64,000 nucleotides of DNA from Egicoccus sp. AB-alg2 (lineage in GTDB: Bacteria; Actinomycetota; Nitriliruptoria; Nitriliruptorales; Nitriliruptoraceae). A program made the position numbers and the translations under genes. Below, piece by piece: positions 1-64,000 of this stretch (its first letter is position 1; every line of letters begins with the position of its first letter). The notes under the pieces were generated by a model, which saw only the letters and a program-made list of their open reading frames with translations, had not been told where the DNA came from and did not search any database. The stretch covers positions 186,001 to 250,000 of the forward strand of contig NZ_JBGUAX010000003.1 of NCBI RefSeq assembly GCF_041821065.1. The letters are read 5' to 3'.

Positions 1-1
1 G

Positions 2-40
2 CGCGACTACCAGCGTCGATCCCGCCGCTACGGCCGCTGA
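2..40 (+). CDS. C-terminal end of a gene cut by the window edge
   Basis: An open frame runs in from the left edge and stops at TGA 38-40. The visible residues are a very basic tail, RDYQRRSRRYGR. Nothing about function can be said. Its last 24 bp recur 89 bp downstream, so the gene end looks partly duplicated. The frame could also be spurious because so little is visible. Confidence 0.3.
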   Translation, partial: RDYQRRSRRYGR

Positions 41-129
41 GCGGCCTCGCGTCGGGGCGCCCCGCGCACGAGGCGATATCGAGGCGCCCGCGCACGAGGC
101 GACGCCGATCCCGCCGCTACGGCCGCTGA
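17..129. repeat. Short direct repeats between convergent gene ends
   Basis: A 24-bp sequence at 17-40, ending in a TGA, is repeated exactly at 106-129. A 16-bp sequence (cccgcgcacgaggcga) occurs at 61-76 and again at 87-102. The second 24-bp copy provides the TAG stop of the permease on the other strand (117-119). This looks like a local duplication of the 3' end of the left-hand gene. Confidence 0.7.
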
Positions 130-1370
130 CGCGAGGTGCGGGTGGCGAGCCACACCAGCGAGCCGACGCCCAGCAGCACCAGCCCGCCCACGACCGCCAC
201 CTGCGGCAGCGTGACGGCCAGCAGCACGCACAGCCCGACGCCCAACGCGGCCAGCCACCGGGGCCAGCGCCGCTCCGTGTGCGTCAGCGTGACGGCCGAC
301 GCGTTCGCCAGGGCGTAGTAGGTCAGCACCGCGAACGAGCTGAACCCGATGGCGCCGCGCAGGTCGGCGACCAGCACGATCGCCGACACGACCACCGCCG
401 CGGTGATCTCCGCCCGGTGCGGCGTGCGACGCGTCGGGTGGACGGCGTCGAGGAACCCGGGCAGCTCGCGGCGGCGCGCCATCGACAGCGTCGTGCGGCT
501 CACGCCGGCGAGCAGCGAGAGCAGCACACCGGCGGCGGCGACCGCGGCGCCGACCTGCACGACGGGGGCCAACCCGGCCAGACCGCCGGCCTCGACGGCC
601 GCGACCAACGGGGCCGGTGACGCCGCCAGCAACTCGGGCCCGGCGGCGAGCAGTGCGGTGCCGAGCACGACCGTGTACACCACGACCACGATGCCCAGCG
701 CGAGCGGGATGGCGCGCGGGATCGTCTCGGTGGGGTCACGCACCTCCTCGCCCAGCGTCGCCAGCCGCGCGTAGCCGGCGAACGCGAAGAACAGCAGCCC
801 GCCCGCCTGCAGGACCCCGAACGGACCGGCCGGCAGCGTCGCGTCGAGGTGGTCCAGCGACGCGTTGCCCCCGAGCAGGGCCGCGGCCGCGGTCACGGCC
901 AGCGCGGCGAGCACGATCGCGACGATGGCGCGGCTGAGCCGCGCGGTCTTCTCCACGCCGAGGTAGTTGACGGTGGCCATCGCCACCACCGCGCCGATCG
1001 CGATCGGCCGGGCGAGCGACGGGGCGACGTAGGCGCCGAACGTCAGGGCCATCGCGGACAGGCTGGCGGTCTTGCCGACGACGAAGCTCCAGCCGGCCAG
1101 GAACCCCCAGTACTCGCCGAGTCGCTCGCGGGCGTAGACGTAGGTGCCGCCGGCTTCCGGGTACAGCGCGGCGAGCTGGGCCGACGAGGTGGCGTTGGCG
1201 TAGGCCACCAGCGCCGCTAGGGCCAGGCCCACCAGCAGCCATGACCCGGCCGCCGCGGCGGCCGGACCCGGGGCCGCGAACACGCCGGCGCCGATCATGG
1301 CGCCGAGTCCGACGACGACGGCGTCGCCCAGGGTCAGGCGCCGTGCCAGCGACTCCGACGGGCGGGTCAT
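117..1370 (-). CDS. APC-superfamily amino acid permease
   Basis: Predicted inner-membrane amino acid/polyamine permease of 417 residues with about twelve hydrophobic segments. The N-terminus (LTLGDAVVVGLGAMIGAGVF) is the typical first helix of the APC family, with the glycine-rich unwound substrate site. The start overlaps the arsC stop in an ATGA, so the two genes are translationally coupled. The substrate cannot be read from sequence. The pairing with arsC does not match known arsenite exporters (ArsB, Acr3), so a role in arsenic export would be speculation. Confidence 0.85.
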   Translation of the reverse strand: MTRPSESLARRLTLGDAVVVGLGAMIGAGVFAAPGPAAAAAGSWLLVGLALAALVAYANATSSAQLAALYPEAGGTYVYARERLGEYWGFLAGWSFVVGKTASLSAMALTFGAYVAPSLARPIAIGAVVAMATVNYLGVEKTARLSRAIVAIVLAALAVTAAAALLGGNASLDHLDATLPAGPFGVLQAGGLLFFAFAGYARLATLGEEVRDPTETIPRAIPLALGIVVVVYTVVLGTALLAAGPELLAASPAPLVAAVEAGGLAGLAPVVQVGAAVAAAGVLLSLLAGVSRTTLSMARRRELPGFLDAVHPTRRTPHRAEITAAVVVSAIVLVADLRGAIGFSSFAVLTYYALANASAVTLTHTERRWPRWLAALGVGLCVLLAVTLPQVAVVGGLVLLGVGSLVWLATRTSRQRP

Positions 1371-1780
1371 GCCGTCGGCTCGACGGCCAGGTCGGCCAGC
1401 AGGCCACGCACGCGACGCTCGATCTCGTCGCGGATCGGGCGCACGTCGTCGACGCCCTTGCCGGCCGGGTCGGTGAGCTCCCAGTCGAGGTAGCGCGTGC
1501 CCGGCACGTAGGGGCACTCGTCGCCGCAGCCCATGGTCACCACCACGTCCGTGGACGACAGCTCCTCGTCGGTCCACCGGCGCGGCTGCTGGTCCGCGAT
1601 GTCGATGCCGACCTCGCGCATCGCGGCGACCGCAGCCGGGTTGACCTCGTCGACCGGTGCCGAGCCGGCCGACAGCACCTGCACCCGGTCGCCGGCGAGG
1701 GTGCGCAGCCACCCGGCCGCCATCTGCGAGCGGCCGGCGTTGTGGACGCAGAGGAAGAGCACGGTGGGGCGGTCGGTCAT
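1367..1780 (-). CDS. arsC: Arsenate reductase, LMW protein-tyrosine-phosphatase type
   Basis: A 137-residue cytoplasmic protein that should reduce arsenate to arsenite. The anion-binding loop is CVHNAGRSQM near residue 11, with the catalytic cysteine first and the usual Asn-Arg-Ser. A conserved cysteine pair follows in MGCGDECPYVPG around residue 85, and the general-acid aspartate probably lies near residue 110. The family is close to the actinobacterial ArsC enzymes that are recycled by mycothiol or thioredoxin; mshB lies elsewhere in the window. The gene leads a two-gene unit with the APC permease. Confidence 0.88.
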   Translation of the reverse strand: MTDRPTVLFLCVHNAGRSQMAAGWLRTLAGDRVQVLSAGSAPVDEVNPAAVAAMREVGIDIADQQPRRWTDEELSSTDVVVTMGCGDECPYVPGTRYLDWELTDPAGKGVDDVRPIRDEIERRVRGLLADLAVEPTA

Positions 1781-2198
1781 GGAGACACCTCGACGATTCG
1801 CGTTTGCTCAATGCTAGTCGAGCTATTTCGCCACGTGGTGCGCGGTGGTGGCCGGCCGGTGAACGTCCCCGGGATGGTGGTCGAGGTTCCGCCGCCCCAG
1901 GGGGCCTCGGGGGTACCGTCATCGACGTCGCACGCCCACCGCCGACGACCGAGACGACCACGGTGCCGCATCTGCCGCCCGACCATCTCTCACGGGACTT
2001 CCTGACCGGACTGCCGCCCACCGGGGATCCACTTCCCGAGGTGCCGGACCGGTTGCCGGACGCGCGGACCGTCGCACGCCCGGAGCCCCGGCCCGACATC
2101 ACCGCACTGCTCGCGCCACCCCGAATGGGGTGGCGTTCTTCGTTCCGGTCCGACGCCGGCGTACTCACGCCACGTTGGCCGTCCCTTGGGAGCCACGC
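1781..2198. other. Intergenic region between divergent arsC and phoH
   Basis: This 418-bp divergent region should hold the promoters of both genes. It contains a terminator-like hairpin at 2114-2135 and an open frame (GTG 1963) that overlaps the phoH start. An AT-richer patch at about 1796-1830 lies just upstream of arsC and is the likely place for its promoter. No convincing ArsR palindrome was seen here. Confidence 0.5.
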
Positions 2199-2211
2199 AT
2201 GTCGACGATGA
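1963..2211 (+). CDS. Possible small upstream ORF overlapping phoH start
   Basis: A GTG-initiated frame of 82 codons, proline- and arginine-rich, that overlaps the phoH start by 13 bp. It is offered only because mycobacterial phoH2 genes are preceded by an overlapping small antitoxin-like ORF (PhoAT). It has no recognisable domain, runs through the terminator-like hairpin, and lies in a frame that is also open as a shadow further upstream, so it may well be spurious. Confidence 0.18.
   Translation: MPHLPPDHLSRDFLTGLPPTGDPLPEVPDRLPDARTVARPEPRPDITALLAPPRMGWRSSFRSDAGVLTPRWPSLGSHACRR
2114..2135 (+). terminator. Terminator-like hairpin in the phoH leader
   Basis: A perfect 9-bp stem (cgccacccc / ggggtggcg) with a GAAT loop, followed by ttcttcgtt. 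It ends 63 nt before the phoH start codon. It could end an upstream transcript or act as an attenuator. Confidence 0.5.
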
Positions 2212-3611
2212 CGCGAACCACCACTCGGCGAGGTACGTCCGCTCGGCGGACCTACGTCCTCGACACCTGTGTCCTGCTGGCCGACCCGAACGCGCTGTTC
2301 CGGTTCGACGAGCACGACGTCGTCCTGCCCCTGGTGGTCATCGAGGAACTCGACCGCAAGAAGACGTCGCTCGACGACGTGGGGCGCAACGCGCGGCTGG
2401 CGTTGCGCGCCATCGAGGAGTTGCGGGTGCAGAGCGGGGGCGGGCTTCGCGACGCCCTGAGCCTGCCGTCGGGCGGCTCGGTACGGATCGAGTCCAACCA
2501 CGTCGACGTGGAACTGCCGCCCTACCTCGACAAGGGCAAGGCCGACCACCGCATCCTCTGCGTCGCGATCGGACTCGCCGGGACGCTGGTGACCAAGGAC
2601 GCCGGCCTGCGCATCAAGGGCAGCCAGCTCGGCGTCGAGGTCGAGGACTACCGGGGCGACACCGCCCGCACCAGCGAGCACGACGACGGGCTCGTGGAGC
2701 TGGAGGTCGACGCGGCCTTCCTCGACCTGCTGCACCGCGACGGCAAGGCGCGCCTGGACGCCGACCTGGTCGATCTCGCACCGGCCGGCGGGGCGCTGTG
2801 GCCCAACGCCTGCCTCGTGCTGAAGGCCGGCCGGTCGTCGTCGGGCCTCGGGCGCGTGCTCGACGTGGACGACGAGGGAGCCGCGACCATCCACCGCGTG
2901 GCCGGTCACCGCTCGGTGTTCGGCATGGCGCCACGCGACGTGCGTCAGACCTTCGCGATCGACCTGCTGCTGGACCCGGATGTGCCCTGCGTGTCGCTGA
3001 TGGGCATGGCCGGCACGGGCAAGACCTTCCTGGCGCTCGCGGCCGGACTCGAGCAGGTCCTCGAGGCGACCGCCTACCGCCGCCTGTCGGTCTACCGCCC
3101 GCTCATCGCGGTCGGTCGCCAGGAGATCGGCTACCTGCCCGGTGACCTCGACGAGAAGCTCGCCCCCTGGATGGCCGCCGTCCACGACAACCTCTACGCG
3201 CTGCTGCGGCGCGGGGACGCGGCGGGCGCCGGTGTGGCGGCCGGGGGGCGTGGGGCGCGCGAGCACCGCCAGATCCAGTCGACCATCGACTCGCTGATCG
3301 ACCGGGGCCAGCTCGAGCTCGCGGCCATCACCTACCTGCGGGGACGCTCCATCACCGACGAGTTCGTGATCGTCGACGAGGCCCAGAACATCGAGCTGTC
3401 GGCGCTCAAGGTCGTGCTGACGCGCATGGCGACCGGCTCCAAGGTCGTGTTCTGCGGCGACCTCGGACAGGTCGACAATCCCTACATCTCCCCGTACGGC
3501 GGCATGGCCGCGCTGATCGAGAAGATGAAGGGCAGCCCGTTGTTCGGGCACGTCACGCTCGCCAAGGGCGTTCGCAGCCCGCTGGCCGAGCACGCCGCCA
3601 CGATCTTCTAA
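2199..3611 (+). CDS. phoH2: PIN-domain PhoH-family ATPase (PhoH2)
   Basis: A 470-residue fusion of an N-terminal PIN ribonuclease domain and a C-terminal PhoH/RNA-helicase-like P-loop ATPase. The PIN acidic residues lie in YVLDTCVLL (about 20), VVIEELDRKK and TKDAGLRIK. The ATPase shows Walker A GMAGTGKT (about 270) and Walker B FVIVDEAQN. Homologues in mycobacteria are sequence-specific ribonucleases with ATP-dependent RNA unwinding. ATG 2199 is preferred over the upstream in-frame start because GGGAG precedes it and the PIN domain starts soon after. The stop overlaps the convergent membrane-protein gene by 4 bp. Confidence 0.9.
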   Translation: MSTMTRTTTRRGTSARRTYVLDTCVLLADPNALFRFDEHDVVLPLVVIEELDRKKTSLDDVGRNARLALRAIEELRVQSGGGLRDALSLPSGGSVRIESNHVDVELPPYLDKGKADHRILCVAIGLAGTLVTKDAGLRIKGSQLGVEVEDYRGDTARTSEHDDGLVELEVDAAFLDLLHRDGKARLDADLVDLAPAGGALWPNACLVLKAGRSSSGLGRVLDVDDEGAATIHRVAGHRSVFGMAPRDVRQTFAIDLLLDPDVPCVSLMGMAGTGKTFLALAAGLEQVLEATAYRRLSVYRPLIAVGRQEIGYLPGDLDEKLAPWMAAVHDNLYALLRRGDAAGAGVAAGGRGAREHRQIQSTIDSLIDRGQLELAAITYLRGRSITDEFVIVDEAQNIELSALKVVLTRMATGSKVVFCGDLGQVDNPYISPYGGMAALIEKMKGSPLFGHVTLAKGVRSPLAEHAATIF

Positions 3612-4003
3612 CCGGCTTCACCGGGGACGCGGCCGTCGTCCTTGGCGACGGCCCGCCCGTCGGCACGCACCTCAGCAGCGTCGCCGACGGGGGTGGTGGC
3701 GCGCTGTTGCTCCATCTCGACGCGCAGCGCGTCGAAGCCGCTCGGGCGGATCTTGGGCGGCGCCGACGGCGGACGGGCGCCGCGGTTGGGGACGAGTCCG
3801 GCCGCGACCGCCCCCAGCAGCAGACCCAGAAGCGCGCCGCGCACCAGGCCGACGTCGAAGGCGAGCGTGTCGCCGCGCGGCGTCAGCGCGAGTGCGAGGG
3901 CGATGCCGGCGGCGACGCCGCCCAGCACGAGCGCGATGCGCAGCGGGAGTCGCCACGGGACGGGCTGGCGGATCCGCTCGACGTTGCTCTTCTGGCGGGC
4001 CAT
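3608..4003 (-). CDS. Small two-helix membrane protein, unknown function
   Basis: A 131-residue protein with a basic N-terminus, two hydrophobic segments (about 20-42 and 50-70, glycine/alanine/leucine-rich) and a charged cytoplasmic-looking tail. I do not recognise a family. Codon use is like the neighbours. It is convergent with phoH2, with a 4-bp overlap of the stops. Confidence 0.7.
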   Translation of the reverse strand: MARQKSNVERIRQPVPWRLPLRIALVLGGVAAGIALALALTPRGDTLAFDVGLVRGALLGLLLGAVAAGLVPNRGARPPSAPPKIRPSGFDALRVEMEQQRATTPVGDAAEVRADGRAVAKDDGRVPGEAG

Positions 4004-4072
4004 GGGCGACGAACCTCGGGATCAGTAGGGGAGAGGTGGACGTCCCCGCATCGTGCCGCGCCGACCTTCAGC

Positions 4073-4346
4073 TGCCTTCAGGTGACGGGAGTCGCGCGGG
4101 CCACGCTCGCCCCGTCCGTCGCGCGCGATCCAGCGGTTTCCTTCGCGGGCGAGGAGACCCCGGCGCCACGGCCGCGGCCGGCAACGCAGCGGGAGCGTCT
4201 TCCGTCACCGGTGACGGGAACCCGCAGCGGCAACTGCGCCCGGCAAGGGATCGAACTGGTTTCCGTCGCGGGCGACGAAAAGTCTGACTTCACGGCCGCG
4301 GCCGGCAGCGCATCGAGAGCGGTTTCCGTCACGGGTGACGGAAACC
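4073..4346. repeat. Tandem palindromic repeats, about 62-bp period
   Basis: Four hairpin-forming copies begin at 4135, 4197, 4258 and 4321, with a degenerate half copy near 4073. The last is a perfect 11-bp inverted repeat (ggtttccgtca / tgacggaaacc) around a 4-nt loop. Stem bases differ between copies but stay paired (GTCAC/GTGAC in two, GTCGC/GCGAC in one, TTCGC/GCGAG in another), so structure seems conserved. The DNA between stems is also partly repeated (acggccgcggccggca twice). The array fills the 503-bp gap between the membrane-protein gene and the TetR gene. Confidence 0.75.
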
Positions 4347-4372
4347 TTCCTCGAGGGTCTTGACGGTCGCGT

Positions 4373-4411
4373 TGAGTGAGCGCACACTCATCGGTGAGTG
4401 AGTGCTCACTC
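4373..4411 (+). promoter_or_regulatory. Two TetR-type operators
   Basis: Two adjacent inverted repeats of TGAGTG-type half sites: TGAGTG-N6-CACTCA at 4373-4390 and GAGTGAG-TG-CTCACTC at 4396-4411. They sit about 100 bp before the TetR gene, as expected for an autoregulated repressor that also controls the exporter downstream. Confidence 0.75.
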
Positions 4412-4506
4412 GGGGCCAAGACAGCACCCCGAGCAACGCCGGTCGGACCGCGGAGGCGTGTCCGGGCCGCTGGCCGCCGGGGGACGTCGAGGAAGGGCGG
4501 GGCGAG

Positions 4507-5106
4507 GTGGCGACGTTGGAGGAACGGTTGCTGGACGCGGCCACCCGCGTGCTCGAACGCGACGGCCTGCCGGGCATCACCACCAAGCGCATCGCGCAGG
4601 AGGCGGGCTGCTCGGAGGGTTCGATCTACAACCACTTCGGCAGCAAGGAGGACCTGCTGGCCGAGGTCGTGAAGGCGCGCATGTCGGCCTTCCCGGCCCG
4701 GGCGGCCGAGTTCCCGGACTCGCCCGGCACCGACGACGTGCGCGAGCGACTGCGCGAGATCGCCGAACTCGCGCTCGCGTTCTACCGCCGAGGGACCGGC
4801 CACCTCGTCGCGATGATCAACAACCCCGACGCCATGCAGCAGCACGTGCGCGAGGTCCATGCCCGTGGCGGAGGCCCATGGCGCACCGTGGACGACCTCA
4901 GCCGCTGGCTGCGCGCGGAGCAGGACCTCGGCCTGGTCGACCCGGGCGCAAATCCCGTCGCCGCGGTCACCGCCCTGCTGGGCGCCATGCTCTTCCACGC
5001 CATCACCTCCGCGACCTGGGGCGCCGAGTTCGGTGCGCCCGACGACGAGGTCGCCGTCGACCGCGCCGTGGCCGCCGTCTGGCACGGCCTCGCGCCGGCC
5101 GGCTGA
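4507..5106 (+). CDS. TetR/AcrR-family transcriptional repressor
   Basis: A 199-residue regulator. The N-terminal helix-turn-helix is clear (residues about 5-50, GITTKRIAQEAGCSEGSIYNH). The C-terminal ligand domain is variable and helical. GTG 4507 was chosen because VATLEERLLDAATRVL is the usual start of the first helix; the longer version from 4402 would begin inside the second operator. It sits 99 bp upstream of the DrrAB-like exporter, probably controls it, and has two candidate operators in front. The inducer is unknown. Confidence 0.87.
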   Translation: MATLEERLLDAATRVLERDGLPGITTKRIAQEAGCSEGSIYNHFGSKEDLLAEVVKARMSAFPARAAEFPDSPGTDDVRERLREIAELALAFYRRGTGHLVAMINNPDAMQQHVREVHARGGGPWRTVDDLSRWLRAEQDLGLVDPGANPVAAVTALLGAMLFHAITSATWGAEFGAPDDEVAVDRAVAAVWHGLAPAG

Positions 5107-5205
5107 CCGGATCGACGCCGGCCCTGCGCCCTGTCCCGCCACCCCGTCCCCGACACCCGCGCCCGACGCGAGCCGCGCCGGCGCCTGTCCGCGAAGGAAC
5201 CCGCC

Positions 5206-6225
5206 ATGACCGCCGAACCGCCGGACCGGCGCGACGTCATCGTCGACGTCCGTGGTCTGCACCACACCTTCGGCAAGGACGTCCACGCCCTCGATGGCGT
5301 CGACCTCGCCTTCGAGCCCGGCATCGTCTACGGCCTGCTCGGCCCGAACGGTGCCGGCAAGACCACGCTCATCCGGGTGCTGGCCACCCTGCTGCGCCCC
5401 ACGTCGGGCCAGATCCACGTCGCCGGCGTGGACGTGCTGGCCGATCCCGTGACGGCCCGCACCCGCATCGGCCTGGCCGGGCAGTTCGCGGCCGTCGACG
5501 AGTACCTCAGCGGTCGCGAGAACGTCGAGATGGTCGGGCGGCTCTACGGTCTGTCGGCGCGCGAGTCGCGCCGCCGGACCAGCGAGGTGCTCGAGGGTGT
5601 CGGCCTGGCCGACGACGCCGGCCGGCTGGTCCGCACGTACTCGGGCGGGATGCGCCGCCGGCTCGACCTCGCCGCGTCGCTCGTGGGCCGGCCGCAGGTC
5701 ATGTTCCTCGACGAGCCGACGACCGGGATCGACCCGCGGAACCGGCTCGACCTGTGGGAGCTGATCGAGGGGCTGGTCCGCGACGGCACGACGGTGCTGC
5801 TGACCACGCAGTACCTCGAGGAGGCCGACCAGCTCGCCAATCGCATCGGCGTGATCGACCGCGGTCGGATCGTGACCGAGGGCACCGCCGACGAGCTCAA
5901 GGACACGCTGGAGACCGCCGTGCTGGAGATCGGCGCCGCCCCGGACGACCGCACGGCCGTGGCCCGGGTGCTCGAGGAGCTCACCGGCGAGACGCCGACG
6001 GCCGACGCGTCGCGCGGCCACCTGCGCGTCCCGGCCCGGGCCGGCACCAAGACGCTGCTCGAGGCCGTCCGCCGGCTCGACGAGGCGGGCGTCGAGCCGA
6101 CCGACGTGTCGCTGCTCAAGCCCAGCCTCGACGACGTGTTCCTCGCCCTGACCGGTGACCGTCCCGCCAGCGTCGACCCGGCCGCGTCCGACGCCGCCCG
6201 CACGCCACAGGAGGTCCACCGATGA
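5206..6225 (+). CDS. ABC exporter ATPase, DrrA/daunorubicin-resistance type
   Basis: A 339-residue cytoplasmic ATPase that should power export of a hydrophobic compound with the next gene. Walker A is GPNGAGKTT (about 48), the signature is YSGGMRRRLDLA, and Walker B is VMFLDEPTTGIDP. The C-terminal extension of about 100 residues with LKPSLDDVFLALTG is characteristic of DrrA-type exporters. The start has GAAGGA upstream. Its stop overlaps the permease start (ATGA). Confidence 0.92.
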   Translation: MTAEPPDRRDVIVDVRGLHHTFGKDVHALDGVDLAFEPGIVYGLLGPNGAGKTTLIRVLATLLRPTSGQIHVAGVDVLADPVTARTRIGLAGQFAAVDEYLSGRENVEMVGRLYGLSARESRRRTSEVLEGVGLADDAGRLVRTYSGGMRRRLDLAASLVGRPQVMFLDEPTTGIDPRNRLDLWELIEGLVRDGTTVLLTTQYLEEADQLANRIGVIDRGRIVTEGTADELKDTLETAVLEIGAAPDDRTAVARVLEELTGETPTADASRGHLRVPARAGTKTLLEAVRRLDEAGVEPTDVSLLKPSLDDVFLALTGDRPASVDPAASDAARTPQEVHR

Positions 6226-7067
6226 CCGCCGCCGCTGCCCCTGCCCCCGACGCCCCTACAGGCCACATCGGCCTTCGCCGCGTCGTCACCGACACGGTGG
6301 TCCTGACCCGGCGCAATCTGCTGCGCAACGTCCGGCTGCCGCAGTTGCTGCTGTTCTCCACGATCCAGCCGGTGATGTTCCTGCTGCTGTTCAACTACGT
6401 GTTCGGCGGCGCGATCGGCGGGGCCCTGCCCGCCGGCTACGAGTACATCCAGTGGCTGATGCCGGGCCTGCTCATCCAGATCGCCACGTTCGGTGCCGGC
6501 CAGACCGCACTGGGGCTGACCGAGGATCTGTCCAAGGGCGTGATCGACCGGTTCCGGTCGCTGCCGATGGCGCGCTCCGCCGTGCTGGCGGGCCGGACGT
6601 TCGCCGACCTCGGCCGCAACGCCGCCGTGCTCACGCTGATGCTGCTCGTCGGGTTCCTGATCGGATTCCGGTGGGAGACGAGCTTGCTCGGCTTCCTCGC
6701 CGGGTTCGGCATCGCCCTGCTGTTCGGCTACGCGCTGTCGTGGGTGATGGCCACCATCGGTCTGCTCGTGCGCAACCCCGAGGCCGCGCAGTCGGCGGTG
6801 TTCCTGCCGGTCTTCCCGCTGGTGTTCGCCTCCTCGGTGTTCCTGCCGACGCAGACGATGCCGGACTGGCTGCGCGTGTTCGCCGACAACCAGCCGATCA
6901 CCGTGGTCGCCAACGCGCTGCGCGGCCTGATGCTGGGCCAGGAGGCGCTGCTGCCGGGCCAGACCGTGGCCGGCGAGGTCGTCGCCGCGCTCGGATGGAT
7001 CGCCGGCATCACGATCGTGTTCGCGCTGCTCGCGGTCCGGGTCTACCGCCGCGTGCAGAGCACCTGA
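6222..7067 (+). CDS. ABC-2 type exporter permease, DrrB type
   Basis: A 281-residue inner-membrane protein with six predicted helices and the ABC-2 signature region (NPEAAQSAVFLPVFPLVFAS around 180), typical of DrrB-like daunorubicin/antibiotic exporters. It is translationally coupled to the ATPase, and the pair would form the working transporter. The substrate is not predictable. The TetR gene upstream suggests induction by a toxic compound. Confidence 0.92.
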   Translation: MTAAAAPAPDAPTGHIGLRRVVTDTVVLTRRNLLRNVRLPQLLLFSTIQPVMFLLLFNYVFGGAIGGALPAGYEYIQWLMPGLLIQIATFGAGQTALGLTEDLSKGVIDRFRSLPMARSAVLAGRTFADLGRNAAVLTLMLLVGFLIGFRWETSLLGFLAGFGIALLFGYALSWVMATIGLLVRNPEAAQSAVFLPVFPLVFASSVFLPTQTMPDWLRVFADNQPITVVANALRGLMLGQEALLPGQTVAGEVVAALGWIAGITIVFALLAVRVYRRVQST

Positions 7068-7095
7068 CCGGCGCCCGACGCGCCCGCGCCGTGCT

Positions 7096-7911
7096 TCAGT
7101 TCAGGCGTGCGCGGGCGCGCACGGCGGCGCGGCGGACCTCCTCGGCGTCGGGGGCGTCGGGGCCGACCAGCTCGAGGTAGGTCTCGTAGGCCTGCGCGGC
7201 GAGGTGGAACTGGCCGACCTGGGTGAGCAGATCGCCGTGGACACGGTGGTCGTCGGGCATCCGATTGGGCAGCAGCAGCTTGAGTTCCACGACCCACCGG
7301 GCGTCGAACGGCCGCTGCTCGGCGAGGTAGGCCTGGGTGAGGTCGTTGAGTTGGCGTCGCACGACGTTGACGGCGGGCGATGGCCGGAGCATCGAGCGCC
7401 GGAAGCCCAGCTGCCCACCCGTCGCCGCCTCCACGTGCTCGGCCAGGTGCTCGTGCTCGAGCCGGGCCCCGCCGCGTGACGGATCGAGCACCAGCGGGCG
7501 CTCCCCGGCCGCGATGCCCACCACCACCAGGCCCGGCAGGGCGATCGGGTACGCCTGCACGCGCAGGCGGCGGGCGATCGACACGTACAGCATCGTCAGC
7601 GTCACGGGCACGCCGCGCTTGCCGTCGAGCACCTCGGGCAGCAGCACCGTCTCCGGGGCGCGCTCGTCGGCCGCGCCGAACCCCTGCTCCTGCGCGAGGT
7701 AGGCGGCCAGGGCCCGCGCATCGGCTTCGGGAGTTCCCGCCGCGAACCCCTGCGAGCGCAAGCCGTCGGCGAGCGCGTCCAGCCGCAGCAGCCCACGGTC
7801 GACGTCCAGGTGCGGGTCGGCCTCGGCGCCGACCAGCAGCGCGGCCTCGGCCAGGTCCGCGTCGTGGCGACGGACCAGCGAGACGAGGCGGCGACGCGTG
7901 TGCTGCGGCAT
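7096..7911 (-). CDS. SirB1-family transglutaminase-like protein
   Basis: A 271-residue protein with the transglutaminase-like (SirB1) core in residues about 40-190 and a C-terminal TPR-like helical region (LLTQVGQFHLAAQAYETYLELVG). The region after KRGVPVTLTMLYVSIARRL aligns with the family, but the usual PGHF(L/I)V stretch reads PGLVVVG here, so the conserved histidine is missing. Enzymatic activity is therefore doubtful. The molecular role of the family is not well defined. It is convergent with the exporter operon. Confidence 0.75.
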   Translation of the reverse strand: MPQHTRRRLVSLVRRHDADLAEAALLVGAEADPHLDVDRGLLRLDALADGLRSQGFAAGTPEADARALAAYLAQEQGFGAADERAPETVLLPEVLDGKRGVPVTLTMLYVSIARRLRVQAYPIALPGLVVVGIAAGERPLVLDPSRGGARLEHEHLAEHVEAATGGQLGFRRSMLRPSPAVNVVRRQLNDLTQAYLAEQRPFDARWVVELKLLLPNRMPDDHRVHGDLLTQVGQFHLAAQAYETYLELVGPDAPDAEEVRRAAVRARARLN

Positions 7912-8021
7912 GTGCCGAGGCTACTGAGCGCGGGAGCTTCCGACCCGCAGGCGACCCCGGCTGGTGAGGTCGTAGGCTCGCGACCGTCGCCGCCGCGCCG
8001 CCGTTCCAGGAGCCGCCTGTC

Positions 8022-8783
8022 GTGTCCGGACCCGTCGAGGTCGAGATCGTCACCCTGCCGACCGGCACGCTGCGGCTCCTCACGCTGTCGCGTCCGGCCG
8101 TGCGCAACGCCATGGACACCGGCCTGCTGGTCGCGCTGTCCGACGCCCTGCACGACGCGGACGCCGACCCGGACCTGCGCGGGCTGCTGGTCGCCGGTGC
8201 CGACGGCACGTTCTCCGCCGGCGCCGACGTCCGCGAGTCGCTGACGGACGGCGGCCGCCGTCGGATGGAGCTGTTCACCGGCGTCTACGAGCAGCTGAGC
8301 CTGTTCCGCGCCCCGACCGCCGCGGCGGTCGAGGGGTACGCCGTCGGCGGCGGCGCCGAGGTGGCCGCGGCCTGCGACCTGAGGGTTGCCGCCGAGGACG
8401 CCGTCTTCCGGTTCCCGGGTGCCATCCACGGTGTTCCCGTCGGCACGGCCCGCACGGTCGGCCAGGTCGGCCTGTCGGTGGCGAAGGACTGGGTGTTGTC
8501 GAGCCGGGACGTGACCGCGGCCGAGGCGCTGGCCGCCGGGTTCGTCCAGCGGCTGGTCCCGCCTGGCGAGACCGCCGCGGCGGCGCGCGCCTGGTTGACG
8601 CAGGTGGCCGACCGGGACGCGGACACGGTCGCGCTGCTCAAGCGGTTCTTCAACGACCACGGGGGGCTGCGCAACCGCGTCGCCTACGAGAACGACGCCC
8701 TGCGCGCCCACGCGGAGACCGGTGGGCTGCCGCCCGGGCTGGACCGCGACCTGCCACGGACCGTGCGGCCGCGGCGGGTGTGA
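8022..8783 (+). CDS. Enoyl-CoA hydratase/isomerase family protein
   Basis: A 253-residue crotonase-fold protein. The oxyanion-hole segments are visible as SAGADVRE (about 66-73) and [22 protein letters not shown] (given in part: [12 protein letters not shown], about 104). Such enzymes hydrate or isomerise enoyl-CoA esters; the exact substrate cannot be inferred. The glutamates of classical hydratases are not both obvious, so isomerase or other crotonase chemistry is possible. GTG 8022 has CAGGAG upstream. It lies 78 bp before glpX. Confidence 0.85.
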
Positions 8784-8861
8784 CCCGCCGAGCGCGTCCT
8801 CACTAGAGTCGCCGGCGGGCTGCTGGAGACCCCCGCGCGGGGGAGAGTGGGAGGCGGAGCG

Positions 8862-9851
8862 GTGAACCCCGAGAAGCCGGATCGCAACCTCGCGATCGAG
8901 ATCGTGCGTGTGACCGAGGCCGCCGCGCTCGCGGCCGCCCGCTGGCAGGGGCTCGGGCGCAAGGAGGACGGCGACCAGGCCGCCGTCGACGCCATGCGCA
9001 AGATGCTCGAGACCATCGAGATGGACGGCACCGTCGTCATCGGCGAGGGGGAGAAGGACGAGGCCCCGATGCTGTTCAACGGGGAGTCGGTCGGCACGGG
9101 CTCGCTGCCGCAGGTCGACATCGCCGTGGACCCGATCGACGGCACCCGGCTGCTCGCCGAGGGCCGACCCGGCTCGCTGGCGGTGCTCGCCGCGGCGCCG
9201 ACCGGCACGATGTTCGACCCGGGTCCGTGCGTCTACATGGAGAAGCTGGTCGTCGGGTCGGAGGCCGCCGGCACGGTCGACCTCGAACGGCCGCTGATCG
9301 ACAACCTGCGGGCCGTCGCGAAGGCCTCCGGCAAGGAGATGCGCGACCTGACCGTGATCATGCTCGACCGCGACCGCCACGAGGAGGCCAAGCGCCAGAT
9401 CCGTGAGGCGGGCGCCCGCCTGCAGCTCATCACCGACGGCGACGTCGCCGGCGGCATCCTGGCCGCGTGGGACGAGCGGCCCGAGGTCGACGTGCTCTAC
9501 GGCATCGGCGGTACGCCGGAGGGCGTCGTCACCGCCTGCGCCGTCAAGGCCCTGGACGGGCAGATCCTCGGCCGGCTGTGGCCACGCAACGACGACGAGA
9601 AGCGCGCCGCGCTGGAGGGCGGCTACGACCTCGACGCGGTCCTGACCGCCGACGACCTGGTGCGCAGCGAGGACTGCTTCTTCTCCGCGACCGGCATCAC
9701 GCCCGGACAGCTCGTCAACGGCGTGCAGTTCCGCGGCAACGGTGCCATCACGCAGTCGCTGGTGATGCGCGGCAAGTCCGGCACGGTGCGCCTGATCACC
9801 GCCCGCCACCGCTTCGAGAAGCTGCGGCGCTACGCCTCCGTCGAGTACTGA
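8862..9851 (+). CDS. glpX: Fructose-1,6-bisphosphatase class II
   Basis: A 329-residue GlpX-type phosphatase that converts fructose-1,6-bisphosphate to fructose-6-phosphate in gluconeogenesis. Metal and substrate motifs include [25 protein letters not shown], and [11 protein letters not shown]. This is the FBPase type of most actinobacteria. GTG 8862 is favoured over 8847 because the purine-rich GTGGGAGGCGGAG just upstream is an excellent ribosome site and the protein then begins like its homologues. The leader also has a small GC hairpin at about 8830-8843. Confidence 0.95.
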
Positions 9852-9858
9852 CCCCGGC

Positions 9859-11367
9859 TCACCCGCCCAGGACGCGGACGTCGCGGACCTCGGACGAGCG
9901 GGGGACCGGTCCGGCGTCGCGTACCACGACCTGGCGGCCGAGCGTCGCCGCCACGACGGCGCGATCGGCATGCGCCGCGTGCAACGGCAGGTCGAGGGGG
10001 ACGGCACCGAACGCGTGCACGCAGATCAACTCCGGATCGACGTCGACCGCGACCGCGACGACACTGGCGTCCTCGCCGCGGTCGAGCGCGCACGCCAGCC
10101 GCAGGATGCCGGTGAGCTCCGTCACGACGCGGCGGCGGGCCGCCGGCAACCGTCCGAACGGCGGGAAATGCTGCCCGGGCGGGCGGCCGCGGTGGAAGCG
10201 CACGAGGCTCGCCAGTTCGACCACCTGCTGGGGCGTGCAGCCCGGCACGCCCGCCCGCAGCACCTCCAGGGCGCCTTCCCGGTGTGCGGCGCCCGCGACC
10301 CGGTCGACGGCCACGTCGTGCAGGAGTGCGGCGTCGCGTACCAGCGCCACCTCGTCGTCGTCCCACCGGTAGGTCGGTGCAAGGCCCCGTGCCAGGTCGG
10401 CGGCGAGGTGTGCGGTGGTCCGGGCGTGGGCGCCGCGGCAGAGCTCTTCGACGCCGGAGGTGCGTCGGGTGTCGGGGGCCGGGTCGAGCCGCAGGGCCTC
10501 CAGCAGCTGCCCGTCGGTCGCCGAGTCACGCGAGAGCACCAGCCGGTCGGCGTTCCAGCGCGTCGCGAGGGCCACCAGATACGCCGCCCCACGCGCGATG
10601 ACGTCCGCCTCCTCCGGGGCGACGGCCGGCAGGAGCAGCAGCTGGGTCGGCGAGACCGTGGCGAGCTCGCGGTCGAGCAGGGCCAGTTCGTCGACGCCCA
10701 CCTCGAGTCGCTCGGCCGGTGGCGTCACGGGGCCGTAGCGACGCTGCAGCAGGGTCCGGCCCACGGCCTCGGCGATCTCACCCACGACCACCGGCGGCGC
10801 CCCGTCCGGACAGCGCGGCGGTACGCCGTGCAGCGCGTCGACCAGCGTGGCGCGCGTGGACGGGACGCACGCCGGGTCGCCGATCACGGCGACCACGCCC
10901 GGCACCTGCGCGAGCCGCACGCCGTCGACGTGGCGGGTGACCAGTCGGGTGACCCGTTCACCGGGTTCGGCCACGACCACCGGGGCCTCGCCGCCGTGCA
11001 GCGGGCGGGTCACGCGCAACAGCAGTCGTGCCTCGTCGTGGTCATCGCGCACCTGTACGGATGCGCCCAGTTCGCGGGCGGCCGTGCGGACTAGTTCGTG
11101 CAGGTCGCCGGCCCCGGCGACCGCGGCGTCCACGACCGCGACGGTGCGCGACGCGCCAGCACGGAAGCACTCGCCCCGCAGGCGCCGCAGCGTCTCGGCG
11201 ACGAGCAGTCGCAGACCCTCGCCGACGACCCCGTCACGCGCGACGGCACGCTGGAGCCGGAGCACGATGCGGCGATCGAGGTGGGTGCGGTACCAGCCGC
11301 CGGGGGTCGGCTCGGCGACCACGGCTCGCGTGGTGGTGCCGCCGATCTCGATCACCGCGGTGCGCAT
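9859..11367 (-). CDS. Degenerate Ppx/GppA-like protein with HD-like C-terminal domain
   Basis: A 502-residue intact ORF with the layout of exopolyphosphatase/pppGpp phosphatase: an ASKHA ATPase-like N-terminal half and an HD-like helical C-terminal half (LLHDVAVDRVAG, about 350). The phosphate-binding motifs are badly altered: motif 1 reads IEIGGTTTRAVVAE instead of D-x-G-S-N-S, and the second, normally DLGGGS, reads VVVAEPGERVTRL. I infer loss of the phosphatase activity and perhaps a sensing role. A normal copy lies at 44609-46141. A PHO box and a TAGCGT element lie just upstream, with the ATG 6 nt after the -10, suggesting a leaderless mRNA in the phosphate regulon. Confidence 0.75.
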   Translation of the reverse strand: MRTAVIEIGGTTTRAVVAEPTPGGWYRTHLDRRIVLRLQRAVARDGVVGEGLRLLVAETLRRLRGECFRAGASRTVAVVDAAVAGAGDLHELVRTAARELGASVQVRDDHDEARLLLRVTRPLHGGEAPVVVAEPGERVTRLVTRHVDGVRLAQVPGVVAVIGDPACVPSTRATLVDALHGVPPRCPDGAPPVVVGEIAEAVGRTLLQRRYGPVTPPAERLEVGVDELALLDRELATVSPTQLLLLPAVAPEEADVIARGAAYLVALATRWNADRLVLSRDSATDGQLLEALRLDPAPDTRRTSGVEELCRGAHARTTAHLAADLARGLAPTYRWDDDEVALVRDAALLHDVAVDRVAGAAHREGALEVLRAGVPGCTPQQVVELASLVRFHRGRPPGQHFPPFGRLPAARRRVVTELTGILRLACALDRGEDASVVAVAVDVDPELICVHAFGAVPLDLPLHAAHADRAVVAATLGRQVVVRDAGPVPRSSEVRDVRVLGG

Positions 11368-11373
11368 GGCCGG

Positions 11374-11417
11374 ACGCTACGGCGACCGAGCGACGCGGCG
11401 GTGTCCTGCAGGTGAAC
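11374..11417 (-). promoter_or_regulatory. PHO box and -10 element of the ppx-like gene
   Basis: On the minus strand GTTCACC-TGCA-GGACACC (11417-11400) is an 11-nt-period direct repeat like actinobacterial PhoP boxes. TAGCGT (11379-11374) follows 20 nt later. The start codon is only 6 nt after this -10, so the transcript is probably leaderless. Confidence 0.65.
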
Positions 11418-11484
11418 GTCGATGAGCGCCGCGGACAACGCTGGCGCGCGCGTGGACCGCTCCCGGAGGGGTTCGCTCATGCCC

Positions 11485-12382
11485 TCAGCCGAAGCGTCCG
11501 GTGATGTAGGCCTCGGTGCGGGGGTCGGCAGCCTCGGTGAACAGCGTCTCCGTCCGGTCGAACTCGACGAGTTGGCCAGTGCGCTGCCCGACCCCGTCGT
11601 CGACGTCGACCGTGAGGAACGCGGTGCGATCCGACACCCTGGCCGCCTGTTGCATGTTGTGGGTGACGATGACGATCGAGTACTCCCCGCGCAGTTCGCG
11701 CATGAGGTCCTCGATCTTCAGTGTGGCGATCGGGTCGAGCGCCGAACACGGTTCGTCCATGAGGATGACGTCGGGCTCCAGGGCGATGGCACGCGCGATG
11801 CACAGACGCTGCTGCTGGCCGCCGGACAGGGACGTGCCCGGCTCGTTGAGCTTGTCCTTGACCTCGTCCCAGATGGCGGCGCCGCGCAGCGCGCGCTCGA
11901 CCCGGTCGCCGAGTCCCTTCGTCATCCCGTGGAGGCGTGGCCCGAAGGCCACGTTGTCGTAGATCGACATGGCGAACGGGTTCGGCTTCTGGAACACCAT
12001 GCCGATGCGACGACGCACCTCGGCCGCGTCGATCCCGGCGTCGTAGACGTTCTCGCCGTGGTAGCGGACCGCACCCTCGACGGTGCAGCCGTCGATGAGG
12101 GTTCAGGGTGCGAAGCAGGGTCGACTTGCCGCAGCCGGACGGTCCGATCAGCGCGGTGATCTCGCCGGTGGGTATGCGCAGGTCGATGTCCGCCACGGCG
12201 GCGTTGCCGCCGTAGCGGACCGTCACGCCCTCGATCTCGAAGACGGCCTCGCGGATCTCGGGCGTGACCGGCGGCTGCTGACGATCGTCCAGCGAGGGCT
12301 TGCCGCTCGCGGCGGCGACGACCTTTGCCTTCGTGTCGCGCTGCGAGGTGGCGGTGTCGGCCGGCAGCGAGTGTTCGGTCAT
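11485..12382 (-). pseudogene. pstB: pstB1, phosphate ABC ATPase, broken by an 11-nt deletion
   Basis: The reading frame begins at ATG 12382 and keeps Walker A (GPSGCGKST), then shifts frame at about 12100/12101. Downstream, in another frame (GTG 12018), the rest of PstB is intact: [16 protein letters not shown] signature, [14 protein letters not shown] Walker B, and a C-terminus matching PstB2. Compared with pstB2 the sequence lacks 11 nt (equivalent to cggatgaacga, coding the conserved RMND after Walker A). A full ATPase cannot be made without frameshifting. The rest of the gene is well conserved, so the event is recent or an assembly error. It is last in the pst1 operon. Confidence 0.85.
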
Positions 12383-12407
12383 GGGGCAACCTCGTCGGTC
12401 GGGGGCG

Positions 12408-13304
12408 TCAGCGGCGGCCCCAGCGGGCGGAGACGAGGCGCGCCGCGAGCGTGAGCACCAGCACGATGATCATCAGCAGCAGCGCCCCAGCCCAGGCGCG
12501 CTGCTGGCCGGCCTCGAACGGCTGGCGGGCGCCCCGGTAGATCAGCAGCGTCAGGGAGGCGATCGGCGTGCCCTGCAGTTGACTCACGATCTGCAGCGAG
12601 CCCAGTGCGGTCAGCAGAAGCACAGCCGTCTCCCCGGCGGCGCGCGCGACTGCCAGCATGGATCCCGTCACCAGGCCCGGCGCCGCGCTGGGCAGCACGA
12701 CGCGCAGGATGGTCTGCCACTTGCGCGCCCCGAGCCCGATCGATGCTGCACGCTGGTCCTCGGGAACCAGTTTCAGCATCTCCTCGCTGGAGCGCACGAT
12801 GATCGGCAGCATGAGGACCGCCAGGCCGGCCGCGCCCGTGATCGCACCGAACCCCAGGCCGCCGCGGACCAGTAGCGCGTAGATGAACAGACCGACGAAC
12901 ACGCTGGGCACGCCCGTCATGACGTCGGTGAAGAACCGGATCACCCCGGCCAGCGGGCCCTTGCCGTACTCGACGAGGTAGACGGCGGCCAGGATGCCGA
13001 CCGGCACGGAGAAGAGGGTCGCGAACGTGACCATGTAGGCCGAGCCGATGAGTCCGTGCACGTACCCACCGCCGGGTCGCCGCGCACCCGGCTGGATCGA
13101 CGTCAGGAACTCCCAGTCGAGGGCGGGCAGGCCGCGTCGCGTGACCTCCAGCAGGATGAGCGCCAACGGGACGACGGCGACGACCATCCCGAGGGTCAGC
13201 GTCGCACGCGCGATGCGGCCGCGGGCCCGGCGCCGGCGGGTGTGGCCGTCGATCTCCCGCAGGCTCGTCCGGTGGCGCTCGGGGCGGGTCAGGGTCTCGC
13301 TCAC
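12408..13304 (-). CDS. pstA: Phosphate ABC transporter permease PstA1
   Basis: A 298-residue inner-membrane permease with six predicted helices and the EAA-type loop ([20 protein letters not shown]). It forms the phosphate channel with PstC1. GTG 13304 overlaps the pstC1 stop in GTGA and has GGAG close upstream. The N-terminal ~35 residues are basic and cytoplasmic. It precedes the broken pstB1 by 25 bp. Confidence 0.92.
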
Positions 13305-14305
13305 AGCGCGGCGTCTCCTGCGACGCGCCCGATCCGCCAGACCAGCAGACGGGCGAGGACGTTCACGATCACGGTGATGACGAAGAGGCCGACGCCGACG
13401 GCGATCAGTGCGTCGACGGTCTCCGGCGCCGCGTCCTGGAACGTGCTGGCGATGTGGCCGGCCATCGACTGGCCGGCGAAGAAGAGGCTGGCACCCCAGC
13501 GCTGTTGGCCGCCGATCAGCATGGCGACCGCGATGGTCTCGCCGAGCGCGCGACCGAGGCCCAGCATCGTGGCGCCGACGATGCCGGCGAACGAGCGCTT
13601 GAGGATGACGCGCCGCATGACCTCCCAGTCCGTGGCGCCCATCCCGTAGGCGGCCTGGATCTGGTCCTCCGGGGTCTGGGCCATCACTTCCCGGGCGATC
13701 GCGGTGATGATGGGCAGGATCATGATCGCGAGCACGTTGCCGGCGATGAAGTAGTTGACGTTGCGGGTCGGTCCCTCGAAGAAGGCACCGACGAACGGGA
13801 CGTTCCCGAAGGTCGAGATGAGGAAGCGCGAGATCGGCTGCAGCACGGCGGGCGAGAAGAACAGCAGGCCCCACAACCCGTACACCACGGAGGGGATGGC
13901 CGCGAGGAGTTCGACCGTGTAGGTCAGCGTTCGCCGGATGCGTTTGGGAGCGAGGCGGTTGATGTACAGCGAGATGGCGATCGCCAGCGGCAGCGCGATG
14001 GCGATGGCGATCGCGGAACTGATCAACGTGCCGTAGATGAAGGCGAAGGCGCCGTACTCGCCGGTGTACTCACTGCGACTGAAACCGGAATTCCACTCGG
14101 CGCTCGTGAAGAAGTCCAGGAAGCCCTGGTACTGGAACACCGGCCACGCGTCGCGGGTGGTGGAGCCGATCATCAGCCCGAGGATCACCAGGACGGAGAT
14201 CCCGGCGGTCCAGGTGATGCTGCGGAACACGGGGTCGGCCCACCGGCCCGAGCCGGTGGCGCGAAGGTCCGGGCGCCGGTCGGGCGACGTCGACGTCGTC
14301 TGCAA
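13301..14305 (-). CDS. pstC: Phosphate ABC transporter permease PstC1
   Basis: A 334-residue inner-membrane permease of the PstC type, with the conserved ELLAAIPSVVYGLWGL and the EAA loop AYGMGATDWEVMRRVIL. TTG 14305 (LQTTSTSPDRR) is preferred because a perfect AGGAGG lies 6 nt upstream. The longer ATG version (14380) would start at the hairpin that separates it from pstS1. It is coupled to pstA1 by a 4-bp overlap. Confidence 0.9.
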   Translation of the reverse strand: MQTTSTSPDRRPDLRATGSGRWADPVFRSITWTAGISVLVILGLMIGSTTRDAWPVFQYQGFLDFFTSAEWNSGFSRSEYTGEYGAFAFIYGTLISSAIAIAIALPLAIAISLYINRLAPKRIRRTLTYTVELLAAIPSVVYGLWGLLFFSPAVLQPISRFLISTFGNVPFVGAFFEGPTRNVNYFIAGNVLAIMILPIITAIAREVMAQTPEDQIQAAYGMGATDWEVMRRVILKRSFAGIVGATMLGLGRALGETIAVAMLIGGQQRWGASLFFAGQSMAGHIASTFQDAAPETVDALIAVGVGLFVITVIVNVLARLLVWRIGRVAGDAAL

Positions 14306-14346
14306 CGGTGGCCTCCTCGTGAGGGCCGTCCGGGCTGAGACGCACG

Positions 14347-14377
14347 GCGGTGGGTGCTGCCGGGCAGCACCCACCGC
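14347..14377 (-). terminator. Strong hairpin between pstS1 and pstC1
   Basis: A perfect inverted repeat with 14-bp arms (gcggtgggtgctgc / gcagcacccaccgc) and a 3-nt loop lies between the pstS1 stop and the pstC1 ribosome site. No clear U-tract follows, so it may be a partial terminator, or an RNA-stabilising 3' end for pstS1 mRNA. The second pst operon has an equivalent at the same place. Confidence 0.75.
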
Positions 14378-14406
14378 CACGCTGGGCGCGGGCGAGCCGC
14401 AGTGGC

Positions 14407-15564
14407 TCAGTTCTGCGAGTTGATCCGCTCGATGGCGGCGCGCACGTCCGGCTTCACGGACTCGTCGAGCGGCGCGTACCCGAGCTCCAGGGCCAGGTCG
14501 TCACCGTTCTCGACCGCCCAGGTCCAGAAGTCCTTGAGCAGGTCGGCGGTCTGGACGTCGTAGCCGCACTCCCAGGCGAAGATCCAGTTGGTGCCGGCGA
14601 TCGGGTAGCCGTCGCCGCCGACGCCGAGGATGTCGAAGCGGAAGTCGTCCGGGATGTCGATGGTGGCCAGTGCCGCGGAGGTCGCCTCGAGCGTGGGTTG
14701 GACCGCGTTGCCGTCCTCGTTGATCACCGACGCGGTCTGCAGCCCCAATTCGAGCGCGTAGGCCTGGTTGATGTAGCCGATACCGCCGTCGTTCTGCGTG
14801 ATGCCGGCCGAGACGCCCTCGTTGCCCTCGCCGCCGACGGTGCCCGACGGCCACTGCACCTCGGTGCCCTCGCCGAGGGTCCAGGTGTCGGTGTCGGCGT
14901 CGAGGTACTTGGTGAACACCGAGGTGGTGCCGGAACCGTCGGAGCGGTGGACCGGGATGAGTTCCTTCTCCGGCAACTCGGCGTCCGGGTTGAGCTCGGC
15001 GATGGCGGGGTCGTTCCACATCGTGATGCGGCGCTCGAAGATGTCGGCGATCACCTCGCCGCTGAGCACGAGCTCCTCGAGCTCGGGTTCGTCGTACGCG
15101 ATGGTGACGGCGCCGAACACGACGGGGATCTCGATGGGGTCGCAGCCGCGCTCGTCGGCGGCCAGTTGCAGGTCGTCCTCGGACAGCACCCGCTCGGACG
15201 AGCCGAAGTCGACGGTCTGGCTCAGGAACTGCTCGATGCCGCCGCCCGAGCCGATCGACTGGTAGTTGATGCTGGCGCCCGGGTTGACCTCGGCGTAGTC
15301 GAAGATCCATTCCTCGAAGACCGGCGTCGGGAACGTCGCGCCGGCGCCGTCCAGGGATCCGGAGGGGCCGCCACCGGCCTCGCCGTCGTCCTCGGTGGCC
15401 GGCTCGTCGGCGGCCTCGGCCGCGGGCTCGTCGGACGTGCCGGTCGCGCCCTCGTCGACCGCGCCTTGGGCCGTCGGGTCGCCGGCGTCGGCGTCGCCGC
15501 CACACGCCGTGGCGAGCAGGGAGGCGGCCACCAGTGCGGCGGCGCGCCGGGAGAACGTATGCAT
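14407..15564 (-). CDS. pstS: Phosphate-binding lipoprotein PstS1
   Basis: A 385-residue lipoprotein with signal peptide and lipobox (ALVAASLLATACGGD, cysteine about 21), an acidic linker of about 45 residues, then the PBP domain. The phosphate-binding segments GAGATFPTPVF, SIGSGGGIEQFL and RSDGSGTTSVF are present. It captures phosphate at the outer face of the membrane for PstCA. It is first gene of pst1, with a PHO box and a TAGCGT -10 upstream. The linker is unusually rich in Asp/Glu. Confidence 0.95.
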   Translation of the reverse strand: MHTFSRRAAALVAASLLATACGGDADAGDPTAQGAVDEGATGTSDEPAAEAADEPATEDDGEAGGGPSGSLDGAGATFPTPVFEEWIFDYAEVNPGASINYQSIGSGGGIEQFLSQTVDFGSSERVLSEDDLQLAADERGCDPIEIPVVFGAVTIAYDEPELEELVLSGEVIADIFERRITMWNDPAIAELNPDAELPEKELIPVHRSDGSGTTSVFTKYLDADTDTWTLGEGTEVQWPSGTVGGEGNEGVSAGITQNDGGIGYINQAYALELGLQTASVINEDGNAVQPTLEATSAALATIDIPDDFRFDILGVGGDGYPIAGTNWIFAWECGYDVQTADLLKDFWTWAVENGDDLALELGYAPLDESVKPDVRAAIERINSQN

Positions 15565-15612
15565 GGAGATGTCACTCCTGCGGGAGCGGGAAGCGGGAAA
15601 CGAACGCCGCCG

Positions 15613-15668
15613 ACGCTACGGAGGCCGTCTGGAGCTTCCCTGGGGATACGCAGAACGCAGGGTGAACG
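15613..15668 (-). promoter_or_regulatory. PHO box and -10 of pstS1
   Basis: Minus strand: GTTCACC (15668-15662), CTGC, GTTCTGC (15656-15650), with a degenerate third unit following, then TAGCGT at 15618-15613. The 11-nt period and the same -10 as the pstS2 and ppx-like promoters mark it as a PhoP-type activated promoter. Confidence 0.75.
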
Positions 15669-15733
15669 GGGCGCGAAAGCTTCCGTACGAAGGTGACGGG
15701 CCGGTTGCCCGACGGGGCGTGCGGACGGTCGGG

Positions 15734-16078
15734 TCAGCGACCGGCGCCGCGAAGGTCCAGGGCGTCACGCAGGACGGCGACGCGTGGCTCGGCGACGCGG
15801 AAGTAGGCCCAGCGCCCGCGTTGCTCGCGCTCGAGGAGGCCGGCGGCCGTGAGCGCCGACAGGTGGTGGCTGACCGTTGGCTGGGAGCGGCCCAGCGGGG
15901 CGGTCAGGTCGCAGACGCAGGCCTCGCCGTCGGGGCTGTTGGCGACGAGCGAGAGCAACCGCAGCCGGATCGGGTCGGCGAGGAGTTTGAAGGCGGCGGC
16001 CAGCTGCCCGGCCTCGTCCACGGACAGCGCCTCCTGGAGGACCGGGGCGCAGCACGGCTCGATGGTCTGGACGTCCAT
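15734..16078 (-). CDS. arsR: ArsR-family metalloregulatory repressor
   Basis: A 114-residue winged-helix repressor. Candidate As(III) ligands are a CC pair at residues 9-10 (EPCCAP) and the cysteines in EACVCDL, resembling the N-terminal-cysteine ArsR type of corynebacteria. The recognition helix is SQPTVSHHLSALTAAGLL. ATG 16078 is chosen over the longer frame because AGGAAG lies before it and MDVQTIEPCC is a normal family start. It is divergent from cadI with two palindromes between, implying control of both. Confidence 0.9.
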   Translation of the reverse strand: MDVQTIEPCCAPVLQEALSVDEAGQLAAAFKLLADPIRLRLLSLVANSPDGEACVCDLTAPLGRSQPTVSHHLSALTAAGLLEREQRGRWAYFRVAEPRVAVLRDALDLRGAGR

Positions 16079-16166
16079 GCAGGCTTCCTGTCGCGGCTGG
16101 TGTGGGAAGAGGGTGCCCGACACATCGATAAGCGTCAATGCGTTCAGCGCACACGGTGACGTTACC

Positions 16167-16223
16167 CATCGACAATGGTCGATGCGATGTCTACGGTTCT
16201 CCGTATCGATGACCATCGATACG
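16167..16223. promoter_or_regulatory. ArsR operator palindromes
   Basis: Two inverted repeats lie between divergent arsR and cadI: catcgac-N4-gtcgatg (16167-16184) and cgtatcgatg-ac-catcgatacg (16202-16223). The second is perfect with 10-bp arms and ends 34 bp before the cadI start. They share the ATCGA core and are the best candidates for ArsR binding. Confidence 0.7.
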
Positions 16224-16256
16224 TACCCGGCCAGCTGAGGCCCGAAGGAGAAAACG

Positions 16257-16679
16257 ATGTCCCGTGTGCAACTGGCTCTCGACGTGACCGACCTCGACGC
16301 CGCCGTCGACTTCTACAGCGCGCTGCTGGGCGTCTCGCCGGCCAAGCGCAAGCCCGGCTACGCCAACTTCGCCGTGGAGGACCCGCCGTTGAAGCTGGTG
16401 CTCTTCGAGGGTGAGCGCGGCGGGACCCTCAACCACCTCGGCATCGAGGTCACGGATTCGGACGAGGTCGCGTCCGCGACCGCACGGTTGGACGCGGCCG
16501 GCCTCGCGACCGACGAGCGCCGAAGCGAGACCTGCTGCTACGCGACGCAGGACAAGGTCTGGGTCGCCGACCCCGACGGCGCGCGCTGGGAGGTCTACAA
16601 CGTGCTGGGGGACACCCCGACCTTCTTCGCCGAAGGCGAGGGCCCGGACGGGGCGACGGCCGCCGCCTGCTGCAACTGA
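16257..16679 (+). CDS. cadI: ArsI/CadI-family VOC protein
   Basis: A 140-residue vicinal-oxygen-chelate protein. It has the family's tandem cysteines in SETCCYATQDKVWV (about 95), the histidine in LNHLGIEV and the glutamate in WEVYN, which form the metal site, plus a C-terminal CC pair. ArsI members break C-As bonds of organoarsenicals. CadI of mycobacteria is induced by cadmium and arsenic. This sequence is nearer CadI, so lyase activity is uncertain. GAAGGAG precedes the start. It is divergent from arsR. Confidence 0.87.
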   Translation: MSRVQLALDVTDLDAAVDFYSALLGVSPAKRKPGYANFAVEDPPLKLVLFEGERGGTLNHLGIEVTDSDEVASATARLDAAGLATDERRSETCCYATQDKVWVADPDGARWEVYNVLGDTPTFFAEGEGPDGATAAACCN

Positions 16680-16745
16680 GAACGTGGAAGCCGGCACCCG
16701 GTGCCACACCTGTGACCCGCCCCCACGCCACGAGGAAGACGTCCC

Positions 16746-16931
16746 ATGGACCCCATCACGCTGCTACGGATCAGCCACGTCGAACAGGGCATCGCCCGCG
16801 AACGGGCCGCGTTCCACAACGCCGCGGTGCGACGGCGGCGCGACCATCGGTCCCGACGCTGGCAGGCACTGACCAGCCGGTTCACCGCGCGCCGGGCTCC
16901 GGGCGCCCGTGCGGCCTGCACCACCTGCTGA
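16746..16931 (+). CDS. Small basic protein, unknown
   Basis: A 61-residue ORF beginning MDPITLLRISHVEQGIAR, 66 bp after cadI and preceded by GAGGAAG at good spacing. The protein is rich in arginine and alanine and would form a basic amphipathic helix; it ends in ACTTC. Short Arg-rich proteins of this kind are common but uncharacterised in actinobacteria. It may be co-transcribed with cadI. Confidence 0.5.
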   Translation: MDPITLLRISHVEQGIARERAAFHNAAVRRRRDHRSRRWQALTSRFTARRAPGARAACTTC

Positions 16932-16935
16932 CGTC

Positions 16936-17964
16936 TCAGGCCGCCCCGGCTTCGCCGTCCTCGCGACGACGGGGCGGCGACACCCGCCCCGGGGCGCCAC
17001 GCCGGACCGCTGGCGTGGCGCCCAGCCGTCGGTGCAGGAAGTCGGCGATGGCGTCGGCGATCTCGTCCGGGAACTCGAGCAGGGCGCCGTGGGTGGCGTC
17101 GGCGACGACCGACAACTCCGCGTCGGGCATCGACGCCAGCATCTGCTCGCCGACCGACGGCGGCGACCACGGGTCGGCCGAGCCGACCAGGATCTGCGTG
17201 GGGACGTCGACCTCGTGCAACCACGGACCGGCGTCGAACTCGTGCATCCCGCGAGCCACCTCCAGCGCGACGGCCGGGTCGCAGGCGCCGAGGTGGCGGA
17301 AGTAGGCGTCCATGCCCTCGGCCGGGGTGTAGGGGCCCAGGGCCCGGATGGCGCGCGCCACCGGCATCGCCAGGGGCAGCCGGGGTGCCCGGGCCGCCGC
17401 CCGCCGCAGCGGTCCCGGCACCAGCGGAAGCCCGTGGTAGAGGAGCGGGAACAGGTGCGCGCCGATCCGGCTCCCGTAGAAGGTCTGCATCGGGGAACTG
17501 AACGGTCCGGTGACGAGCACGAGGCCGCCGACCAGGTCGGTTCGCGCCCGCCAGACGGCGAGGGCCACCTCGCAGCCCATCGAGTGGCCGAGCAGGACGA
17601 CGTCGCGGAGGCCCTCGGCCTCGATCACGGCCGTCACGTCGTCCGCGAGACGCTCGATCGTGTAGTCCTCGGGACGGGCGGCCCGCAGCCCGGAGGGGCG
17701 CCCTGCCGGGCAGGTGGAGGCGCCGACGCCGCGGTAGTTCAGCACGACCACGCGCTGGCGTTCGGCCAGGGCCTCGGCGACGGGTGCCCAGTGGTTGTCC
17801 GGGCACAGATACCCCGCGCACAGCACCAGCGGCCGGGCCCGTCGATGCTCCTCGCCGAGCACCGTGTAACGGATGCGCACGTCGTCGGGGGTCACGGCCT
17901 CGCGGTCCTTGGGCCACGCGTGGCCGCCGCGGTCGCCGTTCCAGCGGGTCTCGTGCTTCGTCAC
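16936..17964 (-). CDS. Alpha/beta hydrolase
   Basis: A 342-residue hydrolase. The nucleophile elbow is GHSMGCEVA (Ser about 160), the acid is probably in [10 protein letters not shown] and the base histidine in [11 protein letters not shown]. The early lid region [18 protein letters not shown] is typical of esterase/haloperoxidase-like members; the substrate is unknown. GTG 17964 is chosen because GGAGGG lies just upstream, unlike the two upstream starts. It is divergent from pstB2 across a region with a PHO box, although the box points toward pstB2. Confidence 0.8.
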
Positions 17965-18047
17965 CGATCCCTCCGTCGGGTCCGGCCTCGGAGCCGACAT
18001 GGTTGCACGCACGTTGCTCACCGTGCGCACCCGAGCATTCTCCTGGC

Positions 18048-18065
18048 GTTCAACCGCCGTTCACC
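18048..18065 (+). promoter_or_regulatory. PHO box upstream of pstB2
   Basis: GTTCAAC-CGCC-GTTCACC is a near-perfect 11-nt-period direct repeat on the plus strand, 140 bp before the pstB2 start. No clear -10 of the TAGCGT kind follows. Confidence 0.7.
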
Positions 18066-18205
18066 AAAGGGGCGCACACTCGCCTCATCGAGTCGTCCAC
18101 CTCGACGTCCTCGGCGCGCCCACCGTGGGACACGAGACGTCGCTCGTCCTCCTCGAGTCGCGCATGAGCCCTGAGATCCGCGTCGGCACCTCCCAGGAAA
18201 CCCAC

Positions 18206-19054
18206 GTGAGCGAATCGTCACCCCTCGATGCCGAGGTGCTCCGCCGACACGGCACGGGCGCCACCGCGGCGGTCAAGGACCCGGTCTTCCGCCTCGAGGG
18301 CGTGGAGGTCTTCTACGGCCGCTTCCGCGCGGTGTCCGACATCTCCTTCGCCGTCCCAGAGCGGGAGATCACCGCCCTGATCGGTCCCTCGGGCTGCGGG
18401 AAGTCCACGCTGTTGCGGGCCCTGAACCGGATGAACGACCTCATCGACGGTGCGCGGGTCGAGGGCCGGGTCGCCTACCACGGCCAGGACCTCTACGCCC
18501 CCGAGGTGGATCCGGTAGAGGTGCGGCGTCGCATCGGCATGGTGTTCCAGAAGCCGAACCCCTTCCCGAAGTCGATCTACGACAACGTGGCGTTCGGCCC
18601 GCGACTGATGGGACGGACCAAGAACCTGGACGACACCGTGGAGCAGGCCCTGCGCGGCGCCGCGCTCTGGGACGAGGTCAAGAACTCGCTGGGTCAGTCC
18701 GGGCTGGCGTTGTCCGGCGGGCAGCAGCAGCGCCTGTGCATCGCCCGCGCCATCGCGACGTCGCCCGACGTGATCCTGATGGACGAGCCGTGCTCGGCAC
18801 TGGACCCGATCGCCACGTTGAAGATCGAGGACCTCATGCGCCAGCTACGCGAGGACTACACGATCGTCATCGTGACCCACAACATGCAGCAGGCCGCCCG
18901 CGTCTCGGACTGGACCGCGTTCCTGTCGGTCGACATCGACGACACGTCGGGCGACCGCACCGGCGCACTGGTCGAGTTCGACCGCACGGAGAAGCTGTTC
19001 ACGCAGGCGTCGGACCCCCGCACGGAGGCGTACATCACGGGGCGGTTCGGGTGA
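18206..19054 (+). CDS. pstB: Phosphate ABC transporter ATPase PstB2
   Basis: A 282-residue intact PstB that powers phosphate import. Walker [10 protein letters not shown] with [11 protein letters not shown] following, signature [16 protein letters not shown] and Walker [15 protein letters not shown] are all present. GTG 18206 is chosen since CCAGGAAA sits 7 nt upstream; ATG 18164 is the alternative. Because pstB1 is broken, this ATPase probably serves both permease pairs. It heads the pst2 operon, with a separate PHO box and promoter between it and pstS2. Confidence 0.93.
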
Positions 19055-19099
19055 CCCGGGTGACGGGCAGCTGAGTCCCGACTGAAAGCTTCGGTTGGC

Positions 19100-19153
19100 G
19101 TTCATGATCCGGTCACCTGCGATTCAACGGCCGTAACCACGGGCTTCGTAGCG
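19100..19153 (+). promoter_or_regulatory. PHO box and -10 of pstS2
   Basis: Three units spaced 11 nt: GTTCATG (19100), GGTCACC (19111), ATTCAAC (19122). TAGCGT follows at 19148-19153, 19 nt after the last unit, the same -10 as at pstS1 and the ppx-like gene. Confidence 0.75.
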
Positions 19154-19214
19154 TGATCCGCAGCTCCTACGTCAGTCGTAGGAGTGCCGCTCACACTCCC
19201 GAGGAGATCCATTC

Positions 19215-20306
19215 GTGCGTGTTTCCCTGCGCGCCGCCCGGCGGACCGCACCGGTCCTGGCCGCGGCACTGCTCTTGTCCGCCTGCGCGGGCGCGGTCCA
19301 GGACGACTCGACCGATCCCGCCGCCAACGAAGCCACCGCCGGCGGCGACGCCGGCACCGAGGAGGAACCGACCGCGGAGCCGGCGGACGAGGACGCCTCG
19401 GCCGGCGGCGAGTTGTCCGGCACCATCGTGGCCTCCGGTTCGTCGACCGTGGAACCGATCACGAACCTCGCCGCGGAAGCCTTCGCGACCGACAACCCGG
19501 GCGTCGGCTTCGACATCTCCGGCCCCGGAACGGGCGACGGGTTCGCCGCCTTCTGCAACGGCGAGACCGACCTCCAGGACGCCTCTCGACCGATCAAGGA
19601 CGAGGAGGCCGCCACCTGTGAGTCCAACGGCATCGAGTACGTCGAACTCAAGATCGCCATCGACGGCCTGTCGGTGCTGACCAGCCCGGAGAACGACGCC
19701 GTGGGGTGCGTCTCCTACGGCGACCTGTACGCCCTGCTCGGCCCCGAGTCGACCGGTTTCGCCAACTGGAGCGACGCGAACGACCTCGCGGGTGAGATCG
19801 ACGGCACCAACTCGCCCTACCCGGACGCGCCGCTGCAGGTCACGGCGCCGGGTGAGGAATCCGGCACCTACGACACCTTCGTCGAGCTGGTCTTCGCCGG
19901 CATCGCGGAGGAGCGCGGGCAGGAGGCCGAGGCCCGCCCGGACTACACCGCGTCGCCGAACGACAACGTCATCGTGGACGGCATCTCCGGTTCGCCGACC
20001 TCGCTGGGCTGGGTGGGCTACGCCTTCTACGAGGAGAACCAGGACGCGCTGAAGGCCCTCGAGGTCGACGGCGGCGAGGGCTGTGTGGCGCCCACGGACG
20101 AGACGATCGCGTCCGGCGAGTACCCGCTGTCGCGCCCGCTGTTCATCTACGTGTCGCAAAACCGGCTCGAGGACAATCCGGCGCTGGAGGCCTTCGTGGA
20201 CTTCTACGTCAGCGACGCCGGCAACCAGGCCGTCGCCGACGCCGGCTACGTCCAGCTGCCCGACGAAGAGTGGGCCGCCGCGGGCGCGGCGTGGAACGAC
20301 CGCTGA
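19215..20306 (+). CDS. pstS: Phosphate-binding lipoprotein PstS2
   Basis: A 363-residue lipoprotein with signal peptide and lipobox LLLSACAG (cysteine about 25), an acidic linker, then a PstS-like domain starting GTIVASGSSTVEPI, with EESGTYDTF as another phosphate-contact segment. It is only distantly related to PstS1, so the two operons may differ in affinity or in discrimination against arsenate. GAGGAG precedes the GTG start. It has its own PHO promoter. Confidence 0.93.
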   Translation: MRVSLRAARRTAPVLAAALLLSACAGAVQDDSTDPAANEATAGGDAGTEEEPTAEPADEDASAGGELSGTIVASGSSTVEPITNLAAEAFATDNPGVGFDISGPGTGDGFAAFCNGETDLQDASRPIKDEEAATCESNGIEYVELKIAIDGLSVLTSPENDAVGCVSYGDLYALLGPESTGFANWSDANDLAGEIDGTNSPYPDAPLQVTAPGEESGTYDTFVELVFAGIAEERGQEAEARPDYTASPNDNVIVDGISGSPTSLGWVGYAFYEENQDALKALEVDGGEGCVAPTDETIASGEYPLSRPLFIYVSQNRLEDNPALEAFVDFYVSDAGNQAVADAGYVQLPDEEWAAAGAAWNDR

Positions 20307-20346
20307 CGAGGAACGACCGCTGAGCACCATCGCACCACCCCGCCGT

Positions 20347-20380
20347 CGTGGCGGGACCGGCCCCGGCCGGTCCCGCCACG
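20347..20380 (+). terminator. Strong hairpin between pstS2 and pstC2
   Basis: A perfect inverted repeat with 14-bp arms (cgtggcgggaccgg / ccggtcccgccacg) and a 6-nt loop sits between the pstS2 stop and the pstC2 ribosome site. It has no U-tract. The same arrangement in pst1 suggests partial termination or mRNA stabilisation to raise PstS over the permease. Confidence 0.75.
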
Positions 20381-20435
20381 CGGCATGCGCTTCCCGCGTC
20401 GCGGGGAGCCGCCGGGACCGAGAAGGAGGAGTCCT

Positions 20436-21362
20436 GTGGCCGCCCAGACCACGGTGCCGCCGTCGCTGACCGGGGATCCCGGCCGGCGGCGACGCGAGCG
20501 GGTGATCGCCCGCAGCCTGTTCGCTGCCGCGCTGGTGTCGATCCTCGTCAGCGTCGGGATCCTGTACTCGCTGTTCGGTGGCGCGTTCAGCTTCCTGCGT
20601 CAGGTCGACCTCGGGCTGCTGTTCACGACCGGGTGGTTCCCGCGCCGCGACCTGTTCGACGTGCGGACGCTGGTGGTCGGCTCGGTGCTGGTGTCGGTGA
20701 TCGCGATGGCGATCGCCGGGCCCCTCGGCCTCGGTGCCGCCATCTACCTCGCCGAGTACGCCCAGCCGCGCGCGCGTCGTCTGCTCAAGCCCATCCTGGA
20801 GATCCTCGCGGGGGTTCCCTCGATCGTGCTGGGGTACTTCGCCCTGACCTGGATCAACCCGAACCTCGTCCAGAGCGTGGTGCCCGGCACGCCGCAGTTC
20901 AACCTCGTCTCGGCCGGGATCGGCGTCGGCATCCTCGTCACGCCGCTGATGGCGTCCATCTCCGAGGACGCGCTGCGGGCGGTGCCGATGAGCCTGCGCG
21001 AGGCCGCGGCCGGCCTCGGGGCGCGGCGAATCACCACCACGTTCCGGGTCGTGGTGCCGGCCGCGGTGTCCGGCATCGTCGCGGCCGCGATCGTCTCGGT
21101 CTCCCGGGCGATCGGCGAGACGATGGTCATCGCCCTGGCCGCCGGCGCCGCGGCCGGTGCGCTGTTCGGCCTGAACCCGCTTCGGGGCGGTCAGACGCTC
21201 ACGGGCGCGATCGCGTCGCTGGCCGCCGGTACCGACCAGGTCGCCGGCGGGACCTACAGCTTCGAGTCCCTCTTCTTCGTCGGCCTGCTGCTCTTCGTCT
21301 TCACCCTGCTGCTCAACGTCGCGGGCGACCGGTTCGTCCGCCGCTTCCGCAAGGCGTACTGA
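20436..21362 (+). CDS. pstC: Phosphate ABC transporter permease PstC2
   Basis: A 308-residue permease of the PstC type with six predicted helices, the conserved EILAGVPSIVLGYFAL and EAA loop AAAGLGARRITTTFRVVVP. GTG 20436 has a strong AGGAGG 6 nt upstream; the longer ATG frame begins beside the hairpin. It is coupled to pstA2. Confidence 0.92.
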   Translation: MAAQTTVPPSLTGDPGRRRRERVIARSLFAAALVSILVSVGILYSLFGGAFSFLRQVDLGLLFTTGWFPRRDLFDVRTLVVGSVLVSVIAMAIAGPLGLGAAIYLAEYAQPRARRLLKPILEILAGVPSIVLGYFALTWINPNLVQSVVPGTPQFNLVSAGIGVGILVTPLMASISEDALRAVPMSLREAAAGLGARRITTTFRVVVPAAVSGIVAAAIVSVSRAIGETMVIALAAGAAAGALFGLNPLRGGQTLTGAIASLAAGTDQVAGGTYSFESLFFVGLLLFVFTLLLNVAGDRFVRRFRKAY

Positions 21363-22366
21363 TGGCTGTCGTCACGAACCCCGGACGCGAAACGCCCGGC
21401 GTCTCCGCGGCTGCGACGGCGCCACGCCCGCTGGTCGGCCAGGCCTCCGGTCTCGCCCGACGGGTGAAGGTCTACGACCGGGTGGGCAAGGCGCTCCTGT
21501 CGCTCACGCTGCTGATCTCGCTGGCGGTGCTGGCGATCCTGCTCTTCGACGTGGCCACCAAGGCACTGCCGGTGCTCACGGGACGCCCGGTGGAGTTCCT
21601 CACCGGTGGGCAGTCGTCCAACGCCGAGGTGTACGGCATTCGGCAGGGCCTGCGGGGCACGTTCTGGATCGCCGCCTTCACGATCCTGCTGTCGTTCCCG
21701 ATCGGCATCGCGACGGCCGTCTACCTCGAGGAGTACGCGCCGGACAACCGGTTCACCCGCTTCATCGACGTCAACATCCGCAACCTCGCGGGCGTGCCGT
21801 CGGTCGTCTACGGGTTGCTCGGCCTCGCGGTGTTCGTCCGGTTGCTCGGCCCGTCGACGGCCACCACCGACTCGCTGCTCAACATGACCGGCGGTCGCAG
21901 CGCCGTCAGCGCTGGTCTGACCATCGCGATCCTGGTGCTGCCGATCGTGATCATCACGGCGGCCGAGTCCATCCGCGCCGTCCCGAACACCCTGCGTGAG
22001 GGCGGGTACGGCATCGGCGGCACCAAGTGGCAGGTCACCAGCCGCCTCGTGCTCCCGTCGGCGATGCCCGGCATCCTCACGGGCACGATCCTCTCCCTCT
22101 CCCGGGCGATCGGTGAGACCGCCCCGCTGATCGTGGTCGGCGTGACCACCGGCTTCCTCGTCTCGCAGGGCGGCTTCCTCGAGCGCCTCTACGGTCCCTA
22201 CACGGCGTTGCCCGCCCAGATCTACACGCTGGCGCGGCAACCCCAGGCCGCGTTCCGCAACGAACTGTCGGCAGCGGCCATCGTGGTCCTGCTCCTGGTG
22301 ACGTTGACGGCGAACGCGGTGGCGATCGTGCTGCGCAACCGCTACGACAAGGGGCGGGCACGATGA
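21362..22366 (+). CDS. pstA: Phosphate ABC transporter permease PstA2
   Basis: A 334-residue permease with the PstA features NLAGVPSVVYGLLGLAVF and EAA loop GYGIGGTKWQVTSRLVLP. The start overlaps the pstC2 stop (TGATG) and its own stop overlaps the phoU-like start (ATGA), so the operon is tightly coupled. The basic N-terminal 45 residues are cytoplasmic. Confidence 0.93.
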   Translation: MAVVTNPGRETPGVSAAATAPRPLVGQASGLARRVKVYDRVGKALLSLTLLISLAVLAILLFDVATKALPVLTGRPVEFLTGGQSSNAEVYGIRQGLRGTFWIAAFTILLSFPIGIATAVYLEEYAPDNRFTRFIDVNIRNLAGVPSVVYGLLGLAVFVRLLGPSTATTDSLLNMTGGRSAVSAGLTIAILVLPIVIITAAESIRAVPNTLREGGYGIGGTKWQVTSRLVLPSAMPGILTGTILSLSRAIGETAPLIVVGVTTGFLVSQGGFLERLYGPYTALPAQIYTLARQPQAAFRNELSAAAIVVLLLVTLTANAVAIVLRNRYDKGRAR

Positions 22367-23088
22367 CGCCGACCGAGGGAGCGAGCGTGAGCGACCCGAT
22401 CCGCCGACAGGACCTGCCACCCATCCACGAACCGCAGGCCCCGGTCCGGGTGGCGTTCCAGCAGTGGCTCGACGAGATCGACGACGAACTGATCGGGGGT
22501 GCGCTGCTGGTGGCCGAAGCGCTGCCACGCTCGGCGCGCGCCTTCCTCGGCCGGGACCTGACCGTCGTGGACGAGGTCCGTGCGATGGCCTCGGACGTCA
22601 ACGACCGCTGCCGCCGGGTCGAGGAGCAGGGGTTCCTGCTCCTCGCCCGCGAGTCGCCCGTGGCCGGTGACCTGCGCCGCCTGGTGGGCATCCTCCGCCT
22701 CGTGACGGCCGTCGAACGCTCCGCCGCGCTCTTGCGCCACGTGGGCGAGGCCGTCGAACGGGTCGACGCACCGATGCTGCCGGCGGAGATCCGTACCACC
22801 ATCGAGGAGCTGGCTGCCTACACGGCCGAGGTCTTCCGGCGCGGTGTGGACGCCTGGCGACAGCGCGACGGGCTCGCCGTGCACGAGGTGGACCGGCTGG
22901 ACGAGTCCGTCGACCGCCTCCAGGAGCACCTGCTCGACGCCTCGCAGCGGCAGGTCGACGGGGCGGCCGAGCTGCTGGTGCTCGGACTGCTGGCGCGCTA
23001 CTACGAGCGCATCGCGGACCACGGGGTGTCGTTCGCCCAGCACGCGACCTTCGCGGTCACGGGTGAGCGCGTCGACGTCGGGCGATGA
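22363..23088 (+). CDS. phoU: PhoU-like regulator in the pst2 operon
   Basis: A 241-residue helical protein with two PhoU three-helix bundles (SPVAGDLRRLVGILRLVTAV about 95; ARYYERIADHGVSFAQHATF about 210). PhoU proteins restrain Pst import and pass phosphate status to PhoR. The E/DxxxD metal motifs are only partly recognisable in the first repeat. It is co-translated with pstA2. A second, more typical PhoU is encoded convergently 32 bp away. Confidence 0.85.
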   Translation: MTPTEGASVSDPIRRQDLPPIHEPQAPVRVAFQQWLDEIDDELIGGALLVAEALPRSARAFLGRDLTVVDEVRAMASDVNDRCRRVEEQGFLLLARESPVAGDLRRLVGILRLVTAVERSAALLRHVGEAVERVDAPMLPAEIRTTIEELAAYTAEVFRRGVDAWRQRDGLAVHEVDRLDESVDRLQEHLLDASQRQVDGAAELLVLGLLARYYERIADHGVSFAQHATFAVTGERVDVGR

Positions 23089-23120
23089 GCCGGACCGGGG
23101 AGGGCAGCGACGTGGGGGCG

Positions 23121-23789
23121 TCAGCCCGCATCGAACGACGACAGCTCGATGGTCTGTCCCGTGACGGCGAAGACGGCCTGCTCGGCCACGTCGACGCCGT
23201 GGTCGGCGTAGCGCTCGAGCTGCCGGACGAGCTGGATCATGTGCGTCGCCCACTGCAACCGGTGCTCGTCCTCGGCGGCCAGGCGCACCAGCCGGTGGAA
23301 GATGCCGAGGTACAGCCGGTCGACGTCGTCGTCCAGGCGGGAGCAGGCCTTCGCGGCGTCGACGTCGCGGTGCACGAATGCCTGCAGGGAGCCCCGCGCG
23401 ACCTCGCGGGCCCGTGCCCCCATCTCCAGCAGCTGCCCGGTCAGCGCCGCGTCCGCCGGCAGGTCGCTGACTCGCTCGACGGTGCGTGCCACACCGACCG
23501 CGTAGTCACCCATCCGCTCGACGTGCAGGCTCACGTGGATCAGCGCGGTCAGCAGCCGCAGGTCACCCGCGACCGGGCCGTGCAGGGCGACCGCGGCCAG
23601 CACGCCGTGCTGGACCTGCTCGTAGCCACGGTCGACCTCGGCGTCGGCCTCGGCCACGCGCCGGGCGGCCTGGAGGTCGCCGAGCTCGAACGCCTGCAGC
23701 GCCTCGCCCAGCATCGCATCCGCCCGCTCGGCCATGGCGACCACGCGCGTCAGCAGCTGGTCGAGCTGGTGTTGGAGATCGTTTCTCAC
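23121..23789 (-). CDS. phoU: PhoU, phosphate signalling protein
   Basis: A 222-residue PhoU with both metal-binding motifs visible: HVERMGDYAVGVART (about 95) and QLERYADHGVDVAEQ (about 200). GTG 23789 (VRNDLQHQLDQL) gives the usual N-terminus. It is convergent with the pst2 phoU-like gene and divergent from the response regulator, so it has its own promoter. Presumably it links Pst activity to the adjacent two-component system. Confidence 0.93.
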   Translation of the reverse strand: MRNDLQHQLDQLLTRVVAMAERADAMLGEALQAFELGDLQAARRVAEADAEVDRGYEQVQHGVLAAVALHGPVAGDLRLLTALIHVSLHVERMGDYAVGVARTVERVSDLPADAALTGQLLEMGARAREVARGSLQAFVHRDVDAAKACSRLDDDVDRLYLGIFHRLVRLAAEDEHRLQWATHMIQLVRQLERYADHGVDVAEQAVFAVTGQTIELSSFDAG

Positions 23790-23861
23790 GCGGCACCCCC
23801 TGCCGCGGCAGCGTAACCCCACCGTCAGCCCCACCCACACGCACGAGGACGGAACCGAGAC

Positions 23862-24548
23862 ATGCCGAAGCTGCTGCTCGTCGAGGACGAGAAGTCGATC
23901 GCCGAGGGCCTGGCCATCACGCTGGAGGCCGAGGGCTTCCAGGTCGCGTGGGTGAAGGACGGCCTCGACGCGATCCCCGCCTGGGAGCGGGTCCGCCCCG
24001 ATCTGGTCGTGCTCGACCTGATGTTGCCCGGGATGTCGGGCACGGAGATCTGCCGGACCATCCGCGCCCGCTCGGACGTCCCGATCATCATGCTCACCGC
24101 CCGCGAGGCCGAGGTCGACCGCGTCGTCGGCCTCGAGCTGGGCGCCGACGACTACGTCACCAAGCCGTTCTCGACCCGCGAGCTGGTCGCGCGGATCAAG
24201 GCGGTCCTGCGCCGGGCGCCACTGCAGGACCTCGCCGGTGACGTGGCACCGGTCGAGGCTTCCGGTGTGCGGGTCGACCGCGTCCGTCACGAGGTCAGGG
24301 TCGATGGGGAGCTGGTCGATCTTCCGCCGAAGGAGTTCGAGCTGCTTGCCTACCTCGTCGAGCACGCGGGACGGGTACTGACCCGCGGCCAGCTCATCGA
24401 CGAGATCTGGGGGAGCGACTACGTGGGTGACACCAAGACGCTCGACGTGCACATCCGGCGTCTGCGGACCCGGATCGAGAAGGAGCCCGAGACCCCCTCG
24501 CGCATCCAGACCGTACGAGGCGTCGGATACCGCTTCGCCGACTCGTGA
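23862..24548 (+). CDS. OmpR/PhoB-family response regulator (PhoP/RegX3-like)
   Basis: A 228-residue response regulator. The receiver has the acidic pair EDE (8-10), the phosphoacceptor in LVVLDLMLPG (about 53) and the lysine in VTKPFS. The C-terminal winged helix ends VRGVGYRFADS. Because of its position next to phoU and pst, it is the likely factor binding the PHO boxes found in this window. Its stop overlaps the kinase start (GTGA). Confidence 0.92.
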   Translation: MPKLLLVEDEKSIAEGLAITLEAEGFQVAWVKDGLDAIPAWERVRPDLVVLDLMLPGMSGTEICRTIRARSDVPIIMLTAREAEVDRVVGLELGADDYVTKPFSTRELVARIKAVLRRAPLQDLAGDVAPVEASGVRVDRVRHEVRVDGELVDLPPKEFELLAYLVEHAGRVLTRGQLIDEIWGSDYVGDTKTLDVHIRRLRTRIEKEPETPSRIQTVRGVGYRFADS

Positions 24549-25849
24549 GCGCGCGCCCGCTGCTGGCCGCACTCGGGCTCGGGCTCGCGGCCTACGCGTT
24601 CGCGCGGGTCGCGCCCGGCGGTCTCGGCCTCGCGCTGACGCTCGCCCTGGCCGTCGTGGTCGGTGTGATCGTGGACGCCGCGGAGTCCCGCAAGGTCAGC
24701 CGCCTGGCGGAGCGCGTGAACGCGTGGATGAGCGCGGCCGAGCACCGGCCGGTGCAGGTCGGCGGCAGCCACGCCTGGCGGCAGCTGGGCATCGTGCTGA
24801 ACGCGCTCGGCGCCGCGTACCAGCGGCGCGGCGAGCGGATCGCCCGCGAGCGGCCCTGGCGCCGCGAGCTGGTGGACTCGCTGGTCCAGCCCTCGCTGCT
24901 GTTCTCCGGCGAGGGACGCCTGCTGGCCGCCAACGACACCGCCCGCGAGCTGCTCGGCATCCCGGTCGACGCCGGTGACATCACGGTCGTGCAGGCCGTC
25001 GGCAGCGCCGCGCTGGCCGGCGCCGTGCGCGAGGCGCGGTCGTCCCGGGTGCCGATCACGGTCGACGCCGAACACGGCGAGCACGAGCTGCGCTCCGTGG
25101 TGTCGTTGGTGGGCGACGAGACGCTGATGATCATCACCGACCGCACCCGCGAGCGCCGCGTCGAGGAACTGCGCCGCAACTTCGTCGTCAACGCCTCCCA
25201 CGAGCTCAAGACCCCGGTGACCGGGATCCAGACGCTGGCCGAGGCCCTGCGCGTCACCATCGAGAAGGACCCCGACCGGGTGCCGTCGCTGGTGAAGCAG
25301 CTCGGCGACGAGGCCGAACGACTCGCCCGGCTCGTCCACGACCTGCTCGACCTGCGCCGCCTCGAGGAGCGCGGACCGCTCGAGCGCGTGCCCGTCGACC
25401 TCGCCGAACTCGTCCGTCAGGTCGTCGTCGGGCAGCTCCCGCGTGCCGAGGAGCGGCAGGTCGAGATCGGCGTCGAGGCACCCGACCGCGCCTACGTCGC
25501 CGGCGTGCCGGGCGACCTCGAGGTCATCGTCAAGAACCTGGTCGGCAACGCGGTGCAGTACAACCGGCCCGGCGGGTTCGTCGAGGTGCACCTCGGCTCG
25601 TCGGACGGCGCGTACGTGCTGAAGGTGCACGACACGGGCATCGGTATCCCGCAGCAGGACCTCTCGCGCGTCTTCGAGCGCTTCTACCGGGTCGACACGG
25701 CCCGCTCGCGCGAGACGGGCGGCACGGGCCTGGGGCTGTCCATCGTCCGGCACGCCGTGGAACGCCACGGTGGGACGGTCCGGGTGGAGAGCCTGCTGGG
25801 GGAGGGCACGACCTTCACCGTGACGCTGCCGGTCGAGCCGCGCGACTGA
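24545..25849 (+). CDS. Sensor histidine kinase (PhoR/SenX3-like)
   Basis: A 434-residue kinase with two N-terminal membrane helices (about 5-45) and almost no extracytoplasmic loop, a PAS-like domain (about 105-200), HisKA with VNASHELKTPVTG, and HATPase_c with NLVGNAVQYN, DTGIGIPQQDL and GGTGLGLS. The lack of a periplasmic sensor fits PhoR/SenX3 kinases that read phosphate status through Pst and PhoU rather than directly. It is coupled to the response regulator. Confidence 0.92.
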   Translation: MSARPLLAALGLGLAAYAFARVAPGGLGLALTLALAVVVGVIVDAAESRKVSRLAERVNAWMSAAEHRPVQVGGSHAWRQLGIVLNALGAAYQRRGERIARERPWRRELVDSLVQPSLLFSGEGRLLAANDTARELLGIPVDAGDITVVQAVGSAALAGAVREARSSRVPITVDAEHGEHELRSVVSLVGDETLMIITDRTRERRVEELRRNFVVNASHELKTPVTGIQTLAEALRVTIEKDPDRVPSLVKQLGDEAERLARLVHDLLDLRRLEERGPLERVPVDLAELVRQVVVGQLPRAEERQVEIGVEAPDRAYVAGVPGDLEVIVKNLVGNAVQYNRPGGFVEVHLGSSDGAYVLKVHDTGIGIPQQDLSRVFERFYRVDTARSRETGGTGLGLSIVRHAVERHGGTVRVESLLGEGTTFTVTLPVEPRD

Positions 25850-25871
25850 GGTTCGGCGATTGTGCGGGGGG

Positions 25872-26720
25872 TCAGCCGCGGCGGTCGTCCTTCGCGGGCT
25901 TCACGGGCTTGCCCGACCGCTCGGCCTTCGCGGGCCTCTCGGCCTTCGCAGCGCCGTTCCGCCCGCCGGCGTGCGTGGGCCTGCCGGCGTGGTCGGGCCG
26001 ACCGGCGTGGTCGGGCCGACCGGCGTGGCTGGGCCGACCGGCGTGCTCGGGCCGACCGGCGTGCTCGGGCCGACCGGCGTGCTCGGGCCGACCGCGGCCG
26101 GTCGCCTCGCCCGACGCGTCGTGGTCCTCGGGCGACGGTGCCAGGTCGGCCACCGCCGCGCACAGGGCCTCGACACCGGCCGAATCCGCGAGGTCGAAGC
26201 TGCCGAGCTCACCGAGGTCGAGCACGCCGCCGTGCGCGGCCGTGCGCACGAAGGCGCCGTGGTTGGGCAGTCCCGCGACGGGCCGGCCACGCGGCGCACA
26301 CCGGGCCACCTGCGACACCAGGGCGCCACGGCCCTCGCCCGCCGACTCCCTGTCGTCCTCGGCGTGCTCACCGTCCTCGCGCTCGTCGGCGTCCCCGCCG
26401 TCGTCGCCGTCCTCGCCGTCGTCGCGGTCCTCGGCGCGATCGGCATCCTCGACGTCCTCGCCTTCCGAGGTCTCGGCGCTGCCGTCCTCGTCGCGACCCT
26501 CGACCGCCTCCGCGTCCTCGTCGTGGCCTTCGACGTCACCCTCGTCGAGGGCGGCGTCGTCCGGCTCGTCCGACGGGTCGCCGGCATCGGTGTCACCGAG
26601 CACCTGGCGGATCAGCAGCCCGCCCAGCGTGGAACCGTCGGACTCGGTGGCCGAGACCGGCAGGGCCAGGGTGACGGCCAGCACGGTGGCCAGGGCGAAA
26701 CTGGGTGCGGTCTTGCGCAT
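25872..26720 (-). CDS. Secreted acidic protein with hexapeptide repeats
   Basis: A 282-residue protein with a Sec signal peptide (MRKTAPSFALATVLAVTLAL, cut probably after VSA), then a long Asp/Glu-rich stretch (about 40-125), a short folded segment with two motifs common in actinobacterial surface proteins (ALVSQVARCAP and NHGAFVRTAA), then seven HAGRP(E/D/S/T) hexapeptides and a Lys/Arg-rich tail. The opposing charges suggest an extended, cell-wall- or polyanion-interacting protein. I do not recognise a family. It is convergent with phoR. Confidence 0.75.
   Translation of the reverse strand: MRKTAPSFALATVLAVTLALPVSATESDGSTLGGLLIRQVLGDTDAGDPSDEPDDAALDEGDVEGHDEDAEAVEGRDEDGSAETSEGEDVEDADRAEDRDDGEDGDDGGDADEREDGEHAEDDRESAGEGRGALVSQVARCAPRGRPVAGLPNHGAFVRTAAHGGVLDLGELGSFDLADSAGVEALCAAVADLAPSPEDHDASGEATGRGRPEHAGRPEHAGRPEHAGRPSHAGRPDHAGRPDHAGRPTHAGGRNGAAKAERPAKAERSGKPVKPAKDDRRG
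25977..26094 (-). repeat. 18-bp minisatellite inside the secreted protein gene
   Basis: Six full and one partial copies of an 18-bp unit (gggccgaccggcgtgstc and close variants). Each copy encodes one hexapeptide, so changes in copy number stay in frame. Adjacent copies are nearly identical, suggesting recent expansion. Confidence 0.85.
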
Positions 26721-26884
26721 GGACGTCCCCTCCGCGTCACGGCCCCAACACGACATCGTCGAGGTATCGGCACCGGCGATGTGCGCACTTGAGCCCGACC
26801 GTGCGTCCTGCGGTCCGCTACCGGCCACCCGGCCCGGACCTGGCGGCGCACGGCGGTCCGCATCCGGCGGCTACGGTCGCGGCC

Positions 26885-27577
26885 ATGAGCCGCACCGACA
26901 TCCCCGCCGACCTGACCCGCGACCGTGGCAAGACGCTGCGGGCCCCGGTGATCCTCGACCTGCTCGCGCGGGAACTGCCGGACGCGACCATCGCGCTGGA
27001 GTTCTCCAACCGTTGGGAGCTGCTCGTCGCGACCATGCTCTCCGCACAGTCGACCGACGTGAAGGTCAACGAGGTCACCCGGGTGCTGTTCCGCGAACTG
27101 CCCGACCCGAAGGCCGTCGCGGAGGCGCCGCTGGCGCGCATCGAGGAACTCGTCGGCGCGCTGGGCCTGTTCCGACAGAAGGCCAAGAACGTCCAGGCGA
27201 CGGCCCGACTGCTGCTCGAGCACCACGACGGCGAGGTGCCCGGGACGATGGAGGAGCTCCTGGCGCTGCCCGGCGTCGCGCGCAAGACCGCCAACGTCGT
27301 GCTGTCCAACGGCTTCGGGACCCACGTCGGCGTCGTCGTGGACACCCACGTCGCCCGCCTCGCCCGCCGGCTGCGCTTCACGCGCGAGGAGGACCCGAAG
27401 AAGATCGAGCGGGACCTGATGCGGCTGTTCCCCCGCGAGCGCTGGCTCGACGTCTCCGACCTGCTGATCCACCACGGGCGACGGACCTGCCTCGCCCGGC
27501 GCCCCCGGTGCGAGGACTGTGTGATCGAGCCGCTGTGCCCCTCGTCGCAGGAGGCCGGCCTCACCGACAAGCGGTAG
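26885..27577 (+). CDS. nth: Endonuclease III
   Basis: A 230-residue base-excision DNA glycosylase/AP lyase that removes oxidised pyrimidines. The helix-hairpin-helix with catalytic lysine reads LPGVARKTANVV, the catalytic aspartate is in VVDTHVAR, and the [4Fe-4S] ligands are C-X6-C-X2-C-X5-C near the C-terminus. ATG 26885 gives a normal start. The upstream in-frame extension is unlikely. Confidence 0.94.
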   Translation: MSRTDIPADLTRDRGKTLRAPVILDLLARELPDATIALEFSNRWELLVATMLSAQSTDVKVNEVTRVLFRELPDPKAVAEAPLARIEELVGALGLFRQKAKNVQATARLLLEHHDGEVPGTMEELLALPGVARKTANVVLSNGFGTHVGVVVDTHVARLARRLRFTREEDPKKIERDLMRLFPRERWLDVSDLLIHHGRRTCLARRPRCEDCVIEPLCPSSQEAGLTDKR

Positions 27578-27587
27578 GTCCGGGGCC

Positions 27588-28307
27588 TCAGCGCCGGCTG
27601 GCCACCCGTGACCAGGTCAGGGCGGCGCCGGCGGCGACGGCGAGGATCGCCGCGACGACGGCCTGTGGCGTGTGCAGCGGCTCGTCGATCGCGACCGTCG
27701 GGGCGATGATCTCCAAACGGTCGGCGCGCAACGTGATGCCGCCGCCGTCGTCGGGATCGGCTCGCAGCAGGACGCCTTCCAGCAGCAGGATGTCGCCGCG
27801 GCGCCCGGGGCGGCCGACGCCGTCGATCTGCTCGTGCAGTCCGTCCGGCAGCCAGACGGCCAGGCCGGTGTTGAAGCCGCGGTGCTGGCGATGTGCGCCC
27901 ATCGGTCCGACCGAGAGCGCGTAGTCGTCGTCGTTGACCTGGACCCAGACACCACCACGCCGCTGGATGAGCTCGCCGACGGCCTCGCCGACGAACGTGA
28001 CCCGCAGGCCGTCGAACGCCTCGGGGCAGGCGTAGACGTGCTCGGAGGTGATGCGGCCACCTTCGAGCAGCCCCATCCGCGCCGTCTCCAGCGTCTCGTC
28101 GTCGGTGCCGCGGCGGCACAGGGCTGGGTCGGCCTCGAGCGCCACGAGCGGCAGGTCCTCGACGATGAACGGCTCGGTGTCGATGAGCGGCTTGGCGCGA
28201 AGCAGCAGTTCCGTCCCGCCGAGGACGGCGACCAGCAGCCCGACGGCGACCACGAGGATCCAGCGGGTCGGGCGCCGGCGGGGAGGGGTCGTGACGCCGC
28301 GGCTCAT
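27588..28307 (-). CDS. Single-helix membrane protein with OB-like domain, Trk-associated (copy 1)
   Basis: A 239-residue protein with an N-terminal membrane helix (about 15-35), a soluble domain and a C-terminal hydrophobic helix (about 208-228). The soluble part has FVGEAVGELIQR, WVQVNDDDYAL, GLAVWLPDG and RGDILLLEGVLLRADPDDGG, a pattern of short beta strands that suggests an OB fold; this fold call is inference. Its start overlaps the trkH1 stop. The homologous gene at 35631-36323 is likewise attached to a trkH, so it is probably a Trk accessory protein. Confidence 0.7.
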   Translation of the reverse strand: MSRGVTTPPRRRPTRWILVVAVGLLVAVLGGTELLLRAKPLIDTEPFIVEDLPLVALEADPALCRRGTDDETLETARMGLLEGGRITSEHVYACPEAFDGLRVTFVGEAVGELIQRRGGVWVQVNDDDYALSVGPMGAHRQHRGFNTGLAVWLPDGLHEQIDGVGRPGRRGDILLLEGVLLRADPDDGGGITLRADRLEIIAPTVAIDEPLHTPQAVVAAILAVAAGAALTWSRVASRR

Positions 28308-29818
28308 GCGGACGCCCTTCCGCGCGCCAGCGAGACGAGGTAGCCCAGCATTGCGAAGACGGCGACGAACTCCAGGCGGCCGAGCCACATCTGCACGAGG
28401 TAGACCGCCATGAGGCCCCGCGGCATCCCGGGATCGGTCACGCCGATGGACAGGCCGATGTTGGACGCGGCCGAGACGGACTCGAAGAGGGTCTGGGTGA
28501 TGTCGTACTCGCCGTAGGCGAGGCCGATCATCGCGCCGACCAGGTACGTGACGACGAACAGCAGCAGGACCGAGGTGGCGGCCCGTGCGGTCTGGTCGCG
28601 CAGGATGTGCCGCCGGCCGGCGTGGTACGTGGTCACCACGACGGCGGACTCCGGGTTGAGCAGCTTGCGGACGTCGTGCAGCAGGGTCTTCGCGGCGATC
28701 CCGACGCGGAGGGCCTTGATGCCGCCCGCCGTGGAGGACGCCATGCCGCCCACGGCCATGGCGGCCACGATGGCGGCAGGCGCCAGCACGCCCCAGTCGG
28801 TGAGGTAGGTGACGTCGGTGTTGACCTGCGCGCCCGCACTGGACACGGCGGACAGGAGCGTGAAGAAGCCCTTGCGCACGAGCGGTTCCAGGCCGTCGTA
28901 GACGCCCGAGCGCACGAGGCCGAAGCAGATCACGGCGAAGAGGAACGACGAGGACAGCGCCAGCGTCTTCGTCTCGATGTGGCGCAGGACCTGCCGCCAG
29001 TCGGCGTGCCAGAGCGCGAAGTGCAGCCCGAACGACAACGAACCGGCCAGGAGCAGCACCATGACGACGCTCTCCACCGCGAACGAGTGGTAGTACGCCA
29101 CGGACGCCTGCATGGGCGCGAAGCCGCCGGTGTCGAAGGCGGCGAAGAACAGCAGCAGCGCGTGGTAGATCGCCCGCCCGGGGGTGAAGCCGGCCACCAG
29201 CAACGCGACGAACAGCGCGGCCGTGCCCACCACCAGGAAGGTCGCCGCGACCCGGAAGATGAACCGCGCCGTCCGGATGAAGTTGGGCAGGATGCGCTCG
29301 TCGCGGGCCTCGGCGACGTACAGGGTGCCGATCCGTCCGCCGCCGGCGGCGAACAGCGAGAGCACGACGATGATGATCCCCTGACCGCCCGCGAAGTGCA
29401 GCAGGTGGCGATAGAAGTCCATCGAGAGCGTCGTGTGGTCCAGGTCGCTGATGACGGACAGGCCGGTGGTGGTCAGCGCCGACATGCTCTCGAAGACGGC
29501 GGACAGCCAGTCCTCGTAGTGCCCGGACAGGTGGAAGGGCACGGCCGCGAAGACCGCCCCGATCAGCCAGGCCAACGCGACGGTGACCATGCCGTGGGCC
29601 CAGGTCAGCTGCTGACGAGTGGCGAGCTTGGCCTCGGTCGCGCCACCGACGATGCCGCACAACGACGCGCCGATGACGAACGCGGTGAGGGTGTTCCACT
29701 CGCGTAGGGCGAGGGCGACGACGGCCGCCAGGGCCATGACCAGGCCCAGGCCGAGCAGCACCTTGCCGAGGTAGAACCCGATCAGGCGCAGGTCGTCGGC
29801 GCCGGGACGCAGCAGCAC
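28304..29818 (-). CDS. trkH: Trk/Ktr potassium channel subunit TrkH (copy 1)
   Basis: A 504-residue potassium-translocating membrane subunit with four pore-loop repeats; filter-like segments are LTTTGLSVISD, DTGGFAPM, SAVSSAGAQVNT and SAASNIGLSIGVT. It should work with the TrkA proteins encoded just upstream. The GTG start lies 3 bp after a small membrane-protein gene. The stop overlaps the OB-like gene. Close homologue of the copy at 36323-37831. Confidence 0.93.
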   Translation of the reverse strand: MLLRPGADDLRLIGFYLGKVLLGLGLVMALAAVVALALREWNTLTAFVIGASLCGIVGGATEAKLATRQQLTWAHGMVTVALAWLIGAVFAAVPFHLSGHYEDWLSAVFESMSALTTTGLSVISDLDHTTLSMDFYRHLLHFAGGQGIIIVVLSLFAAGGGRIGTLYVAEARDERILPNFIRTARFIFRVAATFLVVGTAALFVALLVAGFTPGRAIYHALLLFFAAFDTGGFAPMQASVAYYHSFAVESVVMVLLLAGSLSFGLHFALWHADWRQVLRHIETKTLALSSSFLFAVICFGLVRSGVYDGLEPLVRKGFFTLLSAVSSAGAQVNTDVTYLTDWGVLAPAAIVAAMAVGGMASSTAGGIKALRVGIAAKTLLHDVRKLLNPESAVVVTTYHAGRRHILRDQTARAATSVLLLFVVTYLVGAMIGLAYGEYDITQTLFESVSAASNIGLSIGVTDPGMPRGLMAVYLVQMWLGRLEFVAVFAMLGYLVSLARGRASA

Positions 29819-29821
29819 GGC

Positions 29822-29953
29822 TCAGCCCACCAGGAGCAGCGTGACGGCGGCGATCGCCGCAGCACCACCGATCGCCACGAGGAAGATCACCAGCAGCAGG
29901 CCGATGCCCTTCGCCGCGCCGCCGGATCGCCTGCGGTCGGCCGTCGGCCTCAC
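29822..29953 (-). CDS. 43-residue single-helix membrane protein between trkA and trkH
   Basis: A GTG-initiated ORF of 43 residues: a basic head (RPTADRRRSGGAAKG) and one hydrophobic helix (IGLLLVIFLVAIGGAAAIAA and beyond). Its start overlaps the trkA stop in GTGA and its stop is 3 bp before trkH1, so it is embedded in the operon. A similar 45-residue protein precedes the second trkH. That repetition is the main reason to believe it is real; it may be a channel accessory peptide. Confidence 0.6.
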   Translation of the reverse strand: MRPTADRRRSGGAAKGIGLLLVIFLVAIGGAAAIAAVTLLLVG

Positions 29954-30612
29954 CGTCGACCCAGCAGCGTCGAGGTGATCCGCGCCTCCAGCTCCGGGCT
30001 GGTCAGCATGACGACCTCGTCGCCCGGCAGCAGCTGTGCGCCGCCGCGCGGGATGACGGTCTCGTCCCCACGGAAGATGGCCACCAGCACGGCCTCGTGC
30101 GGCAGGTCGAGCTTCTCGATGGGCCGCGGCTTCGGGGCACCCGGACCGTCGGGGATGCGCAACTCCACGAGGCTGACCCGTCCACCCTTCAGGCTGGTGA
30201 GGTGGATGAGCTCGCCGATGGAGAACTCGTTCTCCAACAGTTCGGAGATCAGGCGCGTCGACGACACCGGCTCGATGCCCAGACGGTCGAAGATCTCCAC
30301 GTTCTTCGGCGTGTTGACGCGGCTGATCGCGCGCTTGACGCCGAACTCGATCTTGGCGAGCTGGCAGGCCACGAGGTTGTCGTCGTCCTCGTGGGTCGTG
30401 GCGACGAAGACGTCGGCGCGATCGGTGTGTGCCTGCTCGAGGTAGCGCACGTCGCACGCGTCACCCTCGATCACCAGCACGTCGGTCTCCGCGACCAGCT
30501 GTTCGCAGCGGGCGCCGATGCGCTCGACCACGGTCACCTCGTGGCCCTTGTCGACCATGTCCCGGGCGATGTAGCGGCCGATCTTGCCGCCGCCGGCGAT
30601 CACGACGTACAC
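29950..30612 (-). CDS. trkA: TrkA-type potassium uptake regulator (second of pair)
   Basis: A 220-residue cytoplasmic RCK protein: Rossmann TrkA-N domain with VIAGGGKIGRYIAR and a TrkA-C domain (about 135-215). It binds nucleotide and gates TrkH. GTG 30612 lies 4 bp after the upstream trkA stop with GGAG in front. It differs from its neighbour enough to suggest a heteromeric ring. Confidence 0.92.
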   Translation of the reverse strand: MYVVIAGGGKIGRYIARDMVDKGHEVTVVERIGARCEQLVAETDVLVIEGDACDVRYLEQAHTDRADVFVATTHEDDDNLVACQLAKIEFGVKRAISRVNTPKNVEIFDRLGIEPVSSTRLISELLENEFSIGELIHLTSLKGGRVSLVELRIPDGPGAPKPRPIEKLDLPHEAVLVAIFRGDETVIPRGGAQLLPGDEVVMLTSPELEARITSTLLGRR

Positions 30613-30616
30613 GTGC

Positions 30617-31330
30617 TCACTCCACTTCCGTCGTGAGGCCCCGTCCACCCCGCAGCGCCTCCACGCGCCCGCGGTCGAACGGGTCTCGCACCAGTTCCTG
30701 GATGCGCCGGTGCGCGGCCGGCTTCATCGCGGCCGTGACGACGTCGTCGCGTTCCAGTCGGTCGCGGCGGTCGGGAATGAAGACCCGGGTGCCCCGGCGG
30801 ACGGCGGCGATCCGCAGTTGGCCGTCGATCTCGAACTCCTCGACGGTCGTGCCGTGCCCGCGGGTGTCGATCTCCAGTTCGACCACGGACACGTCCGTGT
30901 CGGTGAAGGCGACGTGCAGCGGATAGCTCTCGTCACGGAACTCGTTGAGGAACAGCTTCGCGATCAGCCCCGTGCCCGACACGTAGCGGACCCCGAGCTT
31001 GCGGTACACGTCTTCGCGTTCCGGGTTGAACAGCCGTGCGATCGTGCGGGGCACGTCGTAGAGGTGGGTCGCGATCTCCACCGCCATGAGGTTCGCGTTG
31101 TCGAAACGCGTCACGGCGATCAGCCCGTCGGCGCGCTGGACGCCGGCCTGTTCCAGCACGTCGCGGTCGGTGCAGTCGCCGACCACGGTCTCGCCGTTGA
31201 ACGCACTGCCGAGCCGGTCGAAGGCCAACGGGTCGACGTCACAGACGACGACGTCCGTGTCGGCGTCCTCGGAGAGGCGGTCGGCGATCTCCGCTCCCAG
31301 TCGGCCGCAGCCACCGATGATGATGTGCAC
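30617..31330 (-). CDS. trkA: TrkA-type potassium uptake regulator (first of pair)
   Basis: A 237-residue RCK protein with nucleotide-binding motif HIIIGGCGRLGAEIADRL and a C-terminal TrkA-C domain. GTG 31330 is preferred because GAAGAAGG lies just upstream and homologues start right before the Rossmann strand; GTG 31345 is possible. First gene of a five-gene potassium operon (trkA-trkA-small protein-trkH-OB-like). Divergent from ispH. Confidence 0.9.
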   Translation of the reverse strand: MHIIIGGCGRLGAEIADRLSEDADTDVVVCDVDPLAFDRLGSAFNGETVVGDCTDRDVLEQAGVQRADGLIAVTRFDNANLMAVEIATHLYDVPRTIARLFNPEREDVYRKLGVRYVSGTGLIAKLFLNEFRDESYPLHVAFTDTDVSVVELEIDTRGHGTTVEEFEIDGQLRIAAVRRGTRVFIPDRRDRLERDDVVTAAMKPAAHRRIQELVRDPFDRGRVEALRGGRGLTTEVE

Positions 31331-31493
31331 GGCCACCTTCTTCACTCGACGGGCCCGCGCGACGAGGGCATGCCACAGCCCGGTCCTCGGTGACCGGGCC
31401 AGGCCACAGTATGCCAACCGACGGGTCGGCGGCAGCCCGCGCCGGCGCATGGCGGCCCCGGACGTGCCCGGACCTCGTCGCTACCCTCCTGGC

Positions 31494-32447
31494 ATGCCTC
31501 CCACCACGCTCCTGCTCGCGGCACCGCGCGGTTTCTGCGCCGGTGTCGACCGCGCCGTCCTGATCGTCGAGAAGGCCCTCGAGGCCTACGGCGCGCCCGT
31601 CTACGTCCGGCACGAGATCGTCCACAACACCCATGTGGTGGAATCGCTTCGGCGTGAGGGCGCGGTCTTCGTCGAGGACGAGACCGAGGTCCCCGAAGGC
31701 GCGGTGATCGTCTTCTCCGCGCACGGGTCGCCCCCAGAGGCGTTCGCCAACTCGAAACGGCTCGGGCACACCCTGATCGACGCGACCTGCCCACTCGTCA
31801 CGAAGGTCCACAACGAGGCCCGCCGGTACGCCGACGCGGCGATGGACATCGTGCTGATCGGCCACGAGGGACACCAGGAGGTCGTCGGCACGATGGGGCA
31901 GGCGCCCCGCTCGATCCGGCTGGTGGAGACGCCCGACGACGTCGACGCGCTGGAGTACGGCGACGACGCCAACGTCGCCTACATCACCCAGACGACCCTG
32001 TCGATGGACGAGACGTCCGCGGTCGTGGACCGGTTGCGCCAGCGGTTCCCGCTGCTGCACCAGCCCAAGAAGGACGACATCTGCTACGCGACCCAGAACC
32101 GCCAGGACGCGGTCAAGGAGCTCGCGGACGCCTGCGACGTCATCCTCGTCGTCGGCTCGCAGACGTCGTCCAACAGCAAGCGGCTCGTCGAGGTGTCCCG
32201 CGACCGCGGCACGCCGGCGTACCTGATCGACTCGGTGGACGACATCGATCCCGCCTGGGTCGCCGAGGCGGACACGGTCGGCCTCACCTCGGGCGCGTCG
32301 GCCCCGGAAGTGCTCGTGGACGGCGTCATCGACTGGTTCCGGGACCGCGGCCTGCAGAAGGTGCGCACCGTCACGGTCGTCGACGAGGACGTCCACTTCG
32401 CGATGCCGTCGGTGCTCGCGCGCCGGCTGCAGGAGCGCCCCGCCTGA
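31494..32447 (+). CDS. ispH: 4-hydroxy-3-methylbut-2-enyl diphosphate reductase
   Basis: A 317-residue [4Fe-4S] enzyme for the last step of the MEP isoprenoid pathway, making IPP and DMAPP. The cluster cysteines are in APRGFCAGVDRA (about 15), DATCPLVTKVH (about 98) and VGSQTSSNSKRL lies in the third segment region; the catalytic glutamate is in ITQTTLSMDET context. ATG 31494 matches the usual family start. Divergent from the potassium operon. Confidence 0.94.
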   Translation: MPPTTLLLAAPRGFCAGVDRAVLIVEKALEAYGAPVYVRHEIVHNTHVVESLRREGAVFVEDETEVPEGAVIVFSAHGSPPEAFANSKRLGHTLIDATCPLVTKVHNEARRYADAAMDIVLIGHEGHQEVVGTMGQAPRSIRLVETPDDVDALEYGDDANVAYITQTTLSMDETSAVVDRLRQRFPLLHQPKKDDICYATQNRQDAVKELADACDVILVVGSQTSSNSKRLVEVSRDRGTPAYLIDSVDDIDPAWVAEADTVGLTSGASAPEVLVDGVIDWFRDRGLQKVRTVTVVDEDVHFAMPSVLARRLQERPA

Positions 32448-32469
32448 CGCATCAGCTGCATCGGCCGTG

Positions 32470-33636
32470 TCAGCCGCGTCCGCCGTTGCGGCGGGCCTTG
32501 ACGTAGGCCTCCCACAGCGGCTCGGCCAGCACCTCGGTCTGCCAGGGCCGCAGCTCGACCAGCGCGCACAGCTCCGCGCCGTCGTCCGGTTCGCCGGCCA
32601 CCGCCCGCCACAGGGGCCGCGACGGGCACAGCACCCCGGCGTCGATCCCGAGGTCCTCGGCCACCTCGGCGCGGGCGCGCCGCAACTCGTCGTAGACGTT
32701 GCGGTCGCCGTCGGTCCAGCGCCGGCCGGCCGTCTCGCGCGGCACCGGCGGCGCGGCCATGCCACGCTCGACGGCGGCGAACAGCTCGCCGGCGTGCCGG
32801 CGCAGCAGGTTGCGGCGACGCTGGCTGCGCCGGACCAGCTGCGCCTCCGTGCGTGGCGGCTCGGTCGCGATCGAACGGAGCACGTCGTCGTGCAGCAGCC
32901 GGTTTGGTGCGATGTCGTGCTCGCGCGCCAGCCGTTCGCGCTCCTGCCAGACGGCACGCAGCACGGCGCGCTGGTGGGGCGCGAGCCGGCCGGCACCCTT
33001 CACCCGCGTCCAGTCGCGCGAGTCCTCGCCCGCCCGCTCGATCGTCGCCGCGAGTTCCTGGTCGTACCAGTGGCGGCGGCCGGTCGCCTCCAGGCGGGCC
33101 GCGAGCTCCCGCCACAGCGCCGGGAGGTGGACGACGTCGCCGGCCGCGTAGGCGGCCATCCCCTCCGACAGCGGCCGGGCCTCCCAGTCGGCGCGCTGGT
33201 AGGCCTCCTTGTCGACGCTCAGGCTGACGCCGAGCACCTCGGCGAGCAGGCTGCCCAGCCCGGTCGGCAGCCCCAGCAACGCCGCCGCGACGGCGGTGTC
33301 CGCCATGTGCCGGGGGACCACGCCCTTGGCGGCCAACGGCTCGAGGTCGTTCTCCACCGCGTGCAGGACCGTCAGGCGCCGCCGGTCGAGGAAGTCCGCC
33401 ACGTCCGGCAGGGCGTGCAGGGTCACGCCGTCCAGCAGCAGGCAGTGTCCGGCCACGCCGATCTGCACCAGCGCGGCGCGCCGGAAGTAGCGGTCGGCGT
33501 CGGCCCGTTCCACGTCGACCCCGACCACCTCGGCGTCCAGGGCGTCCAGGGCGCCGACGACGTCCTCGTCGCGCTCGACGAAACGCACCGTGAACTGATC
33601 GTGGGCGGGTGTCGGCGCTGCTGCCGCGCTTCCCAT
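32470..33636 (-). CDS. rnd: Ribonuclease D-like 3'-5' exonuclease with HRDC domain
   Basis: A 388-residue DEDD exonuclease for RNA 3' processing. Acidic residues appear in VGVDVERADADRYF (DxE, about 36), HAVENDLEPL, DTAVAAALLG and YAAGDVVHL. An HRDC domain follows (about 205-285), then a helical C-terminal part as in actinobacterial RNase D. ATG 33636 follows GGGAGG. It is convergent with ispH. Confidence 0.9.
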   Translation of the reverse strand: MGSAAAAPTPAHDQFTVRFVERDEDVVGALDALDAEVVGVDVERADADRYFRRAALVQIGVAGHCLLLDGVTLHALPDVADFLDRRRLTVLHAVENDLEPLAAKGVVPRHMADTAVAAALLGLPTGLGSLLAEVLGVSLSVDKEAYQRADWEARPLSEGMAAYAAGDVVHLPALWRELAARLEATGRRHWYDQELAATIERAGEDSRDWTRVKGAGRLAPHQRAVLRAVWQERERLAREHDIAPNRLLHDDVLRSIATEPPRTEAQLVRRSQRRRNLLRRHAGELFAAVERGMAAPPVPRETAGRRWTDGDRNVYDELRRARAEVAEDLGIDAGVLCPSRPLWRAVAGEPDDGAELCALVELRPWQTEVLAEPLWEAYVKARRNGGRG

Positions 33637-33782
33637 GCGTCCTCCCGCGTGCCAGCCCGCAAGGCTAGCCCGTGTCCCGGGAAGGTCATCCTGTGGCACG
33701 ATGCGCGGTCGCCGACGTACGGCCCGGCGCGCTGACCGCACCCGCCGGAACCCGCCGCCGCTGCTCCGCCAGGAGGCGTGAC

Positions 33783-34658
33783 ATGACCGTCCCGACCCTG
33801 CTCTGCGTCCACCCGCATCCCGACGACGAGTCGATCGCCTGCGGCGGGCTGCTGGCCAGCACGGTCGCGGCCGGGCGCCGCGCGGTCGTGGTGACCTGCA
33901 CGGGCGGCGAGGAGGGCGAGAACCTCGCCGGCATCGACCTGGGCGCCGACGACCTGGTCACGCACCGCCGCCGGGAACTGGCCGACGCCCTGGCGGCACT
34001 GGGAGTCACCGAGCACGAGTACCTCGGCTACCGCGACAGCGGCATGGTCGGCAGCCCCACCAACCACCACCCCGACAGCTTCCACGGCGCCGACATCGAG
34101 GAAGCGGCCGGGCGGCTGGCGGCCGTGGTCCGGCGGGTGCGGCCACACGTGGTCGTCTCCGACGATGCCACCGGGACCTACGGGCACCCCGACCACGTCA
34201 AGGCCCACCACGTCACGGTGCGGGCGGTCGCACTGGCGGCCGACCCGCGCGCCGACGTGCCGGGCGAGCCGTGGCGGGTCGTGAAGCGCTACGTCAACGT
34301 CATCGGCCGTTCCCGCCTGGCCGCGATGCACCACGCGCTGATCGACGCCGGGCTCGCCTCGCCCTTCGGTGACGACGACGTCGCCGCCGCGGACCTGCCC
34401 TTCGGTGTCGACGACGCGTCGATCACCGCACACCTCGACATCGCCGACTGGCTGCCCCGCAAGCGGGCGGCGATGGCCGCCCACCGCAGCCAGATCGGCG
34501 AGGACAGCTTCTTCCTCAACGTGCCGCCGGCGATCGCGTCGACGGCCTTCGCGGTCGAACAGTTCGTCCTCGAGGACGGCGCGGCGGCCGGTGACCTGCC
34601 GGAGACCGACCTGTTCGCCGGTATCACGGCGGCCGAGGCGCACCCGGCCGCTGGGTAG
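33783..34658 (+). CDS. mshB: GlcNAc-inositol deacetylase of mycothiol synthesis
   Basis: A 291-residue zinc deacetylase of the LmbE/PIG-L family. It has the metal motif HPHPDDESIACGG at the N-terminus and GTYGHPDHVKAHH (about 140). MshB removes acetate from GlcNAc-Ins during mycothiol synthesis; Mca, the mycothiol conjugate amidase, is a close paralogue and cannot be fully excluded. CAGGAGG precedes the start. This is the clearest actinobacterial marker here. Confidence 0.83.
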   Translation: MTVPTLLCVHPHPDDESIACGGLLASTVAAGRRAVVVTCTGGEEGENLAGIDLGADDLVTHRRRELADALAALGVTEHEYLGYRDSGMVGSPTNHHPDSFHGADIEEAAGRLAAVVRRVRPHVVVSDDATGTYGHPDHVKAHHVTVRAVALAADPRADVPGEPWRVVKRYVNVIGRSRLAAMHHALIDAGLASPFGDDDVAAADLPFGVDDASITAHLDIADWLPRKRAAMAAHRSQIGEDSFFLNVPPAIASTAFAVEQFVLEDGAAAGDLPETDLFAGITAAEAHPAAG

Positions 34659-34699
34659 GGTGGGTGCCCGACCCGCACGCGAGGCAAGGACGTCACCAG

Positions 34700-35215
34700 G
34701 TGGCCGAGTCGCCTGCGCTCACGCCATCGGGCCCGGACGACGACACCTTCCGGGCGGTGCTCGGCCGCTTCGCCACCGGCGTGAGCGTCATGACGACCGT
34801 GGCGGACGGGGTCCCGCACGGCATGACCGCCAACGCCGTCTCGTCGGTGTCGCTGCACCCGCACCTGGTGCTCGTGTGCGTCGAGCGGGCGACGGTGATG
34901 TCGCAGCGGGTGCGCACCTCCGGGGTCTTCGCGCTCAGCTTCCTGGCCGCCGACCAGGCCGCGCTGTCGGCCTGGTTCGCCGACCCCGACCGTCCGTCGG
35001 ACGCACGCCAGTTCGCCGACGTGCCCTGCCGCACCGAGGCGTCGGGGGCACCCGTGCTGGAGCGCAACGTCGCCTGGCTCGACTGCCGCGTCCACGCGAT
35101 CCACGAGGCCGGCGACCACGACGTCGTCATCGGCGAGGTGCTGGACCTCGGCGTGGGCGGACTCGACGACCCGTTGCTGTACTACGCGTCGGCCTACCGC
35201 CGCCTGCAGGGCTGA
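34700..35215 (+). CDS. Flavin reductase-like FMN-binding protein
   Basis: A 171-residue flavin-reductase-family protein (split-barrel FMN fold) with FATGVSVMTTVADGVPHGMT near residue 22 and the conserved SVSLHPHLVLVCV. Such proteins supply reduced flavin to monooxygenases or act as small oxidoreductases. GTG 34700 gives the usual N-terminus. It is followed 5 bp later by yjbQ. Confidence 0.88.
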   Translation: MAESPALTPSGPDDDTFRAVLGRFATGVSVMTTVADGVPHGMTANAVSSVSLHPHLVLVCVERATVMSQRVRTSGVFALSFLAADQAALSAWFADPDRPSDARQFADVPCRTEASGAPVLERNVAWLDCRVHAIHEAGDHDVVIGEVLDLGVGGLDDPLLYYASAYRRLQG

Positions 35216-35220
35216 TCGTC

Positions 35221-35625
35221 GTGCACACCCGGACCGTCCCCCTCCGCACCGGCGAGCGCCGGATCACCGACGTCACCGGCACCTGCGCCGCGTTCGTGGC
35301 CGAGGTCGGCGGCGACGGCCTGCTGCACGTGTTCCTCCCGCACGCGACCGCCGGACTCGCCCTGCTGGAGACCGGCGCCGGCTCCGACCGCGACCTGGCC
35401 GAACACCTCGACGCCCTGCTGCCACGCGACGACCGCTGGCGTCACGCCCACGGCTCGCCCGGCCACGGCGCCGATCACGTCCTGCCGGCGTTGGTCAGCC
35501 CCTCGCTGGTCGTCCCGGTCGACGACGGCCGCCTCGCCCTCGGGACCTGGCAGTCGATCGTCGTGGTGGACACCAACGCCGACAACCCCGACCGCACCCT
35601 GCGCCTGTCCTTCCTGTCCGGCTGA
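35221..35625 (+). CDS. YjbQ/UPF0047 family protein
   Basis: A 134-residue protein of the YjbQ family (secondary thiamine-phosphate synthase-like). The conserved core HVFLPHATAGLALLETG and HGSPGHGADHVLP with clustered histidines and VVDTNADNPDRTL at the end are typical. The physiological role is unclear; E. coli YjbQ has weak thiamine-phosphate synthase activity. It follows the flavin reductase closely. Confidence 0.87.
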   Translation: MHTRTVPLRTGERRITDVTGTCAAFVAEVGGDGLLHVFLPHATAGLALLETGAGSDRDLAEHLDALLPRDDRWRHAHGSPGHGADHVLPALVSPSLVVPVDDGRLALGTWQSIVVVDTNADNPDRTLRLSFLSG

Positions 35626-35630
35626 CTGCG

Positions 35631-36323
35631 TCAGCGGGACTCGCGCCAGCGCAGCAGCCAGATGCCGCCGGCGAGCAGGCACACGACCGCCGCCAGCACC
35701 GCCTGTGGCAGGTCGACAGGGATCGGCACGTCGGTCGCCTCGGCCAGGACGTGCAGGTCGTTGGTGCGCACCGTCAGCCCGCCGCCGTCGTCCGGGTCGG
35801 CGCGCAGCACGACGCCCTGGATCTCGACCACGTCACCGCGGCGGCCGTGGCGCCCCGGCTCCAGGCCGTCGAGGAACGCGTCGGGGATCCAGACCGCCAG
35901 GCCGCTGTTCGCGCCGCGATGGTCGCCGTGGGCCGGTAGCGGACCGACCTCCAGGGCGTAGTCGTCGTCGTTGACCTGCGTCCAGGCGCCGCCGTCACGG
36001 TGCAGGACGTCCCCGACGAGCTCGCCGACGTAGCGCACGCGCCGGCCGTCGAAGGCGCGGGGGCAGGCGACGATCATCGCGGACGACACCCGGCCGGCGG
36101 GGTCGAACCGCTCGGCCAGGTCCTCGCCCGGGTCGGTGTCCTCGCGTTCGCGCTCGCACCGGACCGGTTCGCCCGCGATCAGCGGCAGGTCGTCCAGCAG
36201 CAGGGCCGGGTCCGTGTCGCGCAGGCTCGCGGCATGCAGCGCGTGCAGCCCGGCGACCAGTACCGCGAGGAGGATCGCCGGGGCTATCAGCAGGCGGGCG
36301 GCCGGGCCGCGAGGGGCGGCCAT
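35631..36323 (-). CDS. Membrane protein with OB-like domain, Trk-associated (copy 2)
   Basis: A 230-residue homologue of the protein at 27588-28307. It has an N-terminal helix (about 10-30), conserved YVGELVGDVLHR, WTQVNDDDYALEVG, GLAVWIPDA and RGDVVEIQGVVLRADPDDGG, and a C-terminal hydrophobic helix. The start overlaps the trkH2 stop (TGATG). Function unknown; the repeated linkage to TrkH is the best clue. Confidence 0.7.
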   Translation of the reverse strand: MAAPRGPAARLLIAPAILLAVLVAGLHALHAASLRDTDPALLLDDLPLIAGEPVRCEREREDTDPGEDLAERFDPAGRVSSAMIVACPRAFDGRRVRYVGELVGDVLHRDGGAWTQVNDDDYALEVGPLPAHGDHRGANSGLAVWIPDAFLDGLEPGRHGRRGDVVEIQGVVLRADPDDGGGLTVRTNDLHVLAEATDVPIPVDLPQAVLAAVVCLLAGGIWLLRWRESR

Positions 36324-37831
36324 CAGCGCCGCCGTCCCAGCAGGGAGATGCCGTAGCCGACGAACGCGAACGCGGCCATGAACTCGAGGCGGCCGAGCCA
36401 CATCTGCAGGATGAACACGACCTGCAGCAGCTTCGGCATGTCGGGACCGGTGATCCCGACGGACAGGCCGACGTTGGCGGTGGCGGAGACGGACTCGAAG
36501 ATCGTCTCCGTGACGTCCCACTCCCCGTAGAGCAGGCCGACGAGCGCGCCCCCGAGGTAGGTCAGCACGTACAGCAGCAGGATGGTGGTGGCCGCGATCA
36601 GCGCCGGGGGTTTCAGGATGCGGCGCTTGCCGGAGTGGTAGGTCGCGACGGTGACGGCCGACTCCGGCTGCAGCAGCCGACGCACCTCGCGCAGCAGGCC
36701 CTTTGCCGTGAGCCCGATGCGCAGCGCCTTGATCCCGCCGGCGGTGGACCCGGCCATCCCGCCCAGTGCCATGGCGACGACGACCGCCCCGGGCGCCAGC
36801 ACACCCCAGTCGGTGACGTAGAGGAGCCCGTTGTTGACCGCGAAGCCGGTCCCGGAATGGGCAGACACCAGCGTGAAGAAGCCCTTACGGAACAGCTCGT
36901 CCGTGCCGCTGTAGGCACCCGAACGGGTCAACCCGTAGACGGCGAGGGCCGTCAGCGCGACCGTGGTGGCGATCAGCGTGCGGACCTCGAGGTTCTTCAC
37001 GAGTTCGTTGCGGCGCCCGGTCCACAGCGCGTAGTGCAGCGCGAACGACATCGTGCCGGCCACCATCAGCACGACCAGCACCAGCTCGACGCTCGCCGCG
37101 TGGTAGTACGCGATCGAGGGCGACATGGGCGTGAAGCCGCCGGTGTCGAAGGCGGCGAAGAACAGGTTGACGGCATGCCACAGGCCGCGCCAGCCGCCGA
37201 TCCCGGAGGCCCACAGACTGGCCAGCAGCGCCACGGTCCCGGCCACGAGGTACGCGGTCGCGATGAGGTAGATGAACCGGGCCGTACGCACCACGCTGGG
37301 GACGATGCGCTCGTCGCGGCCCTCGGCGACGTAGAGGGTGCCGATGCTCGCGCCGCCGGCGGAGAACAGCGACAGCGCCACGATGACGATGCCCTGCCCG
37401 CCCGCGAAGTGCGTGAGATGCCGGTAGAGGTTCATCGAGTAGGACAGGTGGTCGAGGTCCTGCACGACCGACAGCCCCGACGTGGTCAGGCCCGACATCG
37501 CCTCGAACCAGGCGTCGAGGAAGTCGCTGAAGTGGCCCGACAGGAACAGCGGCACCGCCGCCAGGACCGACCCCAGCAGCCAGGCCAGCGCGACGACGAC
37601 GGTTCCGTGCGCCCACGTCAGGTGGGCGCGCGTGCGCAGGCGCCACTCGGCCGCCTGCCACACCGCGGCCGCGACGCCGGCGCCGGTCAGCAGCGCCGTC
37701 GCCGAGTCCCACTCGCCCAGTGGGACCGCGACCGCGAGCGGCAGCGCCATCATCAGCGCCAGGGCCATCGCGACCTTGCCGAGGTAGAAGCCGATGATCC
37801 TGAGGTCGCGGCCGTCGGGACGGAGGAACAT
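36323..37831 (-). CDS. trkH: Trk/Ktr potassium channel subunit TrkH (copy 2)
   Basis: A 502-residue paralogue of TrkH1 with pore-loop segments LTTSGLSVVQD, DTGGFTPM, SAHSGTGFAVNN and SATANVGLSVGIT. There is no trkA in this operon, so it presumably shares the TrkA proteins encoded 6 kb to the left. The pore loops differ from TrkH1 (third loop SGTGF against SAGAQ), so gating or ion choice may differ. Confidence 0.92.
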   Translation of the reverse strand: MFLRPDGRDLRIIGFYLGKVAMALALMMALPLAVAVPLGEWDSATALLTGAGVAAAVWQAAEWRLRTRAHLTWAHGTVVVALAWLLGSVLAAVPLFLSGHFSDFLDAWFEAMSGLTTSGLSVVQDLDHLSYSMNLYRHLTHFAGGQGIVIVALSLFSAGGASIGTLYVAEGRDERIVPSVVRTARFIYLIATAYLVAGTVALLASLWASGIGGWRGLWHAVNLFFAAFDTGGFTPMSPSIAYYHAASVELVLVVLMVAGTMSFALHYALWTGRRNELVKNLEVRTLIATTVALTALAVYGLTRSGAYSGTDELFRKGFFTLVSAHSGTGFAVNNGLLYVTDWGVLAPGAVVVAMALGGMAGSTAGGIKALRIGLTAKGLLREVRRLLQPESAVTVATYHSGKRRILKPPALIAATTILLLYVLTYLGGALVGLLYGEWDVTETIFESVSATANVGLSVGITGPDMPKLLQVVFILQMWLGRLEFMAAFAFVGYGISLLGRRR

Positions 37832-37843
37832 CGGGCCGCCCCG

Positions 37844-37981
37844 TCAGAGCAGCAGGGACGCCGCCCCCGCCAGCACCAGGCCGGCGAGCGCGATCACGGC
37901 CGTCGCCGCCACCACCAGACCCATGCCGAGCAGCGCCTCCCGCCAGCCGGGCGGCTCGTTGCGCGACGTGGCGGGATGCAC
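37844..37981 (-). CDS. 45-residue single-helix membrane protein before trkH2
   Basis: A GTG-initiated ORF of 45 residues with a polar head (HPATSRNEPPGWREA) and one hydrophobic helix (LLGMGLVVAATAVIALAGLV). It begins 29 bp after upp and ends 12 bp before trkH2. It is similar in size, topology and position to the small protein before trkH1, although the sequences differ. Confidence 0.55.
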   Translation of the reverse strand: MHPATSRNEPPGWREALLGMGLVVAATAVIALAGLVLAGAASLLL

Positions 37982-38010
37982 GGCCGGACCCCCGGTGGCG
38001 ACGACGGGGG

Positions 38011-38637
38011 TCAGTGTGGCGTACCGAACAGCCGGTCGCCGAAATCGCCGAGGCCGGGGTTGATGTAGCCGTTGTCGTCGAGTTCCGGGTCGATCGCGGC
38101 GGTCACGATCCGCACGCCCGGGTTCTCGTCGAGGATGCGGTCGACGCCCTGTTGGGTGGCGACGACCGACAGCACCGTCACCTGCTCGGCGCCCTCGGCG
38201 TCCAGGGCCTTGACCGCGTCGGACGCGGAACCGCCGGTGGCCAGCATCGGCTCGAGCACCAGTACCCAGGCGCCGTCCAGCGGTGGCACCTTGAAGTAGT
38301 AGCGGCGAGCCTGGAGCGTCGAGGCGTCGCGTTCGAGGCCGATCATGCCGACCAGCGCGGTCGGCAGGACGTCGTGCACGCCGGCGAGCAGGCCCAGGCC
38401 GGCGCGGAGGACCGGCACGGCCACGATCGTGCGCCCCGGCCCGACCGCGGGGGACGGGCCGAGCGGGGTCTGCACCGTCGAGGTGGCCCCCGGCAGGTCG
38501 GCGACGGCCCGCAGCGCCAGCATGGAGCCCAGCCGCTGGGCGTGGTGACGGAAGTGTTCGGGCGTCGTGCGTTCGTCGCGCAAGGACGCCAGCTGGATGC
38601 CGGCGACCGGGTCGTCGAGGACGGTGACTGCGGACAC
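38011..38637 (-). CDS. upp: Uracil phosphoribosyltransferase
   Basis: A 208-residue salvage enzyme making UMP from uracil and PRPP. The PRPP loop is LEPMLATGGSASDAV (about 128) and the uracil site is NPGLGDFGDRLFGT at the C-terminus. GTG 38637 follows AAGGAAG and gives the standard length. It is upstream of the trkH2 module and possibly co-transcribed with it. Confidence 0.93.
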   Translation of the reverse strand: MSAVTVLDDPVAGIQLASLRDERTTPEHFRHHAQRLGSMLALRAVADLPGATSTVQTPLGPSPAVGPGRTIVAVPVLRAGLGLLAGVHDVLPTALVGMIGLERDASTLQARRYYFKVPPLDGAWVLVLEPMLATGGSASDAVKALDAEGAEQVTVLSVVATQQGVDRILDENPGVRIVTAAIDPELDDNGYINPGLGDFGDRLFGTPH

Positions 38638-38750
38638 GGCGCACTTCCTTGTCGAACGGCTCGGCCGGGAGGAGTGCGCCGCGGGTGGCGCGCCGGCCGG
38701 CGGTAGCCTACGCATGCGCGAGGCACTGCCAACCTGCCGCGGAGGGGTCG

Positions 38751-39761
38751 ATGTCGCTGCGGCCTCGGGGCGCCTGGCGGATCGTGTTCGCCCTGCTGCT
38801 CGTGCTGGCGGGTTGCACCGCCGAGGAACCGGCGCCCGCACCCACCCCGGCGCCGGAGCCGTCGGTGGCCGCCACCGGCCCGTCCGGCGTCCGGGCCGGG
38901 ATCGTCCTGCCTCCGGCCGGTGACGCCAGCGATCCCCAGCTCGCTCAGATCACCGCGGCCATGCGTCCGCTGCAGGCGGCACTGCCCGACCTGGTGACGC
39001 AACTGCGGCCGATCACGCCCGACGGTCCCGAGTTCGTCGGTGACGTCGCCCGGTTGCTCGTCGATCGTGGCACCGACCTGGTCTGCGTGGTCGGTAGCGA
39101 CGGGGTGCGCGTCACCAACCAGCTGGCCGCACGGCATCCGGAGCTGCGTTTCTGCGCCGTCCCCACCGGGGGCAACGAGGTGCCCGACAACGTCCGCATC
39201 GTCGACGTGCGGCTCGAGGAGCTCGGCCACGTGGTCGGCGTGGCGGCCGCCGAAGCGGCCGGCGACGCTCCGGTCGCGCTCGTGCTGGCGCCCGACCGAC
39301 TGGGCTACCAGCGCTTCCGCGACGGGCTACGCGCCGGCGCCGGTGACACCGAGCTGCTCGAGGCGTACCCGAAGTCGAGCGAGGAGGCGCAGGCCGCCGT
39401 CGCCGCGGCGATCGACGAGGGTGCCGAGGTGCTCGTGCTGGACGTCGGCTGGCGGCCCGCCGAACTCCTCGAGGTCGCCCAGGACGCCGGTCTGGCGCTG
39501 GCGGCACCCCTGCCCGCCCTGGCCGGCGACCGTCTGCAGGCCGCCACCGTGCTGGCCTGGTCCGTGCGGTGGGAGCTGGCGCTCGGGCCGGTCGTGCAGC
39601 GGCTGGCCGACGACGACGTCGAGGTGCCGGACGCCGTGGGGCTGGCCGACGAGGCCTTCGTGCTGACGCCCGGCCCACAGGGGGCACGCGGGCCGCTGGA
39701 CCGCGCGGTCGCGGAGCTGCGGGACGGTGACCGCCAGGCGGTCCCACCGCGCGAGGAGTGA
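38751..39761 (+). CDS. BMP/PnrA-like substrate-binding lipoprotein
   Basis: A 336-residue lipoprotein with signal peptide and lipobox LVLAGCTAEE (Cys about 22), a proline/alanine linker and a type-1 periplasmic binding fold (VRAGIVLPPAGDA to VVQRLADDDVEVPDAV). The order of segments resembles the BMP family of nucleoside-binding lipoproteins, but no ABC transporter genes are next to it. It may be an orphan receptor. GGAGGGG precedes the ATG. Confidence 0.75.
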   Translation: MSLRPRGAWRIVFALLLVLAGCTAEEPAPAPTPAPEPSVAATGPSGVRAGIVLPPAGDASDPQLAQITAAMRPLQAALPDLVTQLRPITPDGPEFVGDVARLLVDRGTDLVCVVGSDGVRVTNQLAARHPELRFCAVPTGGNEVPDNVRIVDVRLEELGHVVGVAAAEAAGDAPVALVLAPDRLGYQRFRDGLRAGAGDTELLEAYPKSSEEAQAAVAAAIDEGAEVLVLDVGWRPAELLEVAQDAGLALAAPLPALAGDRLQAATVLAWSVRWELALGPVVQRLADDDVEVPDAVGLADEAFVLTPGPQGARGPLDRAVAELRDGDRQAVPPREE

Positions 39762-39870
39762 GGAACCGGCGCGGGGAGGAGCCTTGGCCGCCGGGGCACG
39801 GGGACGCCACTCCGGATCGGCTCTACGATGCGCCTCCCCGCTGTCACCTTCCCACCTCTTAGAGGCTCTC

Positions 39871-41307
39871 GTGCGTCGTGCCAAGATCGTCGCCACCCTG
39901 GGTCCCGCCCTGGACGACCCCGACCGTCTGCGTGCCGCCCTCGCGGCCGGCGTCGACGTGGTCCGACTCAACTTCTCCCACGGGACCAAGGAGGACCACC
40001 AGCGTCGCCTCGACCGCGTCCACGCGCTGGCGGCCGAGGTGGGCCGCAACGTGGGCAGCCTCGGCGACCTGCAGGGCCCGAAGATCCGGCTGGGCATCGT
40101 CCCGGACGACGGCGTCCTGCTCGACGACGGCGGCGAGGTCGTCCTGGTCAGCGGTGTGGAGACGCTGGAGCGCTACGACGACGGCGACGGCACCCCGGTC
40201 CTGCCGGTCGTGTACGAGCACCTCGCCGAGGACGTCGACCCCGGGGCGCTGATCCTGATGGACGACGGCCTGCTGCGCCTGGTCGTCTCGCGCGTCGACG
40301 GCGACCGGGTCCACGCCCGGGTCGTGGCCGGCGGTCCGGCCAAGTCACGCAAGGGCGTGAACCTGCCGGGCGTGGCCGTGTCGGCGAAGTCGCTCACCGA
40401 CAAGGACCGTGAGGACGTCGCGACCATGGTCGAGATCGGCGTCGACTGGGTCGCCCTGTCGTTCGTGCGCCGACCCGAGGACGTCCGCGAGGTCCGCGAA
40501 CTGATCCGCCGTCACGGCGGCCAGCAGCCGATCGTGGCCAAGCTCGAGCGTCCCGAGGCGCTCGACAACCTCGAGGACATCATCAAGGAGACCGACGCCG
40601 TCATGGTCGCCCGCGGCGACCTCGGCGTGGAGGTCGGGCCGGAGCGGGTGCCGGCGATCCAGAAGGAGATGATCGACCTCGCCAACCGGTACAGCAAGCC
40701 GGTGATCACGGCGACGGAGATGCTCGACTCCATGATCCGCAACCCGCGGCCGACCCGTGCGGAGGCCTCGGACGTCGCCAACGCCATCTTCGACGGCACG
40801 GACGCGGTGATGCTGTCGGGCGAGACCGCGGCCGGCCGCTTCCCGGTCGAGGCGGTACGCACCATGGCCCGCATCATCGAGGTCGCCGAGGCCGCGTCCG
40901 AGCGGCTGCACCCCATCGAACCGGTGACCGGCCAGGTGCTGGGCCGCGTCGTCGCCAAGGCCGCCAAGCAGGTCGCGGACGACGTCGACGCCACCGCGAT
41001 CCTGGTGTTCAGCTTCTCCGGCCAGTCCGTGCAGCTGGTCTCCAAGTTCCGGCCTACCCAGCCCATCATCGGGTTGACGACCGAGGATGCGACGGTGCGG
41101 CGCCTCGCGCTCATGTGGGGCACCAGTGGCGCGGTCGTGCCGATGAAGGACCACTCCCGGGACCTGATCCTCGCCGCCGAGGAGATCTGCCTGGAACGCG
41201 GCTACGGCGTGCGCGGGGACACGATCGTGATCGTGTCCGGCATCCCCGGTGGTCACGGGGGCACCAACCGCGTCATGGTCCACCGCATCGGCCAGGCGCC
41301 CGACTAG
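39871..41307 (+). CDS. pyk: Pyruvate kinase
   Basis: A 478-residue glycolytic enzyme (PEP + ADP to pyruvate + ATP). Substrate and metal segments include VRLNFSHGTKED, LQGPKIRLG, GVNLPGVAVSAKSLT, AVMVARGDLGVE and ITATEMLDSM; the C-terminal regulatory domain is complete (TNRVMVHRIG). GTG 39871 follows AGAGG. The gene overlaps no other. Confidence 0.96.
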   Translation: MRRAKIVATLGPALDDPDRLRAALAAGVDVVRLNFSHGTKEDHQRRLDRVHALAAEVGRNVGSLGDLQGPKIRLGIVPDDGVLLDDGGEVVLVSGVETLERYDDGDGTPVLPVVYEHLAEDVDPGALILMDDGLLRLVVSRVDGDRVHARVVAGGPAKSRKGVNLPGVAVSAKSLTDKDREDVATMVEIGVDWVALSFVRRPEDVREVRELIRRHGGQQPIVAKLERPEALDNLEDIIKETDAVMVARGDLGVEVGPERVPAIQKEMIDLANRYSKPVITATEMLDSMIRNPRPTRAEASDVANAIFDGTDAVMLSGETAAGRFPVEAVRTMARIIEVAEAASERLHPIEPVTGQVLGRVVAKAAKQVADDVDATAILVFSFSGQSVQLVSKFRPTQPIIGLTTEDATVRRLALMWGTSGAVVPMKDHSRDLILAAEEICLERGYGVRGDTIVIVSGIPGGHGGTNRVMVHRIGQAPD

Positions 41308-41311
41308 CACG

Positions 41312-42385
41312 GTGGGGAAGCCTGGCCCGGGGTCGCCGTCCCGAGCCCCGGCCGCGGGGCCGACCTCGCCTGCCACGCGGGCCGACGCCGGCAGGAGGTC
41401 GTGGACGCGGCGTCGCCCGGCGCTGCGCGCCGCGGCCGGGGTCTATGCGCTGTTCACGCTCGCCGCGCTCGCCCTCTGGCTCGTCGTCGGTGACACCCCG
41501 TGGACGGCGCTGGTCAACCTGGCGACGTTCTGGTGGGCGCTGCCGGCCGTGGGATTGCTGCTGATCGCGCTGGTGTCGCGCGACCTGCGGGCGTTGCTGT
41601 GGCTGGCGGTACCCGCGGGACTGTGGGTTTGGGCCTACGGCACCGCGTTCGTCTCGGCGTCGCCGGACCTGGCCGCCGACCTGCGGATCGCGAGCTTCAA
41701 CACGTTCGTCCACGTCGATGGCGAGCAGCACGTGCTCGACCTCGTCGCGGAAGCGGACCCCGACGTGCTGGTGCTGCAGGAGGTCTTCCCGCCGCGACAG
41801 GTGGTGCTGGAGCAGGCGCTGGCGGACGTGCTGCCCCACCATCACGTCGAACAGAGCCCGGGCGTCGGCGGGGTGGGAGTGTGGTCGCGGCACCCGATCA
41901 CCGACGTCCGCCTGGTCGACGAGGCGTCGGAGGTGTCGCGCACGACCTTCGTGGTGACGCTGGACGTCGCCGGGGAGCCGGTCCAGGTCGTGCCCGCCCA
42001 CCTGATCTCGCCGTGCCCGCGCTGTGGCGCCTCGATCCTCGAACGTCTGGAGCTGGAGGGCGACGTACGCCGCGCGGAGATCGGCAACGTCCTGGACGCC
42101 TTGGCCGACGACGTCCCGGTGGTGCTGGCCGGCGACCTCAACTCCAACGAGCGGTCGGTCGCCTACCGCCGTCTGGCCGCGGCCGATTTCCGCGACCCCC
42201 AACGGGAGGTCGGGGAGGGCATGGGGTTCACCTGGCCGGCCGACCGGAGCGTGCCCGCGGTGCTTCGCATCGACTGGATACTGGTACGTGACCTGGAACC
42301 GGTGGCCGCGTGGGTCGGCGAGGGGCGCGGCTCGGACCACCGGCCCGTCGTCGTCGACGTCGCCTTCCCGGCACAGGAGGACTGA
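41312..42385 (+). CDS. Membrane-anchored endonuclease/exonuclease/phosphatase family protein
   Basis: A 357-residue protein with three hydrophobic helices near the N-terminus (about 40-125) and a C-terminal EEP phosphoesterase domain: IASFNTFVH, VLVLQEVFPP, VVLAGDLNSNE and GSDHRPVVVDV supply the metal and catalytic residues. The catalytic domain is expected outside the membrane. Substrates in the superfamily range from nucleic acids to phospholipids. The start (GTG 41312, 5 bp after pyk) is uncertain. Confidence 0.85.
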   Translation: MGKPGPGSPSRAPAAGPTSPATRADAGRRSWTRRRPALRAAAGVYALFTLAALALWLVVGDTPWTALVNLATFWWALPAVGLLLIALVSRDLRALLWLAVPAGLWVWAYGTAFVSASPDLAADLRIASFNTFVHVDGEQHVLDLVAEADPDVLVLQEVFPPRQVVLEQALADVLPHHHVEQSPGVGGVGVWSRHPITDVRLVDEASEVSRTTFVVTLDVAGEPVQVVPAHLISPCPRCGASILERLELEGDVRRAEIGNVLDALADDVPVVLAGDLNSNERSVAYRRLAAADFRDPQREVGEGMGFTWPADRSVPAVLRIDWILVRDLEPVAAWVGEGRGSDHRPVVVDVAFPAQED

Positions 42386-42389
42386 TCCG

Positions 42390-42761
42390 GTGGATGTGCC
42401 GTCCCAACTGGTAGACGAGCACTACTGCCTGCTGTCGACCCAGGGCCGGGTGACCGCCCGGCGGCACACGGCCGAGCTGTGGTTCGTCCCGGCCGAAGGC
42501 GGCGTCTACCTCATGTCCGGCTCCGGCGGCCTGACCCAGTGGTGTCTCAACCTGCAGTCGGAGGAGCAGGGGGTGCTGCGCATCGACGACCACGCCTGGC
42601 TCGGCCGCGCGTCGTTCCTGCAGCGTGACGACGAGCGGCGCGAGCGGGCCCTGCGCGCGTTCCACGACAAGTACGACCCGCCGGGCAAGGACCGCTTCGA
42701 GCCCTGGATGCGCAACGCCACCGTGCTCACGCTGGTGCTCACCCGGCAGCTGGAACCCTGA
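42390..42761 (+). CDS. Small PNPOx/Ddn-like split-barrel protein
   Basis: A 123-residue protein resembling the split-barrel flavin/F420-binding superfamily that includes Ddn-type nitroreductases: the run GRVTARRHTAELWFVPAEGG followed by VYLMSGSGG and a tryptophan-containing segment. Cofactor choice cannot be read from sequence. GTG 42390 is 4 bp after the previous stop. Its stop coincides with the proposed start of the next gene. Confidence 0.6.
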   Translation: MDVPSQLVDEHYCLLSTQGRVTARRHTAELWFVPAEGGVYLMSGSGGLTQWCLNLQSEEQGVLRIDDHAWLGRASFLQRDDERRERALRAFHDKYDPPGKDRFEPWMRNATVLTLVLTRQLEP

Positions 42762-43096
42762 CCGGCGCCCCGCCGCCGCTGCCGCCGGGCGGACACCCCG
42801 AGCCGCCCGCGGCGCTGACGCCGTTCCAGCAGGCGGTCGTCGAGCTCGTGCGCCACCTGGCTCCCGGCGAGGTGCTGACCTACGCGGATGTCGCGGCGGA
42901 GGTGGGGCGGCCCGGCAGCGCACAGGCCGTCGCCAACGTGCTGCGCCGCGTCCCCGGCCTGCCGTGGTGGCGGGTCGTGCCATCCACCGGCCGGCTGTAC
43001 CGCACCCACGCGCCCGTCCAGGCGCCCCTGCTCCGGGCCGAGGGGGTCGACGTCGACGACCGCCGCGTCCGCCCGAGTCACGACCAGTCGCGGTAA
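42758..43096 (+). CDS. Alkyltransferase-like (ATL) DNA-repair protein
   Basis: A MGMT-fold DNA-binding protein: TPFQQAVVELV, GEVLTYADVAAEVGRPGSAQ and LPWWRVVPSTGRLYR. The methyl-accepting cysteine of the PCHRV motif is replaced (PWWRV), as in ATL proteins, which bind O6-alkylguanine and hand it to nucleotide excision repair instead of repairing it. The domain begins before the first ATG/GTG/TTG (GTG 42848). The only upstream option in frame is CTG 42758, overlapping the previous stop, so the start is uncertain. The end overlaps the convergent gene by 19 bp. Confidence 0.7.
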   Translation: MTGAPPPLPPGGHPEPPAALTPFQQAVVELVRHLAPGEVLTYADVAAEVGRPGSAQAVANVLRRVPGLPWWRVVPSTGRLYRTHAPVQAPLLRAEGVDVDDRRVRPSHDQSR

Positions 43097-43731
43097 CCGG
43101 CCGGCGCCCGACGGGCGAGGGCCAGCTCTGGCAGGTTGCTGGTCGCCAGCACCACCAGCCCGGCCGTCGGCGAGCCCCACGCCGCCAGTCCCGCCCCGAG
43201 CATCGCGGCGATGGTGACGAGGTAGCCGGCCACCACCCAGCGGAACAGGCCGGGCGGCGGCGGGCGGCGCCAGCGCTGCGCCCGCTGGGCGTGGCCGACC
43301 AGCGCCAGGAACAGGGCGAGGAGCGCGACGAACGCGGCCACGAACAGCAGCACGGCCGCCCGGTTCGTCGGATGGCGACCGAGCAGGCCGGTCGGGAATG
43401 GCACCAGTGCGACGACGCCCAGCAGCGCGAGGTCGAGGGCCACGAGGGTCCGGTCCGTGGCCGCCAGCCTGGCGAAGAGCTTGTGATGCTGCCACCAGAC
43501 GTTGGCGACCAGGGCGAAGGCGAGGAAGAAGACGGCGATCCGGGGTGCGAGCGAGGCGAGTTCCGCCCCCAGGCGTTCGGCGGGGACGTCGGGCACCTCG
43601 ATGCCCAGGACCAGCAGGGTCATCGCGATGGCGAAGACGGCATCGCTGAGGTTGACCACCCGGGCGAACTCGACCGTCTCACGGGTGTGGACGCCCGCGC
43701 CCACGTCCCGTTCGGTCGTGACGGCGGCCAT
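43078..43731 (-). CDS. TMEM175-family potassium channel homologue
   Basis: A 217-residue membrane protein with about six helices. The first helix carries the signature RVVNLSDAVFAIAMTLLVLG of bacterial TMEM175 (DUF1211) channels, which conduct potassium. It is a third type of potassium-related protein in this window besides the two TrkH. ATG 43731. Confidence 0.85.
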   Translation of the reverse strand: MAAVTTERDVGAGVHTRETVEFARVVNLSDAVFAIAMTLLVLGIEVPDVPAERLGAELASLAPRIAVFFLAFALVANVWWQHHKLFARLAATDRTLVALDLALLGVVALVPFPTGLLGRHPTNRAAVLLFVAAFVALLALFLALVGHAQRAQRWRRPPPPGLFRWVVAGYLVTIAAMLGAGLAAWGSPTAGLVVLATSNLPELALARRAPAGYRDWS

Positions 43732-43814
43732 GGTCTCCTCGACGGCTCCGTTCCGCCCAGCGTGGCGGATGCCGGGCGGTGGCCGCAGAGGCCTTGGTCC
43801 CCGGACGGCAGGGC

Positions 43815-44564
43815 TCAGCGGCCGACGTCGACCGGCGTGGCGGGCGGGCCCTGCGTGAGCAGGGCGGCGAGGTGCTCGGGCAGCGCCGCGGGCGCCAGGA
43901 TCTCGCGGGTGGTGGACAACTCGTCGAGGCGCCACCACCGGGCTTCCTCGGCCCCCAGGTCGTCCAGCGGTGCGGCGGCGGCATCCACCTCGGCGCGGGC
44001 CAGGAACCACCGCTCGTCCTGGTCCAGCCACAGGCCGCGGAACGTGAACGTCACCCGCCGCGACCACACCCACGGCCCCAGCTCGGGGGCGATGCCGAGC
44101 TCCTCGCGCAGCTCGCGGATCGCCGCCTCCTCGTGGGTCTCGTCCGGCGCCAACCCGCCGCCCGGTGCGGTCCAGACCCGTCGGCCGGCGCCGGGCGTGT
44201 GGGCGACCAGCAGCATCCGCTCGAGCGGGTCGAGCAGCACCACGCGGGCGGCCCGCCGCTGCAGCGGACGTGTCTGCGTCCCGACGTCCTCGGGCTCCGC
44301 CGGCAGCCGGGGATGCGGCGGCACGACGCGTGACGCCAGCACGGCCTCGGCGTCGACGACCTGCAGCTGCCCGTCCCGATCGACGAGCAGCAGCACGTCG
44401 TCGTCCATGACCAGCAGCCGCCCGACCACGTCGGTGGGCACGGGGCCCCGCTCCGGGTCGGGAACGAGGTGGCGCACCGCCACACGTGCGCCGACGTCCG
44501 CCGGGGTGACGCGACGGGCGTAGCGGGTCTGCAGGCCGGGAACGGGGCGGGGCGTGTCACTCAT
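43815..44564 (-). CDS. NUDIX hydrolase with N-terminal SH3-like domain
   Basis: A 249-residue protein. Residues about 20-80 (VGARVAVRHLVPDPERGPVP and following) resemble the small SH3-like domain known from actinobacterial Rv0428c-type acetyltransferases. Residues about 105-235 form a NUDIX domain with a complete Nudix box (GGGLAPDETHEEAAIRELRE, then ELGI). It should hydrolyse a nucleoside-diphosphate-linked compound. The fusion is unusual. Upstream lies the ppx-sixA-ppk cluster on the same strand. Confidence 0.82.
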   Translation of the reverse strand: MSDTPRPVPGLQTRYARRVTPADVGARVAVRHLVPDPERGPVPTDVVGRLLVMDDDVLLLVDRDGQLQVVDAEAVLASRVVPPHPRLPAEPEDVGTQTRPLQRRAARVVLLDPLERMLLVAHTPGAGRRVWTAPGGGLAPDETHEEAAIRELREELGIAPELGPWVWSRRVTFTFRGLWLDQDERWFLARAEVDAAAAPLDDLGAEEARWWRLDELSTTREILAPAALPEHLAALLTQGPPATPVDVGR

Positions 44565-44608
44565 GCGCCCGACCGTAACGGACCAGTGCGCCAGCCGTGC
44601 CGGACGGC

Positions 44609-46141
44609 TCAGGCGTGGGCGGCGCCGCTCTCCGCGTCGACCAGCGCTAGCCGCCGGTCGTAGACGCGCTGGAACCACGCCAGACGCCGGCCCAGGTCGG
44701 CGGCGTCGAGGTGCGGGTCGCCGACCACCGCGAGGGTCACCACCTCCCCGTCGTCGTTCGCATGGACGTCGTGGACCGCCTGGTCGCGGGCACGGTCCAA
44801 CACGTCGGCGAGCTGCAGCAGCGGCAGCAGCCGCTCGAGGCGTTCGCGGCGGTCGCCGTCCAGCGACGCGGCCGGCGCGAAGCGGCGGTCGACGCCGCGC
44901 GCGCCGTGGAAGCGCACGAGCGTAACCAGCATGGCGACGTCGTGGGGTGGGAAGCCGCGCAGCTCCGCGTTCTCCACCAGGTAGGCGCCGTGCCGGTGCG
45001 AGCGCCGCAGGGCCAGCGCCTCGCCGACGGTGTGCAGGCGGGCGGCGTGCTGCAGCAGTTCGCGGTCGTCGTCGCCCAGCCCGTGCAGATCGACCAGTTC
45101 GTCGAACAGCAGCCCGGCCAGCTCGGCGACGTGGCCCGGATGCGGGTCGCCGGGCAGGAACGTGGTCGCCACCCGCTCGACCTCGCGGCGGCGCAGCTCG
45201 GCCCCCGGCAGCACCTTGGTGACGCCCATCGCGTCGAGCAGCAACCCCTCGCGCAGACCCCAGTCGCTGACGGTGACCCGTTCGATGCCGAGCCGTTCGA
45301 ACACCTCGACGAGGATCACCGCGGCGACGTGGATGTGGTCCGCGCGCGTGTCCTTCATGCCCGGCACGTCCAGGCGACCGCCGTAGTCGAGGGCGAGCAG
45401 CCGGTCCCGGACCCGCCGCAGCTGCCCGGTGGTCAAGCCCAGGTGGTTGGTGACGCTCTCCGCCGGCAGCCACATGCCGTCCTCGACGGCGACCAGACGC
45501 GCCAGCGCTCGGACGGTGCCACCCAGGGCCACCACCGTCGCCGGTGCGCGTCGGGTGATCTCGTCGACCAGCGGCACCACCTCGGCGTCGACGGCCGCGA
45601 CCAGGCGGCGCCGGTCGGCCTCGCTCGGCGGGTCCTGCTCCAGCAGCGCCGACGACCGGCTGCCGCCCAGCGGCGTGGACGCCGCCCAGTCGACGTCGCT
45701 GCCGCGGCCGACGGCGAACTCCAGCGAACCGCCGCCGAGGTCGAGCACGAGCACGGGCTCGACGTCGACGGCGACGGAGGCCCGCACGCCGAGGTAGGAC
45801 AGCCGCGCCTCGTCCAGCCCCGGCAGCACCCGGACCGGCACGCCGGTCGCCGCCTCCATGGCCGCCAGCACCTCGGGACCGTTGTCGGCGTCGCGCAGCG
45901 CCGCGGTGGCGACCGCGGTCACCTCCGTCGCGCCGCTGCGGCGGGCGAGGTCCGCGAGGTGGCCGGCCGTCGCCGCCGCGTGCTGCCGGGCATCGGCCGG
46001 GATCGCGCCGTGGCGCGCGACCACGGCACCGAGGTGCAGCATCTCGCGCTGGCGCAGGACCGGCACGACACGGCCGTCGTCCATCTCCGCGACCAGGACG
46101 TGGAAGGAGTTGCTGCCGAGGTCGAGGACGGATGCGCGCAT
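44609..46141 (-). CDS. ppx: Exopolyphosphatase / pppGpp phosphatase
   Basis: A 510-residue Ppx/GppA protein that degrades polyphosphate or pppGpp. Phosphate motifs are normal (LDLGSNSFHVLVAE; LVLDLGGGSLEFAVG; VVALGGTVRALARL), with the GLDEARLSYLG segment and a C-terminal HD-type domain (QHAARLHTVG, about 355). ATG 46141 gives the family start; the extension to 46201 is unlikely. It lies 10 bp after sixA and close to ppk, so polymer synthesis and breakdown genes are grouped. Compare the degenerate copy at 9859. Confidence 0.92.
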   Translation of the reverse strand: MRASVLDLGSNSFHVLVAEMDDGRVVPVLRQREMLHLGAVVARHGAIPADARQHAAATAGHLADLARRSGATEVTAVATAALRDADNGPEVLAAMEAATGVPVRVLPGLDEARLSYLGVRASVAVDVEPVLVLDLGGGSLEFAVGRGSDVDWAASTPLGGSRSSALLEQDPPSEADRRRLVAAVDAEVVPLVDEITRRAPATVVALGGTVRALARLVAVEDGMWLPAESVTNHLGLTTGQLRRVRDRLLALDYGGRLDVPGMKDTRADHIHVAAVILVEVFERLGIERVTVSDWGLREGLLLDAMGVTKVLPGAELRRREVERVATTFLPGDPHPGHVAELAGLLFDELVDLHGLGDDDRELLQHAARLHTVGEALALRRSHRHGAYLVENAELRGFPPHDVAMLVTLVRFHGARGVDRRFAPAASLDGDRRERLERLLPLLQLADVLDRARDQAVHDVHANDDGEVVTLAVVGDPHLDAADLGRRLAWFQRVYDRRLALVDAESGAAHA

Positions 46142-46151
46142 GCCGCCGAGC

Positions 46152-46619
46152 CTAGGCCGGCGGGGGCAGGTAGCGGGCGGTGTGCGGCGAACGCGGATCA
46201 CCGTCGAGCACCCAGGTGCTGCCCTTCTGCCAGCGCAACTGGTCGCGCCGCCCGAGATCGACCCCGCGGGTGTACAGGTCGTGCACGACGGAGCCGATCA
46301 CGTCGCCGTGCGAGCACAGCACCGCGGTGGCGTCGGCCACGCGCGCGAGCAGGCGGTGCACGACGTCCAGCGGAGTGCCCTCGGCCAGGGCGTCCTCCTC
46401 CTCGACGTCGAGACCGCGGGTCTCGGCCAGCGGTTCGACGCTCTGCACGCACCGCGCGTACGGGCTGGTCAGGATGCGGGTGATGTCGTGACCGGCGTAC
46501 GCCTCGATCAGGCCCTTGGCCTGGAGCCGTCCGCGGTCGGACACCGGTCGCAGCCGGTCGTCGCCCGCCCACCGGTCACGCTCCCCGGCGTGGACGTGGC
46601 GCAGCAGCAGCAGGGTCAC
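46152..46619 (-). CDS. sixA: SixA-like histidine phosphatase
   Basis: A 155-residue histidine-phosphatase-superfamily protein. The catalytic segment is LLLRHVHAGERDRW (usually RHA or RHG), with partners in TSPYARCVQS and VLCSHGDVI. Mycobacteria encode such a domain fused to a NUDIX domain (MutT1) next to ppk. Here the two are separate genes. GTG 46619. It lies 45 bp after ppk in the same direction. Confidence 0.87.
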   Translation of the reverse strand: MTLLLLRHVHAGERDRWAGDDRLRPVSDRGRLQAKGLIEAYAGHDITRILTSPYARCVQSVEPLAETRGLDVEEEDALAEGTPLDVVHRLLARVADATAVLCSHGDVIGSVVHDLYTRGVDLGRRDQLRWQKGSTWVLDGDPRSPHTARYLPPPA

Positions 46620-46664
46620 GGGCGGGCCTTTCGTACTCGGCCGGTCGGCGGATCGTCGCAAGCG

Positions 46665-48887
46665 TCAGCGCAGCCGCTGGCGGGCGCGTTCCCGCAGCGT
46701 CTGATGGGTGTCGAGCCCGACTGTCGGCTCGACCTGCTGCCAGGTCGTGTCCGGTTGCAGCGTCCAGGCCAGCAGGTCGTCGTGCAGGCAGACCTGCAGG
46801 ATCTCCTCGAGCCGGGCCTGCAGGGACGGGTCCTCGATGGGGACCAGTGCCTCGACCCGACGGTCGAGGTTGCGCGGCATCCAGTCGCCGGAGCCGATCA
46901 CGTAGTCGTAGCCCCGGGTCGGGCTGCCGAAGCGGTAGATGCGCGAGTGCTCGAGGTAGCGGCCCACGATCGAGCGCACCCGGACGTTCTCCGACAGGCC
47001 CGGAACGCCGGGCCGCAGGCAGCACACGCCCCGCACGATCAGGTCGACAGGGGTGCCGGCCTGCGAGGCGGCGTAGAGGCCCTCGATGATCCGCGAGTCC
47101 ACCAGGCTGTTCATCTTCGCCAGGATGTGGCCGTCCTCGGCGTCGCGCTCGCGTTCGATGAGCTCCAGCATCCGGCGGCGGAACGTCGTCGGCGCCACCA
47201 GTAGCTTGCGGTAGTCGGACTGCCGCGAGTAACCGGTCAACACGTTGAACAGGTCGCTGAGGTCCGCGCCGATGTCCGGGTCGGCGGTGAGCAGGCCGAG
47301 GTCCTCGTAGATCCGGGCCGTCTTGTCGTTGTAGTTGCCGGTGCCGACATGGGCGTAGCGGCGGACGGCGTCGCCGTCGTCGCGCACGACCAGGCAGGTC
47401 TTCGTGTGGGTCTTCAGGCCGACCACGCCGTAGGCGACGTGGACGCCGGCCTCCTCCAGGACCCGGGCCCACTCGATGTTGGCCTCCTCGTCGAACCTGG
47501 CCTTCAGTTCGACCAGGGCGACGACCTGCTTGCCCTCGGCGGCGGCGTCCAGCAGGGCCTGCGAGATCGGGCTGCTGCGCCCCGAGGTGCGGTACAGCGT
47601 GATCTTGATCGCCAGGACCTGCGGGTCGGTGGCGGCCGCCTCGAGGAAGGCGCGCACCGACGTCGTGAACGAGTCGTAGGGGTGCTGCACCAGCACGTCA
47701 CCCTCGCGCAGGGTCGCGAAGAGGTTCTGGTGCTCGCCGTTCAGGGTGGCGGCGAGACGAGGCTGGGTGACCGACACCAGGGGCGGGAACTTGAGGTCCG
47801 GCCGGTCCAGGTCGTACAGCGCCCACAGCCCCGACAGGTCGAGCGGTCCGGGCAGCGAGATCACCTCGTCGCCGGTGATCTCGAGCTCGCGCTGCAGCAG
47901 GTCGAGAACGGCGCGGGACATCGCGTACTCGACCTCGAGCCGCACGAGACTGCCGAAGCGGCGGCGCGTCAGCTCGGTCTCGATGGCCAGCAGCAGGTCG
48001 TCGGCCTCGTCCTCCTCGACCTCGAAGTCGGCGTTGCGGGTGACGCGGAAGACGTGGTGTTCGACGACCTCCAGGCCGGGGAACAGCCGGTCGAGGTGGG
48101 CGGCGATGACCTGCTCGAGTGGCACGAACCGCTCACCGTCCGGCAGGACGACGAAACGCGACAGCAACGGCGGGACCTTGATGCGCGCGAAGCGGCGCTC
48201 GCCGTCGTCCGGGTCGCGCACCACCACGGCGAGGTTCAGCGACAGGTTCGACAGGTACGGGAACGGGTGGGCCGGATCCACCGCCAGCGGCGTGAGCACG
48301 GGGAAGATCTGGTCGTCGAACACCTTGACCAGGTGCTCCCGGTCGTCGTCGTCCAGGGTCTGCCAGTCGGAGAAACGGATCCCCTGCGCATCGAGCGCCG
48401 GCACCAGCTCGTCGAGGAACAGCCGGGCCGCCCGGCCCGACAGCTCGGACACGTACGCGTCGATGACCAGCAGCTGCTCGGAGGGGCTCATGCCGTCCGC
48501 GCCCGAGCCGGTCACGCCGGCCGAGACCTGCTCCTTCAGCCCGGCGACCCGCACCTGGTAGAACTCGTCGAGGTTCGACGTGAAGATGGCCAGGAACTTG
48601 GTCCGCTCCAGCAGCGGTACGGCCGGATTCTCGGCCAGCGCGAGGACCCGCTCGTCGAACTGCAGCCACGACAGTTCGCGGTTGAGGTGGCGCACCTGGT
48701 CGTCGTCGCCGGCCGGGTGGAAGTCCAGGATCGACTTCGTCCGGCGCCGCTCGTGCCTCACCGGCACCTCACCCGGCACGATCGCGGGCGCGGGCAGCAC
48801 GCCGTCCGTCGTCGCGGCGAGGTCGACGGCCTGTTCGGAGACGGACGGGGCCGTGCGGGAGGTCGATCGGGCTCGCGCATCGGTCAC
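46665..48887 (-). CDS. ppk: Polyphosphate kinase 1
   Basis: A 740-residue enzyme that polymerises ATP gamma-phosphate into polyphosphate, usually at the membrane. The N-domain begins LNRELSWLQFDERVLALAEN (about 67). The catalytic histidines are expected in VLVQHPYDSFTTSV and YAHVGTGNYNDKTARIYEDL (about 450). An additional ~55-residue acidic/basic head precedes the N-domain. GTG 48887 follows GGAAGG. A PHO box lies about 55 bp upstream. Confidence 0.96.
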   Translation of the reverse strand: MTDARARSTSRTAPSVSEQAVDLAATTDGVLPAPAIVPGEVPVRHERRRTKSILDFHPAGDDDQVRHLNRELSWLQFDERVLALAENPAVPLLERTKFLAIFTSNLDEFYQVRVAGLKEQVSAGVTGSGADGMSPSEQLLVIDAYVSELSGRAARLFLDELVPALDAQGIRFSDWQTLDDDDREHLVKVFDDQIFPVLTPLAVDPAHPFPYLSNLSLNLAVVVRDPDDGERRFARIKVPPLLSRFVVLPDGERFVPLEQVIAAHLDRLFPGLEVVEHHVFRVTRNADFEVEEDEADDLLLAIETELTRRRFGSLVRLEVEYAMSRAVLDLLQRELEITGDEVISLPGPLDLSGLWALYDLDRPDLKFPPLVSVTQPRLAATLNGEHQNLFATLREGDVLVQHPYDSFTTSVRAFLEAAATDPQVLAIKITLYRTSGRSSPISQALLDAAAEGKQVVALVELKARFDEEANIEWARVLEEAGVHVAYGVVGLKTHTKTCLVVRDDGDAVRRYAHVGTGNYNDKTARIYEDLGLLTADPDIGADLSDLFNVLTGYSRQSDYRKLLVAPTTFRRRMLELIERERDAEDGHILAKMNSLVDSRIIEGLYAASQAGTPVDLIVRGVCCLRPGVPGLSENVRVRSIVGRYLEHSRIYRFGSPTRGYDYVIGSGDWMPRNLDRRVEALVPIEDPSLQARLEEILQVCLHDDLLAWTLQPDTTWQQVEPTVGLDTHQTLRERARQRLR

Positions 48888-48941
48888 GGATGATCCTTCC
48901 GCCGGCGGACCCCCGCCGCTGCGACGAAGCTATGCCACGCA

Positions 48942-48959
48942 GGTGAACGCCGGGTGACG
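48942..48959 (-). promoter_or_regulatory. PHO box upstream of ppk
   Basis: Minus strand: CGTCACC-CGGC-GTTCACC, two units at 11-nt period, 55 bp before the ppk start. A weak CAGCGG lies 20 nt further on where the other PHO promoters have TAGCGT. Confidence 0.65.
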
Positions 48960-49114
48960 TTTCGTCCGGCAGGCGGGACGACCGACCGGTGTCGTGTCTT
49001 CGTCGCCCGGCGCAGTAGGTTTGGGGCCGGCACCTCGGACGTGCGGCCCACCCATCGTCTCGCACGGACGAGGACCAGCGCCTAGCGTGCGCACGAGCAC
49101 CGAGGAGGTCCGCG

Positions 49115-49438
49115 TTGACGTACACCATCGCCGAGCCCTGCATCGACGTGAAGGACAAGGCCTGCGTCGAGGAGTGCCCCGTCGACTGCATCTACGAGGG
49201 TGAGCGGATGCTCTACATCCACCCCGAGGAGTGCATCGACTGCGGCGCCTGCGAGCCGGTCTGTCCGGTCGAGGCCATCTTCTACGAGGACGACGTCCCG
49301 GACGAGTGGCAGCAGTTCACGCCGATCAACGCCGAGTTCTTCGCCGACAGCGTGACCGGCCTGGGCTCACCGGGCGGCGCCGCCACCGTCGGTGCCGTGG
49401 CCAAGGACCACCCGACGGTTGCGGGCTGGGAGGGCTGA
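49115..49438 (+). CDS. fdxA: FdxA-type 7Fe ferredoxin (copy 1)
   Basis: A 107-residue ferredoxin with [3Fe-4S] and [4Fe-4S] sites: cysteines in EPCIDVKDKACVEECPVDCI (positions about 8-24) and ECIDCGACEPVCPVEAI (about 38-52). The C-terminal extension ending SVTGLGSPGGAA is typical of actinobacterial FdxA. The TTG start is convincing because GAGGAGG precedes it. A second copy follows 159 bp later. Confidence 0.93.
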   Translation: MTYTIAEPCIDVKDKACVEECPVDCIYEGERMLYIHPEECIDCGACEPVCPVEAIFYEDDVPDEWQQFTPINAEFFADSVTGLGSPGGAATVGAVAKDHPTVAGWEG

Positions 49439-49597
49439 CCCCCCGCGTCACGCTGCCGCACGCCCGGGAGCGCCCCGAGCGCCCCGTCCGCATCTGCGGC
49501 ACGCGTTGACTCGCCGTGGCCACGGCTCGTTAGACTCGTGCCCAGAGTGGTCCGGTCGTGGAGTACGGACCCGGATCGACCTCGCGAGGAGAGCCGC

Positions 49598-49933
49598 GTG
49601 ACGTACGTCATCGCCGAACCGTGCATGGACGTCAAGGACACCGCCTGCGTGCAGGAGTGCCCGGTCGACTGCATCTACGAAGGCGACCGGATGCTCTACA
49701 TCCACCCGGGTGAGTGCATCGACTGCGGCGCGTGCGAGCCCGCCTGCCCGGTGGAGGCGATCTTCTACGCCGACGACGTGCCTTCGGAGTGGAACGAGTT
49801 CACCGCGATCAACGCGGAGTACTTCGAGCCCAGCGTGACCGGTCTCGGCTCCCCGGGTGGCGCCAGCAACGTCGGCGTCAGCAACGTCGACCACCCCAAG
49901 GTCTCCGCGTACGAGATCCCGGACGCCACCTGA
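49598..49933 (+). CDS. fdxA: FdxA-type 7Fe ferredoxin (copy 2)
   Basis: A 111-residue tandem paralogue of copy 1, with the cluster-binding region almost identical (CMDVKDTACVQECPVDCIYE; ECIDCGACEPACPVEAI) and divergence mainly in the tail (VSNVDHPKVSAYEIP). GAGGAGAG precedes the GTG. The likely own promoter lies in the 159-bp gap, so the two may be expressed under different conditions. Confidence 0.93.
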   Translation: MTYVIAEPCMDVKDTACVQECPVDCIYEGDRMLYIHPGECIDCGACEPACPVEAIFYADDVPSEWNEFTAINAEYFEPSVTGLGSPGGASNVGVSNVDHPKVSAYEIPDAT

Positions 49934-49950
49934 GGGCCGGCGTCCGTCTC

Positions 49951-50715
49951 GTGGAGCGGTTCCGGCGCCGGCGTCGGCGTGACGCGCCGGACCCGACGGC
50001 GCTGGTCGCCGAGCACCTCGAGGCGGGACGTCCCACGGGTTGGTTCGAGCCGCTGTACGCCCGTGCGGACGGCGATGCCGGCGCGATCCCGTGGGCGCAC
50101 CAGACCGCGCACCCCTACGTCGTCGACTGGCTCGACGACCCCGTGGTCGAGGTGCCGGGCCGGCGTGCCGTGGTCGTCGGGTGCGGCCTCGGTGACGACG
50201 CCGCCGAACTCGCGCGGCGCGGGTTCTCCGTGGTGGCGTTCGACGTGTCGCCGACCGCGGTGGACTGGGCCCGCCGCCGCTTCCGCCGGGCCGACGTCGA
50301 CTGGCGGGTCGCCGACCTGCTGGACCTGCCCGACGACCTCGTCGGCGCGTTCGACCTGGTCGTGGAGGTGCGCACCGTCCAGTCGCTGCCGGGCGTGGTG
50401 CGCGACGCCGCCATGCACGCGATCGGGACGCTGACCGGTCCGGGCGGGGTGGTGGTGGCGGTGACCCTGGTGGCCGGCTCGAACGAGGTGGCGAAGGCCT
50501 GGCAGGGTCCGCCGTGGGCGCAGGCACCCAGCGAACTGGCGGCGTACCGCGCCGCGGGCCTGGAACGGGTCGCGCTGGAGCATCCCGACCCCGACGAACG
50601 GGGCGTCATGGAGGTCCGCCTGACCCTGCAGCGCCCGCCGGCGGGCGGCACGGAGGGCGGGCTGCCCGGTGGCGGACTGCCTGGTGGCGGCCTGCCGATC
50701 ATCCCGACCGGCTGA
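49951..50715 (+). CDS. SAM-dependent methyltransferase
   Basis: A 254-residue class I methyltransferase; motif I is AVVVGCGLGDDAAELARRG (about 75) and the next acidic residue is in VVAFDVSPTAV. The family resembles thiopurine/small-molecule methyltransferases (WFEPLYARADGD upstream of motif I). The tail is a glycine/proline repeat (GGLPGGGLPGGGLP) of unknown meaning. GTG 49951, 17 bp after the second ferredoxin. Confidence 0.85.
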   Translation: MERFRRRRRRDAPDPTALVAEHLEAGRPTGWFEPLYARADGDAGAIPWAHQTAHPYVVDWLDDPVVEVPGRRAVVVGCGLGDDAAELARRGFSVVAFDVSPTAVDWARRRFRRADVDWRVADLLDLPDDLVGAFDLVVEVRTVQSLPGVVRDAAMHAIGTLTGPGGVVVAVTLVAGSNEVAKAWQGPPWAQAPSELAAYRAAGLERVALEHPDPDERGVMEVRLTLQRPPAGGTEGGLPGGGLPGGGLPIIPTG

Positions 50716-50814
50716 GGTGCCTGACCGGCGCCGGTGTGCCCTTGGTGGCGTGTCGGCCGGGTGGGCGTGTCGGGCGAGGGTCGGCTCGTGCGGAGACCGG
50801 CTCGCGCGGTGTCG

Positions 50815-51513
50815 TCAGTCCGGCAGGTGCGCCGTGAGTGCCGCGATGTCGGCGTCGAGGTCGGCGAGCACGGCCGTCGCGTCGGCCTCGCGCAGGCGCC
50901 GCTTGGTGCCGGCGTAGGCCCGGGCCGGCAGCGTCGCGAGCTCCGCCGCGCGGGTGCGGGCCGTGCCGACCACGTCGAAGGCGTCGGCGGTCTCGTCCGC
51001 GAAGCCAACCTCGACCGCCGCGGCGGCGTCGACCCGGCGTCCGGGCAGCAGCAGGTCCTCGAGGCGGTCGGCGCGGACGTTGTGGCGCGCCAGCGCGATG
51101 CCGAACTGCGGGAGCTCGAAGTCGATCTGCGTCTCCGTCAGCCCCCACCAGCCGCCGTCCGCGGCGACGGCATGGTCGCAGGCCATGCCGAACATGGTGC
51201 CCGCGGCGATGGCATGGCCCGTGGCGGCGCACACGGTCGGCCGCGGGTCGGTCCACCAGCGCATCAAGCAGCGGCCGAACGCCACGAGCAGTCGCTCGAC
51301 GCCCTCGCGGCCGTTGGCGGCCATCCACTTCACGTCCAGGCCGGCGGTGAAGATGTCCTCGCGGCCGGCCAGCACGACTGCGCGGGCGTCGGTCTCCTCG
51401 TCGAGGACCGCGATCAGGCCGTCGAACGCCTCTGGCTGCAGCGCGTTCTTCTTGCCGTCGTCGAGCGTCACCGTCAGCACGCCCGCGTCGTCGAGGTCGC
51501 GGCGGATCTCCAT
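50815..51513 (-). CDS. Enoyl-CoA hydratase/isomerase family protein
   Basis: A 232-residue crotonase-superfamily protein with oxyanion-hole segments GREDIFTAGLDVKWM (about 50) and ATGHAIAAGTMFGMACDHA (about 95). The sequence around TETQIDFELPQ differs from typical hydratases, so the reaction may be isomerisation or another crotonase reaction. It is only distantly similar to the copy at 8022. Single-gene unit. Confidence 0.83.
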   Translation of the reverse strand: MEIRRDLDDAGVLTVTLDDGKKNALQPEAFDGLIAVLDEETDARAVVLAGREDIFTAGLDVKWMAANGREGVERLLVAFGRCLMRWWTDPRPTVCAATGHAIAAGTMFGMACDHAVAADGGWWGLTETQIDFELPQFGIALARHNVRADRLEDLLLPGRRVDAAAAVEVGFADETADAFDVVGTARTRAAELATLPARAYAGTKRRLREADATAVLADLDADIAALTAHLPD

Positions 51514-51626
51514 CGTCTCTCCCGGTCGCCGTGGCGAGGCGCGATCCTAGGTGGCGCCGCCGTCGCAGCGGGCACGCGACGCCGTGCCGGTTCGACCGCC
51601 GGGCCGACGTGCGGGACGTGACCGGC

Positions 51627-53135
51627 TCAGACCAGCAGGCGGGCCGGCGCGCGGGACGTGACCGGCTCGTAGGTGTGCCACGCGGCGGCCAGGCGCCGCA
51701 CGCCCTCGCGCAGGACCGGTTCGGGGCGCGAGAACACCAGCCGCAGCCCGCGCCGGTTGCCCTCGTCGACGGACAGGGCCGGACCCGGGACGACCGACAC
51801 CCCGTGACGCAGGGCCAGCTCGGCGAACTCCTCGGCGTTGCCGGACGGCAGCGTGACCCAGACGGACAGCCCGCCCTCCGGGCGGCGCCAGCGCCAGGTC
51901 GGCAGGTGGTCGGCCAGCAGGTCGCAGAGCAGGTCGCGCTGGGGGATCAGCTGCGCGCGCCGTTCGGCCAGCACCTCCTCGGCGTGCTCGAGCAGGCGGA
52001 CGGCCAGGAGCTGGCTCAGCAGCGGCGTGCCCAGGTCGGCCACCGTCTTGGTCGCCAGCATCCGCACGCTCCAACTCGTCGGCGAGCGCAGCCACCCGAC
52101 CCGGAGACCGGCCCAGAACAGCTTGGCGGTCGAGCCGAGCGTGTGGACGGCACCCTCGCCGTTGGAGAACGCGGCGATCGGCGGCGGCAGCGGCGGGCCG
52201 TCGAGGTGCACGTCGCCCATCGCGCGGTCCTCGATGACGACGATGTTGCTGCGATCGGCCAGGTCGGCAACCGCGCGGCGGCGGTCCTCCGGCAGCACCG
52301 CGCCGGTGGGGTTGTGGAAGTCGGGGGAGAGGTAGATCAGCTTGGGTTCGGTGCGCGCGATCAGATCGGGAAGCGTGTCGGTGCGCACGCCGTGCTCGTC
52401 GACCGGCAGCGGCACCATGCGGGCGCCGAAGCGCCGGAAGACGTCCAGCGCGCCGGGGAAGGTCGGGCTCTCCACCAGCACCGTGTCACCACGCTGCAGG
52501 GTCTGACGCGCGACCAGCGAGATGGCCTGATGGGCGCCGGTCGTGACCAGGACCTGGTCCTCGGTGGAGGGCAGCCCGGCGACGGCGAAACGTGCCGCCA
52601 CGATCTTGCGCAGCGCCCGCAGGCCGTGCGGCACGTAGCCGTGGTGGGCGACCAGCGAGGAGACGTCGCTGGCCGACAGCGACGAGAGCAACTCGATGAC
52701 CCGCGGGGAACCGGTCACGGCCGCGACCGACAGCTCGACGACGTCCTCATCCGCCGCGGCCGGCGGCTCACCGGGGCCGCTGCGCTGGTCGGCCCGGTCG
52801 TCGGAGAGGAACAGTCGGGCCGTCGCCACCGCGTCCACGCCGCCCCGGTCCTCGCCCTCCGGCCGCCGCACCCACGTGCCCGACCCCTGGCGGCTCTCCA
52901 GCCAGCCCTCCGCCTTGAGCCGGTCGTAGGCCGCGACCACCGTGGCGCGGCTGACCGACAGCGAGCGCGCCAGCACCCGCTCCGGGGGCAGGACGGTCCC
53001 CAGCGGGATCTCGCCACGGTCGACCGCGTGCTTGAGCCCGTCCGACAGCTGCCGGTACAGCGGCCCGTCCCCCGACAGGACCGCGGCCAGGATGCCCGCC
53101 AGGTGCGGTCCACTTTCGCGGATTGGCTCTTCCAA
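51627..53135 (-). CDS. MocR-type GntR regulator with aminotransferase domain
   Basis: A 502-residue MocR/PdxR-type regulator: an N-terminal GntR winged helix (PLYRQLSDGLKHAVDRGEIP, SRATVVAAYDRLKAEGWL, about 28-90) and a C-terminal fold-type I aminotransferase domain expected to bind PLP (YLSPDFHNPTGAVLP, about 265; the lysine segment is STAKLFWAGLRVGWLR). PLP or a PLP adduct would be the signal. The TTG start lies within a TTGG/CCAA palindrome, suggesting autoregulation. It is divergent from a candidate non-coding RNA rather than a pdx operon. Confidence 0.92.
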   Translation of the reverse strand: MEEPIRESGPHLAGILAAVLSGDGPLYRQLSDGLKHAVDRGEIPLGTVLPPERVLARSLSVSRATVVAAYDRLKAEGWLESRQGSGTWVRRPEGEDRGGVDAVATARLFLSDDRADQRSGPGEPPAAADEDVVELSVAAVTGSPRVIELLSSLSASDVSSLVAHHGYVPHGLRALRKIVAARFAVAGLPSTEDQVLVTTGAHQAISLVARQTLQRGDTVLVESPTFPGALDVFRRFGARMVPLPVDEHGVRTDTLPDLIARTEPKLIYLSPDFHNPTGAVLPEDRRRAVADLADRSNIVVIEDRAMGDVHLDGPPLPPPIAAFSNGEGAVHTLGSTAKLFWAGLRVGWLRSPTSWSVRMLATKTVADLGTPLLSQLLAVRLLEHAEEVLAERRAQLIPQRDLLCDLLADHLPTWRWRRPEGGLSVWVTLPSGNAEEFAELALRHGVSVVPGPALSVDEGNRRGLRLVFSRPEPVLREGVRRLAAAWHTYEPVTSRAPARLLV

Positions 53136-53170
53136 TGGCAGTCCAATACGGAGGGATAGTGGAGTTGGAC
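53122..53170. promoter_or_regulatory. TCCAAT/ATTGGA boxes between mocR and the candidate RNA
   Basis: TCCAAT occurs at 53131-53136 and again at 53142-53147, an 11-bp direct repeat. Inverted partners ATTGG (53122-53126) and TTGGAC (53165-53170, also the -35 of the plus-strand promoter) flank them. Direct repeats near their own start are typical MocR operators. These boxes overlap the mocR start and lie directly before the RNA promoter. Confidence 0.6.
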
Positions 53171-53193
53171 CGGAACGCCGGCCGTGGTAACGT
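53165..53193 (+). promoter_or_regulatory. Promoter of the candidate non-coding RNA
   Basis: TTGGAC (53165-53170), a 17-nt spacer and TAACGT (53188-53193) make a good housekeeping sigma-type promoter reading away from mocR. Transcription would begin near 53200. Confidence 0.6.
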
Positions 53194-53197
53194 ACCT

Positions 53198-53525
53198 CTC
53201 AGCAGGCCAAAGGGCACGGTTTCGGCCCTCCCACCGAGATCGAGTACCAGGCCAAACGGAGTCGAACTCCGCGGCGATCGGGACCGGCTCTCCCGCCGGC
53301 CCCACCGCGAGACTCCACGACAACTGCATAAGACGTACGCGAGGCGGCACGCTCCCTCTCCCCGCCGACTCGCGTATCGCTCGGGCCACGACGGGTTCGC
53401 CCTCTCCCACCCGGCGGCTCTCCCACCGCCCGGATGCTCTCTCTCCCAAAGTCGCATCCTCTCGCGAACCCCGAGTCCGAGCCCACGACGTCCCCCCGGC
53501 CCTCCCACCGGGGGGACGCTTCGTT
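53198..53525 (+). ncRNA. Candidate multi-hairpin RNA with CUCCC loops
   Basis: About 320 nt with no convincing ORF but many short inverted repeats whose loops share a C-rich motif. Hairpins: stem 53218-25/53234-41 with loop CCCUCCCA; 53284-88/53295-99 with loop UCUCCC; 8-bp stem 53336-43/53369-76 enclosing CUCCCUCUCC; 53392-96/53409-13 enclosing CCCUCUCCC; 53413-17/53426-30 with loop CUCUCCCA; 53432-37/53454-59 enclosing CUCUCUCCCA; and the terminator 53490-99/53508-17 with loop CCCUCCCA. A promoter precedes and a terminator ends it. The loops are complementary to Shine-Dalgarno-like purines (UGGGAGAG), as in C-rich-loop small RNAs. I know no named family with this layout. Confidence 0.55.
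53490..53517 (+). terminator. Terminator of the candidate RNA
   Basis: A perfect 10-bp stem (gtccccccgg / ccggggggac) with an 8-nt CCCTCCCA loop, followed by gcttcgttt. The loop has the same C-rich motif as the upstream hairpins. Confidence 0.65.
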
Positions 53526-53585
53526 TCCCGCCCGTTTCCGCAGCACCTGCTCCGGTTGCGGGTCGATGGCCGCCCCGCGTTTCCC

Positions 53586-53880
53586 GCTGCGGGCAGGGGG
53601 TGGTCTCCGGCGGGCGTTCCGTGCTCCCGCTGCGGGCGGGGTGGCCGCCTGCGCAGGGGGCGTTCCGCCCCGGCACACGCTCCACTCGTGGGTCTCGCTT
53701 CGCTCGCCCCACAGCCCCTGCTCCGGCGACAACCCCGCCCTCCGCTCCCCTTGCCCCGGGCCACCTCGCCGCGCCCGCCAGCCACGTCGCCGCGGGAGAC
53801 GGCAACGGTCGCGTCTTGCTGCCGGTCGGGGGCGCTCAGGTGCGACCGGTGCGTGCAGGCGCGACTGGGCTGCCTCGGCG
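53586..53880 (+). repeat. Composite repeat, left copy
   Basis: About 295 bp that recur, inverted and with an estimated 85% identity by eye, at 54581-54850. It has two parts: a block of about 150 bp (53610-53760, containing ggggcgttccgcccc-like hairpins and cttcgctcgccccacagccc) and a block of about 100 bp (53775-53880, containing cgcgggagacggcaacg). Together with the right copy it brackets the dCMP deaminase gene. Confidence 0.8.
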
Positions 53881-53909
53881 CGCGTGGTTGCCGAGCTCCG
53901 CCGCTTCGT

Positions 53910-54395
53910 TCAGGCGAAGGGGAGGGTGGGGGTGCCTTCTTGACCGTCGAGGAGGCGGACGCGGACGCCGCAGTCGCGCAGGAAGTCGCGGACCTCGTCC
54001 CAGCCGTCGTAGCGGCCGCCGCCGGCGACGACCTCGCCGACGCCGGAGTTGGCGATCAGTTTCGCGCAGCCGAAGCAGGGGGCGCCGGTGCAGTACAGCG
54101 AGGCACCGCTGCGTTCCTCCGGCGAGGAGAACAGCAGGGCGTTGGCCTCGGCGTGGATGGCGATGCAGCGCTCGTAGTCGTGGCCCTGCGGCGCGTCGGA
54201 CGCCGCCCGCGGGCAGGCGCCCTCGTCACAGTGCCCGAAGCCGGACGGGCCGCCGTTGTAGCCGGTGGCGACGATGCGCCGGCCCTGGACGATGACGGCC
54301 CCGTGCTTCCGACGGGCGCAGGTGGCACGGGTCGACGTGGTGCGCGCCAACTCGAGGAAGTACTCGTCCCAGGATGCCCGTCGCCCCACCACCAC
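53910..54395 (-). CDS. dCMP/cytidine deaminase family protein (ComEB-like)
   Basis: A 161-residue zinc deaminase. The zinc/catalytic motif is HAEANAL (about 82) with cysteines in GAPCFGCAKLI (about 104); an additional Cys/His set (FGHCDEGACPRA) resembles the second zinc site of dCMP deaminases. It would convert dCMP to dUMP for dTTP synthesis. The gene begins with three consecutive GTG codons after GAGGGGG. It is isolated between inverted repeats, with a G-quadruplex motif 35-51 nt upstream. Confidence 0.88.
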   Translation of the reverse strand: MVVGRRASWDEYFLELARTTSTRATCARRKHGAVIVQGRRIVATGYNGGPSGFGHCDEGACPRAASDAPQGHDYERCIAIHAEANALLFSSPEERSGASLYCTGAPCFGCAKLIANSGVGEVVAGGGRYDGWDEVRDFLRDCGVRVRLLDGQEGTPTLPFA

Positions 54396-54429
54396 GCCCC
54401 CTCACCGAACGCCGAGGCGAGCCTAGCCA

Positions 54430-54446
54430 CCCCACCCACCCCACCC
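54430..54446 (-). other. G-quadruplex motif upstream of the deaminase gene
   Basis: On the minus strand four G runs are separated by single T residues (GGG-T-GGGG-T-GGG-T-GGGG), the most stable class of parallel quadruplex. It lies 35-51 nt upstream of the start codon, on the coding strand, so it could form in the mRNA leader or in the DNA. Confidence 0.75.
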
Positions 54447-54465
54447 ACCGGCCGGCCCCCGGTCG

Positions 54466-54850
54466 CGCACACGCGCATCGGTCGCGGCTGACCGCCAGCG
54501 CCGAGCAGCGAGGCGCGACGGTTGCCGGCTCCCGCGACGACTACCGACGTCCGCGACGAGGCGGTCCGGTCGCGCCTACCCGCACCGGTCGCGGCTGACC
54601 GCCCCCGCCCGGCAGCCAGGCGCGACGGTTGCCGGCTCCCGCGACGAGGTGGCTGGCTCGCGCGACCGGGCCGCGCCGTATGGGCGAGGGAGCGGAGGGC
54701 GGGGTGGTCGCCGGAGCAGGGGCTGTGGGGCGAGCGAAGCGAGACACAGGAGTGGAGCGTGTGCCGGGGCGGAACGCCCCCTGCGCAGGCGGCCACCCCG
54801 CCCGCAGCGGGAGCACGGGACGTCCCGCCGGCGACTCACGGCGCCCGCAG
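54466..54850 (-). repeat. Composite repeat, right copy with tandem duplication
   Basis: An inverted counterpart of the left repeat. The ~150-bp block lies at about 54675-54830. The ~100-bp block is present twice in tandem with a 107-bp period (gtcgcggctgacc at 54481 and again at 54588; gcgacggttgccggctcccg in each). It fills almost all of the 465-bp gap between the deaminase and HPPD genes. Frames through it are open on both strands but look like composition artefacts. Confidence 0.8.
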
Positions 54851-54860
54851 CGAGCTCGGG

Positions 54861-55955
54861 TCAGAGGTTGCCGCGGCGGGCCTGGGCGCGTTCGATTGCC
54901 TCGAAGAGGGCCTTGAAGTTGCCGGCGCCGAAGCCGCGCGAGCCGTGCCGCTGGATGATCTCGTAGAACACGGTGGGCCGGTCCTGGACGGGCTCGGTGA
55001 AGATCTGCAGCAGGTAGCCCTCCTCGTCGCGGTCGACGAGGATCCCGAGCCGGGCGAGATCGTCCCACGACTCGTCGACGTCGCCGACGCGTTCCTTGGC
55101 CTCCGCGTAGTACTCGGCCGGGACCGGCAGGAATGACACGCCGTTGGCCTGCATGGTGCGCACGGTGCCGACGATGTCGCCGGTGGACAGCGCGAGGTGC
55201 TGCACGCCCGGTCCGCGGTAGGCGTCGAGGTACTCCTCGATCTGGGACTTCCTGCGTCCCTCGGCGGGCTCGTTGATCGGCATCTTGATGCGGCCCTGGC
55301 CGTCCCACAGGACCTTGGACATCAGCGCCGAGTACTCGGTCGAGATGTCGTCGTCGTCGAAGTGGCGCAGCTGCGAGAAGCCGAGGATCCGCTGGTAGAA
55401 GGCGGACCACTCGTCCATCTCGCCGTGTCCGACGTTGCCGACGACGTGGTCGATGGCGGACAGTCCCACCGGGCGCGCGACGGGGTCGTGCTGGACCTCC
55501 TCGAAGCCGGGCAGGTACACGCCGGAGTAGTCGTCGCGCTGCACGAAGGTGTGGACGGTGTCGCCGTAGGTGCGGATCGAGGCGCGCACCACCTTGCCGT
55601 GCTCGTCCTCGGTGACGGTCGGCGCGAGGTGCGGGCGGGCGCCGCGCTCGACCGCGAGAGCGAAGGCTCCCTCGGCGTCGGCGACCCGGAAGGCCACGTC
55701 GCGGATGCCGTCGCCGTGCCGCGTGGCGTGCCGGGTGACCTCGTGCTCGGGCGCGAGGCCGCTGGTGATCACGAACCGGATCGCCCGCTGCTGCAGGACG
55801 TAGGACGCTCGGTCGCGCAGGCCGGTCTCCGGACCCGCGTAGGCGACCAGCCGGAACCCGAAGGCGGACCGGTAGTAGTGCGCGGCCTGCTTGGCGTTGC
55901 CGACCCAGAATTCGATGGCGTCGTAGCCGAGCAGCGGTAGGTCGCGGGTGGTCAC
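54861..55955 (-). CDS. hpd: 4-hydroxyphenylpyruvate dioxygenase
   Basis: A 364-residue two-domain VOC dioxygenase converting 4-hydroxyphenylpyruvate to homogentisate in tyrosine breakdown. The iron ligands are expected in SAIDHVVGNVGHGEM (about 155), GVQHLALSTGDIV (about 237) and VFYEIIQRHGSRGFGAGNFK (about 320); the C-terminal helix KALFEAIERAQARRGNL is typical. GTG 55955 follows GGGAG. No homogentisate dioxygenase lies nearby. Confidence 0.94.
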   Translation of the reverse strand: MTTRDLPLLGYDAIEFWVGNAKQAAHYYRSAFGFRLVAYAGPETGLRDRASYVLQQRAIRFVITSGLAPEHEVTRHATRHGDGIRDVAFRVADAEGAFALAVERGARPHLAPTVTEDEHGKVVRASIRTYGDTVHTFVQRDDYSGVYLPGFEEVQHDPVARPVGLSAIDHVVGNVGHGEMDEWSAFYQRILGFSQLRHFDDDDISTEYSALMSKVLWDGQGRIKMPINEPAEGRRKSQIEEYLDAYRGPGVQHLALSTGDIVGTVRTMQANGVSFLPVPAEYYAEAKERVGDVDESWDDLARLGILVDRDEEGYLLQIFTEPVQDRPTVFYEIIQRHGSRGFGAGNFKALFEAIERAQARRGNL

Positions 55956-56234
55956 GGTGGGCTCCCTGTGGCGCGGACGACGGGTCACGTCGCTGGCGGG
56001 TCCGGGTGCGGGCCGGCACCTTGGGCGCGGGTCACGCGCCGAACCTGGTACCGACCGTCGATTCGGTCGAACAGGGCAAACCGCCATGGGTCGGTCGGCG
56101 GATGCACCATCCGGAAGCGTACGCACAGCGCGCGGAAATGCCGCGTTCCAGACACTTGGAAGCGGTGTCGGGCGCGGCTGTCGCAGCCGACCGAGCGTTC
56201 GGCGTGCACGAACGGTCGGTCGACCAGGAGCCCG

Positions 56235-56621
56235 TCAGGCGGGTGGGATCATCCCGGGAGGCAGGTCGGAGCGGCCCTGCAGCGGTGACAGCTCGAACTC
56301 CTCACGCCCGATCTGCAGGAACTCGACCGGCCGGTCGTTCGCGAGGTGCTGCTCGACGATCTGCGGCACGTCCTCGACCGTGACGCCGCCGTACCAGACG
56401 TCGTCCGGGGCGACGTAGATGCTGGGTCCGACCATGCACGGCTCGAGGCAGCCCGAGGCGACGACCTTCACGTCGACGAGCCCCTGCCGGCCGGTCTCCT
56501 CGCGCATCGCCTCGAACACGCCGGCCGCGCCGTTGCGGATGCACGAGGGGCGCGGGTGCTCCGGTGGACGTTCGTTGATGCAGACGAACACCCACTTCCT
56601 CGGCATCCCGACACGTGCCAT
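56235..56621 (-). CDS. Thioredoxin-like [2Fe-2S] ferredoxin
   Basis: A 128-residue protein of the (2Fe-2S) ferredoxin family with thioredoxin fold. The cluster cysteines are VFVCINERPPEHPRPSC (C-X11-C) and GCLEPCMVGPSIYV. These act as single-electron carriers; the partner is unknown. GGAGG lies 7 nt upstream of ATG 56621. Divergent from the CoA-binding gene. Confidence 0.9.
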   Translation of the reverse strand: MARVGMPRKWVFVCINERPPEHPRPSCIRNGAAGVFEAMREETGRQGLVDVKVVASGCLEPCMVGPSIYVAPDDVWYGGVTVEDVPQIVEQHLANDRPVEFLQIGREEFELSPLQGRSDLPPGMIPPA

Positions 56622-56693
56622 TGGGCATCCTCCCGTCGTGGTCGTCTCCCGCGGGCACCGTAGCCTGTGGGTCCCCGAGCAGAGCGAGGGCCC

Positions 56694-57125
56694 GTGTCCC
56701 TGGCCGACGACCAGATCGACGACCTGCTGCGCCGTATCCGCCGGATCGCCGTGGTGGGCGCGTCCGACGACCTGTTCCGCCCCAGCCACGGCGTGATGCG
56801 GCGGCTGCTGGAGGCCGGCTACGAGGTGGTTCCGGTCAACCCCAACCACGTCGAGGTGCTGGGCATCCCGACCGTCGCACGGCTCGCGGACGTCGACGGC
56901 CGGATCGACCTCGTGGACGTCTTCCGCCGGGTCGAGCACACCCCGCAGGTCGCCCGCGAGGCGGCGGCCGTCGGGGCGGGTGCGCTGTGGCTGCAGTCGG
57001 GCCTGCGCTCGGCCGACGCCCGGCGGATCGCGACCGACGCGGGGCTGTCCTACGTGGAGGACCGGTGCCTGGCGGTGGAGGTCGCCGTGCGCGGGATCAC
57101 CGCCCCGGCCGCCGCGAACGACTGA
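56694..57125 (+). CDS. CoA-binding domain protein (YccU-like)
   Basis: A 143-residue Rossmann-fold protein of the CoA_binding_2 family: IAVVGASDDLFRPSHGVMRR near the N-terminus, VVPVNPNHVEVLGIP, and YVEDRCLAVE at the end. Members bind CoA or acyl-CoA but the role is undefined. GTG 56694 follows GCGAGGG. Confidence 0.88.
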   Translation: MSLADDQIDDLLRRIRRIAVVGASDDLFRPSHGVMRRLLEAGYEVVPVNPNHVEVLGIPTVARLADVDGRIDLVDVFRRVEHTPQVAREAAAVGAGALWLQSGLRSADARRIATDAGLSYVEDRCLAVEVAVRGITAPAAAND

Positions 57126-57139
57126 CCCGCGCGCCCGCG

Positions 57140-57994
57140 TCAGCCCGACGCACGACCGTCGGAGCGGTACAGCGCCGGGTCGAGGAAGGCATCGCGGGCG
57201 AGCGAGCGACGCGCCTCCAGCACGTCGAGCACGTCGAGGAACTGCCGGGCAGCCGCCACGTCGTGGACCCGGGCGATGGTGTCGGCCACCCGCACCAGCG
57301 GCACCAGGGCCGCCAGCGTGCCGGGCAGCCGCTCGTGGGGCAGGACGCGGGCGATGGTGCCGATGAAGTCCTTGCGCGAGATGGCCACCAGGAGCGGGTT
57401 GTCGAACCGTGCCCGCAGCGCCGGCAGCCCCGTCAGCACGGCCACGGTCTGCGCCGGGGTCTTCGACAGGTCGATGCCGGGGTCGAGCACCACCCGCTCC
57501 GGCGCAACGCCGTGCGCCGCCAGCCGCTCGAGCTGGCGCGCGAACCAGTCACCGACCTCGACGACGACGTCCTCGTAGAGGTCCGGATCGGTCAGCCGCT
57601 GCTTCACGGGCCCGATGTTGTGCGTCAACACGAACTGGGCGCCCGTGTCGGCGACGGCCTCCAGCATCGCCTCGTCGTCGGTGCCGGAGTAGTCGTTGAC
57701 GATCGTCGCCCCCGCGGCGATCACCCCGGCGGCGACGGCGGGTTTGTACGTGTCGACGCTGACGGTGATACCGCGGGCAGCGAGGGTCGCGACGACCGGA
57801 CGCAGGACGGCGAGCTCCTCGTCCGCCGGCACGACCGGCGTGCTGGGCGACGCGCTCTGCGCGCCCAGGTCGATCACCTCGGCGCCCGCCTCGACCAGCC
57901 GCAGGGCGTCGGCGACGGCGTCGTCGCCGCCGTCCCCGTGCGTGGAGAACGAGTCGGGGTTGAGGTTCACGATGCCCATCAGGCGCGGGTTCAC
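57140..57994 (-). CDS. folP2: Dihydropteroate synthase homologue (FolP2-like)
   Basis: A 284-residue DHPS-fold protein with GIVNLNPDSFSTHGD, IDLGAQSASP, IVNDYSGTDD, LDPGIDLSKTPAQ and VAISRKDFIG. Some motifs depart from catalytic DHPS (NLNPDSF for N-x-TPDSF, GAQSASP for G-x-ESTRP). The start overlaps the gpgS stop. The same neighbour order occurs in mycobacteria, where folP2 next to gpgS is not the main DHPS. I therefore call it FolP2-like and doubt that it serves folate synthesis. Confidence 0.8.
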   Translation of the reverse strand: MNPRLMGIVNLNPDSFSTHGDGGDDAVADALRLVEAGAEVIDLGAQSASPSTPVVPADEELAVLRPVVATLAARGITVSVDTYKPAVAAGVIAAGATIVNDYSGTDDEAMLEAVADTGAQFVLTHNIGPVKQRLTDPDLYEDVVVEVGDWFARQLERLAAHGVAPERVVLDPGIDLSKTPAQTVAVLTGLPALRARFDNPLLVAISRKDFIGTIARVLPHERLPGTLAALVPLVRVADTIARVHDVAAARQFLDVLDVLEARRSLARDAFLDPALYRSDGRASG

Positions 57995-58728
57995 GGGCGC
58001 TCCGGTCCGGTCACGGTGGCCAAGGGTGCCCCGCGTCGCGCCGCCACGTGCAGGGCCACGGCCAGCACCTCCCGGGCGACCACGGACAGTTCGTCGACGT
58101 CCTTGTGGCGGTGCGCGATCGGTTCGAGCTCCACCTCGGCGACTGCGCTCGCGCCCGCGCGGGCCTCGACGCCCAGCAGCATCGACAGCTCGAGCCCGTA
58201 GCCGGGGTGCAGCTCGAGGTCGCGCACCGCCGCGGTGCGCACGGCGACCTGGCCGGACAGCGGGTCACGCAGGCCGGCCAGGCGGCTGCCGAGCAGCTCC
58301 AACGCCGGGCGCGCCACCAGTTCGCTGACGCGTCCGGAACGCACCGTGCCCGTCGCCGGGTCGAGCCGGCGGCACACGCCCTTGACCAGCACGACGTCGC
58401 CGCCCAGGCCGGCCGCCAGACGCCGCACGCTGTCGGGGTTCAACCCCTCGACGTCCGCGTCGAGCAGTACCACCTCGTCGGCGTCGGTCCAGCGCAGCAG
58501 CTGCGCCACCGCGTCGCCCTTGCCCTGCAGCGGACGGCCCGCCAGCCGGGGGCCGTCGACGACCTGGAGGTGGTGCTGCCTGGCGCGCTCGACCGTGCCG
58601 TCGCCGGAACCGCCGTCGAGCAGCACCGCACGGTCGACGATGCCTGCGGTCACGACGGCGTCGGCGAACGCGGCCAGCCGGGCGACGTGGCGACCCTCGT
58701 CCAGGGCGGGGAAGGCCAGCAACCTCAC
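57991..58728 (-). CDS. gpgS: Glycosyltransferase family 2, GpgS-like
   Basis: A 245-residue GT-A enzyme with nucleotide-sugar motifs LDGGSGDGTVE (about 38), LLDADVEGLNPDS (about 88) and PLSGQVAVRTAAV. GpgS makes glucosyl-3-phosphoglycerate, the precursor of methylglucose lipopolysaccharides and glucosylglycerate. The identification rests on motifs and folP2 linkage. At 245 residues it is clearly shorter than characterised GpgS (over 300), so a related glycosyltransferase is possible. Confidence 0.78.
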   Translation of the reverse strand: MRLLAFPALDEGRHVARLAAFADAVVTAGIVDRAVLLDGGSGDGTVERARQHHLQVVDGPRLAGRPLQGKGDAVAQLLRWTDADEVVLLDADVEGLNPDSVRRLAAGLGGDVVLVKGVCRRLDPATGTVRSGRVSELVARPALELLGSRLAGLRDPLSGQVAVRTAAVRDLELHPGYGLELSMLLGVEARAGASAVAEVELEPIAHRHKDVDELSVVAREVLAVALHVAARRGAPLATVTGPERP

Positions 58729-58793
58729 GGTGCTCCTCCTCGTCGCGGATCCCGGCGGCCATACTCGCGGGCACAGGCGTACCGGGAGTGACG

Positions 58794-59093
58794 ATGTTCA
58801 CCTGGATCGTGGTGGCGGTGACGGCGGTGGTGGCGGTCGCCGCGCTGGCGCTGCTGGTCGTGCGCGAGCCCCTGTCCAAGCCGCGGCAGGTGCCGCCGGT
58901 CGCCGGGCCGCACCAGGTCCGCCGCCGGTTCGGGTGGCGGTGGCCCGGCTACGACCCCGACGAGGTCGACGCGCACCTCGCGGCGGTCGACCGGGCGTGG
59001 CGCCGGCAGATGGAGGAACCGCGCGGTCGGGCGGGATCAGCTGAGGAACTCGAGGATGGCGGCCGCGACGGCGCCGGGCGCCTCGACGGGTGA
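58794..59093 (+). CDS. Small membrane protein with DivIVA-like motif
   Basis: A 99-residue protein with one N-terminal helix (FTWIVVAVTAVVAVAALALL) and a short segment RRFGWRWPGYDPDEVDAHLA resembling the DivIVA N-terminal motif. Mycobacteria also encode a small protein of this type next to gpgS. GGGAG precedes ATG 58794. The last 57 bp overlap the convergent hydrolase, so the C-terminal tail may not be conserved. Confidence 0.7.
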   Translation: MFTWIVVAVTAVVAVAALALLVVREPLSKPRQVPPVAGPHQVRRRFGWRWPGYDPDEVDAHLAAVDRAWRRQMEEPRGRAGSAEELEDGGRDGAGRLDG

Positions 59094-59807
59094 CCAGTGA
59101 CCGACGTCGGGGAGCACCTTCACGCGGCTGACGGGGATGGAGGACTTCAGTTCTTCGGCCATGGCCAGGGGCGTGGACCGGTCGTGCGCGCCCGTCACGA
59201 TCAGCGTGGGCTGGCCGATCTCGTCGCGGCGGACCCTTGGCGCGGTCGCCAGTGCCCGGCACGACTTGGCGTAGCTCTGCGGGTCGTTGCGCAGGAACAG
59301 TTCGCGCAGCAGCCCGACCGTGCCGGCGTGGGTGGCGTGGGTCTGCGGCGAGACGGCACCCTCCAGCCAGGCGTCGACCAGCGGCTCGAGCCCGTCCTTC
59401 TCGACGACGTCGGCGCGCTCGCGGTAGGCGTCCGCGGTGGGCGGCTGGAAGTAGGAGATCCCGCCGAGCAGCACCAGCTGGTCGCAGGTCTCCGGGCTGG
59501 TCTGGGCCAGGTGCTGGACCACCAGCGTTCCCAGCGAGTGGCCGACGAGCGTGACGGCCGGCAGCTCGAGATGGCGGATCAGCTTCTGCACGTCCTTGGC
59601 CCAGCCCTCGATGGAGAACTTGCCGCGGCCCTGGCTGCGGCCGTGACCGCGCAGGTCCAGCGCCACGCAGTGGTGGTGCTGCTTCATGGCCTGCATCACG
59701 CCGTGGAAGACGTTGGCGCTGCCACCGAGGCCGTGGACGAACACGACCGGTGGCCCCTCGCCGTAGCTGTCGTAGTGCAGGGTGTTGCCGTCGATGTCGG
59801 CGAACAT
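59037..59807 (-). CDS. Alpha/beta hydrolase
   Basis: A 256-residue hydrolase with oxyanion segment FVHGLGGSANVFH, nucleophile elbow VGHSLGTLV (about 90), acid in VTGAHDRSTPL and base in DVGHWSPVEAP. It resembles small esterases and 3-oxoadipate-enol-lactonase-like enzymes. Substrate unknown. Convergent overlap of 57 bp with the DivIVA-like gene. Confidence 0.9.
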   Translation of the reverse strand: MFADIDGNTLHYDSYGEGPPVVFVHGLGGSANVFHGVMQAMKQHHHCVALDLRGHGRSQGRGKFSIEGWAKDVQKLIRHLELPAVTLVGHSLGTLVVQHLAQTSPETCDQLVLLGGISYFQPPTADAYRERADVVEKDGLEPLVDAWLEGAVSPQTHATHAGTVGLLRELFLRNDPQSYAKSCRALATAPRVRRDEIGQPTLIVTGAHDRSTPLAMAEELKSSIPVSRVKVLPDVGHWSPVEAPGAVAAAILEFLS

Positions 59808-60048
59808 GCAGAAGTCCTTCGTCGTCGCCCTGGTCGCGGCGCCCCGCGGCGCGCGCCCGAGCGGGCGGTGGAGGCGGTCTGTCGGGCACGGCCCGGCCGC
59901 GGCGGGCGGCGGCGGCCGCCCGATGGCGCGCAGAGCCTAGCTACCCGCGGCGGGCCCAACCGCCGCGCCCATGGGCCCCGAACGGGCAGAGACGGTGTCG
60001 GTCCTCACGCGGGCGACCCGCCGCCGAAGACGACGACGAGGTGATCAC

Positions 60049-60510
60049 GTGCGTTTCGAGGTGGTGCGCGAGGTGGCGGCCCGGCCCGAACGGGTCTGGG
60101 ACGCCCTGACGGCCTGGGAACGGCAGCCCGAGTGGATGCTCGACGCCAAGGCGGTCGAGGTGTTGACGCCCCGGCGCGAGGGCGTCGGCGTGACGTTGCG
60201 GTGCCCGACCAATCTGCTCGGCGTGACGGTGCAGGACGTCATGCGGGTGACGGGCTGGGACCCGCCGCGCCGTCTGGAGGTGACCCACCTCGGCGCGGTC
60301 ATCACCGGGACCGGCGCCTTCGAGCTGGAGGCGCTGCCCGACGGCCGGACGCGGGCGACATGGTGGGAGGCGGTCGACCCGCCGCTCGGGCGGCTGGGGG
60401 AGTGGGGCGCGAGCGTCCTGGTGCGCCCGATCCTGCGCCGCGTCTTCGGCCGGTCGCTGGCCAACCTCGCCGCGCTGGCCGAGGCGCAGGCCGGCGGGCG
60501 GGCCGCCTGA
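60049..60510 (+). CDS. SRPBCC (START-like) domain protein
   Basis: A 153-residue polyketide-cyclase/START-like protein: VRFEVVREVAARPERVWDAL at the start, TAWERQPEWM and the long C-terminal helix (ILRRVFGRSLANLAALAEAQ). These small barrels bind lipophilic ligands. GTG 60049 follows GAGGTGATC and gives the usual length. Confidence 0.85.
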   Translation: MRFEVVREVAARPERVWDALTAWERQPEWMLDAKAVEVLTPRREGVGVTLRCPTNLLGVTVQDVMRVTGWDPPRRLEVTHLGAVITGTGAFELEALPDGRTRATWWEAVDPPLGRLGEWGASVLVRPILRRVFGRSLANLAALAEAQAGGRAA

Positions 60511-60536
60511 GACGGCGGCGCGCCCGCTTGCCGCGG

Positions 60537-61073
60537 TCAGCTACGGGTGGGAGCCGGCTCGTGCGGCAGGTGGGTGAGGTCGACGACCTCGCGGACGCCG
60601 TCCACGTCGGCCACGGCGCGCAGCAGGTCGCGACGCTGGGTGTCCGTGTCGAGCTGGCCGCGGATCTCCACGATGCCGCCGTCGCGGACGGTCGTGACGA
60701 CCTTGCTGGTGTCCACCCCGGCCGGGCCGAGGGCCTGCGAGCGGACGCGCTCGAGGAGCACGGCGTCGCTGACCGGCGTCACCTCGGGGACGGCGTCGAT
60801 CGCGGCACCCATCGCGCGCTGGGTCACGTCGCGGCCCGTGTCGATCGCCTGCTCCTGCGCGTCGCGCTTGCGGGCGGCAGCCCGTTGCGCGAGCTCGGCC
60901 CGGCGGGCGTTGCCCCGGTCCGGGTCGGCGAAGTAGGCGGCCACGGCCCCCAGGACGGCGCCGATCCCGAGCCACAGCAGCCGGGTGCCCCAGCCGGCGC
61001 CGCCGCCGTCCGGTTCCGGCGTCAGCCCGAGGTCCTCGTCGGGGATGATCAGGGCGTGCTCGGCGTGGTGCAT
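60537..61073 (-). CDS. BON-domain membrane-anchored protein
   Basis: A 178-residue protein with one membrane helix (about 30-48) followed by a YtxH-like AAYFADPDRGNARRAELAQR segment, a helical linker and a C-terminal BON domain (VLLERVRSQALGPAGVDTSK to DVDGVREVVDLTHLP). BON domains bind phospholipid or stabilise the envelope. It is in a unit of its own. Confidence 0.85.
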   Translation of the reverse strand: MHHAEHALIIPDEDLGLTPEPDGGGAGWGTRLLWLGIGAVLGAVAAYFADPDRGNARRAELAQRAAARKRDAQEQAIDTGRDVTQRAMGAAIDAVPEVTPVSDAVLLERVRSQALGPAGVDTSKVVTTVRDGGIVEIRGQLDTDTQRRDLLRAVADVDGVREVVDLTHLPHEPAPTRS

Positions 61074-61182
61074 CGTCGTCTGCTTCCTTCACGAGGGGAC
61101 GACGCACGAGGCAAGCGCCCACGCCCGCGGCGCGCCACCGACGAACGAACCCCCGCGGTCCGGCCCACCACGACCGGTCGGT

Positions 61183-61596
61183 TCACACGGCCGCCTGCGG
61201 GCGGGTGCGTCGGGCCTCGACCTCGTCGCGGAAGGCGGCCAGCGGGACGACCCGCTGCTCGACCGAGCCGCGGGCGACGATCGTCGCACCGTGGCGGGTC
61301 AGCACCTCGCAGACCAGTTTCGTCGGGGCGACGGTGGCGACCGTCGCCGTCAGCACCACGGTCTCGCCGATCGGCACCGGGGCGCGGTGGATGAGGTCCA
61401 CGCCGGCGCCGACGCCCTCCTCGCCGGACTCGAGATGGGGCACGAGCAGCGCGCGGGAGACCTGCTCCATGTGCTGCACGAGCGCCGCGGTTCCATAGAC
61501 GGGGTGGATCTGCTCGCCGGCCACGATCGCGGCCATGTCCGGGGTGACGGTCACCTCGAGGGTGGCCGTCGCGCCACGTGGCGGTCCGACTCGCAT
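61183..61596 (-). CDS. Hotdog-fold thioesterase (FlK-like)
   Basis: A 137-residue hotdog thioesterase: IHPVYGTAALVQHMEQVSRA (catalytic Thr/Glu/His-type region), GAGVDLIHRAPVPIGETV. This pattern is shared with fluoroacetyl-CoA thioesterase-like proteins, which are mostly general acyl-CoA thioesterases. ATG 61596 starts it; the longer frame is unlikely. Confidence 0.83.
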   Translation of the reverse strand: MRVGPPRGATATLEVTVTPDMAAIVAGEQIHPVYGTAALVQHMEQVSRALLVPHLESGEEGVGAGVDLIHRAPVPIGETVVLTATVATVAPTKLVCEVLTRHGATIVARGSVEQRVVPLAAFRDEVEARRTRPQAAV

Positions 61597-61642
61597 GGGG
61601 CCAGGTCCCTTCCGCTTCGACTCCAAGGGCCGACCGCGGCGG

Positions 61643-62152
61643 TCAGCTGCCTCCGAAGAACCGGTGCAGCGTACGCCGAACGGCTCCGGGACCGTCATCC
61701 TCGAAGCGCACGGCCGCCCGCTCGCCGCCGACGGGCGTCGCGGGCGGTTCGTCCCCGGGCGGTGAGCTGACCGCGACGACGATGAGAGGATCCGGCGCCC
61801 GGTTGTCGATGCCGTGCACGACACCGGCCGGCACCAGCAGGGCGCCCATGGGGTCGAGGCCGACCTCACCCTCGTCGGTGACGAACCACGAACGTCCGCC
61901 GACGACCGTGTAGGTCAGGTCGCGGTCGGCCTCGTGCAGGACGGGCGTGGCCTGCTGCGGCTCGATGCACCACAGGTCCAGCGCCAGCCGGTCGGTGGCG
62001 AACACGCGGACCCGGGTGGCAGCACCCTCGGAGAAGTCCACGTAGTCGCGCAGGTCGACCGGCAGCACGTCCTTCCCGAGCATCGGCTCGGGCGCGTCCG
62101 GCGTCGGCTCGGGCGGACCCGGCGTCGGGTCGGGCGGGGTGACATCGTCCAT
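61643..62152 (-). CDS. Cupin-domain protein
   Basis: A 169-residue protein with a proline-rich head and a cupin barrel (VLHEADRDLTYTVVGGRSWF, GALLVPAGVVHGIDNRA). Only some of the usual metal histidines/glutamates are visible, with a histidine in each motif. It may bind a small molecule or metal; function unknown. It is 46 bp upstream of the thioesterase and probably co-transcribed. Confidence 0.8.
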   Translation of the reverse strand: MDDVTPPDPTPGPPEPTPDAPEPMLGKDVLPVDLRDYVDFSEGAATRVRVFATDRLALDLWCIEPQQATPVLHEADRDLTYTVVGGRSWFVTDEGEVGLDPMGALLVPAGVVHGIDNRAPDPLIVVAVSSPPGDEPPATPVGGERAAVRFEDDGPGAVRRTLHRFFGGS

Positions 62153-62224
62153 GGCGGCCCATCGTAGGGGCGCGCCCGATCACTAGGCTCGCCGGTCGAT
62201 GCCCACCACTCCGAGGAGTCCGTC

Positions 62225-63718
62225 GTGCCCCGCGTCGACCTGACCGCCGACCCGCTCGCCCGCAGCGACGCCGCCATGCTCGCCGTCGCCGCTTTCGCCG
62301 GCGACGGCGACGACGCGCCCCCCGTGCCCGCCGACGGAGCCGGCGCACTCGGCGAGGCACTCGGCATCGACCTCGCCGCCGAGTTGCAGGCCGTCGGGTT
62401 CTCCGGCTCGCCGGGCGAGGTCGTGCGGATCCCGACCCGCGGCGCCGTCACCGCCAGCACGGTGGTGGTGGTCGGGCTGGGTGCTGCCGATGACGCCACC
62501 GCCGACCACCTGCGGCGTGCGGCCGCGGCCGTCGCCGGTGCCGCCGAGCGGGTGGAGACCCTGGCCACCGACCTGCCCGCGGCCCTGGACACCGCCGAGG
62601 CGTCCGACGCGGCGGCCGCGGTCGTCGAAGGGCTGCTGCTCGGCAGCTACCGCTTCGGCACGTACCGGTCCGAGGCACCGGTGCACCGCCTCGAGGCGGT
62701 GACGCTGCACGTGGGCGACGCCGACGCCGCTGGCGACGCGGTGGCCGCCGCGCAGGTGACGGCCGACGCGACGCTCTTCGCCCGCGACCTGGTCAACACC
62801 CCACCGCAGGACAAGCGCCCACCCGCGCTGGCGGAACGCGTCGCCGAGTCGTTCGCCGACAGCGACGTGCAGGTCCGGATCCTCGACGAGCAGGCGCTGG
62901 CCGACGGCGGCTACGGCGGCATCCTCGGCGTCGGGCGGGGCTCGTCCGAGCCGCCACGGCTGGTGGAGCTGACCTACGCGCCCGACGGCGCGTCTCGCCA
63001 CGTCGCCCTGGTCGGCAAGGGCATCACCTTCGACACCGGCGGCATCTCCCTCAAGCCGTCGGAGGCGATGGAGACCATGAAGATGGACATGGCCGGTGCC
63101 GCGACGGTCGCCGCGGTCGTGCGCGCGGCCGCCGACCTGCGCCTGCCCGTCAAGGTCACCGGTCTGCTGGCGCTCGCGGAGAACATGCCGTCGGGTACGG
63201 CGACCCGTGTCAGCGACGTGCTGACGATGAAGGGCGGCAAGACCGTCGAGGTCATCAACACCGACGCCGAAGGGCGGCTGGTGTTGGGCGACGCGCTCGT
63301 CCACGCCAGCGAGCAGGGCCCCGACGCGATCGTCGACATCGCCACCCTCACCGGCGCGGCCGTCGTGGCGCTCGGCGAGCGCATCGGCGTCCTCATGGCG
63401 TCCGACGACGCGCTGGCCGGCGACCTGCTGGCCGCGTCGCGGCGCACCGGCGAGGCGTTCTGGCAGCTGCCGCTGGCGACCGAGCAGTACGGCGAGCGGC
63501 TGGAGGGCGCCATCGCCGACCTGCGCAACGCCGGCAGCCGGTCGGCGGGGACGATCTTCGCGGGCCTGTTCCTGCACGAGTTCGTCGGGGACGGCATCCC
63601 CTGGGCACACCTCGACATCGCCGGCGTCGCGTGGACGGACGAGCCGTACGGCTACCACGCCAAGGGTGCCACCGGGGTGCCGGTCCGGACACTGGTGCGC
63701 TGGCTGCAGGCCGGTTGA
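62225..63718 (+). CDS. pepA: Leucyl aminopeptidase
   Basis: A 497-residue M17 metallo-aminopeptidase that releases N-terminal residues from peptides. The metal-site sequences are VGKGITFDTGGISLKPS (about 260) and VINTDAEGRLVLGDAL (about 340), with the catalytic lysine and arginine in them. GTG 62225 follows GAGGAG. The stop overlaps the TTG alternative start of the next gene. Confidence 0.95.
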   Translation: MPRVDLTADPLARSDAAMLAVAAFAGDGDDAPPVPADGAGALGEALGIDLAAELQAVGFSGSPGEVVRIPTRGAVTASTVVVVGLGAADDATADHLRRAAAAVAGAAERVETLATDLPAALDTAEASDAAAAVVEGLLLGSYRFGTYRSEAPVHRLEAVTLHVGDADAAGDAVAAAQVTADATLFARDLVNTPPQDKRPPALAERVAESFADSDVQVRILDEQALADGGYGGILGVGRGSSEPPRLVELTYAPDGASRHVALVGKGITFDTGGISLKPSEAMETMKMDMAGAATVAAVVRAAADLRLPVKVTGLLALAENMPSGTATRVSDVLTMKGGKTVEVINTDAEGRLVLGDALVHASEQGPDAIVDIATLTGAAVVALGERIGVLMASDDALAGDLLAASRRTGEAFWQLPLATEQYGERLEGAIADLRNAGSRSAGTIFAGLFLHEFVGDGIPWAHLDIAGVAWTDEPYGYHAKGATGVPVRTLVRWLQAG

Positions 63719-63723
63719 GCGCG

Positions 63724-64000
63724 GTGGAAGCCGGCCGGCGCGGCTACGTCCTGCTGGTCAACGCCGCGGCCGGCAGCGCCGAGGACGCCGCCATCGACAC
63801 GGCCGCGGCCACGCTGCGTGACGCCGGTCACGACGTCGAGGTCCGCGCCTGCGGGCACCCGGACGACGTGGATGCCGTGATCGGCGACCTGGCCGGCCGC
63901 ACGCTGGTGGTGTGCGGCGGTGACGGGTCCTTGCACGTCGCGGTCACGCGCCTGCGCGCGACCGGGCACCTCGACACCTCCGTGGCGCTGCTGCCGCTGG
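63724..64000 (+). CDS. Diacylglycerol-kinase-like lipid/sphingosine kinase, N-terminal part
   Basis: The first 92 residues are visible before the window ends. The sequence shows a DAGK catalytic N-lobe: VLLVNAAAGSAEDAA, an alternating beta-alpha pattern and the nucleotide loop VVCGGDGSLHVAVTRLR. It should phosphorylate a lipid such as diacylglycerol. GTG 63724 is used; TTG 63715, overlapping the pepA stop, is an alternative. Confidence 0.82.
   Translation, partial: MEAGRRGYVLLVNAAAGSAEDAAIDTAAATLRDAGHDVEVRACGHPDDVDAVIGDLAGRTLVVCGGDGSLHVAVTRLRATGHLDTSVALLPL

Follow-up and report, generated by a model that had tools for sequence, protein, structure and literature searches.

Here, we show that the intergenic region upstream of a mocR gene in a member of the Nitriliruptoraceae, a family of salt- and alkali-loving Actinobacteria, almost certainly carries a genuine, conserved and structured RNA. 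Comparison among relatives identifies it as a plus-strand non-coding RNA whose stems are held by compensatory changes and whose unpaired C-rich motifs are kept. The window analyzed comprises 64,000 nucleotides (positions 186001-250000 of contig 3, G000:C3) of a 4.84-Mb genome, and its features are listed in Table 1. The original prediction had placed the RNA correctly; the conserved unit begins slightly further upstream and includes the promoter.

Table 1. Features of the RNA locus, in coordinates of the window
Feature	Position	Strand	Evidence or remarks
mocR gene	51627-53135	-	MocR-type regulator, divergent from the RNA; Pfam PF00392 and PF00155
Candidate MocR operator	53122-53170	.	Repeats conserved in relatives; putative binding
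Promoter TTGGAC-N17-TAACGT	53165-53193 (TTGGAC, 53165-53170; TAACGT, 53188-53193)	+	
Non-coding RNA gene	53200-53527 (approximate ends, ~320 nt)	+	blastn in relatives; covariance model R1 match at 53338-53518; G-U versus A-C counts
5' hairpin 1	53217-53242	+	Loop CCCUCCCA; predicted folds
5' hairpin 2	53284-53299	+	Loop UCUCCC; predicted fold
Linker ACAACU, unpaired, conserved	53320-53325	+	Between 5' domain and core
Hairpin D	53335-53377	+	Large loop with two motifs (CUCCCUCUCCC); arm-swap test
Multibranched domain	53379-53482	+	Closing helix E, 53379-53386/53475-53482; inner helix E1, 53393-53400/53464-53471; unpaired CUCUCCCA, 53402-53409
Hairpin E2	53413-53430	+	Loop CUCUCCCA
Hairpin E3	53432-53459	+	Loop with CUCUCCCA at 53441-53448
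Intrinsic terminator F	53489-53518	+	Hairpin, loop CCCUCCCA, tail CUUCGUUU
dCMP/cytidine deaminase-like gene	53910-54395	-	PF00383; synteny in relatives

The RNA unit is situated between mocR and the deaminase gene, and the latter, convergent to the RNA, lies outside the unit. Two nested inverted repeats were found on both sides of the deaminase gene (53612-53749/54688-54825, 138 nt, 96%; 53770-53882/54552-54664, 113 nt, 84%), possibly representing a repeated intergenic element of the genus. The promoter was found exactly as originally predicted. Its geometry, in which a TTGG/TTGC box is separated by the same spacer from a TANNNT box, is kept in 24 of 28 relatives, and in 25 of 28 if a deviation of one base is allowed; transcription would start near 53200. 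The predicted intrinsic terminator with a C-rich motif in its loop was likewise found, and is the sole terminator-like site within 2 kb. With positions 53160-53530 as query, blastn detected 84-87% identity over the whole stretch in the three other genomes of the genus, while most of the family gave shorter matches, mainly to the terminator-containing 3' part. The covariance model R1, which represents the RNA core with 179 positions and 48 pairs, matched exactly once in 27 of 35 Nitriliruptoraceae genomes. It had no match in the 31 remaining genomes of the class and, among 396 genomes drawn from the phylum, none outside the family; the filters used for the latter set were stricter, so that very diverged copies could have escaped. 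Beyond these 27 matches, blastn revealed a copy in G014 (L027) and a terminator-like fragment in G033, and in G028 a contig end truncates the copy, leaving only the 3' half of the terminator.

The predicted fold of the RNA has a free energy of -150.8 kcal/mol (z -4.8 relative to shuffled sequences), with the motif in six hairpin loops, one of which contains two copies, and on one unpaired multiloop strand. The original count of at least seven hairpins, most of them with the motif, was thus slightly generous. Part of this fold is a multibranched domain, in which helix E, with the arms GCUCGGGC...GUCCGAGC, encloses E1, the unpaired motif strand, E2, and E3. The plan of the core is much alike in the folds of each relative, with D followed by the E domain of the same composition and then F. 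The 5' domain is variable among genera; in many species it adds one or two CUCCC hairpins to those of the core. The ACAACU linker is nearly invariant across the RNA family and might serve as a protein or RNase site or as a seed. Pairing of the conserved ACAACU-GAAG linker with the terminator tail, present in some folds, was rejected, as swapped pairs were equally good (p 0.62).

Because helices E1 and E3 are misplaced when MAFFT aligns by sequence only, covariation was assessed in a covariance-model alignment and by an alignment-free arm-swap test, in which, for each helix, the own two arms of each species were compared with arms exchanged between species. Own arms were more stable in D (z -11.4), E (-7.4), E1 (-7.8), E2 (-6.5), and F (-6.8), a result reached by 0 of 20,000 permutations for each of the five helices, with the reservation that the permutations ignore the species tree. 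For L001-L003, the three members of the genus, anchoring of the E1 and E2 arms was too early by one motif, an offset that can make these tests weaker but not stronger. In the model alignment of 27 sequences, 92.4% of cells were paired, compared to 39-49% when the structures were slid by 1-3 columns. Changes on both sides were observed for 36 of the 48 pairs (149 cells), giving a covariation score of 0.303 versus 0.105 in shuffles, a value that 0 of 500 shuffles attained; this alignment, fitted to the model, is biased in favor of the structure, unlike the arm-swap test. Every modeled pair of hairpin D changes on both sides, and in hairpin E2 98.5% of cells were paired and three of five pairs covary. 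The stems thus covary strongly.

G-U pairs exceeded A-C mismatches in the well-aligned helices (19 versus 4 cells), which favors the plus strand; with all helices counted, including the poorly aligned ones, the numbers were 23 and 34. A minus-strand RNA with CsrA-like GGA loops was considered as well, but is contradicted by the promoter, the terminator, and the G-U counts. In line with the earlier statement that the region holds no credible ORF, the search across relatives yielded no conserved frame. Each frame is stopped in some relative, and the length of the core varies freely from 174 to 204 nt, covering all residues modulo 3, so a coding frame across the region was rejected.

The window RNA contains eight copies of CTCCC, located from 53226 to 53507. 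The octamer CUCUCCCA, of which two copies had been reported, occurs three times (53402, 53418, and 53441). The RNA is G+C-rich and runs of C are therefore likely to arise by chance; nonetheless, with 4-11 copies per RNA and a mean of 7.14, CTCCC was well above the 2.25 copies expected from dinucleotide shuffles, and CTCTCCC was found 3.04 times per RNA versus 0.23 expected. The permuted words CCTCC, CCCTC, CCCCT, and TCCCC were close to expectation or below it, CCTCC being slightly avoided (1.57 per RNA versus 2.33 expected). CTCCC sites had a mean unpaired probability of 0.88, compared to approximately 0.4 for whole RNAs. Among 27 RNAs, the motif was retained in the loop of D in 26, in E2 in 25, in E3 and F in 24 each, and on the E1 strand in all 27. 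This conservation in relatives points to selection on the loop motifs.

The neighboring mocR gene encodes a protein with a GntR-type winged helix-turn-helix and an aminotransferase-like domain, in which the PLP lysine is present in STAKLFWAGLRVG. NCBIfam NF052290 (YczR) was by far its best family, with 466.6 bits relative to a cut-off of 487.4; by sequence, this MocR therefore appears YczR-like, nearest to the YczR group, yet below the cut-off of that subfamily. By this protein, the closest named relatives are metagenome-assembled genomes of the Nitriliruptoraceae. As originally described, the RNA lies next to a divergent mocR gene, and this order is kept: a MocR orthologue, 60-80% identical, adjoins the RNA in relatives; in the named ones, the genes are arranged as 2Fe-2S protein, HPPD, deaminase, RNA, mocR, and enoyl-CoA hydratase. 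HPPD, the deaminase or both are absent from the locus in some relatives, while the RNA and mocR are still there. Conversely, in G004, G005, and G017 the deaminase and enoyl-CoA hydratase flanks are intact without either mocR or RNA, and the best MocR homologue is absent, or 45% identical and encoded elsewhere. Since mocR and the RNA are both missing from these intact flanks, they behave as one unit; G008 and G020 were left out of this judgement because of contig ends or an unassembled locus. At the place of the pair, G005, G004, and G017 (L244, L245, and L247, respectively) encode a small membrane protein whose CxxC motifs resemble those of a zinc ribbon.

The gene order, with the regulator divergent from the RNA, is both conserved and co-inherited, and a functional link of the RNA with MocR is likely. 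In the intervening region, ATTGG (53122), CCAAT (53132 and 53143, 11 bp apart), TTGGAC (53165) and, further on, GGCCAA (53205) cover the mocR start, the -35 box of the RNA, and the transcript start, and MocR may bind the TTGG/CCAAT repeats among these. Many sRNAs are encoded divergently from their own regulator, with GcvA-GcvB and OxyR-OxyS among the pairs (PMC4423775). The mocR-RNA arrangement resembles these, the regulator gene being divergent from the sRNA that it likely controls, but they involve LysR-type regulators, whereas the regulator here is a PLP-binding GntR-type MocR protein and its control is putative. In YczR-YczE regulons, a MocR gene and a divergent unit are separated by TTGG/GGCCA-type repeats (PMC4944035). 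The locus studied here likewise combines a YczR-like MocR gene and a divergent unit with reminiscent repeats in between; this unit, however, is an RNA gene and not a yczE membrane-protein gene.

The claim that no RNA with such a layout had been described was too strong, since alpha-r14 (PMC10746234) and 6C/B11 RNAs (PMC10470900) are similar. The alpha-r14 RNAs, such as NfeR1 of Sinorhizobium meliloti, have three hairpins with identical anti-Shine-Dalgarno (SD) loops on divergent stems, and the three loops of NfeR1 redundantly silence ABC-transporter and ntrB mRNAs (PMC10746234). In B11/6C, C-rich loops pair with ribosome-binding sites and thereby repress, either loop being sufficient (PMC10470900). 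RNAIII of Staphylococcus and other sRNAs present UCCC in unpaired loops to the SD sequences of many mRNAs (PMC2837412); these are unrelated to the MocR-paired RNA in sequence, lineage, and regulator. As in alpha-r14/NfeR1 and AbcR1/AbcR2, one motif is repeated in the unpaired loops of several hairpins, and the Nitriliruptoraceae RNA combines the features of an anti-SD loop array, namely an identical C-rich motif in several unpaired loops and covarying stems. The sRNA with redundant anti-SD loops is hence a kind already known; novelty lies in the family itself, in how many loops it carries, in its multibranched core, and in MocR as the partner.

Taken together, we consider it reasonably probable that the RNA is an sRNA under the control of MocR and that its redundant loops pair with SD sites of the GGGAG type. 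Transcribed from its own promoter and ended by its own terminator, the RNA of approximately 320 nt would act in trans. The PLP-binding MocR would occupy the repeats over the -35 box of the RNA and over its own start and, in response to a metabolite, turn the RNA on or off, so that the pair might work in the manner of GcvA-GcvB or OxyR-OxyS. The C-rich loops, singly or jointly, would base-pair with GGGAG-type SD sequences and block translation of several mRNAs, as the loops of 6C and NfeR1 do. The original notion of an array of anti-SD loops was a reasonable one in this respect, but the loops read CUCUCCC and not the canonical CCUCC, and no target emerged from the analysis.

The complement of the loop CUCUCCC is GGGAGAG. 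GGGAG was found in 8-12% of ribosome-binding windows, 2-5 times the background (with simple gene calling and small samples), which in principle makes many mRNAs possible binding partners; the word was equally common in one genome without the RNA. In three genomes of the genus, exact TGGGAGAG preceded start codons at 11, 10, and 7 sites, and eight of nine gene-like sites in the genus belonged to membrane or secreted proteins, many of them for transport, where about one-third was expected, a pattern noticed post hoc. In independent genomes this prediction was not confirmed, with two of seven sites in those with the RNA (three of seven by eye) and three of 15 in those without it. TGGGAGAG was no more frequent before start codons of RNA-carrying than of RNA-lacking genomes; compared with a control pattern, sites numbered 83 versus 69 and 70 versus 49. 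The short word GGGAG gave no enrichment of membrane or secreted genes, and a conserved target was not found. In G003, a broken sugar-binding-protein gene follows TGGGAGAGGGAG, the complement of 12 nt in the D loop (L168, G003:C1:3704791); this extended match was rejected as a target, the gene being broken and missing from most relatives. Transporter and secreted-protein mRNAs are therefore a lead only. It is tempting to speculate that the RNA is the dedicated output of the PLP-binding MocR and silences such mRNAs through at least seven redundant loops, that of the terminator included, but this fuller proposal is doubtful. If true, a MocR protein would for the first time have an sRNA as its effector, and we know of no anti-SD RNA with more loops.

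The lack of enrichment of target sites would also suit the main rival explanation, a protein sponge or scaffold whose CUCUCCC loops bind several copies of a C-rich-binding protein, in the manner of RsmY/RsmZ-type RNAs, which bind CsrA through GGA loops. One short motif recurs many times in hairpin loops, even in that of the terminator, on stems that vary freely, as such a sponge would require. However, no bacterial protein with affinity for this motif is known to us, the motif is also complementary to common SD words, and the analogous 6C and NfeR1 RNAs work by base-pairing, which makes a sponge unlikely. Still less probable is a general effect on translation, for example if the RNA competed with the 16S rRNA 3' end for SD-like sequences on many mRNAs simultaneously. 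Each molecule offers at least seven anti-SD-like loops and GGGAG is a common SD word, but CCUCC, the better anti-SD word, is not enriched, and a global brake would be expected beyond one family. Genomes with and without the RNA (small samples) did not differ in a way that would suggest genome-wide adaptation of their SD sequences to the loop.

The intergenic location, with a divergent gene on one side and a convergent gene on the other, might suggest a cis-acting leader, attenuator or bidirectional terminator of a neighbor, or repeats that act as DNA without an RNA role. This is very improbable considering that the next gene is convergent, that the RNA has its own terminator and a conserved promoter, that G-U pairs favor the plus strand, and that the RNA is kept in relatives lacking HPPD or the deaminase at the locus. 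Descent from, or membership in, the actinobacterial 6C family, suggested by C-rich loops and a shared phylum, can practically be dismissed, because length, loop number, and motif differ and RF01066 has no match in the window or in RNA-carrying genomes, yet finds a copy in a class relative.

That copy (L249, G047:C1:905881-905956) scores above the Rfam cut-off for 6C and lies in a relative without the new RNA. At gathering score, RF01066 gave no match in the window, in 16 relatives or in RNA-carrying genomes. The Rfam search of the window that had originally been proposed returned nothing at gathering thresholds and one chance match only at relaxed thresholds, leaving the RNA without a match. 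6C/B11 RNAs share C-rich hairpin loops and an actinobacterial origin with the MocR-paired RNA but are approximately 75 nt long with two loops of C runs, in contrast to approximately 320 nt and seven to eight motifs; two hairpins with runs of at least six C in their loops, the hallmark of 6C, were not found, the loops being CUCUCCC or CCCUCCCA. Alpha-r14 RNAs are alphaproteobacterial and have three hairpins, each carrying CCUCCUCCC. The MocR-paired RNA, by contrast, belongs to an actinobacterial family, contains seven to eight CUCCC/CUCUCCC motifs, has a core that is multibranched, and is accompanied by a divergent mocR gene; CCTCC is not enriched in it and its hairpin number is different. By sequence and defining features, the RNA thus forms a new family outside both 6C/B11 and NfeR1.

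In the open-access literature, from which many journals are absent, we found no sRNA described under MocR control and no small-RNA work on Nitriliruptoria. Our analysis adds a well-supported RNA family to this class, and presents a MocR regulator whose likely target is an RNA. The family presents an anti-SD-like loop array with far more copies of the motif than 6C, in a lineage in which 6C was not found. As its loops are near-identical and countable, it would permit a direct test of redundant seed loops with respect to multivalent binding, dose, and titration.
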